From: Platanthera guangdongensis
Lineage: Eukaryota > Streptophyta > Magnoliopsida > Asparagales > Orchidaceae
Assembly (NCBI GenBank): GCA_039583875.1
Contig: CM077167.1
Span: 146,399,010 to 146,463,009 of the forward strand
Direction: 5' to 3'
Length of the DNA: 64,000 bases
Of the stretch, positions 1-64,000 are shown piece by piece. Within the stretch, counting starts at the first letter, position 1. Each line of letters begins with the position of its first letter. The position numbers and the translations under genes are program-made. The notes beneath the pieces were generated by a model. That model worked only from the letters and a program-made list of their open reading frames with translations, had not been told where the DNA came from and ran no database searches.

Positions 1-441
1 GAGCCTATCTCTGAGGCTAAGTTGAAAAGGCACATAATCCGCGGCTTGCGGAAGGAGTATGTTGCCTCTGTGACATCTGTTCAAGGTTGGGCTACTCAGC
101 CGTCTCTGTTGGAGCTTGAGAACCTGCTTGCCTCACAGGAGAGCTTGGAAAGGCAGATGGCTGGAGTTAATATCAATCAGGAAGGCAGTGAAGCTCTCTT
201 CTCAGGCAAGAAGAAGAATGGATGGGAAGGGAAGAAGAAGAAGCAGGTCGCTGGTGAGAAGGAGCCTTCAACTTCATATCAGTCGGAGAGGAGCAATGAT
301 CCTAAGGACTGGAAGAAGAACTTGAAGTGCTATCGGTGTCACCAGCAAGGGCACTTCAAGCGGGACTGCAAGGTCAAGCTGCAGCCTAGGCATGCTGCAG
401 GAAAGGAGGAAGCTTGCTCGAGGAGTGAGGAAGCAGAATAG
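1..441 (+). pseudogene. gag: Cop1 gag, C-terminal part
   Basis: This is the end of a copia Gag, the structural protein of the cytoplasmic virus-like particle. The frame is open from base 1. The segment near bases 25-125 has the helical look of the UBN2/retrotran_gag family. A lysine-rich stretch follows, then one CCHC zinc knuckle (CYRCHQQGHFKRDC, about bases 328-369) that binds element RNA. It ends at TAG 439-441. The next domain, protease, continues in the same frame at 454, so the TAG is probably a mutated sense codon (CAG to TAG is the simplest change) inside what was one gag-pol ORF. Confidence 0.85.
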
Positions 442-963
442 GGCGGAGCTTTCATGACGGGCACTTGTGTCCGTGCCTTGTCTGCTGAGGACTTCAACGG
501 CGAGTGGATCGTGGACTCCTGGTGTGGTCATCACCTCACCGGAGACAAGTCGAAGTTCTCCTCCATGCAAGCATACTCAGGTAATGAAGTTATTATCACT
601 GCTGATAATACTGTTTATGCAGTAGAGAAAGAGTGAGTTGTGTCTTTGGGTAGTGATCAGGGGCCACTCACATTAAGAAATGTGTATCATGTACCGGGCA
701 TGAAGAAGAACCTCTTCTCGGTGACCAATGCGGTAGATGATGGGTATCACGTTCTGTTTGGGCCAACAGACGTGAGGTTTCTTTGCAACGTATCAGCAGT
801 TAAGGCTGATGTTGATCATATAGGGAGGAGGGTCAAGAACTTATTTGTTCTTGCTACTAATGCTTATGTTGATCGTATGAGAGCCAACGATAACGCTGCT
901 ATCTGGCATGAGAGGCTGGGGCATGTAGGCATGGACAAGCTGAAGGCTATGGCTAATTGAATT
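442..963 (+). pseudogene. pol: Cop1 protease and pre-integrase segment
   Basis: This continues the gag frame. Bases 454-636 encode the aspartic protease that would cut Gag-Pol. The family motif W(I/L)VDSGCxxHxTG is seen as WIVDSWCGHHLTG, so the glycine of the catalytic DSG triad is replaced by tryptophan and the enzyme should be inactive. TGA stops at 634-636 and 958-960 interrupt the frame. Bases 640-960 hold the rest of the protease and the start of the integrase zinc domain, with the WHERLGH histidines near 905-925. Downstream codons resume in frame at 964. Both TGA codons could have come from CGA by CpG decay. Confidence 0.85.
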
Positions 964-3648
964 TTGGTGAGTGGTCTGCCTAAGTTATCCTTCTTTGGTG
1001 ACGGACATGTTTGCGCGGGATGTCAATACGGTAAGACACATCGCCTTCCGTTTGATAAATCACAAACAAGGAGCAAGCAACCATTGGAGTGCATTCATGG
1101 CGACCTGATGGGACCAACGGTCACTGCCAGCCTTGGTGGAAGCAGATACATGCTTGTCTTGATTGATGACTACTTAAGGTATACTTGGGTTTATTTCTTG
1201 AAGGAGAAGTCAGAAGCTTTCTGTTTGTCTATGGAGTTCAAGGAGTTGGTGGAAGGCCGTCTTGGCTTGCGGATCAAGAAGCTTAGAACTGACAACGGTG
1301 GTGAGTTTATCTCCTCCGAGTTTTCTAACTTCTGCAGGAAGCACGAGATCCAACAAGAGCTCACTTGTGCTCACACTCCACAACAAAATGGAGTAGCGGA
1401 GCGGAAGATCCGTCATCTGACGGAGACTTGCAAATGCTGGCTTCATGCGAAAGACATCCCAAGGTCCTTTGGGGCGGAGGGGATATCTTGTGCCTCTTAT
1501 GTCATCAACAGGATGCCGCTCAGCCCGATCAATATGAATACTCATATTGAGTTGTTGCTAAAGGAGAAGCCAAGTGTGGGACACCTTCGGGTGTTCGGTT
1601 CAACTTGCTATGTGCATGTCCTGGATGCTTCACGGACTAAGCTGGATGCAAAGGCAAGGAAGCTTGTCTTTGTTGGCTATGATGAGCGGAAGAAGGGATG
1701 GAAATGCATGGATCCTGTGACGAAGAAGTTCATTGTATCAAGAGACGTTGTCTTTGACGAGCTGACATCGTATGGAGGTGGCTCGGTTGAGCTAACCGGT
1801 AGCAAGGTTGATGAAGAACCCTTGGTGGTTGCTAAAGGCCTGGAAGAGGAGCTTGCTGTTTCACCAGCAGCTCCTGTTGCTTCTAACTCCGAGGCTGAGC
1901 CTTCTGGCTCAGGAAGCAGGGGGAGCACTGCTCAAAGAATGCCCCAGGTAGGAGTTGAGCCCGAAGAAGCAACGGAAGCAGTAAGCAAGGAGTCGACCCT
2001 TCAAAGATCGAAGATGGTTATTAAGCCACCGACTCGGTACTGTGATGGGAATGTAGTGAGCTTTGTCTCCTGCTTCTTTGCAAGTCCTCTGGATGAGAGA
2101 GAGCCTGCAAACTTCAACGAGGCCACTAGTGTTAAGGAGTGGGATGATGCTATGAAGGAAGAGATTGCTGCTCTCAAGAAGAATGAAACCTGGGATCTTG
2201 TGCCCAAGGTTGGTGGCATTACTCCGGTGACTTGCAAGTGGGTGTATAAGTTGAAGAAGAAGGCTGATGGGAGCATTGATAGGTTTAAAGCTCGCCTGGT
2301 CGCTCGAGAATTCTCACAACAGTATGGAGAAGACTATGAGGAGACGTTTAGTCCGGTTGCGAAGATGACTTCAGTTAGAGTCGTGATCGGCTTGGCTGCT
2401 AGCAAGGGATGGAGGTTGTGGCAACTCGATGTGAAGAATGCCTTTCTTTACGGAGAGATCGATAAGGACATCTTCATGGATCAGCCACTTGGATTTATTT
2501 CTAAAGATCATCCGGACTATGTCTGCAAGCTCAGGAAGGCCCTCTATGGGTTGAAGCAAGCCCCGAGAGCTTGGTATGGGAAGATAGCAGAGTATTTGCA
2601 ATTCTGCGGGTATCTTGCATCCAACTCGGATTCTATCTTGTTCGTCAAGAAGAAGGGGGAGCTTCAAGTCTTGTTCCTGCTGTATGTGGATGACATGATC
2701 ATCACAGGGAATTCAGAGGAGGAAGTAGCAAAGCTCAGGGCTGAGCTTGTTATACGCTTCGAGATGAAAGACTTGGGAGAGCTTGATCACTTTCTCGGTC
2801 TTGAGGTGGAGAGGAAGGAGTGCAGGATTCTCATTTGCCAAAATGGGTATGCAGATCGCATTGTGAAGCGGTTCGGCATGGGCGAAGAGAAGAAGGGCTC
2901 TACTCCACTGGAACCTGGGCTGAAGTTTCGACGAGATGAGGGAAGAATTCTTCCTGAGCCCTTGGTGTTCAGAGCTCTTGTTGGGAGCTTGATCTACCTG
3001 ACGATTACAAGGCTAGACATTGCTTACACTGTTGGCCGAGTAAATCGGTTTATGGCGGAACCAAGGAAGTCTCATCTAGTGGCGGCAAAGAACATCTTGA
3101 AGTATGTCAAGGCTACTTCTGACTTGGGACTTCTCTATGCAAGGGCCTCGGACTTTGCTTTGCTTGGGTACACGGATGCTGACTATGGCGGTGATTCGGA
3201 TGATCGAAGGCCGTCTTCAGGTTATGTGTTCACTTGCGGTTCAGCTAGCATCTCGTGGTGTAGCAAGAAGCAGGACTCGGTGTCCGTCTCAACTATGGAG
3301 GCAGAGTATAAGGCTTCGGCCTTGGCTGCTCGGGAAGCCATCTGGTTGAGGAGGCTTATAGAGGATGTGCATGAAGTAGTGCAAGGGCCAACTTTACTCC
3401 GGGGTGACAATGAGAGTGCTCTCAAGCTGGTTAACAATCCAGTGTGTCACGCTAGGACCAAGCATATAGAGATCGATCATCACTTCATAAGGGAGAAGGT
3501 TTTGGAGGGATCTCTGCTGGTCGGGCATATTCGGAGTGAAGATAATCTTGCTGACATCTTCACGAAGCCACTGTCGAAAGGGCCTTTTGAGCGGTTGCGC
3601 AGCTTGCTGGGCTTAGTCACCACTTCTCATTTCAAGGGGGAGTGTTGA
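964..3648 (+). pseudogene. pol: Cop1 pol: integrase, reverse transcriptase, RNase H
   Basis: The frame is open for 894 codons. Residues about 15-30 carry the second half (CAGC) of the HHCC zinc site. The integrase core follows, with HGDLMGP, RTDNGGEF and PQQNGVAERK supplying the D, D and E that join cDNA to the genome. A low-complexity linker lies near residues 280-360. Reverse transcriptase runs from about residue 400 (ETWDLVPK) through [12 protein letters not shown] to the catalytic YVDD near 580. RNase H has YTDADYGGD and the TKHIEIDHHFIRE end motif. The stop TGA 3646-3648 overlaps the first bases of the 3' LTR. These domains look sound, but the upstream stops in the same frame prevent production. 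Confidence 0.93.
3634..3642 (+). other. Cop1 polypurine tract
   Basis: AAGGGGGAG lies directly before the 3' LTR start TGTTGAAA. This is the primer for plus-strand DNA synthesis and fixes the LTR edge at 3643. Confidence 0.85.
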
Positions 3649-5293
3649 AATTTGTGAAGTGGAAGTAATTGACGGGACAGTCTGGGCGGCATGATCGGAC
3701 AGCGTCGGCGGACTGGGCGGACTGGGCGGACTGCTGTTATGCGGCCTGGTGGAAAGTCTAGTGTAAGCTGGCTATTATTCTAAGCGGGTTGTGCAGACTA
3801 TGTCCGCTGCTTGGGCGGTCTGTTATCTGCGGATAGGGCGTTGACTGGTTTAGCCAAGGAGCGGTCTGAGCGGATACAAGTTCGCGGTCTGGTGTACGTT
3901 GCTCAGTGGCCGTGTTGCAAGCTTGTGCTTACCGGTGGATTGGTTGCTATCCGCGGGAGGCTTGCGGACTGGCGTGTTCGCGGTGTTCGTTGTTGCGGAC
4001 TTGCCTTAGAGTTTGGCTGAGGCCTTGCCGAGCTCTGGTAGTACAGCACTGTTGTTGCTGTGGCGGACTGGTGTGTGGAGTCCGGCAGATGGCCGTTGCA
4101 TTGGGCAGGCGTGCAAGTAGCTTGCGGACTCTTTGCTTTGGCAGGATTTGGCAGTCTATGTTGCTTGGTTGTTTGGCGGACGGATTTATGTCCGCTGAAC
4201 TCGCGTTAGGAGTTTTGGTGTTTCTGGACTTGGTCACACTCTGTGACAAGACCAGGATGTCCGCAGTATCCGCGAAGCCCGCTGTTGACCGGGCGGACTG
4301 CCTTTGGTCGTGGGCTTATGTTGGATGGAGGCGTTGCTGTGGTGATATGCGGACTGCCTCTTGGTGTGCGTACAGTCACTGAAGGGGGATGCTGTCCTGT
4401 GGTGTTTGGAGACTTTGCGGGCTGATGCCTTGTCCGCATAGCCTGGGCGGACTGTTGAGGGTTCGCCCAAAGGTGTCTTGCTCCTGGCGGGTTGATCCTT
4501 GGAACCGGCTAAGTTCTTGCAGACTCAGCAGAGGGTGGTTTTGCTAGCGCGCGGGCTAGGGCGGTGTCTCTATCCCTAGGGCGGTGACCACACTCCTCAC
4601 CTCGCCTATAAATAGGACCCCCCGGCACGTATACAGTAACTGAGCGAACAGTAAGTGGGGCTTGGGCAAATTGCTGCGCTCTGCATTTTTCTGTCCGCGC
4701 GGGTTGAGTAGAGCTGACGGTTTGTTGTGTGCAGGTCGCGCGGTTAGCTTCAAGGAGCCAGGAGTTTGGCTTTGACTTCAGTCAGTGCTTGGAAGTGTGC
4801 GGTCTCAGCAGGTCGCTCTGCAGCTTATCAGTTCTCTGCTTCAACGTTTGCAAGTTCCAATAACCTGTCCGCCAGGCGTAGGAGGGTAGGCGGTCTGTTC
4901 ATCAGTTCATCAGCAGTAGGTGAATAACGGTATGTCCGCGCGGCCTTGCGGCTTCGGCGGACTCCGTGTCTATTTGGCGGATTGCAGCTTCAGCTCGGGC
5001 GGGTTCGGTGGACTTGGCGACTTCGGCGATCTCGGCGGTCTCCAGTGCTGTCCGCCCGACTTGGTTTTTGTGCTTTCTGTTGTAGCTTGTATACTAGCGA
5101 AATCATGTCTTGCTACGTATACCTCGCCTTGTAAAGAAGATTAATGAATATAAGATCCGCTTGTTCTTCCATATGCTTGGTGTGTTGAGCTTGCTCCCTG
5201 GGTGTCCGCTAGATCAAAGTGTGAACTGGGTAGTGCCGAAGATATTAATTTGGTTTTGGGCTATCTTGCTGACCACTTTGAGAAAATTTAACA
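3643..5293 (+). repeat. Cop1 3' LTR (1651 bp), rich in GCGGAC words
   Basis: This long terminal repeat starts TGTTGAAATT and ends AAATTTAACA. It is GC-rich and filled with scattered GCGGACT/AGTCCGC words, including three head-to-tail copies near 3708-3733. A TATA box lies at 4607. Several ORFs of 60-160 codons cross it on both strands but have no recognisable domain, and I regard them as by-products of the stop-poor GC-rich sequence. I see no host gene in this stretch. Confidence 0.85.
4607..4615 (+). promoter_or_regulatory. Cop1 LTR TATA box
   Basis: TATAAATAG occurs within CGCCTATAAATAGGACC, the usual plant LTR promoter form. Transcription would start about 30 bases downstream. In this 3' LTR it would read outward into the spacer. 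Confidence 0.7.
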
Positions 5294-5987
5294 GTTAATT
5301 ATTTATAATCGCGACTGACCATTAAGTAACAGATAAATCCAGACTACAATATTAGTCGCATTAACCGCTATACGATTATAGCTTCAAAGACTTTACTGAA
5401 TGAATTTTAGCAAAATTACGAAACCAAATACCATGGTCATCACATATTGGTAACCGCAATTGTCATAATCAATAAACAAATCTAGACCACGATTGTAATT
5501 GCAGTAACCGCAACATAATTATCCATGAATGATTTCGAGAATTTGTCATTATATTGAAGAAACCAATATTCCATGATCACCATCATAATTTGGATAATCT
5601 AACTATAGGGAAGGTCTACAAACTAGGATAATCAATCAAGTAGGTGCATATATGGCAGCATTGCTTTCCTCAAGATGTCATCAAAGATATAGCCCTTTCC
5701 AAAAAGTATTTCGACCATGGCGGTCAAAGAGAGCTTGCCACCTTTAGATGAGACCCACAGTCCAAGATGATTAATCATGAAGGTATCCATAGAGTAGCAT
5801 TGCTTTCCACTAGAGATCATAGAGGTTGTAATTCCTTTGATAGAGAAGACCTATGTTGTCTCAAGATGCTTACCACGGGTGTTGGGAAACTGTCCATAAT
5901 ATTCTTGAATTGAAAAATTCCTTGCAATATAGATGAACACACAATGCATTTGATGAATGTGTCTTGTTGTGTTGATTTCAGATATTA
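5294..5987. other. AT-rich spacer, no recognised gene
   Basis: This spacer lies between Cop1 and SIRE-A. It is AT-rich with scattered stops. A 62-codon minus-strand ORF (5632-5820) contains a roughly 20-bp segment repeated at 5652-5672 and 5797-5815 (AGCATTGCTTTCC core). I recognise no domain. It may be host intergenic DNA or an old unrecognised element. It should once have joined 19062-19075 and then 23691 onward. Confidence 0.5.
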
Positions 5988-5992
5988 GATAG
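5988..5992. repeat. SIRE-A left target-site duplication (GATAG)
   Basis: GATAG directly precedes the 5' LTR, and the identical five bases follow the 3' LTR at 19057-19061. A perfect 5-bp duplication proves that both ends of the element are correctly placed. Confidence 0.93.
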
Positions 5993-6137
5993 TGTTGGGT
6001 ACATTGGTCAAATGTACCTGATTTGAAGAAGCCTCACCCAACTCAATGATATACATCATAATGTATTTGATGTATGTTGAGTTTACTTGTGCAGGTTAAG
6101 TAATCACTGGACTGAAGCAAAAAGTTTCTAAGTCCAT

Positions 6138-6985
6138 GTGTCGACACCCAGAGGGAAAGTGTCGACACTTAAGAAGGCTTGTGTCGACACCCAGACAAGC
6201 AGTGTCGACACTTGGAGCTGTGTCGACACTCAGTGAAGAAAAGTGCAGACAGAAAGTGTCGACACAAGGAGCTGTGTCGACACCCAGTGAAGCTGAGTCT
6301 ACACCAGAAAGTGTCGACACTTGGAGCTGTGTCGACACTCAGCAAAAGTATGCAGAGACTAAGTACAAGTGTCGACACTCAACACAATGTGTCGACACTA
6401 AGCAGAAGAGTCAGCATTTGAAGTAAGTGTCGACACTCAACACACTGTGTCGACACTAAGCAGAAGAGTCAGCACTTGAAGTATGTGTCGACACCCAGCA
6501 CAATGTGTCGACACACAACCAGAAGACTCAACACTTGAAGAAAGTGTCGACACAAGGAGCTGTGTCGACACTTAGCATAGAACAGAATTATCTCCAAAAT
6601 ATTCTAAGTACAAGTGTCGACACTAAAGGAATGTGTCGACACTCAGCTGAAGTCTCAACAAGAAGAAGGTGTGTCGACACAAGGAGCTGTGTCGACACTC
6701 AGCAAGAATCAACATAGAAGACTATGTGTCGACACCAAGAAGTAGTGTCGACACTTGACAGATTCAACACAAGAAGTTGTGTCGACACAAAGGAGATGTG
6801 ACGACATTTTGAAGAATTCAGCAAAAGCTAGAAGAACAAGTACTTGTGTCGACACTCAATTTCAGTGTCGACACATGCAGAAGAAACTGTGTCGAGACAT
6901 ACAAGGAGTTGTGTCGACACCTTGTAGACTTGTGTCGACACTTACACAGCATGTGTCGACACTTAGACTATAAGTGTCGACACTT
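6138..6985. repeat. GTGTCGACAC palindrome array in SIRE-A 5' LTR
   Basis: By hand count about 30 exact copies of the self-complementary 10-mer GTGTCGACAC lie in about 850 bases, plus variants such as GTGACGACAT and GTGTCGAGAC. Many occur as pairs separated by 8 bases (TTGGAGCT or AAGGAGCT), with about 30-40 bases of A-rich sequence between pairs. Each copy contains GTCGAC and a central CpG. No protein domain is present. The function is unknown. Confidence 0.9.
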
Positions 6986-7139
6986 AAAGACAGAAAGTCT
7001 AGACACTTTCAGACAGTTAGAGATTTTCAAGAAATGACTGGATGATTTGACAGCTGCCGTTCCAGCCGGTCTACAGCACCTGTCAGAGATATCAGAAGTT
7101 AGTTATGGACCGGATCAGCCGGTTACCATGAAGAAGGCC

Positions 7140-7148
7140 TATAAATAG
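7140..7148 (+). promoter_or_regulatory. SIRE-A 5' LTR TATA box
   Basis: TATAAATAG in GGCCTATAAATAGGCACC lies about 155 bases after the palindrome array. The array therefore sits where U3 enhancer elements would be expected. Confidence 0.75.
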
Positions 7149-7654
7149 GCACCTACAGTTTACAGAAACTGTTGTTGAAAGTTGTGAAGAGTTGTTCAGA
7201 TTGTTGTTCAAGTGGATCACATTGGTGAAGAACAAGTCATCAGAGTGGTACACAGAGTATCAAATCAAGAAGATCGTGCAGTCCAAGTGCAGATCTAAGA
7301 AGTTGGAGAGAGAGGGCTCCATCCAAGAAATCAGCCTCTGGAACTAGGCTTAGAAGAAGGATTCAGATTCATTCTGGATCTTAAGTGGCAGAGGTCAAGG
7401 AACTACTGCAGGAGGATTCAGTCTTATTCAGTTCTACTCAAGAAGCTTTGAAGAAAGCTAAGTCAGATTGAATCCAGCTGAGTTCTTCCAAGAACTCATA
7501 AAGAAACTCTCAACTCCCCTCTTTTATTTCTGAGTTGTTGAGTCAATATTTGTAATACATTCTTATCTTGTAGGATCCTTTGGATCTGAGTGAATTGTAA
7601 GCCTATAATTATAAAGGCTGAGGGTAGGGCTTGAGAGCCTGAGTGTAGGAGATT

Positions 7655-7745
7655 GAGATCTCTGAGTGTAGGCCTTGGTTCGCTGAGTGTAGGCCTTGGT
7701 TGGCTGAGTGTAGGCCTTGATTGGCTGAGTGTAGGCTTTGGGATA
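7655..7745 (+). repeat. 21-bp tandem repeat in SIRE-A LTR
   Basis: Units of the form GGCTGAGTGTAGGCCTTGGTT occur about four times with small changes. The 3' LTR has the same block near 18650-18740. On the minus strand they translate as repeated YTQPTKA-like peptides, which is a side effect and not evidence of a gene. Confidence 0.85.
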
Positions 7746-8055
7746 AAGCTGAGTTGTAAGGCCTTGGGCCTGAGGTGTAGGAACCAATTTGGGTTCTGAG
7801 ACAGTGGAGGAGTTTGGCCGAATCTAGTACACTGCTAGATAGGCGAAGGGGGAAAGTGGATGTACCCATATCTTGGGGAACCACTATAAACCACTGTGTA
7901 TGCTGTGCTGTGCTGTGATTATTGCTGTGTTTGCTGTGATAGAATAAGTTAGAAAGCTGTGTTATAAACTGTTGGCTGCCATTAAAGTTTAAAAAAGGAT
8001 TAGGTCACCTATTCACCCACCCCCCTCTAGGTGTTTAGGTACCATATCTTTCAAG

Positions 8056-8068
8056 TGGTATCAGAGCC
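8056..8068 (+). other. SIRE-A primer binding site (initiator Met tRNA)
   Basis: TGGTATCAGAGCC starts two bases after the 5' LTR. It is the standard complement of the 3' end of plant initiator Met tRNA, which primes minus-strand synthesis. Confidence 0.92.
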
Positions 8069-8167
8069 AGGTTCCTCAAAACAAGGACTAACAGTCTGAG
8101 GAGATCCTGTTTGGCAGATTCAGTGTAAGGCAACACAGATTCAAGAAATTCAAGAAAATCAAGAAAC

Positions 8168-10210
8168 ATGGGTTCTTCTGAGAATCACAAGGAATTGGGT
8201 TCCATGAAATTACCCATATGCAGAAAAGAGATCTTTGGGATCTGGAAGGAAAGGGTAAGGCTATTTATGGAGGCCTCAGACCCTAGAATCTACATCACAG
8301 TAAAGGAAGGGTCTTATGTGCACATGAAGATTTCAGTTCTAGATGCAAATCATAGAACTCCAAAGTATTTCTCTGAGATGACTAAGGATGAGATTGTCCT
8401 AGCTAACATGGACAAGAGGGCACAAAACATAATAGTGAGTGCCATTGATGAAGCAACTTTTCAGAATCTTATACATTGTAAGACAGCCAAGGAGATGTGG
8501 GACACTCTTATAGTGTATATGGAAGGATCTGAAGAAGTCAGACAAGATAGAAAATCCTTGCTAAATCAGGAGTATGAAAGCTTTAGACAAGGTAAAGGTG
8601 ATACCATAACAGAGTGCTACAAAAAGTTCTACAGAATAGTTAATGAACTCATGTCGTATGGAAGAGAGTTCAGTAACTATGAACTAAATGATAAGTTCTT
8701 AAGGTCCCTAACCAAAGATTGGGACACAAAGATCTGTGCCATAAGAGAAATGGCTAAGTTGGGGGAAATTCCTCCTCCTACACTGTTTGGCAAGTTATTG
8801 TCATATGAGATGCAGTTGACTGTGAGAAAAGAGGAGGAGAAATCAACAAGGACTGAGCACAAAGAAAGATCAGTTGCTTTCAAGACAGAAGTTCCCAGAA
8901 AATGCAGGAATAAGTCATCAACTCCACCTCCAGAAGTAGTTGAATCAGAGTCTGACGAGTCTGTCAGCACAAAGACTGAGAGCAGTGAAAGTGATGAAGA
9001 CTTTGTTGCCTTCACTAGACACTTTTAGAAATTCTTGAAGAAGAAACAATGGAGGTCAAGACCTTCTTCTTCAAAGGGAAAGGAAGTCTTTCATCAGGAG
9101 AAAAAGCCTTCAAAGAAAGACAGGAAGAGAACAAAGTCAAGCAAGGCAACTGGATCTAAGATATTGTGCTATTGCTGCAATAGACAGGGTCATGTTATTG
9201 CAGATTGTCCAGAGAAGAGAAAGGAATCTAGTGACAGGAAAAAGACTCACTTCAAAGGCAAGAAGGAAAAGTCCTTTGTAGCCAAGAAAGAGAAGACTCT
9301 ATCAGGCATTTCTTCTTCAGAATCTGAGTCTGATGCTGAAGCCTACATAGGGCTGTTTTCTGAAGAAGAAGAGGAAGAATTCATGCAGTTAATGGAGTCT
9401 ATCTATGAACAAGAAGACAGTCAATGCCAAGGGATAATGGCTTTGACAGAGAGTGCCAAAATCCTGGAGCAGCCAGGACCCAGTCAGGTACAAAGTTCAA
9501 GTTTAAATTCAGTTTCTTGTTCTAGTTCAGATTCAGATTCTTCTTCATCAAGTGATGAGAATGTATCTGAGTCTGAGGATGATATTCATCAGCTTATAGA
9601 TGAATATAAGGTGCTGTTGCAGGCTTACAAGAAAAGCAAATCCCTTGCCAAAAGTCAGGCAAAGGAAATTGCTGATCTTAAAGCTGCTGCAACAGATTTT
9701 GAGAAGCAATTTGATCAAAAGCTCAATGAGATAGCCAGGCTGAAACACATTACAGTGATTCAAATGGGTACTATATCATTTAAAAATGATCAAATCAAGA
9801 GTCTGGAGATCAATCTTCAGAAAGAAAGAGAGCTTGTTGCTAGGTTTTCTAAACCTAAGTCAGTGTTACCTTTAATTGATGAATTTGTTCATCATAAAGG
9901 CAAGGCTGGACTGGGCTTTATTAGACCTGCAAGGACTGTGCAGTCCAAGTCTAAGTCCAAGGGCAAAGCCCCAACATTCAACAAGCCTGTTGTAGACAAG
10001 ACAGCCAAGGCAGTACCTAAGCAAAGGTACAACAAGTTTGAATGTTGGTGTTGTGGCAAGATTGGCCATTTTGCAGTGGACTGCTGGCACAATGTCAGTG
10101 CCAAAGTGAGTAGCAAGCTACCTGGTGGAAAGCCAGTAGGTAGTTTTGTCATATTGCAGACTAACATGTACCAAGGACCCAAGACTTCTTTGGGTTCTAA
10201 GGTTCATTAA
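8168..10210 (+). pseudogene. gag: SIRE-A gag (one in-frame stop)
   Basis: Gag forms the particle that packages the element RNA. It starts at ATG 8168, about 100 bases after the primer site. Residues about 15-230 look like the UBN2-type gag domain of copia elements. A TAG at 9026-9028 interrupts the frame, which continues unchanged to 10210. The second part has a CCHC knuckle (CYCCNRQGHVIADC, about 9170), acidic serine-rich stretches, a coiled-coil-like segment near 9590-9850, and a second knuckle (CWCCGKIGHFAVDC, about 10045). It ends TAA 10208-10210, and the protease follows in the same frame. Gag and pol were probably one ORF. Confidence 0.9.
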
Positions 10211-11557
10211 TCTGTTTTGCAGGTAAGTCCAAGTGGTCATACCCCAACATGGTACTTGGACAGTGGATGTTCCAGACATATGACTGGAACAAGGGGACTA
10301 CTAAAGGACTACATACCAATAAAAGATGGTCCTAAGGTTACCTTTGGTGGTTCTGAAAAAGGAATCATCAAAGGGTTTGGTAACATTTCTACAAACTTGG
10401 TTACCATTACTCAAGTGGCTTATGTTAAAGGGTTGAAACACAACCTAATAAGTATAAGTCAATTAAGTGATGTAGGGTATGACATCTCATTTGTTAAAAA
10501 TGGTTGTCATATCAAGAGGTCAAGTGATCAAGAGATCATTTTGACAGGTTATAGGAAAAGGAATGTCTACTGCCTAGACATTATGATTGAGAACAATGGT
10601 TCTCCAGTTTGTCTTGTAGCTGATGAGAAAGTCTCTCATTGTGTCAAATGGCACAAGAGGCTTGCCCATCTTAACTACAAGACTATTAGCAAACTCTTTA
10701 GCAAAGAGTTAGTGAGGAATGGTCCTCAAGTTAAGTGTGTTAAAGATGGTATTTTCTCAGCTTGTCAAAAGGGCAAGCAGACTAAATCCACCTTTAGAAG
10801 CATAGAAAACAAGGATGTTGTGAGATGTTTATATCTCTTGCATTTGGATCTCTTTGGTCCAATGCCAGTTCACAGCTTAGGTAGGAAGGTCTATACCCTT
10901 GTAGTTGTAGATGACTACTCAAGGTTTTCTGGGTGTTCTTCTTAAGACGAAATCTGAAACACATAGTGTCTTCTACAGCTTTGTCAAGCAAATTCAGAAT
11001 GAACTAAATAGTACTGTGGTCAAAATTAGAAGTGACATGGTACTGAGTTTCAGTCTGAAAGCATGACAAAACTATGTGAAGACTTTGGGATATTCAAGAA
11101 TTCTCTTCACCTAGAAACACCCTCAGCAAAATGGCATTGCTGAGAGGAAGAATAGGACCTTGATAGAGGCTGGTAGAACCCTACTAAGTGATACATCACT
11201 GCCTGAGTATTTTTGGGCGGAAGCAGTTAACACTGCATGCCATGTTATAAATAGGGCTACCATCACTAAAGGGCTAACAAGACCCCTATGAAGTTGTGAA
11301 AGGCAGGAAACCAAACCTATCCTATTTCAGGATCTTTGGTTGCAAATGCTTCATACTTAACAATGGGAAGTCTTACTTAACTAAGTTTGCTTCCAAGTCC
11401 CAAGAGGGAATTTTTGTTGGGTACAACAATAATAGTAAGGCATATAGAGTCTACACTTGTCTACACAAGTTGTAGAAGAATCAGTGCATGTAGTTTTTGA
11501 TGAGACTAAACTTATTAATAATGAGTTGTTGTTAGCAGTGTATGCAGCCCCACAGGT
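10211..11557 (+). pseudogene. pol: SIRE-A protease and integrase (frameshifted)
   Basis: The protease keeps WYLDSGCSRHMTG (near 10250), so its catalytic DSG is present. It is followed by the WHKRLAH...CQKGK zinc domain of integrase (about 10650-10780) and the start of the core, HLDLFGP (first catalytic D). From about 10930 the frame shifts repeatedly: single missing bases near 10935, 10945 and 11117 break the RTD and PQQNG(I/V)AERK segments, though both can still be seen in other frames. WAEAVNTACHVINRA is readable near 11215-11255. This integrase cannot be made as one protein. Confidence 0.87.
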
Positions 11558-13351
11558 TTGACAAAGAAAATGGATAAGCTTACTATAGAAGAAGTGCCTG
11601 TTGCAAGACAGCAAGGAGAGGAGAGTAGCTGTTGTCTAGGGGGAGAACTACATGTGCCAATTGCTGAAGAAATCCAAGGTATACATCATGATGCAGATGC
11701 TGAAGTGGTTCAACCAGAAGTTAGGATGCCTCCAGTTCACAGGCATCTTAGAGATCATCCAGTAGAGCTGATTATTGGAGATCCAAGACAAGGAGTTCAA
11801 ACCAGGAGTAGAAACATGAATGCAGCAATCTACTCCAGCTTTCTGTCACAAGTTGAACCTAAGAAATTTGAAGAAGCAATACTGTATCCACAATGGACTG
11901 AAGCAATGCAAGAAGAGCTTAATCAGTTCAAGAGGTGCAAGGTTTGAAAACTTGTTCCTAAACCTAAAGACCACAATGTAATAGGAGTTAAGTAGATCTA
12001 CAGGAATAAGATGGATGAACAAGGGATCATCATTAAGAATAAGGCTAGACTGGTTACTAAATGATATAGGCAAGAAGAAGGTATTGATTTTGATCAAACC
12101 TTTGCTCTAGTAGCCAGACTGGAAGCCATAAGGATGTTCTTGGCCTATACAACCTATCAAGGATTCAAGGTATACCAAATGGATGTCAAGTCAGCATTCC
12201 TGAATGGTAATCTTAAGGAAGAAGTCTATGTGGAGCAGCCTGCAGGTTTTGTTGATCCAACTCTACCTCATTATGTCTATAGACTTAGGAAAGCTTTATA
12301 TGGGTTAAAGCAAGCCCCTAGGCTTGGTATGAAACCCTATCTTGTTTCCTCATTGAGAACAAGTTCTTAAGGGGGAAAATAGATAAGACTTATTCCTTAG
12401 GGAATCTAGAGGCAAAGTCATACTAGTCCAATATATGTAGATGACATTATATTTGGGTCTACTGAAAGCAGCCTTTGCAAAAAGTTTGCAAAACTTATGC
12501 AAGGTCAGTTTGAGATGAGTAGTATGGGAGAGCTGAAGTTTTTTTGGGACTCCAAGTTAAACAGACTGAAAGTGGTTTATCCATATATCAGTCCAAGTTC
12601 ACCTAGAACTCATTAGGAAGTATGGTATGGATTCATCCAGTACCATAAAGACTCCTATGGGGTCAAGTATGTCTCTTAGCAAGGATGATGCAGGGAAACC
12701 TGTAGATGAAACCTTGTATAGAGGGATAGTTGGCTCCCTATTATACTTGAATAGTAGACCAGACACTTGTATGCTACATGTGTTTGTGCCAGGTATCAAG
12801 ACTGCCCTAAGAGTCTCATTTGACTACAGTCAAGAGAATATTGAGATATCTAAAGGGCACTCCCTATCTAGGCCTCTGGTACCCTAGGAATGGGAGACTT
12901 TGATCTAACAGGTTATTCAGATGCAGACTTTGCAGGATGCAAAGAGGATAGAAAGAGCACTACTGGAACCTGTCAATTCCTAGGTGGGAGACTAATTTCA
13001 TGGAGTAAGAAACAAAGCAGTGTGGCTATCTCCACAGCAGAGTCAGAGTATGTGGCTGCAGAAGTTGCTGTGCTCAACTTATATGGATTCAACATCAGCT
13101 AGAGGACTATGGATTTCAGGTAAGTAGAACTCCACTTTTCTGTGATTCTACAAGTGCTATTTCAATAGCTAATAACCCTGTATCCATAGTAGGACAAAAC
13201 ATATTGAAATTAAATATCATTTTCTTAGGGAGCATGTAAAAAGAGAAGATATTTTATTAGAATATGTTAAAACAGATGAACAAGTAGCTGATATGTTTAC
13301 CAAGCCACTAGAAGAAACTAAGTTCAATAGATTCAAAATTGAACTAGGATG
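11558..13351 (+). pseudogene. pol: SIRE-A reverse transcriptase and RNase H (degenerate)
   Basis: The integrase tail and linker lead into reverse transcriptase at about 11870 ([12 protein letters not shown]). Stops at 11945, 11994 and 12061 and frameshifts near 12330, 12420 and 12545 split it. Readable landmarks are [26 protein letters not shown], the catalytic YVDD near 12440 and the YSDADFAGC of RNase H near 12915. The end motif with EQVADMFTKPLEE lies near 13280-13320, and the frame ends about 13351. Landmark spacing is normal, so the damage is small indels and point changes rather than large deletion. Confidence 0.88.
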
Positions 13352-13398
13352 ATAAACTTAGAGTAAGTTTAGATTTGAAAATGACTATAAGTAAAAAG

Positions 13399-13845
13399 GT
13401 GTCGACACATAGACAAGTCTATGACGACACAGAATAGTGGTGTTGACACTTCAGGAAAAAAGGTGTCGACACATCCAGGATGTTGGTGTCGACACTTCAG
13501 AATGTTAGTGTCGACACATGTCAAGTAGGTGTCGACACATCCAACATGGTGTCGACACTTATGTTTTACTCAGTATTTACTAAGTAAAAGTCTCGACAAT
13601 GTGTCGAGATTGTTTGTGTCGACACATAACCAAGTGTCGACACATAAAATCTGTGACTAAACTTGTGTCGACACATATGTGTCGAGACATTATAAGTCAG
13701 TGTCGACACTTATTGTCAGTTGTCGACACATTTTAAGTTTGCTGTCCCGCCTGTTCATCTTCAAATCAGAAAGGTATAAATAGGGTTCTGTCTTTGTTTG
13801 TCGACACGCTTTCAAAGTTTCGAGACCAAAACTACTGTGTCGACA
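13399..13845. repeat. Second GTGTCGACAC array, between SIRE-A pol and ORF3
   Basis: About 11 exact GTGTCGACAC copies plus variants (TCTCGACA, GTGTCGAGA, TTGTCGACAC) lie in 450 bases after the RNase H end and before the ORF3 start at 13881. This is inside the element, not LTR. A TATAAATAG lies near 13776, which raises the possibility of a separate promoter for ORF3. Confidence 0.88.
13775..13783 (+). promoter_or_regulatory. Possible internal TATA box before SIRE-A ORF3
   Basis: AGGTATAAATAGGG lies about 105 bases before the ORF3 ATG (13881) and within the palindrome array. The arrangement copies the LTR, where an array is followed by the same TATAAATAG. Internal transcription is inference. 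Confidence 0.45.
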
Positions 13846-13880
13846 CCTCTCTTTTCTCAAGACAAATTCTACAAACCCTA

Positions 13881-16690
13881 ATGGCACCATAGCTTGAGGA
13901 GAACGTTAACGAAGGCTATGAGCTTGTGCGCGGCGCGTTCGACGATGCAGATGCGGAAATCAAAGCGGTAGTAACCCTAGTCGCCAATTCTGGATTGGAA
14001 TACTTAGTTTCAGAACAACTAAGATATGGAAGAAGGAAGTGCTTGAATTCCTTAATGGAGCTACAGTAGATGACTCTGGATACAGAATCAAATCTAGAGT
14101 TCATGGAACTAGGTCAAGGTTTCACCTAAAAATCTGAGGAAGGTGCTCCAGTTACCAAGAACTCAAGATGAAGAAGAGGTGACTGCTTCAAAGACCAGGG
14201 AAGCTCTTACCTGGTGTGGACTTGATCAAAGATGAAGATAGATCTGTTTCAACAGGAAAGGCATGAATAATCAAGACAAGTTCATGTCTGAGATTGTGGA
14301 AAAAGTCTTACTCAGCAAGCCTGGAGGGCATGACATAGTATCTGCCTATATGTTTGGCATAATGACAAGGTTATATTCACTCTGACAACAGATTGGTCTA
14401 TGGTGGTTTATGAGAAGCTTAAGGAGAGCTTGAAGAAGCCCAATCTGGGAGGATCATTAGTCTCTATCTAGCTGGTACCATACCAGAGGTAATGAATACT
14501 GCTGCAGGTAGCAAGATAAATCATATGAGGAAGATGGATCTAAGGATCTTTTCTAGATGGGACAGGGTGTTGTCCAAGGAATTGCCAACCCCAGAGAAGA
14601 CAGAGTTACTGAGAAAGACAGTTCCAAAAAGAAAAGGGAAGAAAGTCTGTGACACAAGAGTCCTCCAGCAGTTCTAGGAGTGAAGAACATGTTGTTTTCA
14701 CTCCTGATGATCAAGAGGAAGTGCCTGTAGAGAAGTCTCCTGCTCCTCCAGCTGATGCAGAGATCCATGGGGAGCTACCACCAGTTAGCTCATCCCAGGG
14801 ATCAAAGCCAGGGGGAGCCTCCAGTAGTAGAAGAACCTTTACTCTGGACAGTGAGCAAGCCACCACCATCATACAAGAGGTACTCACTGACCTAAATACT
14901 TTAGATATCTTATAGAATATGCTGATTTGTCTGATGTTCCTCAGCAAACTCAGCTGTATATTCAAGAACCAGATGTTGTTAGAGTAGACACATCTGCTGT
15001 CCAGGAATGGTAACTGAATCAGTAGTTGAAGAGTAAAGACTGTCTCCAGCTCCATCCCCTCCTGAATATACCATGAAAGATTTATTCTGATCTAGATCAA
15101 GAAGATTTTGATATGGACAAGGATGCTGATGCAAGAGATAATGCTGCTGCTGAGGGGGAGAAGGTACAAGAACTGGAAGAGCCTATTAGGAGGACACTGA
15201 GAAGGCACCTGATGTGCAAGCTGCAAAGCCTCAAAGCCCTAAGGACAGGGTTGATATTGCCAGCACTTCTGCCTCTGAAGATGAGGAGAGTGCTAGGGCC
15301 AAGAAGAAGAAACTCTATGTCTTCAAGAGGAGAAGCCAGAGTTATAAGAAGGCTTTGCAATCCATTGCCCCACAGCCTATAGTTCAACAAGCTCCAACTG
15401 TTGATTATAGTGCTTTACTGATTGCACTACAGATTAAAATGGATGAACAAAGAAAATCCATAGAGGCTTATGTTGATGCAGGGCACAGATCATTACAGTT
15501 TGATCTTGCCCAAGATATAAAATCTATAAGGTTTGAAATGAACCTTAACAAGAAAGAGATGACAGACTGCTTCCACAAAGGTGGAAATGCAGTGGTGTAT
15601 TTGGCAACACACCAAGAGAAGATCAAGGCACAGGTAGATGGTATAGTATTGAAACAAGGATATGTTCTTGAGAATCAATTAAGAATGAATGACAATTTGA
15701 CTGAATCCCACAATGCTATAGTCACTGAATTAAAGAATAAGGCTGCTGAACCTTCTACATCTACTGCTGCTATTAAAGCTGACTTTGATAAAGTATTTCA
15801 GGAAGAAATTTCTGCTGTTAAGACTGCTATCCAAGCCTCCCAGAAGGTCATATCTGAACAACTTCAAAATCTAAAACCTTACTTTAAAGAAGGAATCAGA
15901 TACTTGGATGCTCAAATTAGATTTCAAAAGGATGATGTCAGAGATCACATGGCTAGAGAAGTCATAAAGGGGGAGAGAGTGTTAGTCAAGGCAAGTTCTG
16001 AGCATGCAAAATGGATATCAAATTCAATCAGGGCTACACTTGGATACCTCCTCTGTGTGATGACCAAGATGTTGCTGTGAATCAGGCATTAATTAACCTG
16101 CTTATTTGGAGGTGAGCAACCAGAAGTAGCTCAGGTCATTTATCCACCTCCAGACTTTGAAATGATTCAAGCAGATGTGAGCACAATGTATAGCCCACTT
16201 GAAGGAAAGGACAATGTCCATATTGAAAAGGTGTTCAACCTATATCTGAAGCCATGCAAGAGGCATTACAGAAAGAGAAGAAGAGACAAGGTGTCCAAAA
16301 AGAGGTTTAGGGAACAAAGCAGAACAAGGCAGACTTTGAACAGTGGAGCCCTACCTCTAGAAATATCATTTTAACTGCTGGAAAGCTGCCAAGGACAATG
16401 CTCATGAAAGGAACAAGTGGTTATCTGAAGATGAATGGAGAAAACATGAAATAAGACAAGAGCGAGGCTTGTTCAATACAGAAGGAGGCAAAGATGGGAA
16501 AGCTACTCCTACTGCAGTGGAGCCTAGCAAGTACTCCCCAAGCCATATCACTTTTTGAGAGGCAGAAGAACTCAAAAAGAAAGATCTAAAAGGCAAGAAG
16601 CCTGCTGATGCTGAAAACTGTTGAAGCCCCTGTCAAGCTCAAGTTCAAGCTCGCAAGGGGAATAGTATCAAGGAACCTGTTCAGAAATAG
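13881..16690 (+). pseudogene. SIRE-A ORF3 (post-pol, SIRE 'env-like' position)
   Basis: This region after pol corresponds to the third ORF of SIRE elements, often called env-like. It starts at ATG 13881, with a TAG three codons later. Pieces are readable in shifting frames: an acidic N-terminus, a helical part near 14270-14680, a Ser/Pro/Glu-rich part at 14649-14915, and a 288-codon frame (15214-16080) with heptad-like helices resembling a coiled coil. The basic C-terminal part continues to about 16690. The fragment with HDIVSAYMFGIMT matches in style the HDYITRHQVLMM segment of ORF3 in SIRE-E. I see no convincing signal peptide or membrane segment, so a true envelope role is not supported here. 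Confidence 0.65.
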
Positions 16691-16983
16691 ATTAAGATTT
16701 TACTTGAAGATTATTTTGTAATCTTTTAAATGAGAAGCATTTTTTGTAAACTACTGAAAATGTATAAGAAAAATGTTAGAACAATATATGATCAATATAT
16801 TTCATGATTGTTCTGTGTGAATGTGGTCTATTTCTTACTTGTTCTGCAATGATGATTGTGTATACATGTGTGATTTAATACATGTTATGTTTACCCTGTT
16901 ATACATTATCTGCTTTACATCATTCTGTATTTTTTATTATGAATGGTGTATATCATTGACTAAGGGTTATGACTTCTCCAAAT

Positions 16984-16992
16984 AGGGGGAGA
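16984..16992 (+). other. SIRE-A polypurine tract
   Basis: AGGGGGAGA, followed by T, lies directly before the 3' LTR start TGTTGGG. The 290 bases upstream (16691-16983) are AT-rich untranslated sequence with no gene. Confidence 0.88.
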
Positions 16993-16993
16993 T

Positions 16994-19056
16994 TGTTGGG
17001 TACATTGGTCAATGTACCCTGATTTGAAGAAGCCTCCCAACTCAAGATATACATCATAATGTATTTGATGTATGTTGAGTTTACTTGTGCAGGTTAAGTA
17101 ATCACTGGACTGAAGCAAAAAGTTTCTAAGTCCATGTGTCGACACCCAGAGGGAAAGTGTCGACACTTAAGAAGCTTGTGTCGACACCCAGACAAGCAGT
17201 GTCGACACTTGGAGCTGTGTCGACACTCAGTGAAGAAAGTGCAGACAGAAAGTGTCGAACAGGAGCTGTGTCGACACCCAGTGAAGCTGAGTCTACACCA
17301 GAAAGTGTCGACACTTGGAGCTGTGTCGACACTCAGCAAAAGTGTGCAGAGACTAAGTACAAGTGTCGACACTTAACACAATGTGTCGACACTAAGCAGA
17401 AGAGTCGGCATTTGAAGTAAGTGTCGACACTCACAACACATGTGTCGACACTCAAGCAGAAGAGTCAGCACTTGAAGTATGTGTCGACACCAGCACAATG
17501 TGTCGACACACAAAGAAGACTCAACACTTGAAGAAAGTGTCGACACAAGGAGCTGTGTCGACCTTAGCATAGAACAGAATTATCTCAAAATATTCTAAGT
17601 ACAAGTGTCGACACTAAAGGAATGTGTCGACACTCAGCTGAAGTCCAACAAAGAAGAAGGTGTGGCGAAACAAGGAGCTGTGTCCAACACTCAGCAAGAA
17701 TCAACATAGAAGACTATGTGTCGACACAAGAAGTTGTGTCGACACTTGACAGATTCAACACAAGAAGTTGTGTCGACACAAAGGAGATGTGACGACATTT
17801 TGAAGAATTCAGCAAAAGCTAGAAGAACAAGTACTTGTGTCGACACTCAATTTCAGTGTCGACACATGCAGAAGAAACTGTGTCGAGACATACAAGGAGT
17901 TGTGTCGACACCTTGTAGACTTGTGTCAACACTTACACAGCACATGTGTCGACACTTGGACTATAAGTGTCGACACTTAAAGACAGAAAGTCTCGACACT
18001 TTCAGACAGTTAGAGATTTTCAAGAAATGGACTGGATGATTTGATAGCTGCCGTTCCAGCCGGTCTACAGCACCTGTCAGAGATATAGAGAAGTCAGTTA
18101 TGGACCGGATCAGCCGGTTACCATGAAGAAGGCCTATAAATAGGCACCTACAGTTTACAGAAACTGTTGTTGAAAGTTGTGAAGAGTTGTTCAGATTGTT
18201 GTTCAAGTGGATCACATTGGTGAAGAACAAGTCATCAGAGTGGTACACAGAGTATCAAATCAAGAAGATCGTGCAGTCCAAGTGCAGATCTAAGAAGTTG
18301 GAGAGAGAGGGCTCCATCCAAGAAATCAGCCTCTGGAACTAGGCTGAGAAGAAGGATTCAGATTCATTCTGGATCTTAAGTGGCAGAGGTCAAGGAACTA
18401 CTGCAGGAGGATTCAGTCTTATTCAGTTCTACTCAAGAAGCTTTGAAGAAAGCTAAGTCAGATTGAATCCAGCTGAGTTCTTCCAAGAACTCATAAAGAA
18501 ACTCTCAACTCCCCTCTTTTATTTCTGAGTTGTTGAGTCAATATTTGTAATACATTCTTATCTTGTAGGATCCTTTGGATCTGAGTGAATTGTAAGCCTA
18601 TAATTATAAAGGCTGAGGGTAGGGCTTGAGAGCCTGAGTGTAGGAGATTGAGATCTCTGAGTGTAGGCCTTGGTTGGCTGAGTGTAGGCCTTGGTTGGCT
18701 GAGTGTAGGCCTTGATTGGCTGAGTGTAGGCTTTGGGATAAAGCTGAGTTGTAAGGCCTTGGGCCTGAGGTGTAGGAACCAATTTGGGTTCTGAGACAGT
18801 GGAGGAGTTTGGCCGAATCTAGTACACTGCTAGATAGGCGAAGGGGGAAAGTGGATGTACCCATATCTTGGGGAACCACTATAAACCACTGTGTATGCTG
18901 TGCTGTGCTGTGCTGTGATTATTGCTGTGTTTGCTGTGATAGAATAAGTTAGAAAGCTGTGTTATAAACTGTTGGCTGCCATTAAAGTTTAAAAAAGGAT
19001 TAGGTCACCTATTCACCCCCCCCCCCCCTCTAGGTGTTTAGGTATCATATCTTTCA
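16994..19056 (+). repeat. SIRE-A 3' LTR (2063 bp)
   Basis: This is the partner of 5993-8053. Outside the palindrome block the two copies are nearly identical (about six differences in the last 915 bases). The palindrome block (about 17135-17985) shows many more changes, mainly one-base gaps and broken words such as GTGTCGAACA and GTGTCCAACAC. The TATA box is at 18135-18143, and the 21-bp repeats lie near 18650-18740. Confidence 0.93.
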
Positions 19057-19061
19057 GATAG
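19057..19061. repeat. SIRE-A right target-site duplication (GATAG)
   Basis: Identical to 5988-5992 and directly after the 3' LTR. About 14 bases of host sequence follow before Cop2. Confidence 0.93.
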
Positions 19062-19075
19062 TGCAAGCCCAAGAT

Positions 19076-19316
19076 TGTGAATTGAAACACAAGAGAGCGA
19101 AAAATAGAATATGAGGATAACGATTATTTTTTTCTTATTATACTTGTTCTGCCTCTTACACATATATATAGAAATAGATGGATATGTATAACAGCGGAGG
19201 CGGTGAGCTGACTATCACATATGGGTGATATATCGGGTACAGGTAGAGGTTACCTATTACATGAGTACCCTATTACATGAGTACATATAAACCAGAGGCA
19301 CGGTTTACTTCTCACA
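19076..19316 (-). repeat. Cop2 3' LTR (left copy)
   Basis: Reads TGTGAGAAGT on the minus strand and ends in TCACA. It differs from the right copy at a few sites, for example the GAGCGAAA versus GAGTGAAA region near 19096. It contains two direct copies of a CATGAGTACCCTATTA-like 15-mer near 19260-19280. Confidence 0.9.
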
Positions 19317-19328
19317 TTTCCCCTCATT
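19317..19328 (-). other. Cop2 polypurine tract
   Basis: On the minus strand AATGAGGGGAAA directly precedes the LTR start TGTGAGAAG. This fixes the element orientation as minus. Confidence 0.75.
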
Positions 19329-20499
19329 AAACCGAGTCGGGTAGAATCCCTAACCCTAGCTGCGAGCGCAGATCGATGAAGCGAGTTCTTGGGAGCGGCT
19401 TCGTCAAAGCGTCGACGATCTGCTTGTCTGAGGAACAATATTTCACTGCAATGTTGTTCTTCTCCACCTGATCACTGATGAAATGGAAATTCATTTCAAT
19501 ATGTTTACTTTTGCGTTGAGTAACTGGATTTGTAGCTAGATGTATTGTTGAAGTGTTATCGCAGAAGATGGTGATGGTTTTTTTTCATTCTTTTCCTTTC
19601 ATTTCTGCGAGAAGTTGTTTTAACCATAAGGCTTCACAAGAGGCGTTGGTTAAGGCCATGTATTCCACCTCTGTGGTTGATAATGCCACAGTTGGTTTTT
19701 TGTGTGATGCCATTATTATGGCCATGGAGCCAAAATAGAATATGTGCCCACTAGTGCTTCGTCGATCATCCAAGCTAGAATCCCAATCAGAATCAGAATA
19801 TATTGTTGGTTCCAGATCTTTGGCATAAACAAGTACCAGATAAGTACTACCTTTGAGATAGCGTAAAATGCGTTTTACTGCAAGCATATGAGACATGAGA
19901 AGCTTTGAGGCAAAACGAGAGACTATGTTTACTGCATTTTCAATATCTGGTCGAGTATGGGTAATATAGCTTAATGACCCAATTAGAGAGCGATATTCTG
20001 TTTCATCAACCTTCCCCTCTTCTGCATATTTTGTTAATTTTTCTCTTGTATCCATAGGAGTTATTGCTGGGTTGCATTCATCCATCTGAAATTTACATAA
20101 GAGGTCATTTATATATTTCTTTTGTGAGATAGCAAGGCCAGAAGGTGTTTGATGAATTTCCAGACCAAGGAAATATTTGACTGGTCCCAAATCAGTCATT
20201 TCATACTTCTTTAGCATAGTATTCTTGAACTCTTGTATCATTTGAAGATTGCTGCCTATGATTAGAAGATCATCTACATATAGACCGATAAAAAGTGATT
20301 GATCCTTTTCATGTTTTACATATAATGAGGGATCAGAGAGGCATCTATAAAAGTGATGATTTATCATATAATCATCAATATTATGGTTCCAGGCACAGGG
20401 GGCTTGCTTAAGTCCATAAAGTGCCTTTTTGAGTTTATATACCTTCTCTGCATCTTTGCCAGTCTTTTGATACCCTTGTGGTTGCATAACATAGATATC
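19329..20499 (-). pseudogene. pol: Cop2 reverse transcriptase (C-terminal) and RNase H
   Basis: The main open frame is 19585-20487 (300 codons). It shows [12 protein letters not shown], the catalytic YVDD in LYVDDLLIIG, TRPDIENAVNIVSRF and RNase H with YSDSDWDSSLDDRRSTSG. The RNase H tail (a TKHIEM-like KSKHIEMNFHFI and DALTKPLP) is readable below 19585 in another frame, down to about 19335, so a small frameshift near 19580 removed it from the main frame. A TAA at 20500-20502 separates this from the upstream part in the same frame, where family sequence has Glu (GDIKEDIY), so it is a single nonsense change. Confidence 0.88.
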
Positions 20500-21780
20500 T
20501 TATTTAATATCTCCATTTAGAAATGCAGCTTTTACATCTAAATTGATGATGGGGTAATTATTTTGAGCAGCTTTAGCTAGGAGTAGTCGGATTGTATCCA
20601 TTCTGACTACCGGGGCATATGTTTCCCGATAGTCTCTGCCAGGTTTCTGAGAATATCCTTTTGCTACTAAACGAGCTTTGTGTTTAGCAAGTGTTCCATC
20701 AGCATGTAATTTTGACTTATAGATCCATTTTAATCCAATTGGTTTTAGATTGGGAGGAGGTAATACTAGCTGCCAAGTTTGATTTCTTTCAATTGTTTCA
20801 ATTTCTTCATCCATAGCAAGTTTCCAAATCTCTTTTCTTTCAGCTTCTTCAAAGGTGTTAGGAGTAGTAGTGATGAATGTAACTTCAGTTGATGCATATA
20901 TTTCGTGTAGTCTGCGCATCTTTTGTGGTGATGATGATTCATGTTCCGATTCTTGATCTGATAGAGCTCCTTCAGGAGCTTTTGTGGGTTGAATATTTGG
21001 GAAAGAATCATCAAAATCCCAGTCTGTAAGTTGGATAGGGCTTAAGTTTGGCTCAACCATTACAGGCTTGGTACTTTCTGACTGCCACTTCCATAGACCT
21101 TCTTCATGAAATTGTACATTTCGACTAATGATGAGTTTTTGAGTGCATGGATGAAATAATTTATATGCTTTTGATAGATCACTGTATCCTACAAACAAGT
21201 AGCATTCACCTTTCTTGTCTAACTTGTCTCTTTGTATGGACGGAATTAGTGCATAGGCAGGACACCCAAATGTCCTAAAATGAGCAATTGACGGTTTCCT
21301 TTTATATAATTGCTCATAAGGTGTGCTGTTTTTTACTATCTTTGTAGGTGATCTATTTAGTATGTAAATAGATGTATTGCAAGCTTCAGCCCAAAGAAAG
21401 TTTGGCAACTCTTTATTTAATAGAAGTGATCTGGCCATTTCAGCTATTGTTCGATTTCTTCTTTCAACCACCCCATTCTGTTGGGGGGATCTGGGGGCTG
21501 TCAATTGTCGTTTAATTCCCTGTGTTTGACAAAACATGTCAAACTGATGTGAGGTGAACTCCCCTCCTCTGTCAGTTCTCAAACATTTGATATGTAAATT
21601 ATGTTCCTTTTCTACTACAACTTTAAACTTCTTAAAGATTTCAAATGTTTCGTATTTGTTCTTCAAGAAATAAATCCACATGTAGCATGTATAATCATCA
21701 ACAAGAAGCAGAAAATAGAATTTACCTCCAACAGAAGGTGTTGAGGTGGGTCCCCATAAATCCCCATGAAGTAGCTCCAA
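20500..21780 (-). pseudogene. pol: Cop2 integrase and N-terminal reverse transcriptase
   Basis: The open frame has 426 codons. The integrase core has all three catalytic residues in HGDLWGP, RTDRGGEF and PQQNGVVERR, then the FVGYSDLSKAYKLFHP C-terminal strand. A Ser/His-rich linker leads to reverse transcriptase (TWQLVLPPP, KARLVAKGYSQ, LDVKAAFLNGD). The frame ends at the TAA noted for the downstream part. A TAG near 21790 cuts it from the zinc domain. The domains look functional apart from these stops. Confidence 0.9.
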
Positions 21781-22420
21781 AGGCTATTTTGATTGTATAT
21801 TTGATATCCTTTGATGAGGTAAAGTATGTATTTTAGCTTGAGCACATACTTTATAGAAGACCTTGTTTGAAGATATTTTAGGAAAATCTTTTACAAGCTC
21901 ATTTTGAGACATAGCTTGCATGACATTCCAATGTAAATGGCCTAGCCTTGCATGCCATAAGTTTGAGTTAACTATTTCTTATTTGTCTGTCTGACTGGCT
22001 AAAGCTTGCAGTGTTTGCTGCGACATATCCAAGGTAAATACCTTATTTGCTGTCATCTTTGTTGATGCAATAAGCTTTCCACTTTGGCTTTCTTTTATCT
22101 GGCATATGTCGGACCGGAAGAGTAATTCATATCCTTTATTTAGCAGTTGCCCTACACTTAAAAGATTCTGAGCTAGTGTTGGGACAAAGTGAACATCAGG
22201 AATCAGTCTTGTTTTTCCTTCAGAGGAGAGGGAAACAGTACCCTTACATTCAATGGGAATTATGTTTCCATCTCATAGATGTACAATTGACTTAAACTTC
22301 TCATCTATTGTTAAGAAGTTTGCTTTGTCCTTTGACATATGGCTTGAACAGCTGTTGTCAATATACCAAATAGAAGGTTCAGTTGTTGATCCGTGCATAC
22401 ATGAATAAAACATCTCTTCC
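21781..22420 (-). pseudogene. pol: Cop2 protease and integrase zinc domain
   Basis: No long ORF remains, but codons are readable on the minus strand. The protease start near 22336-22370 reads WYIDNSCSSHM, where the family has D-S-G, so the catalytic aspartate is kept but the triad is changed. Pre-integrase residues, including a W-H-x-R/A-LGH-like stretch near 21940-21965, and the CAQAK segment near 21840 lead into the integrase core. Several stops are present. Confidence 0.65.
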
Positions 22421-22479
22421 TTTTCTTCATTTATTGTTTTTCCTTTTCTGTGTACTGTGCTTGTTCAGATGTATTGTGC

Positions 22480-23410
22480 CAGTAGTCTATTGCTGCATGA
22501 TTTGGTACTCTACACCTTTTACACCGAGTGTAATAGTCCTTGGAGTCATGCGTTTGTTTATCACAGATAATACAGTATTTTTGATGAGGAAACTGTGTTT
22601 GTTTTGGGGCAAACTTCTTCTTTTTTTGCCTTTCACCCCACCTTCTTTAGGTCGTGGGTTCCTTTCTATTTGTTGTCCAACCTTCTTTGGTTTTTTGAAA
22701 GGTTCTTGCTTCATCGTTTCTTGCATCTTGAGAGCTTGTTTCAGATGAGTAGAGTTTTTGTTAAGTCTCTCTTCATGTGATTTCAGTGACCCAGTCAGCT
22801 ATGTTAAGGTTAAGGTCTTGAGATTTTTCGATTCCTCAATGGCCATAACAGCTGGATTAAAAGGAGGTTTTAATCCCCTTAAAATCTTGGGTACTATTTT
22901 ACTATCCTCAATAGTATCACCAAAGCTACGAATTTGATTAACTAGTTGTACAAGTCTGGAGATAAAGCTATCAATTGTGACCTCTGACTGCATCCTAAGT
23001 AATTCAAAGTCAGTCCATAATCTTTGCAATTTCATTTCAATTACCTTTGCACTGCCTTTATATTCCTCTTTAAGTGTGTCCCAGGCCTGTTTGGCAGTTT
23101 CAGCACCCATGATTCGTGGGAATACTGCTTTAGAGACACCTTGGTGAATAATCGAAACAGCTCTAGCATCTTTTAATTTGATTTCCTCTAATAGTTTCTA
23201 TAACACTGCTTCTGACGGTTTGCTTAACTCAATATATGCAGGTAATTGAGGTCCATGAATAACCAGCTCCCATAATCGTTAAGAAAGGAAGATAAACTTC
23301 ATTTGTAAACTCCATTGATCATATTTGTCACCATTGAAAATAGGTATTGCTGAATGTGAGTATGAAAATGCAGTGGGAGTAAGAGATGAAGCATTATCCA
23401 ATGATGATTC
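22480..23410 (-). pseudogene. gag: Cop2 gag
   Basis: On the minus strand IPIFNGDKYDQW (about 23330-23295) is the typical N-terminal start of copia Gag (DUF4219-like). The clean frame 22799-23110 has the UBN2 pattern AKQAWDTLKEEYKG. A worn zinc knuckle (CIICDKQTHDSKDYY) near 22525-22575 has lost its last cysteine. Stops near 23280 and 23200 break the frame. Confidence 0.75.
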
Positions 23411-23426
23411 TCAAGAACAAGAGCGT

Positions 23427-23441
23427 GAGAGCTTTGATGCC
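23427..23441 (-). other. Cop2 primer binding site
   Basis: On the minus strand TTGGCATCAAAGCTC follows the 5' LTR end. It matches the initiator-Met complement (TGGTATCAGAGC) at 10 of 12 bases. Confidence 0.7.
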
Positions 23442-23444
23442 AAT

Positions 23445-23685
23445 TATGAATTGAAACACAAGAGAGTGAAAAATAGAATCTGGGGATAACGATTATTTTT
23501 TTCTTATTATACTTGTTCTGCCTCTTACACATATATATAGAAATAGATGGATATGTATAACAGCGGAGGCGGTGAGCTGACTATCACATATGGGTGATAT
23601 ATCGGGTACAGGTACAGGTTACCTATTACATGAGTACCCTATTACATGAGTACATATAAACCAGAGGCACGATTTACTTCTCACA
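23445..23685 (-). repeat. Cop2 5' LTR (right copy)
   Basis: Same length as the left copy. On the minus strand it starts TGTGAGAAG, and its other end is TCATA instead of TCACA, a one-base decay of the terminal motif. Confidence 0.9.
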
Positions 23686-23690
23686 AGGAT

Positions 23691-25214
23691 TGGGGCAGAC
23701 TAAGTGTCACTAGACAAAATTTGCCAATGTAATCCTTCATTGTGAAAAACATCATGTCGATCTTAGATCTAGACTATGTTAGACATGACACTCACTCATT
23801 AGCATCAATAAATGATGTATTGAAAGTTGGCTAAGTAAAAGAATGAAACACAGAAATATCAAGATATCTGTAAATAAAATGTCAGTAAGAAATTTAGTCG
23901 ATCGGCTAGTAATCAAGCCATTCGTGTAGAAGAATCAAGACAATTCAGCTAAATGCCTTCAGAAAGTGAAAATTTGTTTATGTAGAGAATCGCCCAGATA
24001 GCTAGGTGATCGTGTGGAGGTATCAAGACGATTAGACTTGATATCTTCTGGATATCAACTCTAAGTGAATAATCTCCTAAACATCTGGCCAACCGTGGAG
24101 AAGTCACCCAGATATTCCTTGAAGTATCAGTTACTAGAAGCTACATCAAAAGAGATAAGTTTATCTATGTTATGAAGGATTCAGAACATCTCGTTGATCG
24201 GCTAGACCAAGTCTACTATAAGAGTTACTGAAGGAGAACAAAGTTAATAATTAGATGGATGAGAATAAACAAGTATTTTATCATGTAGAAAGTCTTAAGA
24301 AAGGCTGATTCATGCAGATATCAACTATATCGTGCAGACATCAGCAGTATCATACAGAAAAGCTTATGAAAGATTAAATCATAAATAAACCAAATATATT
24401 AGGTAGTCGAAAGCTATATTGCGCAGACAATAATCATATCCTGCAAATAATAGATGAATCACACAGAAAAGGTTGAATCATACAGCCATAGTAGTTTCAT
24501 GCAGACAAAAGTAAAATGGCACGGAGATGAGCTATATTATGCAGATAACTTCTATATCATTTAGATAAACTCCATATCGCCCAGATATACAATTTTAAAT
24601 TTGAATTACTTGTTTGACGGAATCATTATCATACCTTGTACTAAGATCGATTGTTGTATTTAACAAATGTCTGACTCTAAAAAATCCAGTTATGACGTTG
24701 AAAAGATTTGCTCATTAAAAAAGGAATCCAAGATGATAGAAAACTCTAATCGATCAAAGTAAGAAAATATTTTGTTGTCTCATAGTTGTTGTGTTGTTCC
24801 GACAGAAAGCAAAAGAGAAGATCGTTTTCTGAATAACACCTTTTCAAATCTTTCAAGCTAGATTGTTTCAGGGTAGCTGACATTTTCCAAGAGGTTAATC
24901 TACAATAGCAAGCATGTTTGTCTTCTAAAGATTAGAGAAGTGATTTCACTGAAATTAATATCCAAGATCTCTATCAGAAGACAAAGTAGAAGCGGATTCT
25001 TACCAGACTTCAAGAAGAGTCAAGACTTATTAAGATCTATCTTTCTAAGTCAAAGAGCTCTCTCCATCATGGATACCATGTTCGCATAGGTAGGTTAAAT
25101 GTACATGAAGGAGGTGTCCTCAAAACCTTCCTTCAAGCTTCAAAGCTCCTTGAAGCTGTCAAGGGTATCCTTAATGTTGGAAGCATTTAACAGCGTTCAC
25201 AAACACAAGTAATG
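23691..25214. other. Unassigned AT-rich stretch with degenerate repeats
   Basis: There is no ORF with a known domain. Between about 24300 and 24600 a degenerate word, roughly ATATCGTGCAGACA, recurs about eight to ten times at uneven spacing (for example near 24312, 24333, 24355, 24418, 24482, 24540 and 24580). Words like CGATCGGCTAG recur at 23900, 24010 and 24200. The layout resembles an old LTR full of diverged repeat words, but no partner LTR is visible. Confidence 0.45.
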
Positions 25215-25864
25215 TGTTGGACTTTGGCATGTTGACCGGACCCACAAGGTTTGGGGAGTTGCATTTTTTATTATTTTTATGTTTTAAATGCATGGGATAG
25301 TGAAGTCATTTAAGAGGGTAGTTGAGAGGCTGGTGAGATTTATTATGTTAGACACTTGTCATGTTTTCCTTTGTTTTGTTTGCCTATAAATAGGCTTGTA
25401 AGTATTCTGTTGAAGTTTTGGATACAAATAGAGAGATAAGCTCCCAAATTCCTATTCCTTTTTTAGAGAGAGAAAGAGAGCGTCGTAGCGCTAAGGGTGA
25501 TTTGTTGTTCCCTTTGCCGAGCAGGTAGAAGGGGAGCTGAGGCATCAGGAGTTCTGCCGAGTAAGGAGTTGATCCTGCTGCCAAGTAGGGAGTTAATCCC
25601 GCTGTCGAGTAAGGAGTTGATCACGCTGCAAGAAGGGAGCTCGCCGCCCTGTGTGTACTCGCTGGGAGGAGGATCTCGTCGGGTTCATCGTCGCGTGGGT
25701 AGGCGTACTTGCTGGTGTCAGTCTCGCCAGCAGAAGGGGTAGTACTCGCGGGCTGAAAGGAGGAGATCGTGGGTAGTTCTCGGCAGCAGCACAGTAGTGT
25801 GTGGATTTGGAAGTGTTAATTGTGTAGTGTTGAGAGCGCAGGTGCCCATACGCATTTTCTAACA
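25215..25864 (+). repeat. Cop3 5' LTR (650 bp)
   Basis: It begins TGTTGGACTT and ends TTTTCTAACA (TGTT...AACA). The TATA box TATAAATAG is at 25385-25393. Three 24-bp tandem units (25557-25628, core GAGTAAGGAGTTGATC) follow the promoter, so they would be in the leader RNA. The 97% or so identity to the 3' copy is by eye. Confidence 0.92.
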
Positions 25865-25866
25865 AG

Positions 25867-25879
25867 TGGTATCAGATCC
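25867..25879 (+). other. Cop3 primer binding site
   Basis: TGGTATCAGATCC starts two bases after the LTR. It matches the initiator-Met complement except for T in place of G at position 11. Confidence 0.88.
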
Positions 25880-25938
25880 AGGTTGCAACCCCTGGAAGTT
25901 GTGTGTAAATCGCTCGGAAGGTTCAGTGACTAGTGGAG

Positions 25939-26705
25939 ATGGAGATGGGAGGTGCCATGCCGGGTCAAGTCCCCAAATTGACAAAAACCAACTATGGGAA
26001 CTGGAGTATTCAGATGTGAGTTCTATCACCTCAAAGGAGTTGTGGGAGGTAGTAGAGAACGGCGTTGAGGAGCTTACTACAGAAGCAGACGCGTCATTGA
26101 CTAACGCTCAGAGGACGGCATTGAGGGAGTCTAAGAAGAGGGATAAGAAGGCTCTCTTCTTACTATACCAAGGCGTGGTTGAGGTGACTTTTGAAGAGAT
26201 CTCAGATGCGGAGACATCAAAGGAGGCATGGGAGATTTTGCAATGCTCCATGCAGGGAGTGGATAAGGCTAAGAAGGTGAAGTCGCAATCCCTTCGGGCC
26301 CAATATGAAGGGATGAAGATGCAGAGTGCAGAGAAGTTTGGTGACTATGTGACCCATCTGCGGATGCTCACAAACGAGATGAAGAGGAACGGAGAGGTGA
26401 TATATGACGTAAGTTTCATGGAGAATCTCTTGTGATCTATGTCTAAGAAGTTCAGGCATGTGGTGGTGGCAATTGAGGAGTCAAAAGATCTCACCCTGAT
26501 GACAGTGGATGAACTTGTTGGCTCACTGCAAGCTCACAAGTACCGCATGTTGCAGGACGATGAGGAGTCGAGTGGCTTGGGTAAAGCACTCCAGACTCAG
26601 CTAAATTTTGGAGAGAGCTCAGGAAGAGGAGGAGGCCACCGTAGCCGAGGAAACCAAGGAAGAGGTAGAGGAAGAAGAGGAGGAAGAGATCAGGGAAGGA
26701 ACCAG
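25939..26705 (+). pseudogene. gag: Cop3 gag (frameshifted)
   Basis: The likely start is ATG 25939; its frame reads PKLTKTNYGNWSIQM, the typical copia Gag opening, before a stop near 26015. The remainder is in another frame (26000-26435), with the UBN2 pattern KEAWEILQ and LRAQYEGMKM, then TGA 26433-26435, after which the frame continues (KKFRHVVVAIEESKDL). A Gly/Arg-rich RGRG tail ends at TAA 26706. The TGA replaces an Arg codon in the family (CGA to TGA). Confidence 0.85.
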
Positions 26706-27218
26706 TAAAGCCAGAGGGAGGCGGAACAACCTCAAGGTTGCAGGCAAGATGCAGGAGGAAGAGGAAGAGGCCAAGGTAGAGGCCAAGGTAGAGGTCAAGG
26801 AAGAGGTCAAGGAAGAGGCAGAGGAGATATGTTCCAAATACAATGTTACAACAATAACAAGTTTGGGCATATGAGTTATGATTGTTGGGCTCTAAGGAAG
26901 GGAGGAGATGTCAACCATTATGCTGAAGCAAGCAACATGGGTGGTGACCCGATGATGTTCCTAACCTACAGGGGTGCTGAAGGTGGGAGGAACGAAGTGT
27001 GGTACCTGGATACAGGAGCTAGTAACCACATGTGTGGAGAGAAGGAACTGTTCACCAGCTTAGAGCCAAATGGTGGTGAGGTCAGTTTTGGAGACGCCTC
27101 GAAGATATCAGCATAAGGAAGAGGAGTCATTGCGGTCACCTTGAATGGGAAGGAGGTGCACCAAAATGACATGTTCTATGTGCCGGGCTTGAAAAGTAAC
27201 ATCTTGAGCCTTGGGTAG
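26706..27218 (+). pseudogene. pol: Cop3 zinc knuckle and protease
   Basis: In the gag frame after TAA 26706, RGRGQG repeats lead to CYNNNKFGHMSYDC (about 26835-26876), a zinc knuckle whose second cysteine is replaced by asparagine. The protease follows with an intact WYLDTGASNHMCG (about 27000). TAA at 27114-27116 and TAG at 27216-27218 interrupt the frame; the second is where relatives have Gln (CAG to TAG). Confidence 0.85.
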
Positions 27219-28004
27219 TTGGTCGAGAACAGTTACTACGTTCAGCTGAGGGATGGCACGTTGGCCATGAAGGACCATGAAGGAAGGGATGTAGTGAGGG
27301 TGAAGATGACAACGAATCGTCTCTTCATGCTGAGCATGGATGCCAAGGAGATAGCTTATCTCGCAACGACGGAGGAAGAAGAGGAAGCATGGTTGTGGCA
27401 CCACCGGATGGGCCATCTGGGGTTTACAGGCCTGAAACTACTATCTCATTCCAAGATGGTAGAAGGACTGCCCATGATCTCACCTCCACAGGAGGTCTGT
27501 GAGGCATGCACGAATGGGAAGCAGAAGGGGTTAACGTTTGAAGGAGGCAAGTCCAGAAGGGCGAGAAGACAGCTTGAACTAGTTCACTCGGACATAGCTT
27601 ATCCGTTTGAGACTATCTCAGTAGGTGGGAGCAAGTACTACATTACCTTCACCGATGACTTCAGTCGGAAGTGTTGGGTGTATTTCCTGAAAGAGAAGGC
27701 TGAGGCTCTTGACAAGTTCAAGGAGTTCATGGCAATGGCAGAAAAGGAGATTGGTCAACCTCTGAAGGTGCTGAGGACAGATAGGGGTGGGGAGTACACC
27801 TCTAGGTTGTTTGATGATTTTTGTAGAGAGTGTGGGATCTCGCACCAGCTGATGGCGGCGTACTCACCTCAGCAGAACGGAGTTGCGGAAAGAAAGAACT
27901 TGACCATCATGGACATGGCAAGGAGCATGGTGAAGGCCAAGGGGTTGCCGAAAAAGTTTTGGGCGAAGGCAGTACAGGTGGTTGTGTACTTACTGAACTG
28001 ATGC
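27219..28004 (+). pseudogene. pol: Cop3 integrase core
   Basis: The open frame has 260 codons. It has the zinc site WHHRMGH...CEACTNGK and the core with VHSDIA, RTDRGGEY and PQQNGVAERKN, so the D, D, E triad is complete. TGA at 27999-28001 ends it at VVYLLN; the family continues with Arg (CGA to TGA). The product would otherwise bind element DNA ends and join them to the genome. Confidence 0.9.
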
Positions 28005-28494
28005 CCAACAATGAATGTAAAGTTTATGACTCTGTTTGAAGCCTGGAGTGGGTGGAAGCCAAGTGTGAAGCACCTAAGGGTCTTTGGATGTGTAGCCTAT
28101 GCTCATGTCCCGGACCAGAGAAGAAAGAAGTTGGATGACAGAAGTGAGAAGTGCATCTTTGTGGGCTACGATAAGCAAAGCTTACAAGCTGTACAACCCG
28201 GTGATCGAGAGAGCTATCATCTCAAGGGACGTGGTGTTTGAGGAAGATAGTAGCTGGAGCTGGGATGAAGCGGTGAGGAACATCAAGGGGATGTTTTTTG
28301 ATGATGATGAAGAGGAGGGTCGTCAGGAAGCCGAAGCTGAGATGGGTGGAGCTGAGCCACCATTACCACCTAGTGGAGAGTAAGGGGGAGCTCTCACCCC
28401 CTACTCAAGTGGATCAAGTACTAGTGGAGGAAGATCTGGTGGAGCTAGTACCAGTGAGAGCAGAGATGGTCGTCCTCAACCTAGGACAAGGAGG
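28005..28494 (+). pseudogene. pol: Cop3 integrase C-terminus and linker
   Basis: HLRVFGCVAYAHVPDQRRKKLDD and FVGYD are in the integrase frame up to about 28175. A one-base shift then moves SKAYKLYNPV...AIISRDVVFEED to another frame (28099-28383), followed by an acidic, Ser/Gly-rich linker with a TAA at 28381-28383. The linker frame resumes toward reverse transcriptase at 28495. Confidence 0.82.
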
Positions 28495-29508
28495 TTGGAG
28501 GAGATCTACAAGGAGACGACACCAACTGTTAACAATTTTTCTTTATATTGTCTCTTAGTAGATGTAGAGCCGTACTCGTACAAGGAAGCTGCCAAAGAAA
28601 AGATTTGGAGGAATGCTATGGATGTGGAGATAGCATCCAAAAGGAAGAATGAAACCTGGAAGTTGGTGTATCCACCTGCTGGCCACAAACCCCTCGGGGT
28701 GAAGTGGGTCTATAAGGAGAAGAAGTATGTGGAGGAGATCCTGAAGAAGTTCAGGATGGAGAAAAGCAAGCCTATCTCTACTCCTGCCGACCCAGGCCTG
28801 AAGCTGAGCAAGGAGTCGAAGGGAGGTGTGGTAGACTCCACTTTATTAAAAAGCTTGGTGGGGAGTCTATGCTACCTGACCTTCACCCGACCTGACATCA
28901 TGTATGCAGTCGGGGTGATAAGCAGGAACATGGAGGAACCAAAGGAGGATCACTTCACTGCAACAAAGAGGATCCTGAGATACATAAACGGGACAAGAGG
29001 CCACGGACTGATGTACTCTACAGGCGAGGAGCTAAGGCTGGTGGGGTACTCAAATAGTGATTATGGTGGAGATGTGAATGACCGGAAGAGCACTTCCGTG
29101 TATGCTTTCAATATGAGAACAGGGGTGTTCTCATGGAGTTTGAAGAAGCAGGCAACGATTACCTTATCATCTTGTGAAGCAGAGTACATTGCGGCGGCGG
29201 CTTGTACCTGCCAGTCTATTTGGCTAAGGAACCTCCTACAGGAGTTATATCATGAAGTGGATGGGCCTATGACCATGTTTGTGGACAACATGTCGGCCAT
29301 CCAGCTCGTAAAGAATCCAGTGTTATACGGACGTAACAAGCATATCGAGACGAGGTACCATTTCCTCCATGAGCAAGTGGAGCTGAAGACGGTTGAAGTG
29401 ATGTATTACCCTACTAGAGAGCAGGTCGCTGATATTTTCACTAAGGCGTTGAAGGTGGAGACGTTCCTTAAGCTCAAATGCAAACTCGTCATGTGCTGCC
29501 AAGTTTGA
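28495..29508 (+). pseudogene. pol: Cop3 reverse transcriptase remnant fused to RNase H
   Basis: The open frame has 337 codons. Reverse transcriptase begins normally (NETWKLVYPPAGHKPLGVKWVYK) but at about 28720 jumps to KKYVEEILKKFRM, which in Cop4 lies downstream of the YVDD palm. All of the palm, including KARLVAKGY, LDVKx[15 protein letters not shown] and YVDD, is missing, yet the frame is kept. RNase H follows with GYSNSDYGGD, where the first catalytic Asp is Asn, and ends with KHIETRYHF and ADIFTKAL. The protein cannot reverse-transcribe. Confidence 0.92.
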
Positions 29509-29515
29509 GGGGGGG
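29507..29515 (+). other. Cop3 polypurine tract
   Basis: GAGGGGGGG overlaps the end of the pol frame. Three T bases separate it from the 3' LTR start TGTTGG at 29519. Confidence 0.8.
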
Positions 29516-29518
29516 TTT

Positions 29519-30132
29519 TGTTGGACTTTGGCATGTTGACCAGACCCACAAGGTTTGGGGAGTTGCATTTTTTATTATTTTTTATGTTTTAAATGCATGG
29601 GATAGTGAAGGCATTTAAGAGGGTAGTTGAGAGGCTGGTGACATTTATTATGTTAGACACTTGTCATGTTTTCCTTTGTTTTGTTTGCCTATAAATAGGC
29701 TTGTAAGTATTCTGTTGAAGTTTTGCATGCAAATAGAGAGATAAGCTCCCAAATTCATGTTCCTGTTTTAGAGAGAGAAAGAGAGCATCGTAGCGCTAAG
29801 GGTGATTTGTTGTTCCCTTTGCCGAGCAGGTAGAAGGGGAGCTGAGGCATCAGGAGTTCTACCGAGTAAGGAGTTGATCTCACTGCCGAGTAGGGAGTTG
29901 ATCCTGCTGCCGAGTAAAGAGTTGATCCCGCTGTGAGAAGGGAGCTTGCCGCCCTGTGTGTACTCGTTGGGAGGAGGATATCGCCGGGTTTGTCGTTGCA
30001 CAGGTAGGCGGACTCGCTGGTGTCAGTCTCGCCGGCAGAAGGGGTAGTGCTCGCGAGCTGACAGGAGGAGCTCACGGGTAGTTCTCGGCAGCAGCACAGT
30101 AGTGTGTGGATTTGGAAGTGTTAATTGTGTAG
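29519..30132 (+). repeat. Cop3 3' LTR, truncated by Cop4
   Basis: Same sequence as 25215 onward. The TATA box is at 29690-29698 and three 24-bp units lie near 29861-29933. It stops after GTGTAG at 30132, where Cop4 begins; the matching 5' LTR continues for about 50 more bases. Confidence 0.9.
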
Positions 30133-30133
30133 T

Positions 30134-30138
30134 GTATA
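30134..30138. repeat. Tek-B left target-site duplication (GTATA)
   Basis: GTATA lies before the Tek-B 5' LTR and again after its 3' LTR at 39787-39791. The duplicated bases belong to the end of the Cop4 LTR. Confidence 0.92.
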
Positions 30139-30175
30139 TGTAACAGCCCAAAGTTCTGAAACAGGCAAATTTGGG

Positions 30176-30765
30176 TGACACGGCCTGGGACACGGGCGTG
30201 TTCCGGGGCGTGTCAGGTGACATGGCCTGCGACACGGGCGTGTCGCAGGGCGTGTCAAAGTTGTGTCGACGATTGGGCTTTGTCTCGACGATTTTTGTTC
30301 TCGACGATTCGTCGAGAGGAGGCACACGGCCCAGGACACGGGCGTGTCCAAGGCCGTGTGGCATGCTCGACGATTTTGTCTCGACGATCGTCGAGTGTCG
30401 AGACCTGAGTGTCGAGTGTCGAGAGTTTGAACACGGCCTGTGACACGGGCGTGTCACAGGGCGTGTCAAATCAGGCGACGAGCTCAGCCCGCCGAAAGAT
30501 TTTCGACAGGGCGTGTCGTTGTGTCGTGTCTGGGCACACGGCCTGGGACACGGGCGTGTCACAGGCCGTGTGAAGTCTCGGGATGATTTGGGATTTTTTT
30601 CACCCAGGTACACGGCCACAGACACGGGCATGTCTGAAGGCGTGTTGGTGACACGGCCCATGACACGGGCGTGTCCCGTGGGCATGTCACTGGTCTGGAT
30701 AAGTCGGTTGACCACCGCTTGAGGCACACGGCCAGGCACACGGCCGTGTTCGAGGCCGTGTCTGG
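30176..30765. repeat. Compound palindrome array in Tek-B 5' LTR
   Basis: About eight units have the plan ACACGGCC-n-GACACGGGCGTGTC-n-GGC(C)GTGT, each folding on itself; 30534-30572 is almost fully self-complementary over 38 bases. Between units (30262-30430) are TCGACGA/TCGTCGA words. The 3' LTR has the same block at about 37437-38027. Long ORFs on both strands here only translate the repeats. Confidence 0.88.
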
Positions 30766-31047
30766 TCAAAATTGGTGTTTTTGGCAGAATCGTGGCCGTC
30801 CATTCCTTCAGTCTGGATCCAAGGGCTGAAAGCTCTTCTTCTTTTTCCTTAAGGGCCGAAGTCAGAGATTGATTTCTCATTTACTTTGGCCTTAACCTTT
30901 CTTCAAGAGAGAGAAAGAGAGAAAGAAAGGAGGAGGAAGAAGGGAAGGGGGCTGCTGTTGGTGGTGCTGCGGTTTACCGGCGAGAGATCCGAAGCCAGCG
31001 TTGCGGAGGAAACGATCTTGCGCGTCTTGCAAGCTATCTTGGAATCC

Positions 31048-31071
31048 ATGGCACCGAAGCGATCGTCAAGG
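31048..31071 (+). CDS. gag: Proposed first coding exon of Tek-B gag (in LTR)
   Basis: ATG 31048 opens eight codons, MAPKRSSR, ending exactly before GTAACG, a plausible 5' splice site. Removing 31072-32699 (ending TTTGTGTTTAG) joins codon AGG to GTG at 32700 in the gag frame, giving RVTRS across the joint. Tek-C has RVTRS uninterrupted at the same place near its own Gag start, and Tek-D has MAPKKNTR before an identical GTAACGA. Codons 2 and 3 differ silently between Tek-B and Tek-D. The gag body has no ATG start near its 5' edge. Splicing itself is inferred. The 3' LTR copy of this exon is 38310-38333. Confidence 0.6.
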
Positions 31072-32699
31072 GTAACGACCTTTCTTCCTAAGCCATGTGA
31101 AGGCTTCCTTTTAGCATATCTTTGTGAGTTCCCCCACCAAGAGGTGGCTGGTTTTGGGACTCTTTGGGTGGATGTGTGAAATCCCCCTTGTTAGCATATA
31201 GATCCGGAACTGGAGTACGGAATAGGCATGCTGTGTGAAGCCCATCTGGATAGGTTGGTCTAGATTGGTGATGTTGCATACGAACCGGAGAAAACTCCGT
31301 GAAAAACGTGTAGTGTACGGAGTCTACGGGTTAGGCCTGCGAAAAGGAGTAGCAGGAAGTACTGGGGTGGTAGCCCAGGAAAATAGCCTTGTGATGGTTT
31401 TGGGTCCAACCTGTGAATGATGCACAGGTAGTCCTGGTGGGACCAGGAAAGACCCCTGACATTTGTGCTTATGCGGTGTCCACCTGTGGAGAGAGAGTCA
31501 CAGGAAGTACTGGTGTGCCCAGGAAAGACCCGCTGTTATTGTGAGAATTGGGTATCGAGAAGTACCCAGGCTTGAATGCCAGGAACAGGATTGGTGAGAC
31601 CGACCCGTGCCTTTGATATAGCCATGAGTACGCTGCACGCGGAAAGGGCAAGGCGATTTGAGCAACGGGGGGGGGTGGAGGATCCGACCTGCGCTATGTC
31701 CGTCTGACGTGAGACCAAAAGTGCGGTCTGTTGGAGCGCATAGCAAGAGTCTTCGGCCTGCGCGCCATGACACAAAGGGGGGCTACGGGCCATCCCGGTG
31801 TCCGAGGACTAACTCTGGCTGCACGCCATGGAGTAAATGCTCAAGAGTGTTACCGTTGGGTGTTAACCCTGATACGGTGGTGGGCAAGAGGTTGCCAGAA
31901 CACCAAGAATGTGCCCTGAGTGCACGGACCGTTGGGCCGGGCGGCGAACGGTTGTGATGGCTTGTGTGCGTGAAAGCACCTTTGATGATTGCCATACTTG
32001 TGATATGATATGCCTGCAGGGAAAATACCGCTGCCCCGAGAGGAGGGGTAGGGTCGTTATAATTTGGTCAGCTGAACGCTGACCGTTGCTTTTGTTTGCC
32101 ACCGTTGGGTGGATTGTCCTTCAACAGGTGCTGGAGAGCCGAGCGGATCGCATAGAGGTTGATGCTCCTGCTGGTGCTGCTGCTGCTGCTAGCCCTCGAA
32201 GGCTAATGTTCTTTTGAGTGTTTTCTTTTTGTGGCCGGCCTGCGCGCCAATTTGTTTAGGCCACTATATGAAAGCCCTGTAAGGCCATAAGGCCAATACC
32301 TTTGTTGTTGTAAGACATTCCTATATGTATATAAAATATGGAGTTTTATATTTGGACATTCATGAGGAGTTCAAGTAGTTTAGGCTTCCGCTAGAATGCT
32401 TGTGATAGGTGCGTTGCGCTACTCTGGTATCATCCTGTACCTTCACCGACTGTTTTGTGGTATATCCTGTGGGGCCCCGGCCGGACCTTCTAGAATATAT
32501 CATATGAACGGATGGGGTTGTTACATTTTTGGTATCGGTTGTCTTGGTCTTTCCCTCTCGAAGTCGTGGCCGCCTTCTTTTGTGGGGTGGCGAGCACGTG
32601 TTTGTGCAAACCAAAGTCTACGATTGAACTCCTGAATGTCCATGATAGGAATGCAGTTTGTATGTTTGAGGAACCTGCGTGTTCTTATTTTGTGTTTAG
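31072..32699 (+). other. Proposed 1628-nt intron spanning LTR end and primer site
   Basis: It starts GTAACG and ends TTTTGTGTTTAG. It contains the remaining LTR and the primer region, so a spliced RNA would be translatable but could not prime reverse transcription. The frame is kept across it. No other reading gives gag a start codon at the expected place. Not tested. Confidence 0.55.
32530..32541 (+). other. Tek-B primer binding site (weak match)
   Basis: TGGTATCGGTTG begins four bases after the LTR. Only the first seven bases match the initiator-Met complement without a break. Either the primer match is short or another tRNA is used. Confidence 0.45.
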
Positions 32700-33822
32700 G
32701 TGACACGAAGTGGAGCTGGGCCGTCTGCGTCCCAGCATTCTGATGAGAGTAGGGCACCAGCTGAGGTGCCTACACCTCCACCGTCTGCAGAGCATGTACG
32801 GTTAGTTGCGGAGGCATTAGTTACCATGATCCAAGGCCAGCCACTTATGCAGGAACAAGTGGATGTTATGCCAGAACAGGTGGAGGCAAGGCCGGAACCT
32901 GTAGTGGATGTGGCTCCTCGAACAGCTGAGAAGCAACTAACACGGTTCATGAGTTTCCATCCGCCTACATTTTCGGGAGCGGGTACTCCGACGCAGGCAG
33001 AGGATTGGTTATCGCGCGTCAAGAGAGTTATGACGGCGATTGGCACGGCGGAAAGTCAGAAGGTTACCTTAGCTACATTCTTGCTTGAAGGAGAAGCTCG
33101 ATTGTGGTGGGATGAGATAGAGTTACATCATTTGGCGGGTCGTCCGTTAGCTCAAGTTTCCATGAATGAATTCTCTCGACTGTTCCTAGCGAAGCACCTT
33201 CCTACGGCGCAACGGATAGCCATGGAAAACGAATTCCAAAGGTTAACTCAAGGTGATGGCAGTGTTGACGCGTACCTGCATGAGTTTACTCGCTTAGGGC
33301 GGTATGCGGGTTCGATATTTGCTGATGAGCAAAGGAAGACCAATAGGTTCTATGAAGGCCTGAGGGACGAGTTGAGGTTCCTTGTGTCAAGTTCTGTGAA
33401 CCAAGGTTTCCAAGCTTTGGTAGACACTGCAAGTGCGCTGGAGAAGGATATGAAGAGGGTGCAAGGGAAGAGAGCGTTGGCTGTGACGCAACCAGAGTGG
33501 AAGGCACCCCGATCGGGAAAATCGTTTTATAAGAAGAGATGGGGTAAGAAGTCCAAGTCTAGTGGACAAGCTCCTTCATCAGTTGCAACAGGAGCAACAT
33601 CAGGGGCAACCTCCAAACCAGAAACTCGTACCTGCTTTAATTGTGGTAGGATGGGGCATATTGCGCGAGATTGTCGGATGCCGCCAAAGAGTGAAAAGAA
33701 GGCGGGAGCATCTTATGCGGAGAAAGGAAAAGCGGTGGTGGATTCCTCTGCCTCGCAAGCGCAACCCCGGGTCTACAATCTTGGCCTGCAGGAGGCCATC
33801 AAGCAGAGTGACGTGGTCACAG
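32700..33822 (+). CDS. gag: Tek-B Gag, main exon
   Basis: The frame is open from 32700 as far as TAG 33867. The N-terminal part is Ala/Pro-rich. The retrotransposon gag core runs from about 32950 (FHPPTFSGAGTP) through WWDEIELHHL, FLAKHLPTAQR and YAGSIFADEQRKTNRFYEGLRDELRF-like landmarks, followed by a basic segment and one CCHC knuckle (CFNCGRMGHIARDC, about 33634). I end it at 33822, because GTATGAGT follows and the codons after it ([14 protein letters not shown]) look like translated intron. Without splicing it would stop at 33869 and give Gag alone. It forms the particle that holds element RNA. Confidence 0.88.
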
Positions 33823-33913
33823 GTATGAGTTTAGTTTTGCTTATGCTAATGTTTGTATGCTTAGCTTAGTACCCCTACGTTTGTGGTTTGTGTGTGTGAC
33901 ATGTTTGTCATAG
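33823..33913 (+). other. Proposed 91-nt intron joining Tek-B gag to pol
   Basis: It starts GTATGAGT and ends TTTGTCATAG, with a TGCTAAT branch-like site near 33843. It is T-rich. Removing it fuses VVTG (gag side) to [16 protein letters not shown] (protease side) in one frame, at the place where relatives read straight through. Its length is 1 mod 3, so it explains the frame change between gag and pol. Confidence 0.68.
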
Positions 33914-36900
33914 GCTTTGTGATGATTCGGGACACGCTGGCGCGAGCACTGTTTGATACAGGTGCATCGCATTCTTTTCTGTCTAGTGAATTTCTTACGC
34001 GGCTTAGGATACCCAGTCGTGCAAAGGCAGATAGCGTCAGAGTGGTGTTGCCGACTGGTTGTTGGATGCTTGCGGATCAAGCTTGCGATGTGGCGGTTCA
34101 AGTAGGAAGTCGGGATTTTTGTTTAACCGCATTTGTTTTGCCAATTTCGGAATTCGATGTGATTTTTGGGATGGATTGGCTTGCGGAGCAACATGCTATG
34201 ATTGATTGCCAGTCCAAAGAAATCACGTTGGGCCAGAATACCGAACAGGAGACCAAGTTCGCGGGTATGCGAGGAGTAGGCGGGACGTTGATGTCTGCAC
34301 TCCAGGTAGTCAAAGCTGTTCGGAAGGGTGCGGAGTGTTACTTTGCACTAATTCAGGCTGTTGAGCCTAAGGCCACTTTGTGCGAGGTTCCGATTGTGGC
34401 AGAATTTGCTGATGTGTTTCCCGCAGATCTCCCTGGGCTACCACCCCAGCGGGAGATTGACTTCACAATTGAGCTGGTGCCAGGTGCGAAACCAGTGGCC
34501 CGTTCGCCATATCGCGTTGCGCCTAAAGAGATGGCTGAGTTGAAGGTTCAACTACAAGAAATGCTAGAGCAAGGCTATATCCGCCCAAGTATGTCACCTT
34601 GGAGCGCGCCTGTGCTTTTTGTAAAGAAGAAAGATGGTGGGTTACGGTTGTGTATAGACTACCGTGAATTGAATAAGCTGACTGAGAAGAATAAGTATCC
34701 GATACCTCGGATTGATGAATTATTTGATCAGCTAGTGGGCTCGACCGTCTATTCAAAGTTGGACCTGAAGTCTGGTTATTACCAGTTAAGGATTCGGGAA
34801 GGTGACATTCCCAAAACCGCATTTGGAACGCGTTATGGGCACTATGAGTTCACAGTCATGCCCTTTGGCTTGTGCAATGCGCCCTCTGTGTTTATGGATT
34901 TGATGCACCGCATATTCCGTGAGTACCTGGATCTGTTTGTGATCGTGTTCATTGATGATATCCTGGTGTACTCAAAGTCGAAAGCTGAACATGAGATTCA
35001 CTTGCGGTTGGTGTTGAATATATTGAGGCAAAATCAGCTCTATGCCAAGTTCTCGAAGTGTGAGTTTTGGCTATCGTCAGTGGCATTTTTGGGCCATGTG
35101 GTGAGTGGAGCGGGCATTGCAGTGGATCCAGCGAAGATAAGAGCCATACAAGAATGGCCAATATTGTCTTCCGTGGCCGAAGTTAGGAGTTTCCTTGGAC
35201 TTGCGGGCTACTATAGAAGATTTGTGGAAAACTTCTCGCGGATCGCTTTGCCGCTAACCACACTGACGCGAAAGGATCAGAAGTTCGTTTGGACGCCAGA
35301 GTGCGCACGAGCTTTTGAAGAGCTGAAGGTTCGGTTGACCACGGCGCCGGTGTTGTCTTCGCCATGTGGAACCGATGGCTTTGTGATTTATAGTGATGCC
35401 TCAGGGAGCGGCTTAGGCTGCGTTCTTCTGCAGAGCGGAAAGGTGATTGCTTATGGCTCACGCCAGCTGAAGGTGCACGAGCGAAACTATCCCGTCCATG
35501 ATTTGGAACTAGCGGCGGTGATTTTTGCACTTAAGCTGTGGCGACACTACCTTTATGGAGTGAAGGTGGAGATCTATACTGACCATAAGAGCCTCAAGTA
35601 TCTATTAGAGCAGAAAGAGTTGAACATGCGACAACGAAGGTGGTTGGAGTTCCTTGGGGACTACACTTTCGAGATTCACTATACACCCGGGAAGGGAAAT
35701 GTTGTCGCGGATGCCTTAAGTCGGCGGGTTCCGGCTAGAGCGAATTGGTTACAAAGGCATGATGAACGTCTTATCCAGGAATTGGAGGCATTGGAGATCT
35801 CTTGTGTTGACAAGAATTCCACTACCAGTGCATGTTTGAACTGGACCGAGGTGCAATGTGACCTTGCGGACCGAGTTCGACGGGCAACGGAGTTGGATGA
35901 AGATCTCTTGCGCTATGTGACTGAAGGGCCAGAAGGCAAATTCACCTGGATTGACGGTCTGTTGCGAAAAGAAGGCCGATTGTGCATCCCAAATGTGGGG
36001 AAACTGAGGGAAGAACTGATGTATGAAGCACATTATACAAAGTATTCCATTCACCCCGGGAGCACAAAGATGTTCAACGATATGAAAAAGCTCTTTTGGT
36101 GGCCAGGGCTCAAGAAAGATATTGCCCTTTATGTGGCCAAATGCCAAACATGTGCGATGGTAAAGTCTGAATGCCAAAAGCCGGGCGGTTATTTGAAGTC
36201 ACTACCGATCCCAGTGTGGAAATTTGATGATATTTCCATGGATTTTGTGCATGGATTGCCAAGATCGCAGCGAGGAAATGATTCCATTTGGGTGATAGTT
36301 GACCGGTTAAAAAAAGTAGCACATTTTCTCCCGAACAGACGGGATGATTCAGTTGAATATTTGGCAAAGTTATACGTTGATCAGATTGTGCGGCTTCACG
36401 GTGTTCCTCGGAGCATCGTAAGTGATAGAGATGGGCGATTCACGTCAAATGATTGGAGGCTAGTTCACCGACTGTTGGGCACGAAGTTGACTTTCAGTAC
36501 GGCCTTTCATCCCCAAACGGATGGCCAGACTGAACGTACCAACAGAACAATGGAGGACATGCTCCGAATGTGCGCCCTTGATTTCGGAAAGAGATGGGAA
36601 GATCATCTCTATATGGTAGAGTTTGCTTATAATAACAGCTACCAGGCAAGTATTGGGATGGCACCATATGAAGCCCTATACGGAAGGAAGTGTCGTACTC
36701 CCTTGGCTTGGGTAGAAGCGGGTGAAGCTCGGATTGTTAGACCAAATGAGGTGGATGAAGCAAACTCAACCATTCGGACTATTCGAGAGAGATTGCTAGT
36801 TGCTCAAGATCGACAAGCGAAGTACTACAACGCCAAGCACCGGAACATTGAATTTGCGGTTGGCGATTTGGTCTACTTGAAGATCAAGCCATTCAAAGGT

Positions 36901-37278
36901 GTCTCCAGGATTCGACGAATGAAAAAGTTGAGTCCAAGGTTTTTGGGTCCCTTTGAAGTGGTTGAGCGAATTGGCGAAGCAGCTTATCGGCTAGCTCTGT
37001 CGGCGGACTTAGGTGGGTTACATGATGTCTTTCACATCTCGGTGCTGCGGAAAGCCGTGAAAGATCCAGCTCAAGTGATCGTGGATGATCGTGTGCCGGT
37101 GGAGTATGGGCTAACAACGAGAGTTAGACCCATTCGGATCGAAGATCGAGCCGAGAAACAGTTGCGGAACAAGACGGTCGGTATGGTGAATGTCCGGTGG
37201 GACAGCTGCGGCCGTGAAGAGTTGACGTGGGAACGCGAGCAGACCATGCGAGAAGAGTTCCCTGAGTTGTTTCTGTAA
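33914..37278 (+). CDS. pol: Tek-B Pol: protease, RT, RNase H, integrase, chromodomain
   Basis: The frame is open from 33883 to TAA 37278; the first ten codons are probably intron. The protease has [10 protein letters not shown]. Reverse transcriptase has [32 protein letters not shown] and catalytic FIDD near 34948-34960. RNase H has [23 protein letters not shown] and [10 protein letters not shown]. Integrase has the zinc site H-x-H...C-x2-C ([19 protein letters not shown]) and core residues D (MDFVHGLP), D (SDRDGRFTS) and E ([10 protein letters not shown]). The C-terminus (about residues 1075-1131) has a Tekay-type chromodomain with RPIRIEDR and [12 protein letters not shown], expected to guide integration to marked chromatin. 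No defect is visible. Confidence 0.95.
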
Positions 37279-37386
37279 TTGGTAGCGAGACTGTTGTAAC
37301 ATAAACATTGAGATATTGTTACATTTTTCTTGCTGTCTTTTTTGTTACTTTCCTGTCTCTGAATTTCGAGGACGAAATTGTTTTGT

Positions 37387-37398
37387 AGGAGGGGAGGA
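37387..37398 (+). other. Tek-B polypurine tract
   Basis: AGGAGGGGAGGA lies one base before the 3' LTR start TGTAACAG. Confidence 0.85.
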
Positions 37399-37399
37399 T

Positions 37400-39786
37400 T
37401 GTAACAGCCCAAAGTTCTGAAACAGGCAAATTTGGGTGACACGGCCTGGGACACGGGCGTGTTCCGGGCGCGTGTCAGGTGACACGGCCTGCGACACGGG
37501 CGTGTCGCAGGGCGTGTCAAAGTTGTGTCGACGATTGGGCTTTGTCTCGACGATTTTTGTTCTCGACGATTCGTCGAGAGGAGGCACACGGCCCAGGACA
37601 CGGGCGTGTCCAAGGCCGTGTGGCATGCTCGACGATTTTGTCTCGACGATCGTCGAGTGTCGAGACCTGAGTGTCGAGTGTCGAGAGTTTGAACACGGCC
37701 TGTGACACGGGCGTGTCACAGGGCGTGTCAAATCAGGCGACGAGCTCAGCCCGCCGAAAGATTTTCGACAGGGCGTGTCGTTGTGCCGTGTCTGGGCACA
37801 CGGCCTGGGACACGGGCGTGTCACAGGCCGTGTGAAGTCTCGGGATGATTTGGGATTTTTTTCACCCAGGTACACGGCCACAGACACGGGCGTGTCTGAA
37901 GGCGTGTTGGTGACACGGCCCATGACACGGGCGTGTCCCGTGGGCATGTCACTGGTCTGGATAAGTCGGTTGACCACCGCTTGAGGCACACGGCCAGGCA
38001 CACGGCCGTGTTCGAGGCCGTGTCTGGTCAAAATTGGTGTTTTTGGCAGAATCGTGGCCGTCCATTCCTTCAGTCTGGATCCAAGGGCTGAAAGCTCTTC
38101 TTCTTTTTCCTTAAGGGCCGAAGTCAGAGATTGATTTCTCATTTACTTTGGCCTTAACCTTTCTTCAAGAGAGAGAAAGAGAGAAAGAAAGGAGGAGGAA
38201 GAAGGGAAGGGGGCTACTGTTGGTGGTGCTGCGGTTTACCGGCGAGAGATCCGAAGCCAGCGTTGCGGAGGAAACGATCTTGCGCGTCTTGCAAGCTATC
38301 TTGGAATCCATGGCACCGAAGCGATCGTCAAGGGTAACGACCTTTCTTCCTAAGCCATGTGAAGGCTTCCTTTTAGCATATCTTTGTGAGTTCCCCCACC
38401 AAGAGGTGGCTGGTTTTGGGACTCTTTGGGTGGATGTGTGAAATCCCCCTTGTTAGCATATAGATCCGGAACTGGAGTACGGAATAGGCATGCTGTGTGA
38501 AGCCCATCTGGATAGGTTGGTCTAGATTGGTGATGTTGCATACGAACCGGAGAAAACTCCGTGAAAAACGTGTAGTGTACGGAGTCTACGGGTTAGGCCT
38601 GCGAAAAGGAGTAGCAGGAAGTACTGGGGTGGTAGCCCAGGAAAATAGCCTTGTGATGGTTTTGGGTCCAACCTGTGAATGATGCACAGGTAGTCCTGGT
38701 GGGACCAGGAAAGACCCCTGACATTTGTGCTTATGCGGTGTCCACCTGTGGAGAGAGAGTCACAGGAAGTACTGGTGTGCCCAGGAAAGACCCGCTGTTG
38801 TTGTGAGAATTGGGTATCGAGAAGTACCCAGGCTTGAATGCCAGGAACAGGATTGGTGAGACCGACCCGTGCCTTTGATATAGCCATGAGTACGCTGCAC
38901 GCGGAAAGGGCAAGGCGATTTGAGCAACGGGGGGGGTGGAGGATCCGACCTGCGCTATGTCCGTCTGACGTGAGACCAAAAGTGCGGTCTGTTGGAGCGC
39001 ATAGCAAGAGTCTTCGGCCTGCGCGCCATGACACAAAGGGGGGCTACGGGCCATCCCGGTGTCCGAGGACTAACTCTGGCTGCACGCCATGGAGTAAATG
39101 CTCAAGAGTGTTACCGTTGGGTGTTAACCCTGATACGGTGGTGGGCAAGAGGTTGCCAGAACACCAAGAATGTGCCCTGAGTGCACGGACCGTTGGGCCG
39201 GGCGGCGAACGGTTGTGATGGCTTGTGTGCGTGAAAGCACCTTTGATGATTGCCATACTTGTGATATGATATGCCTGCAGGGAAAATACCGCTGCCCCGA
39301 GAGGAGGGGTAGGGTCGTTATAATTTGGTCAGCTGAACGCTGACCGTTGCTTTTGTTTGCCACCGTTGGGTGGATTGTCCTTCAACAGGTGCTGGAGAGC
39401 CGAGCGGATCGCATAGAGGTTGATGCTCCTGCTGGTGCTGTTGCTGCTGCTAGCCCTCGAAGGCTAATGTTCTTTTGAGTGTTTTCTTTTTGTGGCCGGC
39501 CTGCGCGCCAATTTGTTTAGGCCACTATATGAAAGCCCTGTAAGGCCATAAGGCCAATACCTTTGTTGTTGTAAGACATTCCTATATGTATATAAAATAT
39601 GGAGTTTTATATTTGGACATTCATGAGGAGTTCAAGTAGTTTAGGCTTCCGCTAGAATGCTTGTGATAGGTGCGTTGCGCTACTCTGGTATCATCCTGTA
39701 CCTTCACCGACTGTTTTGTGGTATATCCTGTGGGGCCCCGGCCGGACCTTCTAGAATATATCATATGAACGGATGGGGTTGTTACA
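37400..39786 (+). repeat. Tek-B 3' LTR (2387 bp)
   Basis: Same length as the 5' LTR with about eight differences, for example one base fewer in the G-run near 38930 and GGCGCG in place of GGGGCG near 37468. It carries a second copy of the proposed first gag exon (38310-38333), which would be non-coding here. No host gene is present. Confidence 0.95.
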
Positions 39787-40419
39787 GTATATATCAAAGG
39801 AGTTTACAAGGCTTGACCACAACCAAGTTTACAATTCAAATACTTCACTACAAGTAGTCACACATACACCAAAAACAAGCAAAAAAATAATCGTCACTTC
39901 CTTTGCAGTTTGCAGGAACTGCTGTCCGTAATACTAATGAGGCAATCCTCAAAAGACTGCTGTCAGCACAGAACAAGCTGCAGGAACTGCAGGTCACCAA
40001 ATTCTTCTTCGCCAAAACACTGTCCGCAGCTTTTAGAAATGGAGTCCGCCAACTTTTACTGGCCAATAGAAATTGGTTGAGATTTCTGAATCTTGTTCGC
40101 CAAAACTGTCCGCAATATTTTGTCTGCAAGCTGCTGCATGCAGTTTTTTTTCGGTTGCCAAATAGTAGCCCGCTGCCTACTATTCACTTTTGCAATACTT
40201 CCGCGCTATCTGATTCAAGGAATTCCATGTCTATTTATAGCCATTACCAGCAAATGAAATCCTGCCACCTGGTCATACGTGTCCTGCCATTAACGCCATT
40301 CACGCCATCTCCTTTTGGATATAATATGAATATAAATTATCATATATTTATCTACATATTTTAATATATATATTAGCAGATTTTAAGCCATGCACCTTTG
40401 ACTTCGGTCAATCACATCA
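39787..40419 (-). repeat. Cop4 3' LTR (main part)
   Basis: Read on the minus strand it begins TGATGTGATTGACC at 40419 and ends GATATATACA, with the last bases lying left of Tek-B at 30133-30138. The TATA box (TATAAATAG, minus) is at 40231-40239. Words such as TGTCCGC and GTCCGCC recur (near 39925, 40020, 40046 and 40108). The first five bases (39787-39791) are the right Tek-B target duplication. Confidence 0.88.
40231..40239 (-). promoter_or_regulatory. Cop4 LTR TATA box
   Basis: TATAAATAG on the minus strand, in GGCTATAAATAGACATGG. It is the promoter position for this LTR. Confidence 0.7.
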
Positions 40420-40433
40420 ATAATCTCCCTCTC
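40420..40433 (-). other. Cop4 polypurine tract
   Basis: On the minus strand GAGAGGGAGATTA lies directly before the LTR start TGATGTGAT. It overlaps the end of the RNase H frame. Confidence 0.8.
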
Positions 40434-41510
40434 AAACACGGCAGCACACGTCGAGTTTGCTTTTGAATTTCAGGAACGTCTCTATCTTCAACGCCTTCGT
40501 GAAGATGACTGCAATCTGCTCTCCCATGGGGCAGTAAACTAACTCCACCACCTTCTGTTGCACCTGTTCGCGAATAAAGTGATACTTTGTCTCTATATGT
40601 TTGCCACGCCCATGCAGCACTGGATTCTTCGCTAGCTGAATCGCGGACATATTGTCAACATTCACTGTTACAGGAACATCTTCTGGATGGTGGAACTCCT
40701 GCAAGACATTTCTCAATCAAATTTTTAGACAGGTACAAGCTGTCGCCGCAAAATACTCAGCTTCACAGGTAAAAAAAGCAATTGTTGCCTGCTTCTTCGA
40801 ACTCCATGAGAACATAGCTGTTCCTACATAAAAAGCGTATCTGGAAGTGCTCTTCCGATCATTCACATCACCACCATAGTCACTATCGGAGTATCTAACT
40901 AACTTCAACTCTTCTGCAATAGAATAGATCAAGCCATGATCTCTCATTCCATTCACATATCTCAAGATCCTCTTTGCTTCTGTGAAGTGATCTTGCTTCG
41001 GCTCCTCCATGTATCTGCTAACAACTCCAACAGCATACATGATATCAGACCTAGTAAAAGTCAGGTAACGTAGACTTCCAACTAGACTTTTGAACATCGT
41101 AGAGTAAACTGCTTTCTCCTTCAAATCTTTCCTCAACTTAACTCTCGGATCTGTAGGATTAGAGATAGCCTGGTTATTCTCCATCCGGAACTTCTTAAGA
41201 ATCTCCTTCGCATACTTCTTCTGAAAAATGAAGATCCCTTCTTCACTCTGTTGTACTTCTATGCACAAGAAGTAAGTGATTTCTCCCAGATCAGTCATCT
41301 CAAACTCCTTTTTCATCGTCTTCTTGAACTCTTCAAACATAAGAGGGTTATTGCTGGTGAATATCATGTTGTCAACATACAAGAATACAACCATGATATC
41401 TCCATTGTTCTCCACCTTCGTGTAGAGTGCCTACTTATACGGACTCTTCATGTATCCATTCTTCTGAAAGTATGTATCTATTCTTTCATTCCACACACGA
41501 AACACTTGCT
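40432..41510 (-). pseudogene. pol: Cop4 reverse transcriptase (palm onward) and RNase H
   Basis: Two frames (41415-40717 and 40716-40432) are the same frame cut by a TGA at 40717-40719, where the family has Trp (TGG to TGA). Reverse transcriptase keeps the surroundings of the active site, but the motif reads YVDN instead of YVDD, which removes a metal-binding aspartate. RNase H has YSDSDYGGDVNDRKSTS and ends KHIETKYHFIRE, AVIFTKAL. The stretch 41416-41510 (ALYRLKQ, RVWNERI) is readable with a further stop. Closely similar to Cop3, which helps to define the Cop3 deletion. Confidence 0.9.
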
Positions 41511-42424
41511 TCAACCTATATAATGCCTTCTTAAGCTTGTATACTTCTTCTCTTGACCTTTTACTTCATATCTAGGAGGCTGCTGGACATACACATTTTC
41601 CTCCAAGTAGCCATTCAGAAAAGCAAACTTAACATCCATCTGACAGATCTTCCACTTATACTGAGCTGCTATTATGATCAGCCTGATGGTGTCAATCAGC
41701 ACCACTAGAGCAAATAGCTCATCATAGTCCACTCCTTGTACTTGCCTATAGCCTTTCGCAATGAGTCTTGCCTTGTACTTCTCCATCCTTGTTCTTCTTC
41801 ACACTATATACCCATTTCACACTAATGGGCTTGTGACCTGCCGGCAGAGTGACCAATTCTCAAGTATCATTCCTTTTGATGGATGTCATCTCTTCATTCA
41901 TTGCTTTCCTTCAAGTCTTCTCTTGAGCAGCTTCATCATACGAGTACGGCTCACAATCTACTAAAAGACAATATAAAGAAAAGTTAGCATGAATTTACTT
42001 CGTCTCCTCGTAGGTCTCCTCCAACCTTCTAATCTTAGGTTGAGTACTTTCAGAGCTTCTCCTACTAGTGCTTGCTCTATCAGAACTACTTCTGTTGGTG
42101 CTTACTCCACTTGAGTAAGGAGTAGAAGCTCCCCCTGAGTCTCTGCTCGGTGGTGACGGTTGTTCAGCTCCACCATCCTCAGCTTCAGCTTCATGACCAC
42201 CTTCTTCTTCACCATCATCATAGAATATTCCTTTGACGCTTCTCTTCTTATCATCCCAGCTCCAGTAGATATCTTCTTCAAACAGCATATCTCTAGAGAT
42301 GATTGCCTTCTTTGTCATAGGATTGTATAACTTGTAAGCTTTACTCATCGGAGCGTAGCCTACAAATATACACTTCTCGCTCTTATCATCAAGCTTCTTC
42401 CTCTTCTAATCAGGGATGTGAGCA
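41511..42424 (-). pseudogene. pol: Cop4 integrase C-terminus, linker and N-terminal reverse transcriptase
   Basis: Reading down from 42424 on the minus strand, the frame shows the integrase end (KKLDDKSEKC, SKAYKLYNPMTKKAIISRD, 42348-41995), an acidic and Ser-rich linker, a TGA-like break near 41995, then reverse transcriptase in 41786-41511 (KARLIAKGYRQ, DVKFAFLNGYLEENVY). Frameshifts lie near 41790 and 41560. At 42424 the coding sequence stops in the middle of the AYAHIPD stretch where Tek-C has inserted. It resumes at 52648. Confidence 0.85.
42420..42424. repeat. Tek-C left target-site duplication (GAGCA)
   Basis: GAGCA precedes the left LTR, and the same five bases follow the right LTR at 52643-52647. 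They lie in Cop4 integrase coding sequence. Confidence 0.92.
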
Positions 42425-44914
42425 TGTAAGACCCCCCTCCCAGAACAGAAAACACGGCACAAAGGGGGTATTATGCCCAGAACAGCTGTCTTGCTGTAGC
42501 ATTAGCACACGGGCTAACCTGTACCACAAGATGCCTATCCTGCCAGCTATAATCAATATCAACCAAATGCCAACCCAACCAAAACATAATAGAAGCCAAT
42601 CCACACATAAGTAGCATAAGTACAAAGGTACAACAATAAAAGAAGCTACAACGAGCTTCTAAAGTATCAGAGTACAGCAAAATATGCCCAAAGGGGCTAC
42701 ATTAAAACCCCTCAAAACTCACATCGGTGACTGACGGTAACGACGGCACCGTCCCTTCAGGCCATGTCATCCTGGCCTGGCAGTCCTGCTGTATAGTCTG
42801 CGGCGACTCTACCTACGGGGATTCCTCCAAAAAAGGAAGATGTAGCAACCGTTAGTCGAAAAGACTAAGTGGCTTTCACATCCGTTCCGTTGGCGACTCC
42901 TCGACATCGGGTAGAGAAAGGAACAAGTGTACAATATATAAATAGCAATATAAGCAAGTACAAGCAGATGGATTAAGTACACCTATCGTGAGCAGTAATA
43001 AAAGAAATGTATAACATGATTATCAGTAGTCTACTCTAGCAATTCCTACATAAGCTATATCGATCCATCAAGTATGTAAATCTACAACAGGAAAGTAACT
43101 TAACTTATAAGAATGCTCATACAGACTTATAAGTTAAGGATCGGTTTAGCAGTAAAGTAACTCATCGTATAGGAGTGTCCATACAAACTTATACGATGAG
43201 GATCTTATTATGCAATGTGTTTTAATGGTATGTATGCAATGCAATGACTCACCCATGATCACACACATGCAACCGCTATATCGACACAGACTTGTTGTTC
43301 TCACTTTTCGAGCAGGTAGCTAACCTCTCAGGTTTCAACCGTTGTGGCCAGGCGGTGATAGTAGAGCGGGCTTCTCTACTACTAAGTGGGTATCCACACT
43401 AATTCGCTTAGGCCTCCGTACGCCTCAACGCTAAGAACACAACAGCGGAACCCCCATGCGTACTATGGCCCAGCGGGAGTCTCAGGTAGATGTGCACCGA
43501 GAACCAAGCCCCAAACTGGCCTTATGTAACCCGGAAGGAGCCTCAAAAAAAGCATGAGGACCAAGCCCAACCATCCACTAGGCATTGAAGGAGCCCCGGG
43601 AAATGAGCACCGAGGACCAAGCCCAACCGCCCAAGTTCTAACTGTCAACTCTCGTCGGTGTGACGACTGGCGAGCCCGTAGACCTGCCACACTATCCTTA
43701 ACCCAGGATTACGACACCGCGTGTCGACTCATACCGCATGCAATTCCACATAATCATGGCATGGAAGGAGCCTTGGGAATGAACACCGAGGACCAAGCCT
43801 AACCGTCCATTTATGTCACTTCTCAACACTATCCAAACCAGTGCGGTCAACACCCGCACTTACATCCTTTCACAATGCAACCCGTAGGGAGACACCACTC
43901 TAAGCATTGGACTACTAAATTCATTCCGTTAAATAATTATTCACATGGCCATAGATTAGCATCCTACATTTCATTTCCAAATGATTTCAATACATTATTA
44001 ATATGATGCACATTTCTTTTGGTTCACCAATTTCTACCAAATCGTTTCGTTTAAGTACGCTTCACATCACAAATCATTTATGTGGGAAACCATTCATCAA
44101 ACCTCATCATTCATTGAACTATTATGACTAACCTAAAAGATTTCACCCAACCTCAATGCCAATTTGCTACATCATTTCTACCGAGTCCAAACCCAGTTCT
44201 ACACCAACCCCTGAATTTTAGGTGCAGGACACCTTCAGGAAAGCGACTTCGACCGGAGATTCCCGAAGCTACAGGAATCCGGTGAAGGCATGCAACCCCT
44301 CGTTGGAAAGGACTTTCCATGGGTTACACCGTTCATATTCATACCGTAACCCAGATCCGAGAGTAACACACTTGAAAGAGGCTTTAAGTCCGCTGCGTAC
44401 AGCACACAATTTCTGCACTCTTAGTTTGTCAGCCGTCAATTTTCATTCAGACTTTCCCGTTGCTACATACTTCTCCTGAAGTCGTGCAACCACTCGTTGG
44501 AAAGGTATTTTCAAGGACTTCGACTTTCGTGTTTAGTCAAAAGCCTAGTTCTCGACATACCACACTTTAAAATGGCCTAGAAGATCATTGCGTGCAGAAC
44601 ACAGATTCTGCACGCATCTTAAGGCGGAATGAACGACATCGGTTCGTCTTACTCCTCAAGTCGATCTTCCCAAAAACACATCCAGTCTTTCTCCTCCCTT
44701 ATTCACCCTCTTAAGGCCACGTTTCTTCACGAAACCATCCTCCACCATCACATAGAAGGAGGGAGAGGTTGAAGACTTCTAAACCCTAGAACACAAGTCC
44801 TAGCATGGCCTTTCCTAAGAAACTTCTCCTCACAAATCTAGACTCTCTTGAGTCGATATCTCTCCTAAGAAATAACTAAAGATCTAGCACCAAGGGAGAT
44901 GGGAGGAAGCTCAC

Positions 44915-44974
44915 CTCGATTCCAGCGTTTCCACCATTTCTAGCCAAGGATCTTGTCACTCTTCTCGACGGCAT
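44915..44974 (-). CDS. gag: Proposed first gag exon of Tek-C (3' LTR copy, undamaged)
   Basis: On the minus strand ATG at 44974 opens 20 codons beginning MPSRRVTRSLARNGG and ending at GAG before GTGAGC, a good 5' splice site. The gag body opens at 49050 after ACGTGTAG, also in phase 0, so the joined frame is continuous. MPSRRVTRS resembles the basic start of other Tekay Gag proteins. The copy that would be transcribed as the leader is the one in the 5' LTR (51746-51807); it carries a 2-base gain that shifts the frame, so this element can no longer make the protein. Confidence 0.55.
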
Positions 44975-45116
44975 CTTCTTCTCCTCGGCGGCGGCGGTGC
45001 TTCGCGGGGTGTAGATTGGCTCCAGCACCTCCTTACTCTTCTCCAACAGTTTTCGCCCTCAGAAATGGTTGGAAGAGGAATGAAAAGCGGCTAGTGTTTC
45101 TCTTCCCCCTTATATG

Positions 45117-45752
45117 TGAAAATGAAACGGGTAGGGACACGCCCGTGTCCTTACCCATGTCCTGCTCGGGTGAAGCGTCATCGACGGTTCGACTACCGTT
45201 TAGATACACAAATACGGGTAGGAACACGCCCGTATCTCTACCCGTGTCCAAGTGACACGGCCGTGTTGTTGGTTGTGTCCTGCTCGGGTCTTGCTTCGTC
45301 GAGTACCACTTGACGCACAAGGGTAGGGACACGTCCGTGTCTCTACCCTTGTCCTCATACACACAGGTAGGGAAAAGCCCGTGTCCATACCCATGTCCTT
45401 CTTTGGAACTACTCGAGTAATCAACTCGAGTGCTGGCTGGAGACACACGGGTAGTGACACGCTAGTGTCTCTACCCGTGTGTCTCCAGCCAGCACTCGAG
45501 TTGATTACTCGAGTAGTTTCAAAGAAGGACATGGGTATGGACGTGTCCTTCTCAGGACACTCTTCGTCGACCTCTACTCGACGCACACGGGTAGGGACAC
45601 ATCATGTCCATACCGTGTCATCATACACACGGGTAGTGACATGCCCGTGTCACTACCCGTGTCCTTCTCTGGAATACATCGAGTCGTCGACTCAAGTACT
45701 GGGTGGACACACATGGGTAGGGACACGCCCGTGTCTCTACCCGTGTCCTTCT
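45117..45752. repeat. GACACG-CCCGTGTC array in Tek-C 3' LTR
   Basis: On the plus strand the recurring unit is GGTAGGGACACGCCCGTGTC followed by TCTACCCGTGTCC, with TCGAGTAATCAACTCGAGT-type palindromes between. In element orientation the core is GACACGGGCGTGTC, the same word as in Tek-B and Tek-D. The 5' LTR has the array at about 51957-52515. Confidence 0.85.
45383..45542. repeat. 160-bp near-perfect palindrome in one Tek-C LTR
   Basis: Bases 45383-45462 are the inverted complement of 45463-45542 with 76 of 80 positions matching; three mismatches lie at the very centre. The 5' LTR has only one arm plus an ordinary sequence (about 52218-52330), so the inverted copy was added to this LTR alone. 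Confidence 0.9.
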
Positions 45753-45883
45753 CTAGGCTGACTTCACCTCACCTACACAAGTATAAGCCTAGCTTCCAGC
45801 ACTTCTATGAGCCCAAATTACCTCTTCTGACTCAAAAGCACGCACGAGGGGTCTAGCGCGAATCGGGATGTTACAAATCCTAT

Positions 45884-48010
45884 AAATAAAACAAAAGATT
45901 ACGTCCCCGAAATCAGGCTAAGGCTATGGGGAGAGAAAAGCATAAAATAAAATAAAATATGCTTTTAAAAATTACCCTGAGCGAACAACCCTGAGTTGCG
46001 CTTTTGCATCAAGTCCACCGGCTCCCATGTATACTCCTCCTTCCCATGATTAGACAACAGCACCTTTACCAAAAGGACACTCTTGTGGCACAAAATCTCG
46101 TCTCGTTGTCTACAATCCGCACTGGCTCTAGTCGCACAGGCCTATCAGTCGATACTGCACCATCTGTGGTGGGGATATATTGATCAGGCAGCAATAGCGC
46201 CTTTCGAAGTGACGACACATGGAACACGTCGTGAAGATTCTCTAGCTCTGGTGGTAACTACAACTGATAGGCCAAAGGGCTAATTTCCAATACTGTGTAA
46301 GGCCCAACGTACCTTGGGCTGAGCTTTTCACACTTCGCAACTGTGACACTCCATGCATCGGCCGGATTTTCAAAAACTCTTTATCACCCACTCGAAATTC
46401 CACCATCTGGTGCTTTGCATTATAATATTTTGTGTGCCGACTTTGAGCCTCAAGCATGCGGTCCCGTATCAGTCTAACAACTGCATCAGTATCGTCGATG
46501 TACTCAACTCCCAATACCTTCGGGTCCTCATCCTGCACCCAAGAAAAGGGTGTTCTACACCTTCTTCCATAAAGGGCTTCATGGGGCGCCATACTGATGC
46601 TAGCTTGATGGCTGTTGTTGTAGGAGAATTCTACCAGTGGTAAGAGCCTTTCCCACGGCTCTCCTCTATCTAACACACACAACCTCAATAGGTCCTCCAA
46701 TATTCTGATGGTCCTCTTAGACTGCCCATCCGTCTGAGGATGAAACGATGTGCTAAAGGTAAGGCGCGAACCCAAGTACGCATGTATAGCTTTCCACTCA
46801 TTAGAGGTAAAACGACCATCCCGGTCAGAAACGATTGTCTTTGGCACAACATGGTACCGTACAAACTGCTCCACAAAGAGGCATACCAAGACATCCACGT
46901 GAGCCTCTTTCTTCATAGGGATGAACCTAGCTACCTTTGTCAGGCGATCAATGATCACCCACACCGAATCATTCCCTGAGTGTGAGCGAGGTAACCCGTG
47001 AACGAAGTCCATGCAGATATCCTCAAATTTCCACTCGGGGATGGGCAATGACTGTAACAAACCACCGGGGCTCTTGCACTCTGCCTTGACCCTTTGACAA
47101 GCCTCGCAGTGCGTAACAAAATATCTGACATCCCTCTTTATTCCCGGCCAACACATGGTCTTTCTCAGGTCGGCGTACATATTAGCAATACCGGGATGCA
47201 CTGAATACTGAGAGCAATGTGCCTCTCTTAAGATATCTTCTCTAATCCTATCGCCCTTGGGAATGTAGAGCCGGCCATGAAAATGAACGCGGCCGTCTTT
47301 TAAGGAGAACTCGTCAGTTGTCCCATCCTCAATTGACTTTGTCGGGGCCAGAGACGCATCCTTTCCTTGCTCTGCCCGAATTCGATCGCGAATGTCACAG
47401 ACTATGCTTATCGCATTCAAGTACCCCATATACTCTTCTGAATGGTCTTTATACACCAAGGTAATCTCCATATCCTCGAGCATCTGTGCTAATTTCATAT
47501 TCACCGTTCGGGACTCAGGACTTGCTTCTGGTACCTTTCTGCTCAGAGCATCAGCTACAGAATTTGCTTTTTCGGGGTGGTAGTTCAAACTAAATTCATA
47601 GTCACACAAAAACTCCAACCACCGTCGTTGTCTCAAATTAAGTTCCTTCTGAGTGTGAACATACTTTACATTTTTGTGGTCCGAAAATATCTCGTAATGA
47701 ACTCCATATAGATAGTGTCTCCAAACTTTGAGGGTGAACACCACCGCTCCCAATTCTAAATCGTGAACTGGATAGTTGAGTTCCTGCTTCTTTAGCTGCC
47801 TTGAGGCATATGCAATTACATGACCGTGCTGCATCAGTACCGCTCCCATCCCTTGATAAGATGCATCGGTGTATACTTGAAATCCTTCCTTCCCAGACGG
47901 AAGTGCTAGGATAGGTGCAGATGTAAGTCTGTCCTTCAGTTCCTTAAACGCAGCTTCACACTGGGGGTTCCACTCCTGTGTCATGTCCATAGCGAACACT
48001 TGATCCCGAG
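45884..48010 (-). pseudogene. pol: Tek-C pol remnant: RNase H, integrase, chromodomain
   Basis: The main frame (46242-47999) starts at the very end of reverse transcriptase ([17 protein letters not shown]). It continues with RNase H ([33 protein letters not shown]), the integrase zinc domain ([19 protein letters not shown]) and the core with [17 protein letters not shown] and TDGQSKRT, where the catalytic Glu of TERT is replaced by Lys. A frameshift near 46290 moves the C-terminus to another frame; LHDVFHVSSLRK and a chromodomain-like HGKEEYTWEPVDLM can be read down to about 45885. Protease and reverse transcriptase palm are absent. Confidence 0.9.
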
Positions 48011-48113
48011 CCGGTCCGGGGTTTCCTCCTCATGGTCCTCGTCCTCGACCACACATGTGCCCCCGCCCTCAAGGAGCTATCAGAGGGAGAGCAAGAGGAG
48101 AAGTCCCAAACAA
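48011..48113 (-). other. Tek-C deletion joint between gag and RNase H
   Basis: Only about 100 bases separate the gag zinc knuckle from the RT tail. An intact relative (Tek-B) has about 1.7 kb here, holding protease and reverse transcriptase. The remaining sequence resembles the Arg/Gly-rich stretch after the knuckle, so the break lies near 48000. Confidence 0.75.
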
Positions 48114-49050
48114 CTATGGGCAGTAACGTCGGATGTGGCCCTGTTGATTGCATTCGAAGCACACCCGCCCATAACGCCCCTCTAGTTGCCGAAACTGTTG
48201 AGGCAGTGGAGGTGGAGGCAATGCTGGCGGCTGTGGAATCGGTTGCTCCACTCTATAATTCCGGTGGAAACGTCCGCCACTTCTCTGATGTCCTCTTCCT
48301 CCTCTATAGTCGTGTCTCCTTCTATTGCTAGGGCCAGCTTCCATCACACCCTCAGCAGGCCTCTTACCACTTCCCAGGTGGTCCGCTTCTAGCCTCTTTT
48401 CCATGTCAATCATTTCCGTCAAGCTAGAGTCCGCTATAAACAAAAGGGCCTGCCTTAGGGGGTCCCGCAGCCCTTTGTAGAAGCGCTTAGCGTATCCTCT
48501 GTCATCCAATTCATATGAGTCCGCAAATCTCGCGAGATGTTTGAACTCTCGCTGATACTCCGTAACCGACTTCGATCCTTGCTTCAGTAGTAGAAATCTC
48601 TCTTCGAGTTCATCTCGAGCGGTCGAGGGAATGATGTGCTCTAAGAAGATTCCTGATAACTCGCTCCAACTGATCTCCGTATAAACTCGCCCTTGAAAGG
48701 TGGAGCCCATAAGGGACTTCCACCATCTCTTGGCGTGCAGTTCCAGGACAGACACTACCAATGTTACAGCCATGTTGGCTGGGCAAACAGATTCCTGCCA
48801 ATAGCTCCTGCACCGTATCGAGCGATTCTATTGTACGCATGGTCGACTCTGTCCCGAGGTAGGCGGGAGGGGAGAGAGAACGAAAAGTGCTCAACCAGTT
48901 TGAGCCAGGATCCTGTTGCTGGACTGGGGTCTGCTGCAACCTAAAGGCATCTAGGATGGTCGTGAGCGTCTGTCCCAACTCTGATTGTTGGAACTGAGTA
49001 GGTACGGAAGGGGCAGGAGTGCCCCCCACTGGCTCAGCATGCACTGGAAT
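48114..49050 (-). pseudogene. gag: Tek-C gag (frameshifted)
   Basis: The body starts at 49050 (phase 0 after a proposed acceptor ACGTGTAG). The first frame (49044-48610) has a Gln-rich start and LSPPAYLGTES, the family's (S)PPxFxG motif. A shift near 48745 moves to the frame 48773-48114, with KRWWKSLMG, FLEHIIPSTARDELEERFLLLKQGSKSV, RFYKGLRDPLR and one CCHC knuckle CFECNQQGHIRRYC before the stop. It would form the particle. The frameshift disables it. Confidence 0.87.
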
Positions 49051-49246
49051 CTACACGTAAAGTACAAACCTATGGTCATGTTGGCTAATCTTAAGGTCAA
49101 CATTGGACATACTTAGTGTGAATTACATATGGGCCACACCACTGCTTCCGCTAAGTCAGTTTGTCCCCAAACTGACTAATCTAATGGGGGTGGTACTATT
49201 GTTGAATGACTTCTTTAGTTCAGGATCAGAGAAAGCTGATACTGTT
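49051..49246 (-). other. Tek-C leader with worn primer site
   Basis: On the minus strand AACAGTATCAGCTTTC follows the 5' LTR end at 49246. It is a poor match to TGGTATCAGAGC (about 8 of 12). The rest would be intron under the splicing model and ends CGTGTAG. Confidence 0.4.
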
Positions 49247-52200
49247 TGTAAGACCCCCCCCCCCCCCCTCCCGAAACATAAAACATGGCACGAAGGGGGT
49301 CTTATGCCCAAAACAGCCGCCTTGCAGTAGCATTAGCACACGAGCTAACATGTACCACAAGACGCCTATCTGTTGGATATAACCAATATCAACCAAATGC
49401 AAACCCAACCAAAACATAACAGAAGCCAATCCACACATAAGTAGCATAAGTCCAAATATGCAACAATAAAAGAAGCTACAACGAGCTTCTAAAGTATCAG
49501 AAGTACAGCAAAATATGCCCAAAGGGGCTACATTAAAACCTCTCAAAGCTCACATCGATGAATGACAGTAACGACGGCACCGTCCCTTCAGGCCCTGTCG
49601 TCCTAGCCTGGCTTGTCCTGCTGCATAGTCTTTGGCTGCTCTACCTGTGGGGATTCCTCCTAAAAAGGAAGATGTAGCAACCGTTAGTTGAAAATTTTAA
49701 GTGGCTTTCACACCCGCTCCCCGGGCGACTCCTCGGCACCGGGCGAAGAAAGGAACAAGGGTACAATATATAAGTAGCAATATAAGCAAGTACAAGCAGA
49801 TGGATTAAGTACACCTATCGTGAGCAGTAATAGAAGAAATATATAACATGATTATCAGTAGTCTACTCTAGCAATTCCTACATAAGCTATATTGATCCAT
49901 CAAGTATGTAAATCTACAACAGGAAAGTAACTTAACTTATAAGAATGCCCATACAGACTTATAAGTTAAGGATCGGTTTAGCAGTAAAGTAACTCATCGT
50001 ATAGGAGTGCCCATAAAACTTATACGATGATGATCTTGTTATGCAATGTGTTGTAATGGTATGTATGCAATGCAATGACTCACCCAGAATCACGCACATG
50101 CAACCTCTATGTCGACACAGACTTGTAGTTCCCACTTTTCGAGCAAGTAGTTAACCTCTTAGGCATCAATCATCATGGTCAGGCGGTGACAGTAGAGCGG
50201 GCTTCTCTACTACTAAGTGGGTATCCACACTACTTCGCTTAGGCCTCTGTACACCTTAACGCTACGAACACAACAGCGGAGCCCCATGCATACTACGGCC
50301 CAGCGGGAGTCTCGGGTAGATGTACACCGAGAACCAAGCCCTGAACTGGCCTTGTGTGACCCGGAAGGAGCCTCAGAAAAAGCATGAGGACCAAGCCCAA
50401 CCGTCCACTTGGCGCGGAAGGAGCCACGGAAAATGTGCACCAAAGACCAAGCCCAACCGCCCAAGGTCTAACTGTCAACTCCCGTCGTTGTGACGACTGG
50501 CGAGCCCGTAGACCTGTCACACTATCCTTAACCCAGGATTACGACATCGCGTGTCGACTCACACCGCATGTAATTCCACATCACCGTGGCATGGAAGGAT
50601 CCTCGGGAATGAACACCGAGGACCAAGTCCAACCGTTCATTTATGTCACTTCTCAACACTATCCAAACCAGTGCGGTCAACACCCGCACTTACATCCTTT
50701 CACAATGCAACCGGTAGGGAGATACCACTCTAAGCATTGGACTACTAAATTCATTCTGTTAAACAATTATTCATATGGGCATATATTAGCATCGTGCATT
50801 TCATTTCCAAATGATTTTAACACATTATTAACATGATGCGCATTTTTTTGGTTCACCAATTTCTACCAAATTGTTTCGTTTAAGTACGCTTCACATCACA
50901 AATCATTTACGTGGGAAACCATTCATCAAACCTCATCATTCATTGAACTATGATGGCTAACCTAAAAGAGTTCACCCAACCTCAATGCCAATTTGCTACA
51001 TCGTTTCTACCGAGTCCAAACCCGGTTCTACACCAACCCCTGAATTTTAGGTGCAGGACACCTTCAGGACAGCGATTTAGACCGGAGATTCCTGAAGCTA
51101 TATGAATCTGGTGAAGGCATGTAACCCATCATTGGAAAGGTCTTTCCATGGGTTACAACTTTCATGTTCAGACCACAACCCATATCCGACATTAACACAC
51201 TTGAAATCGGATTTACGTCCGCTGCGTACAGAACACAATTTCTGCACGCTTAGTTTGTCAGCCGTCAATTTTCATTCAGACTTTCCCTTGGCTATAGACA
51301 TCGCCTGAAGTCGTGCAACAACTCGTTGGAAAGGCATTTGCAAGGACTTCGACTTTCGTGTTTAGTCGAAAGCCCAGTTCTGGACATACCACACTTGAAA
51401 ATGGCCAAGAAGATCATTGCGTGCAAAATACAGATTCTGCAACGCACCTTAAGGCGGAATGAACGGCATCGGTTCGTCTTCCTCCTTAATTCGATCTTCC
51501 CAAAAACACATCCAGTCTTCCTCCTCAATTATTCACCCTCTTAAGGCCACGTTTCTTCACGAAACCATCCTCCACCATCACATAGAAGGAAGGAGAGGTT
51601 GAAGACTTCTAAACCCTAGAACACAAGTCCTAGCATGGCCTTTCCTAAGAAACTTCTCCTCATAAATCTAGACTCTCTTGAGTCGATATCTCTCCTAAGA
51701 AATAACTAAAGATCTAGCAACCAAGGGAGAGGGGAGGAAGCTCACCTCGTTTCCGGAATTTCCACCATTTCTGCCCAAAAGGATCTTGTCACTCTTCTCG
51801 ACGACATCTTCTTCTCCTCGGCAACGACGGTCCTTCGTGGGGTGTAGATTGGCTCCAGCACCTCCTTCCTCTTCTCCGGCAGTTTTCACCCTCAGAAATG
51901 GTTGGAAGTGGAATGAAAACGGCTAGGGTTTCTCTTCCCCCCTTATATGTGAAATGATACGGGTAGGGACATGCCCGTGTCCTTACCCGTGTCCTGCTCG
52001 TGTGAAGCATCGTCGACGGTTCGACTGCCGTTTAGATAGAAAAACACGGGTAGGAATATGCATGTGTCTCTTCCCGTGTCCAAGTGACACGGCCGTGTTG
52101 CTGGTCCGTGTCCTGCTCGGGTCTTGCTTCGTCGAGTACCACTTGACGCATACGGGTAGGGACACGCCTGTGTCTCTACCCGTGTCCTCATACACACGGG

Positions 52201-52642
52201 TAGGGACACGCCCGTATCCATACCCGTGTCCTTCTCTAGACCTACTCGAGTAATCAACTCGAGTGCTGGCTGGAGACACACGAGTATGGACAAGCCCGTG
52301 TCTCTACTCGTATCCTTCTCGGGACACTCTTCGTAGACCTCTACTCGACGCACACAGGTAGGGACACGTCGTGTCCCTACCTTGTCCTCATACACACGGG
52401 TAGTGATACGCCCGTGTCACTACCTGTGTCCTTCTCTGGAATAACTCGAGTCATCGACTCGAGTACTGGGTGGACACACACGGGTAGGGACACGCCCGTG
52501 TCTCTACCCATGTCCTTCTCTGGGCTAACTTTTCCTCCCCTACACAAGTATAAGCCTATCTGCCAGCACTTCCATGAGCCCAAATTACCTCTTCTAACTC
52601 AAAAGCGCGCACGAGGGGTCTAGAGCGAATCGGGACATTACA
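49247..52642 (-). repeat. Tek-C 5' LTR (right copy, 3396 bp)
   Basis: Partner of 42425-45875, with several percent differences by eye, so Tek-C is older than Tek-B. A long C-run starts near 49253. It carries the palindrome array at 51957-52515 but not the 160-bp palindrome. The proposed first gag exon (51746-51807) has two extra bases and is out of frame. Confidence 0.92.
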
Positions 52643-53066
52643 GAGCATAAGCTACACACCCAAATAATCTCCAGGTGTTGCACACTTGGCTTCCATCCAA
52701 TCCATGCCTCGTATGGAGTATTGAACTTCACACTCTTTGTCGGACATTTATTTAGCAAGTATACAACGCATTGTACTGCTTCGGCTCAGAACATCTTCGA
52801 CAACTTCTTGCCCTTTACCATGCTCCTTGCCATGTTCTGTATCGTCAAGTTCTTTCTCTCAGCAACTCCGTTCTACTGAGACGAGTATGTTGTAGTTGAT
52901 GAGCAATCTAATGCTCTTTGCAGAAAGCATAAAATAACTTAGAGGTGTACTCCTCACCTCTATCAGTCCTGAGCACCTTCAGTGGTTGTCCGCTCTCCTT
53001 CTCGGCCATTGTCTTGAACTCCTTGAACTTGTCAAGGGCCTCAGACTTCTCCTTTAAGAAGTAAAC
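52643..53066 (-). pseudogene. pol: Cop4 integrase core fragment
   Basis: Between Tek-C and SIRE-E. On the minus strand it reads VYFLKEKSEALDKFKEF, then LKVLRTDRGEEYTS (family RTDRGGEY), a worn NGVAERKN near 52860 and VQHLEI-like sequence toward 52650. Frameshifts and stops lie near 52890, 52845 and 52800. The last bases (52643-52647) are the right Tek-C target duplication. It continues directly into 42424 once Tek-C is removed. Confidence 0.88.
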
Positions 53067-53186
53067 TGAAGGAGATATCAGATATGATCTGATACCAATA
53101 GAAGGATAGATCAGCTTAACTCTAGAGTGGGGGTGAATAGAGTATTTTAAAAAATTTATTGATTTTTATAGCAAAATTAAAAATAG

Positions 53187-53252
<66 letters not shown>
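53187..53252. repeat. (AT)n microsatellite in SIRE-E LTR
   Basis: About 65 bases of almost pure AT dinucleotide. It could be length-variable and prone to assembly error. Confidence 0.95.
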
Positions 53253-53255
<3 letters not shown>

Positions 53256-53943
53256 GAGAGTGTAGAAAAGAAAAACTAACTAATACAGCACACAGCACAC
53301 ATCAATAAGAAAATAGCAAACAACCAGATGATATAAGAAATTTATAGTGGTTCCCCTAAACTTGGGTACATCCACTCTTCTATCACCCTAGCAGGATTCC
53401 ACTACAGGTTTTGATCAGGTGCCCTGTCACCAACAGGTTTTTGCTCAGGTGCCCTGTCACCACAAGATCTATTTGAAGGGAGATCTCACAACCCTTAAGT
53501 CTTTTGATTAGGTGCCCAAAAATCAAGCTAAGTTTTTTGTTAAGGAGACTTAAGAACCAGGTGGTTAACTTTTGAAGGGAGTTAAAACCCTGTGTACAGT
53601 GGGGTGAAAAGAATGTTATATTGTCTTCTCTTTCTCAAAAACAACTGAGAAGACTAGTGGATTACTTGATGTTGTCAAAGCTCCCCCTGAGATGATTATT
53701 GTTCAGGAATGGCTGGAAGCTTTGCAGGGTGTAGGTCATATTTGATGGAATTATCTTCAGAAGATTTCAGACTGATATTGAATAGTTGTCTCTTGAGAGC
53801 TTAGTGAAGAGTTACAGATGATGAAGACTGAGTGAATATGCAGACTAAATATCTTTCTTCTCTGTCTGCCTGTGTGTATCTCTTGTATCTTCGTCTATTT
53901 GTGTCTGTCTGTATATATGTATCTTCTAATCCTTTTTGAAACT

Positions 53944-53952
53944 CTTTTTATA
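53944..53952 (-). promoter_or_regulatory. SIRE-E LTR TATA box
   Basis: TATAAAAAG on the minus strand. The TCGTCGA array lies upstream of it in element orientation, the same arrangement as in SIRE-A. Confidence 0.55.
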
Positions 53953-54242
53953 TTTCCTACAAAAATTCTATCTCTGAATTTGAATTCTACTCCATGATTA
54001 ACTGCTGAAATCTTGGAACTTGGACAAACGGCTAGAAGAGCAAAAAATTGATTCCTTAACTGTCCCAGTTATTAAGCCGAATATTAACTCTGTGAAATCT
54101 AGTAATTAATGCTGCCAATGAACGGCTATATTCATAAGAATATATGCAATTAATTACTTAGAGCAATATAGGCAATAATATATTATATAATCCTTGGTCA
54201 ATCTAGAAATTAACTGCAAAGAAGTGAAATAAAGAACTGACA

Positions 54243-54512
54243 GAATTCATCGATCAGGATTGATTTCATCGACCTGAACTCCAAGTTCGTTGAGCTGAGG
54301 AGCTGAGATCAGAGAAAGTTGATCAAAAAAAATAAACTGTCAAAGCTGGGCTCTAAGTTCGTCGACCAGAGATAGAAGTTCGTCGAGCTGAGAACTTGAG
54401 AGAAGAGAGAAGTTCGTCGACCTGAGCTCTAAGTTTGTCGAGCTCAACTCAGAGTAGGGACTATGAGTTCGTCGATCTGCGATCGACAATCATCGAGCTG
54501 AGTTCGAAGAAC
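54243..54512. repeat. TCGTCGA/TCGACGA array in SIRE-E LTR
   Basis: About nine to ten words of the type GTTCGTCGACCTGAG or GTTCGTCGAGCTGAG at roughly 20-35 base spacing. Each has one or two CpGs and forms short inverted repeats with neighbouring copies. Confidence 0.85.
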
Positions 54513-54707
54513 TTTGAACTGACTCTCTGAACTCTTAATGAATGTCATTCTTCTAAGTCTGAAACTCTGATTTCTTTTGAGGGCTAGATCAACGATTGAC
54601 TAACCTAGTCAGACTGACCTACACCTAACAAAATTACCCTAGGTTATACATGAAGGGTCAACAACCTAACAGTGAATCTAGCCCAAATCCAAACTAGGGA
54701 TCCAACA

Positions 54708-54721
54708 ATCTCCCCCTATTT
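54708..54721 (-). other. SIRE-E polypurine tract
   Basis: AAATAGGGGGAGAT on the minus strand directly precedes the LTR start TGTTGGATCC. It is the same tract as in SIRE-A. Confidence 0.88.
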
Positions 54722-54883
54722 GGGTGAGGTCACTATGAACAACATGAAGGAAAAAAAAAGAAAAACACAAAGCATAAAAGATATCTGGTAGAAAAAAAGT
54801 CTAGCAGATATATATACATCAAGTGCTTTGTGACAGATTAAACAAAACAAATAGTTTAGAGGAAAAATAAGCTAATCAGAAAA

Positions 54884-57694
54884 CTATTTAGACTTCTTAG
54901 ACTTAGCTTTCTCTGATGGTTGCCTGAAAATGAATTTCATGTTGGGATTTGCTGCTTCTCTTTTAGACATAGTCATATCAGCTGCTCCAATGATATTGCC
55001 GGATGTTGCTCTTGGAACAACTACCTCTGGATGTAAGCTCATATAAGCATCAACATTGAAAAAGTGTTTAGCTTTATCATACCTTTTTAATTCCTCTCTT
55101 CTGTAAGAAGACATTGTAGTATATTGAGAAGCATCTTTGCCTTCTTCTTTAGCTTTATTTATCTGAGAGAGTCCAACCAGCTCTTGGAATCTATCCATTC
55201 TAGAAATGTTTTCTTGTTCTGGATTAATAAAAGGAACTGGTGGAGAGTAAGGTCTTTTAGGAGATGATTTATCAGGTTGATCATCTTCAGACATTTTTTG
55301 TTACCTGTTGTGCTTCTAGTATTGTTATTGTTGCCTGCTACTGCTTGATGAATACTGATGTTGTCTGCTGCTTGAGGATTTTGACCGATGGGAAGATGTA
55401 GCTTTTTGAACCTGAGAAATACTTCCAGAGCATCCTGCTGCGGTAGGAGGAGGAGGAGGACCTCTTCTGAATTTAGGAGGTGGAGAGTACCTCCTGCTCT
55501 TCTTCCTGGCTTTTTGATCTTTCTTGGAATACCTCATCTAGTTTGGGGTATCTGGAGTGAGTGTAATATTATGCAGGATGTAGTATGGAACATTAGCATA
55601 AGAATTTGGCTTAGGAGCAGCCTTTGGAGGAGCAGATTTAGCAAGAGCCTTTCTTTTCTTTGAACTTTTATTATCAGAGTCATCTAACTCACTATGAACA
55701 TCATCATCTGAAGGGTTTTCAGGATTGTCATAAAGATCATCTAGATGCTTTAGCAAATCAGCTGAGATTCCAGGAATTTGTGGTTGTGCTAGGTTTTTTG
55801 TCTCTGCAGAAATTTCTGTAGCAGTCTGAATATTTCTTGTTTCTTCTTCCATATCAGCAAACAAAATGTCATTCATATCTGGCATAGGGGATTCACACCA
55901 GCGAAAGGTTGGTGGAGAGAATGCTTTGTGCTCAGAAGCTGGGTCAATAACAGCAAAACTGTCTGAAATCTCAAAAACTACAAAGCATGCCTTTAGTTGT
56001 TCTACAACTTCAGGACTTATAGGAGTAGTATAAACTATAATAGCTCTAGAATTTTGTACATCAAAACTTGGTAAAATATTTATGTAAGCAAGATTAAAAG
56101 AATCTAGTAAAGAATCTAGATCAACTGTGGGATTTAAAATGAAATCACCAACAGTGATTATTTCTGTCAAAACTGTATCAGCCAAATCAGTATCAGAATC
56201 AATAAATCTATTATTTCAGATTGAGGGGCTGCTTCTGCTGAATCATCTAACATTTCAAAATCTGCTGCTGCCGCTACTGCAGGAGGAGGAACTGGAGCTT
56301 CTTCATAGAACATCTCCCCCTGGCTGGGTTCAGAGGGCCCTGAAGCCAGTCCTCCAGAAGAAGGAACAGAAGAGAGAGCAGCAAGTCTGTTAGAGAGAGA
56401 TGATGGAAGCAGAGAGATGAGCAATAGCATTTGCTATTAGTTGCTCAAGAGTGGGTGAGATGAAATCAAGAAGATCATGGGAAATATCAGAAAAATTGAG
56501 GTAGAGAGGTTCAGGGGCAGAAGTGGTGTAAGTAGTGTGATGTCCACAATTTGAACACATAGAGAAGGCATGAGAGAAGTCTGTGTGGGTGTATTCTGGA
56601 AATGTGGAAGGGGGTTGGATGGAATGTCAGAGGTAGAAGTAGGAACTGTGGTAGGGGGTGTGGAGGTGGTTTCCTGAACTGGAGAGTTATGTGGAGATGG
56701 TTGAGGAGGAGACAGTAGATTGAAATTAGGCTGAGAGGAGGTAGAAGGAATGTCAGAAACATGAGTTTGAGGTGGATATTGAGGAGGTGGAGATGGAATA
56801 TCCTCATGAATGATGGTGGGAGAATGGTGTTGAGGAAGAGGTGAAAGTGGTTGTTATTGTTGTTGTTGAGGAGGAGGAGGAGAAGGAATGCTGGTTGATG
56901 GAGGAATTTCTTCTGGAGGTAGAGGAGAGGCTATAACTGCCCTTGTGTCCTCAGAAGTCCTAGAGGAAGAGGAGGCCCTGGAGGGCATTGGAATGGTCCT
57001 CTCCCATCTGCCAAATAGGGCAGAGGTGATCCTCTTTGAGGCATTGATGAATATTGGTTGGGAAACCGATAATTCTGGTGCCTTTTCCTGAAGGAAGATT
57101 TCTAAAATCCTCTCAAAGCACACCTCTTTCTTTGTGTTTTTCTTCCTTATCAATTCAAATAAAATCTTACCCCAGTTTACTGATTTCTTATCAACCAAAG
57201 CACACATCATCAGAACTTGGTGCCTGGTGATATAGTCATGGGCTGTATGTTTACCCAGCAAAACCTTGCCTACAATATCAGCCAGAAACTTATATTAAAC
57301 AGATAAGTTCTTTTTCAGAAGCTTAATTGTGTTTTCTTCAGAATGACCCATTATACTCAGCATATTCTCATATTCATCATTATCTAATTCAATATCATCT
57401 TCTCCAGTAGCCAAATCAAAAAATTCAGTTAAAACTGTAGGAATTAGAGTGACCTGGTTGTCGCTGATGGTGCCGATCATAGTATTTGCATCAGGAGCTG
57501 TTGAAGTAAAAACCCATTCTCTGATTTCATTTCCTGTAATCTTGATCCTTGTTGCCATGAACTTCTTCAGATGCTGTTCTTCATATAGCTTGAGAATGTC
57601 TATGAAGATTTGATCAGCGTGGGAGGGAGTCAAAATCAATATCGAAGCTAGTGTCGAACTTCATGCTTGAGAGAGAGAGCGCCGGAATCTTCAT
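54884..57694 (-). pseudogene. SIRE-E ORF3 (post-pol)
   Basis: The likely start is ATG 57694 (MKIPALSLSS). A shift near 57645 leads to the frame 57639-57295 (DQIFIDILKLYEE, MATRIKITGNEIREWVF), then an in-frame TAA, then 57261-56854 with HDYITRHQVLMMCALVDKKSVNWG and a Ser/Pro/Gln-rich end. Further pieces lie in 56430-56167, 56185-55538 and 55294-54884, the last rich in Lys/Ser and ending KSKKSK. The first third resembles the 'putative plant transposon protein' type of domain seen in SIRE third ORFs. I see no clear membrane segment. SIRE-A has a counterpart in the same place. Confidence 0.68.
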
Positions 57695-57825
57695 AGGTTT
57701 TCCTGCAAAAATAAAAGAGAGAGCAAGAGAATAGAAAGCGCAGGATAGAGCACGACAAGAACCTAGTTATAAGGTTTTCAGAATATGAAGCGTCGGGCTC
57801 TGTCCTGTGAAAAATAAACAATCTT

Positions 57826-58045
57826 CATTCTCAGGTCGATGAAAAATTTCATGAAGAAATAATATCGTCGATCTCAGTCAGAAGAAGGGAAAACTTTTCG
57901 TCGTACTCAGGTCGACGAAAATTTTTCTGAAGCAAAATCGTCGATCTCCACTCGACGAAAATAACTTCACGTAGAGAGTTCGTCGATCTCAGGTCGACAA
58001 AAAATCTCAAGAACAGTTCTCAAATCGTCGATCTTCGTTCGATGA
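57826..58045. repeat. TCGTCGA/TCGACGA array in SIRE-E pol-ORF3 spacer
   Basis: About eight words such as TCGTCGATCTC and GTCGACGAAA lie between the RNase H end (58115) and the ORF3 start (57694). It is the same location as the second array of SIRE-A, with a different but related word. Confidence 0.85.
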
Positions 58046-58114
58046 AATGTGATCAATTCTTTGACCTTGGAGCAAAATCAAATTAAACTTCTCCATTAAT
58101 CATACCTAACTGAT

Positions 58115-58966
58115 TTAGAAAGAACAGATGTTTCTTCTCATCCAATGGCTTGGTGAAGATGTCTGCTCTTTGCAAATCAGTAGAGATAAAGACAAGATTA
58201 ATTTTCTTTTTGTCCACATAATCTTTAAGAAATGATGTCTTATCTTTATATGCTTAGTCCTACTATGATGCACTGGATTTTGTGCAATAGATATTGCACT
58301 GGTACTATCACAAAATATAGTTGAATTATTTAAGTTGATACCATAATCCAGCAATTGATTTTGTATCCACAAAATCTGTGAGCAACAGCTACCTGCAGCT
58401 ATGTATTCAGCTTTAGCAGTTGATGTGAACGCAGAGGTTTGCTTCTTACAAAACCAGGACACAAGCCTATCACCAAGAAACTGGCAAGTTCCTGATGTGC
58501 TCTTTCTATCCATCCTACATCCAGCATAGTCAGCATCAGAAAATCTAGTTAAATCAAATTCTGACTCTGATGGATATAGGAGTCCTAAATTTGGAAAACC
58601 CTTTATATATCTCAATATCCTTTTTAATAAAATATAGTGAGATTCTTTAGGGTTCACTTGGAACCTAGCACAAATACATGTGGTAAACATTATGTCAGGC
58701 CTACTTGATGTGAGATATAATAGAGACTCAACAATAGCCCTATAAGTTTTCTGATCAACAGGCTTGCTATGTTCATCAAAATCAATCACATCATTAGCAG
58801 CCATAGGTGTTTTTATTGTTGAGTCATCACACATCCCAAATCTTTTAATAAGCTCCTTAGCATACTTGTATTGTGAGATGAAGATACCATCAGGTGAATG
58901 CTTCACTTGGACACCAAGGAAGTATGATAGTTCATTCATGCAACTCATCTCAAACTTTGAATGCAT
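58115..58966 (-). pseudogene. pol: SIRE-E reverse transcriptase end and RNase H
   Basis: The open frame has 283 codons. It starts just after the catalytic YVDD and continues through the connection domain (TSSRPDIMFTTCICARFQVNPKESH) and RNase H (RFSDADYAGCRMDRKSTSGTCQFLG, AKAEYIAAGSC, SRTKHIKIRHHFL). The end is shifted, since the expected EQxADIFTKPL is replaced by out-of-frame sequence near 58160. It is out of frame with the upstream part. Confidence 0.9.
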
Positions 58967-59559
58967 TAGATCAGAAAGTCTCTTGTATAGTTTGGGATCA
59001 GTAAAGCCAAAATAATATCATCTACATATATTTGAACTAACAAAATTTTATTTTTATGATGCCTGATAAAAAGAAACATATCTACTATGCCCCTAGAAAA
59101 CTTATGCTCTAAAAGAAAGCTTGTTAAGATCTCATACCAAGCTCTTGGAGCTATCTTTAGACCATAGAGAGCTTTATGCAATCTAAATACATAAGAAGGA
59201 TGAGTTGGAGAGATAAAACATGTCGGTTGCTCCACATACACTTCCTCTTTTAATTCTCCATTTAGGAAAGCACTCTTAACATCCATCTGATAGACTTTGA
59301 ATCTTTTATAGGCTGCAAAGGCTAAGAAAATCCATATAGCCTCAAGCCTTACCACTGGAGCTAAGGTCTGATCATAGTTTATTCCTTCCTCCTGTGAATA
59401 GTCTTGAGCTACTAGCCTTGCTTTATTCCTTATAATATTTCCTTCAGCATTTAGTTTGTTTCTGAAGACCCATTTGGTTCCAATGATTGGATAGTCTTTG
59501 GGTCTAGGAACTAAATCCCAAACTCTGCACCTCTCAAACTGATTAAGCTCCTCTTGCAT
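58967..59559 (-). pseudogene. pol: SIRE-E reverse transcriptase, N-terminal and palm
   Basis: The open frame has 197 codons from [20 protein letters not shown] through [42 protein letters not shown] and [17 protein letters not shown] to the catalytic YVDD near 59020. A one-base loss in a T-run just after YVDD shifts the frame and disconnects the thumb and RNase H. Confidence 0.9.
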
Positions 59560-60758
59560 TGCAATGATTCAGTGGGGATCTTGTTCTGCATCTTTGATGG
59601 AGTGGGGCTCAAGTTGAGAAATGAAACAAGCATGCATCACATCATTATTGAGTTGATGCCTTGTTTGCACACCAACTGAAATGTCTCCAATCACTTGAGA
59701 TATAGGGTGATCTCTAAGTGTGATAAGATCAGTGGGAGGAGTTGGTTGAGCAACAGCTTATGGAATTAATTCCTCTTGTGGAATTATATTAGCTGTTGGA
59801 AGAAGTTCAGCCACTTCCAAACTTTCTTCTTCACTTTCTTCTTCAACTTGGGGAGAAAGATGTGATGGAACCTCTTGGGTGAGGTTTAGATCCTCCAATC
59901 TCTCACACAAGTGAGGTACCTACAAAATATTATTGGTAGAAACTTATTTCTCCTTATAAAACATGTTAGCATCATCAAATATAACATGAACAGATTCCTT
60001 AATTTTTAAAGTGGATTTGTTAAACACTCTATAAGTTTTGCTGACTTGGGAATATCCTAGAAAAATTCCCTCTGCAGCTTTTGCTTCAAACTTTCTAGTG
60101 TATTTCTTGTCATTATTGTGAATATAACATAGACTCCAAATACTTTAAAATAGGTGATTTTAGGTTTCTTCCCTTTAAGTAACTCATAAGGAGTCTTATT
60201 CTTAAGCTCGTGTATCAGACTTTTGTTCAGTACATAGTTTGTTGTGCTCACAGCATCTGCCCAAAAATATAGGGGCATGTAAGCATCTGCAAGTAATGTG
60301 CCTGCAGATTCAATTAGGGTTCTATTTTTCCCTTCAGCAACCTCATTTTGTTGAGGGGTTCTAGAAGCTGAGAAGCAGTGCTTGATACCTTCCTTCTCAC
60401 AGAACTCTTGCATAAGAAGAGACTCAAACTCAGTACCATGATCACTTCTGATTAACACAACTGGAGTAGAGTACTCAATCTGTATGTTCTTGAGAAAATC
60501 TGTAAGAACCTTGAAGTTATCTGACTTAGATCTCAGAAAGAATACCCAAGTGAATCTTGAGAAGTCATCTACAATCACTAAAGTATAGGATTTCCCTCCT
60601 ACACTTTGTACATCAATAGGGCCAAAAAGGTACATATGTAGCAAGTACAATATCATAGGTGAGTCACTTTTATTTACAGATTTATAGCTATTTTTAGTTT
60701 GCTTGCCTAACTGACAAGCCCTGCAGAGGTCTTCCTTCTTGAAGGGATAAAAAGGCAA
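59560..60758 (-). pseudogene. pol: SIRE-E integrase and linker
   Basis: The frame 60758-60057 has the end of the zinc site (CRACQLGKQTKNSY), then the core with LHMYLFGP (the first catalytic Asp is Tyr), RSDHGTEFES and PQQNEVAEGKN, so both flanking motifs are altered. The C-terminal strand and an acidic linker (EEESEEESLEVAELLP) are readable to 59560 with stops near 59940, 59760 and 59565. Confidence 0.85.
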
Positions 60759-61259
60759 TCCTCTAACAAGGTTGTCCCTAGATAACTTAGCAATATTTTT
60801 AAGATTTACATGTCCTAATCTCTTATGTCAATGTTCATTTTGATTGCTAACCTGATTAAATAAACAAATTTCTGAACTAGCTGATTGAAAATTTACTACA
60901 TATATGTTGCTGTGTCTAAGTCCAGTTAAAACAGGTTTGTTTTCTTTACAAGAAATAATACATGAAGATGAGTTAAAAGATATATGATAACTTTTATCCC
61001 ATAATTGACTTATGGATATTAGGTTATGCTTTAAGCCACTCACATAAACAACTTTCCTGAAGGTGACAACTCCAACTTTAACATCACCATAGCCTTTAGT
61101 TTGGTCATAGTTAGAGTAACCATAGATCACCTTTGGACCTAGCTTGAACTTGTAGTTTGTTAGATTATCCTTACAACCAGTCATATATTTTGAACAACCA
61201 CTGTCTAGATACCATTGTTGATTAAAGACTGGACAGTCCTTCACCTACATAGAAAGGGA
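60759..61259 (-). pseudogene. pol: SIRE-E protease and integrase zinc domain
   Basis: The frame 61244-60828 has WYLDSGCSKYMTG, so the catalytic DSG is intact, and GLKHNLISISQL. A stop at 60828 precedes the KRLGHVNLKNIAKL zinc segment, which leads into the integrase frame. Confidence 0.88.
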
Positions 61260-62383
61260 TTAGGTGTTCTTGACCCAGGTTAGCTTGGGTCCATGTTTCT
61301 TTTGATAAGAGAAACTGGAAATAACAAAAAATTCTTGTTGATTTTTATATCCTAAGGGATGAAATCTTCTATGTGGTATTTCCAATTGAGTAAAAGGATT
61401 AGTAGATTCTCTGAATTGATTGTAGTTTCTACCAGAGTTATAGTTTTTATTAAACCTAACTGGGTTCGACGAATTACTATAAGTTTGTCGATCTGCGTTC
61501 GACGAATAGGGATGAGTTCGTCGAACTCTGCTCAGAGAATGAACATAGTCATTTTCTATGCCCCAAGTTCGTCGATCACTGCTCGAAGAACCATATACAG
61601 TTCGTCGATCGCAGTAAGACGAATTATTATAGTTATAATTGGCGTTCATAGATCGTCAATCTGTGTTCGACGAACTATACACATTTCATCGATCTGAGTT
61701 CGATGAAATCTGTTGAACATAGTTTTTATTCAGATTCTTATTCTTTTTCTTTTTCTTATTTACAAGTTTCTGAGATACATTTGGTTGAGTAGTCTCTCCC
61801 ATTTTCTCTTTGCCTTTTTCAGGGATAAAATTTATTGGTGTTGAACGAATATTTTTCTTTAATATGGTGGGTAAACTTGATGAAGCACATAAGCCCAGCT
61901 TGTCATTTAATCTGGTATTGACTGTACTTGTGATATCCACCAGCTTAAGGCTTCTCCCATTGAGAGATTCCTCAAGTTTCTTTGTCTCACATAATTCAGT
62001 TTTTAATGAAATGGTTTGTTCATTAGCTAAGTCTAAATCATTTTTCAGTTTGATATTTTCAGCAAATAGATTTTCAAATTCAAACTGTCTATCTCTAAAA
62101 AATTTTATTTCCCTTTCTGACTTAATTAATTCATTGCACAAGGATTTAAATTCAGTTTTAAATTCTTCTGAATTGAAATCAAATGAAGAGATTACTTGAA
62201 CATCTTCAGATTCAGATTCCTCTTCTGATTCTTCAGCTTGTTCCTCGACATCAGATTTTCTGATGGAGGCATTAATAGACATAAGGCAAACTTCCCTTGC
62301 CTTTGCCTCCTCTTCATCTTCACTAGAGCTGGAAGATGAGGATTCTTCATCTGTGTCACTCTAGGTCTCAGCAATGAAGCCTC
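61260..62383 (-). pseudogene. gag: SIRE-E gag, C-terminal part, containing a coding repeat array
   Basis: Two frames (62282-61686 and 61649-61260) are the same frame separated by TGA stops. The upper part is acidic (ESEEESESEDVQV) and then coiled-coil-like (about 62150-61900), as in SIRE-A Gag. The lower part holds peptide repeats of the type SS(N/S)xDRRT, coded by TCGTCGA...GATCGACGA words (61466-61698). No second CCHC knuckle is visible where SIRE-A has one. The two TGA codons fall in CGA positions of the repeat. The N-terminal gag is displaced by Tek-D at 62383. Confidence 0.82.
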
Positions 62384-62451
62384 TGTAATGCCCCGAAACT
62401 CAAAAGAGCGACGGGGGACGTTTTGGGCCAGTTTTGGGTTCTGGCAGGAGG

Positions 62452-63105
62452 CACACGGCCTGGGACACGGGCGTGTCCCAGGGCGTGTCAGGCTTATGTC
62501 GACACTCAGCCGGCGAATTCGACATTTTGCTCTCGACGTTGTGTCGAGACAGGCCACACGGCCTGAGACACGGGCGTGTCTCAGGGCGTGTCGAGCCCGT
62601 GTCGACACTCAGCCCGCGAAGTCGACACTCTGCGCTCGACGAAGTGTCGAGACATGGCACACGGCCTGAGACACGGGCGTGTCTCAGGGCATGTCGAGCC
62701 CGTGTCAACACTCGTCCCGGGGAGTCGATGAATTTTGCTCAACGAAATGTCGAGATAAGGCACACGGCCTCGGACACGGGCGTGTCCAAGGCCGTGTCGT
62801 GAGGTCGACGAACTTCGCTCGACGAAGTGTCGAGTGTCGAGACCATGTACACGGCCTGGAGCCCAGGCGTGTTGAGGTAGACACGGGCAAGTACATGGGC
62901 GTGTCCAGTACCCGTGTAGTTCTCGGGTTGTTTTCGGGATAAATCGCTGGGGGCACACGGCCGACCACACGGCCGTGTCAGGTGGAACACGGGCGTGTCA
63001 GGTTGAACACGGTCGTGCTCGATGCCCGTGTGTTGTTCCATGCTCATCGATTTTGACGGCAAATGAGGCACACGGCCCTGGACACGGGCGTGTGCAAGGT
63101 CGTGT
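62452..63105. repeat. Compound palindrome array in Tek-D LTR
   Basis: About seven units of the ACACGGCC-GACACGGGCGTGTC-GGC(C)GTGTC type, with TCGACxCT and TCGACGAA words between. It includes GTGTCGACACTCAGC at 62599-62613, a 15-mer also present in the SIRE-A LTR. ORFs on both strands are repeat translations. Confidence 0.87.
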
Positions 63106-63394
63106 TTGGTCCAGATTGTACATTTCATACCCGAATCAAAGCCGTTCATTTCTTTAATTGGTGATCCAATGACTGGGGGTTGTTCCTGATGGGATATACC
63201 CGGGATTGGACCTTTGAAACCCTCACTTTTACTTGAGTGGTTATCTTTCTAAAGCTTAGAGAGAGAGGAGAGCCAAGGAAGGAATAAGAAGCTAGATCCG
63301 ACCATTGGAGGAGCTTCGAAGCTCCAAATCACGAGCCGACTCTGGATCCACGGAGGCAAAGAGAGTGCGGTGCTTTTCATCCACTTACTTTTCC

Positions 63395-63418
63395 ATGGCG
63401 CCAAAGAAGAACACTAGG
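63395..63418 (+). CDS. gag: Proposed first gag exon of Tek-D (in LTR)
   Basis: ATG 63395 opens MAPKKNTR and is followed at once by GTAACG. Read without splicing it stops after eight more codons. The match to Tek-B (MAPKRSSR then GTAACG), with silent changes in codons 2 and 3 and divergence right after the GT, fits a short coding exon. The gag body is beyond the window. Confidence 0.55.
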
Positions 63419-64000
63419 GTAACGATTCTCTTCTTGAGCATGTGAAGCTCTCCTTCTTTGCATAGGAAGCCCGCTCTCGTGAGTTTGCGGTGAGTTGGAG
63501 GCGTTCCTTCAGGTAGTTATGTAAAGTCCCCGTTGTGTAAAGTCCGTAAGCGAGAACGGACATAGGCATGGTGTGTGAAGCCTACCCGGACATGTTGGTC
63601 TGGATCGGTGATGTTGCATTGCATAAATGCCGGAGAAGAATCTGTGCGATTGTTTTTTTTCGGGTTTTTCTACGTGGTAGATTGCAACAGGGAGCCTTGG
63701 GGATTAACCCAAAGGTGCACCCGGAAAACTAGGCAGATGCGTGATCTTACCAACTTGGAGGCCTGAGAGCCAACTTGAACATAACCGAGTTATGTGAATT
63801 GTGTGATGAAAATGAGACTCGGGAGAAGTTTGACCTGCGCATATGTCTTAAATTGTCATTGCAATGTGAGCACGGGTTAGATGGAACCGTACTCATTTCT
63901 ATGTCGTTCGGTTAGAGCCGTTGGCATAGATGAGGGTCTTCGGTAGTCTATGGCTTAAATTGTCGTGACCCATGCCGGGAAGACAAATTGCTCATATGTT

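Follow-up and report, generated by a model that had tools for sequence, protein, structure and literature searches.

Comparative evidence for a Gag start exon within the LTR, and a proposed intron across the primer site, in Ty3/Gypsy elements of Platanthera guangdongensis

The retrotransposon Tek-B of the orchid Platanthera guangdongensis raises the question of where its Gag protein begins. Its gag frame opens at 32700, immediately 3' of an in-frame TAG which also supplies an acceptor-like AG, and the first gag-frame ATG lies 42 codons further in, at 32826. The original prediction placed the start of Gag inside the long terminal repeat (LTR), where an ATG and the codons following it end at GTAACG and would be spliced over an intron of 1.6 kb to the gag frame. 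Both the MAPKRSSR stretch ending at GTAACG and the frame opening at 32700 were read directly in the sequence. The stretch had been counted as ATG plus eight codons; it comprises eight in all, ATG plus seven, ending at 31071. The statement that the gag body has no ATG near its beginning holds for the first 42 codons, although gag-frame ATGs do exist from 32826 onward. Analysis of the whole stretch of 64,000 nucleotides (the window; C21:146399010-146463009), of the bases next after it (L009) and of related elements indicated that Tek-B and its relatives are very probably Ty3/Gypsy elements whose Gag is translated from a spliced RNA.

Tek-B is a young LTR retrotransposon, its two LTRs being 99.67% identical (Table 1). 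Its assignment to Ty3/Gypsy is based on the LTRs, the target duplication, and a gag followed by protease, reverse transcriptase (RT), RNase H and integrase in that order. The end of the integrase gave a weak chromodomain match (PF00385, E 0.013) lying under Pfam's cut-off; Tekay is a label taken over from the earlier reading. The motif directly 3' of the LTR presumably resembles an initiator-Met primer site. The 30 bases that make up exon 1 and its donor occur again in the 3' LTR, at 38310. The layout thus delimited consists of a coding start exon in the LTR, a donor, an acceptor where gag opens, and matching phase. A second intron is proposed between gag and protease, where the 91 nt contain 46.2% T as against 23.1% in the flanks; a relative in the next 200 kb, element E, has the same donor but only about 41 nt, and another relative, G, has a comparable gap.

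Table 1. Positions of the features of Tek-B, Tek-C and Tek-D in the window (slashes mark proposed splice boundaries).
Feature	Positions	Strand	Basis or remark
Tek-B 5' LTR	30139..32525	+	TGTAAC..GTTACA ends; 99.67% identity to 37400-39786; flanking 5-bp duplication GTATA
Tek-B Gag exon 1, MAPKRSSR, within the LTR	31048..31071	+	coding-type change vs Tek-D in frame 0 only; genome-wide pattern
Tek-B proposed intron 1, GTAACG...TTTAG, containing LTR tail and primer site	31072..32699	+	same GTAACG donor in D, E and L
TATATAAAATA, possible second promoter or piece of the poly(A) region	32328..32338	+	pattern search of Tek-B LTR
Primer-binding-site-like TGGTATC, directly 3' of the LTR	32530..32536	+	relatives read TTTGGTATCAGACT
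Acceptor tract TTATTTTGTGTTTAG, TAG = in-frame stop	32685..32699	+	6/6237 window stops as good, itself included
Tek-B Gag exon 2 (capsid, zinc knuckle)	32700..33822	+	PF03732, E 1.7e-17; PF00098; first 42 codons under coding constraint
Tek-B proposed intron 2, gag/protease, CAG/GTATGA..CATAG/GC	33823..33913	+	91 nt, T-rich, frame restored on removal
Tek-B protease-RT-RNase H-integrase frame, chromodomain-like end	33914..37278	+	profile matches
Tek-B 3' LTR	37400..39786	+	exon-1 copy at 38310
Tek-C 3' LTR copy of LTR exon, MPSRRVTRSLARNGGNAGIE/GTGAGC, 60 nt, phase 0	44915..44974	-	ends GAG/GTGAGC; 20 codons
Tek-C gag exon 2 start, after ..TTTACGTGTAG	48980..49050	-	phase 0
Tek-C 5' LTR copy of LTR exon, MSSRRVTRS.., 62 nt	51746..51807	-	sequence comparison of LTR copies
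Tek-D 5' LTR, runs off the window, continued in L009	62384..64000	+	LTR comparison
Tek-D exon 1, MAPKKNTR/GTAACG	63395..63418	+	exon 2 opens at L009:2523

The original prediction had noted that the join keeps the frame. This is true but means little, since 77 phase-0 ATG..GT pairs in 30139-32690 could be joined to gag in frame, three of them, the proposed pair included, with a G/GTRA donor; a frame-keeping join comes so cheaply by chance that it has to be tested by comparison with relatives, and it was dropped as evidence. The peptide RVTRS formed at the junction, which is also found in Tek-C, was equalled in likeness by 126 of 7553 random peptides placed after exon 1, while 2.8 to 4.1% of shuffles scored as well, and it was abandoned as principal evidence. 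Tek-C does read RVTRS uninterrupted within one exon, as had been claimed, but has a 20-codon LTR exon of its own. What raises the case above chance is not RVTRS by itself but how Tek-B compares with Tek-D, E and further elements.

Of the 6237 stops in the window (both strands, all frames), six are TAGs whose pyrimidine tract equals or betters the one before Tek-B gag, the Tek-B TAG being among the six. The acceptor tracts of Tek-D, Tek-C and most relatives were ordinary, 431 of the 6237 stops reaching a lax threshold of TAG with at least nine pyrimidines and at least six T in 16. Intron 1 is not T-rich overall (27.5% T), and its donor GTAACG is, we assume, weak relative to the plant consensus. 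Exon 1 of Tek-B is preceded by an ATG-free run of 361 nt, the longest of 35 in the LTR; gaps reaching 350 nt numbered 12 of 2310 in the window. The corresponding run is 203 nt in Tek-D (longest of 32 in the LTR part inside the window), 162 nt (third of 79) and 181 nt (second of 78) in the two Tek-C LTRs, and 240 nt in a further LTR, L, but only 39 nt in E. In both Tek-B and Tek-D, the donor and the acceptor each precede a V-T codon pair; that the intron arose when an AGGT segment was duplicated is conceivable.

The key comparison was that with the diverged relative Tek-D. Ten of the 24 bases of exon 1 differ between the two elements, and all eight residues are nevertheless identical or similar (BLOSUM62 score 30). 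The proportion of trials attaining this score was 1.3e-4 to 2.9e-4 when the changes were placed at random (3.4e-4 in a rerun) and 7e-5 when columns were shuffled. The normalised score was 0.74 in frame 0, while registers in the other two frames gave 0.16 to 0.27 or contained stops. Beyond the donor, the two sequences could be aligned only with gaps. Constraint on exon 1 combined with a gapped alignment past the donor indicates that the LTR exon is code lacking a conserved continuation of its own.

The gag of Tek-D opens, likewise behind a TAG, at L009:2523 directly after GTACCACTATAG, and its protein (VTESGAGP, vs. VTRSGAGP in Tek-B) aligned without gaps from residue 1 across 47 residues. Over the part of exon 2 that precedes the first in-frame ATG of Tek-B (126 sites), differences fell 14, 13 and 28 on the three codon positions, and the protein score of these 42 codons was reached in none of 20000 random trials. 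Tests on the first 25 codons of exon 2 alone were weaker (B-E 0.003, D-E 0.027, B-D 0.047). On the other side of the acceptor AG, the two elements were 35 to 42% alike. Exon 2 is thus code, from the AG on, that lacks its own start.

The same arrangement was found in further elements. In E, MDPKRSSR/GTAACG lies in the LTR and gag (ATRSGAA) opens after ACCATTGTAG; L carries MASKRSSR/GTAACG, with no gag tied to it. The donor is identical in B, D, E and L. Exon-1 tests were modest for D-E (0.006) and D-L (0.012), and those of the close pairs were not significant (B-E 0.066, B-L 0.12, E-L 0.25). A search of the genome (4,245,561,818 bases, 4.25 Gb, 274 contigs) with a degenerate pattern of exon 1 and donor gave 20721 + 20585 = 41,306 exact matches, which are pattern matches and not curated elements, as compared to none for the control. 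Since the pattern itself prescribes the residues at codons 1 to 4 and 8, only codons 5 to 7 are free to vary. Among 100 matches listed of the 41,306, there were 44 distinct 24-mers, Arg stood at codon 5 in 37 and was written by four codons, and one contained a stop vs. 14% expected at random; a codon-5 permutation control among these 100 was uninformative (0.91).

Six elements (L030-L035) were picked by place from the 100 listed, each having a second match about 7 kb downstream. In five of them, gag opens directly after an acceptor-like TAG, 1505 to 1537 nt past the exon-1 ATG, and a primer-site-like sequence lies between exon 1 and gag; in the sixth, L033, the gag start is broken. A search of relatives for an LTR ATG with GT donor and a gag after AG, as originally suggested, thus recovered the layout within this genome in eight of the nine elements of Tek-B type examined (B, D, E, L030, L031, L032, L034 and L035; not L033). 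The exons, their coding constraint and phase, the acceptor at the frame opening and the recurrence across families are features of the DNA as read. The sequence changes like code on either side of the proposed intron, and diverged families share the layout; both facts support the exon pair and, with it, the prediction that the start of Gag is spliced from the LTR.

Other relatives begin Gag differently. Tek-C was rejected as an intronless control on account of its own LTR exon, the 5' copy of which is 2 nt longer than the 3' copy and hence out of phase; no gag-frame ATG precedes the SPPAYLG block of its exon 2. Two LTRs of relative H carry the 60-nt exon and donor of Tek-C in decayed form: H1 contains a stop, and H2 has TTG in place of the ATG. 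The pair C3-H2 shares the phase-0 60-nt exon and GAG/GTGAG and differs at 12 sites, distributed 5, 1 and 6 over the codon positions (null 0.008). With the motifs used, no LTR exon was found in relatives F, I and J. In G and K, the N-terminus is unsplit: the gag ATG lies 3' of the primer site, and the proteins begin MAPKRRVARSTPQ and MRRGRTTRSTPQ, which resemble the MAPKRSSR-VTRSGAG that splicing would give in Tek-B. An acceptor-like site lies 1 or 2 nt before each of the two ATGs, as it does for 89 of 9262 ATGs in the scanned sequence; this hints at a leader intron in G and K as well, with its boundary before codon 1. In B, D and E the boundary would follow codon 8, in Tek-C and H codon 20, and in G and K it may precede codon 1.

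From this arrangement we infer splicing itself, the start of transcription and the separation of RNA roles. Transcription would begin in the LTR 5' of 31048, exon 1 comprising a 5' leader and the eight codons. The spliceosome would then join 31071 to 32700, excising about 1.63 kb that hold the remainder of the LTR and the primer-binding site. It follows from the geometry of the proposed intron that the spliced RNA lacks the primer site and LTR tail, as had been claimed for the translated RNA. Such an RNA (MAPKRSSR-VTRSGAG...) would be the Gag messenger, unable to prime reverse transcription, and the unspliced RNA would keep the primer site and serve as the genome, the Gag N-terminus being without a start there. 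The weak donor would leave a share of the RNA unspliced. Most likely, a single primary RNA starting 5' of exon 1 would thus be the messenger when spliced and the genome when unspliced.

With the patterns searched, no TATA-like site was detected in the Tek-B LTR 5' of exon 1; the only one, TATATAAAATA, lies 3' of it. In Tek-C, a TATA-like site is present about 140 nt 5' of the exon ATG in both LTRs. The Tek-B site may be a second promoter, by analogy with BARE, for which two promoters are described (PMC3735527), or part of the poly(A) region. A promoter there is possible for the genomic RNA, yet it is unable to give the Gag N-terminus a start. With transcription starting 5' of exon 1, R may be longer than 1 kb, and polyadenylation at the 5' site would have to be avoided, as it is in HIV-1 and foamy virus, where U1 bound at the donor suppresses that site (PMC12789967).

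Were the RNA of Tek-B to start near 32328 and contain no intron, Gag would be translated from the internal ATG at 32826 or from a non-AUG codon, the GTG at 32700. The lone TATA-like site of the LTR, an in-frame ATG at almost the same place in E (198698) and the GTG that opens exon 2 in both B and D agree with this, which we nonetheless regard as very unlikely: the 42 codons 5' of 32826 are constrained as code and need a start, and the coding constraint on exon 1 would be left unexplained. The first in-frame ATG of exon 2 is also not conserved in position (42 codons in for B, 41 for E, 66 for D, 58 for four elements and 22 for L031), GTG is not the first codon of exon 2 in E, L031 or Tek-C, and ten ATGs other than 32826 lie between 32355 and 32826 in Tek-B. 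Readthrough of the stop codon was rejected on the grounds that the bases 5' of the TAG are not conserved between Tek-B and Tek-D.

Even less credence is given to an exon 1 that is real but spliced chiefly to an acceptor inside the LTR (32128 in Tek-B; about 49659 in Tek-C), its product being a short protein encoded in the LTR or else a leader RNA, and the join to gag being minor or absent. Gag would still be without a start, the resulting short peptides are unalike, and the tails of the B and C LTRs align with a score of 188.4, barely above 100 shuffles (mean 151.9, maximum 185.8). The two sites do have similar positions in their LTRs and are both in phase 0 with exon 1, and that of Tek-C (CTAAC..TTCCTTTTTAG) is by eye better than its gag acceptor, but it has been lost from the Tek-C 3' LTR and is absent from Tek-D for the one motif searched. 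That the LTR ATG belongs to an upstream frame or a regulatory DNA element, conserved for reasons unrelated to Gag, is a remote prospect: the unspliced frame extends for some codons in B and D, whereas the constraint tracks codons, the alignment past the donor is gapped and exon 2 again has no start. A spliced Gag messenger remains the preferred reading.

Joined exons free of the intron had no exact match in the genome, and allowing up to one mismatch gave three matches vs. 11 in the control, none convincing. This fits a spliced RNA that cannot be copied, and equally the absence of splicing; as no intron-free copy was found, the genome offers no direct proof of splicing. A search of viral contigs with gag and pol yielded no relatives.

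Parts of the proposed layout have counterparts elsewhere. In Ty1 of yeast, Gag begins within the LTR, as proposed for Tek-B, but in a continuous frame without an intron. In avian leukosis virus, env receives the AUG of Gag and a few codons by splicing. HIV-1 and foamy virus resemble Tek-B in having their major donor in the leader; in retroviruses, Gag is made from unspliced RNA, whereas Tek-B Gag would require splicing. The nearest mechanism that has been demonstrated, as far as the texts covered go, is that of P4 of rice tungro bacilliform virus (RTBV; Caulimoviridae), where splicing links a short frame in the leader with a distal one and also sets how much unspliced pregenomic RNA is left for translation and reverse transcription (PMC5902531); unlike Tek-B, RTBV is a virus without LTRs, and the joined frame is P4 and not the capsid gene.

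The nearest earlier hint in these texts is Diaspora, a Ty3/Gypsy element of soybean, for which a 2005 paper predicted five donors in the LTR, 1400-2200 bp 5' of gag-pol, and two acceptors that bracket the start codon of gag (PMC1142308). There, the prediction is a medium-confidence 5' UTR intron and gag retains its own start codon; the authors left its relevance open and stated that introns upstream of gag were unreported (PMC1142308). BARE1, a Ty1/Copia element of barley, is similar in having distinct RNA pools for translation and replication and in that splicing affects Gag output, but there the intron, of 104 nt, is situated at the end of gag and yields an RNA for Gag only, the promoter is what distinguishes the pools, and gag starts outside the LTR (PMC3735527). 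Spliced RNA is likewise described for the plant LTR elements Ogre, Bagy2 and CRR (Ty3/Gypsy) and EVADE (Copia), with introns that, in the passages covered, interrupt or separate coding parts (gag-pro/pol, env, rt) and do not span LTR tail and primer site (PMC6317226; PMC3735527; PMC12786077). The proposed intron 2 of Tek-B is closer in kind to that of Ogre. Retrosat2/RIRE3/RIRE8 of rice also have LTRs of about 3 kb but carry a separate ORF0 5' of gag-pol (PMC3485330), and the word 'intron' is absent from the main text of that paper; Retrosat-2 is placed under Tekay (PMC6317226). According to a 2025 review, plant LTR elements are generally free of introns, the notable exceptions named being Ogre and EVADE (PMC12786077). 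In our literature search, covering mostly open-access texts, we found no element described as having a gag start exon inside its LTR and an intron across the primer site; within that coverage, this combination appears to be new, spliced plant LTR elements being already known.

How one RNA is shared between translation and reverse transcription has been called a major question for retroelements (PMC3735527). In Tek-B and its relatives, the division into messenger and genome would be built into the structure of the gene, which can be tested with ordinary RNA reads. Such transcripts may be rare: in sunflower, Tekay elements were missing from one set of expressed elements (PMC7730604) and under-represented in a second (PMC9784723). 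Evenly balanced, in our judgement, is the broader proposal that splicing acts as an obligate switch, Gag coming only from RNA without the primer site and the genome only from unspliced RNA, with a leader intron that is perhaps general in the group and a boundary that shifts between lineages. If the spliced layout is true, annotation that takes the first ATG in the open frame as the start of gag would miss the true N-terminus, in a genome where the exon-1 pattern occurs 41,306 times. Each such LTR would carry a start codon together with a splice donor and could form chimeric transcripts with neighbouring genes.

At the gag-protease border of Tek-B, a second intron is likely from the sequence, with gag and pol joining in frame once the predicted 91-nt interval is taken out. 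The related element E, outside the window, has an identical donor with a far shorter gap (approximately 41 nt), and a gap comparable to that of Tek-B is located after VISG in element G, in which the gag N-terminus is unsplit.

Acceptor-like sites also occur within the LTRs of Tek-B and Tek-C, in both cases in phase 0 relative to exon 1, the proposed gag start exon inside the LTR, and in both the frame is soon closed by a stop. In the 3' LTR of Tek-C, the site of this element is lost. Shortly before its end, the Tek-C LTR carries a long G run, which is shared by the relatives H and J. The first part of all three window LTRs is crowded with degenerate tandem near-palindromic repeats of the ACACGGGCGTGTC type.

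Beyond the window, L019-L021 contain a nested insertion, with a G-type element located within an LTR that belongs to an H-type element related to Tek-C. At L029, part of a related LTR stands in inverted orientation close upstream of the own exon 1 of element E. This part starts at the exon-1 position and reads CATGGCTTCGAAGAAAACTACAAGGGTAATG.

Coordinates of the features (window positions unless marked C21)
Feature	Position	Strand	Remarks
Tek-B predicted intron 2	33823-33913	+	CAG/GTATGAG..CATAG/GC, 46% T
Tek-B acceptor-like site	32128	+	
Tek-C acceptor-like site	~49659	-	
Tek-C G run	~49254-49268	-	
Tek-B repeats	30139-30800	+	
Tek-C repeats	51980-52520	-	
Tek-D repeats	62440-63100	+	
Nested insertion (G-type in H-type LTR)	C21:146560474-146575736		
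Inverted LTR piece	~C21:146658834-146659175	-
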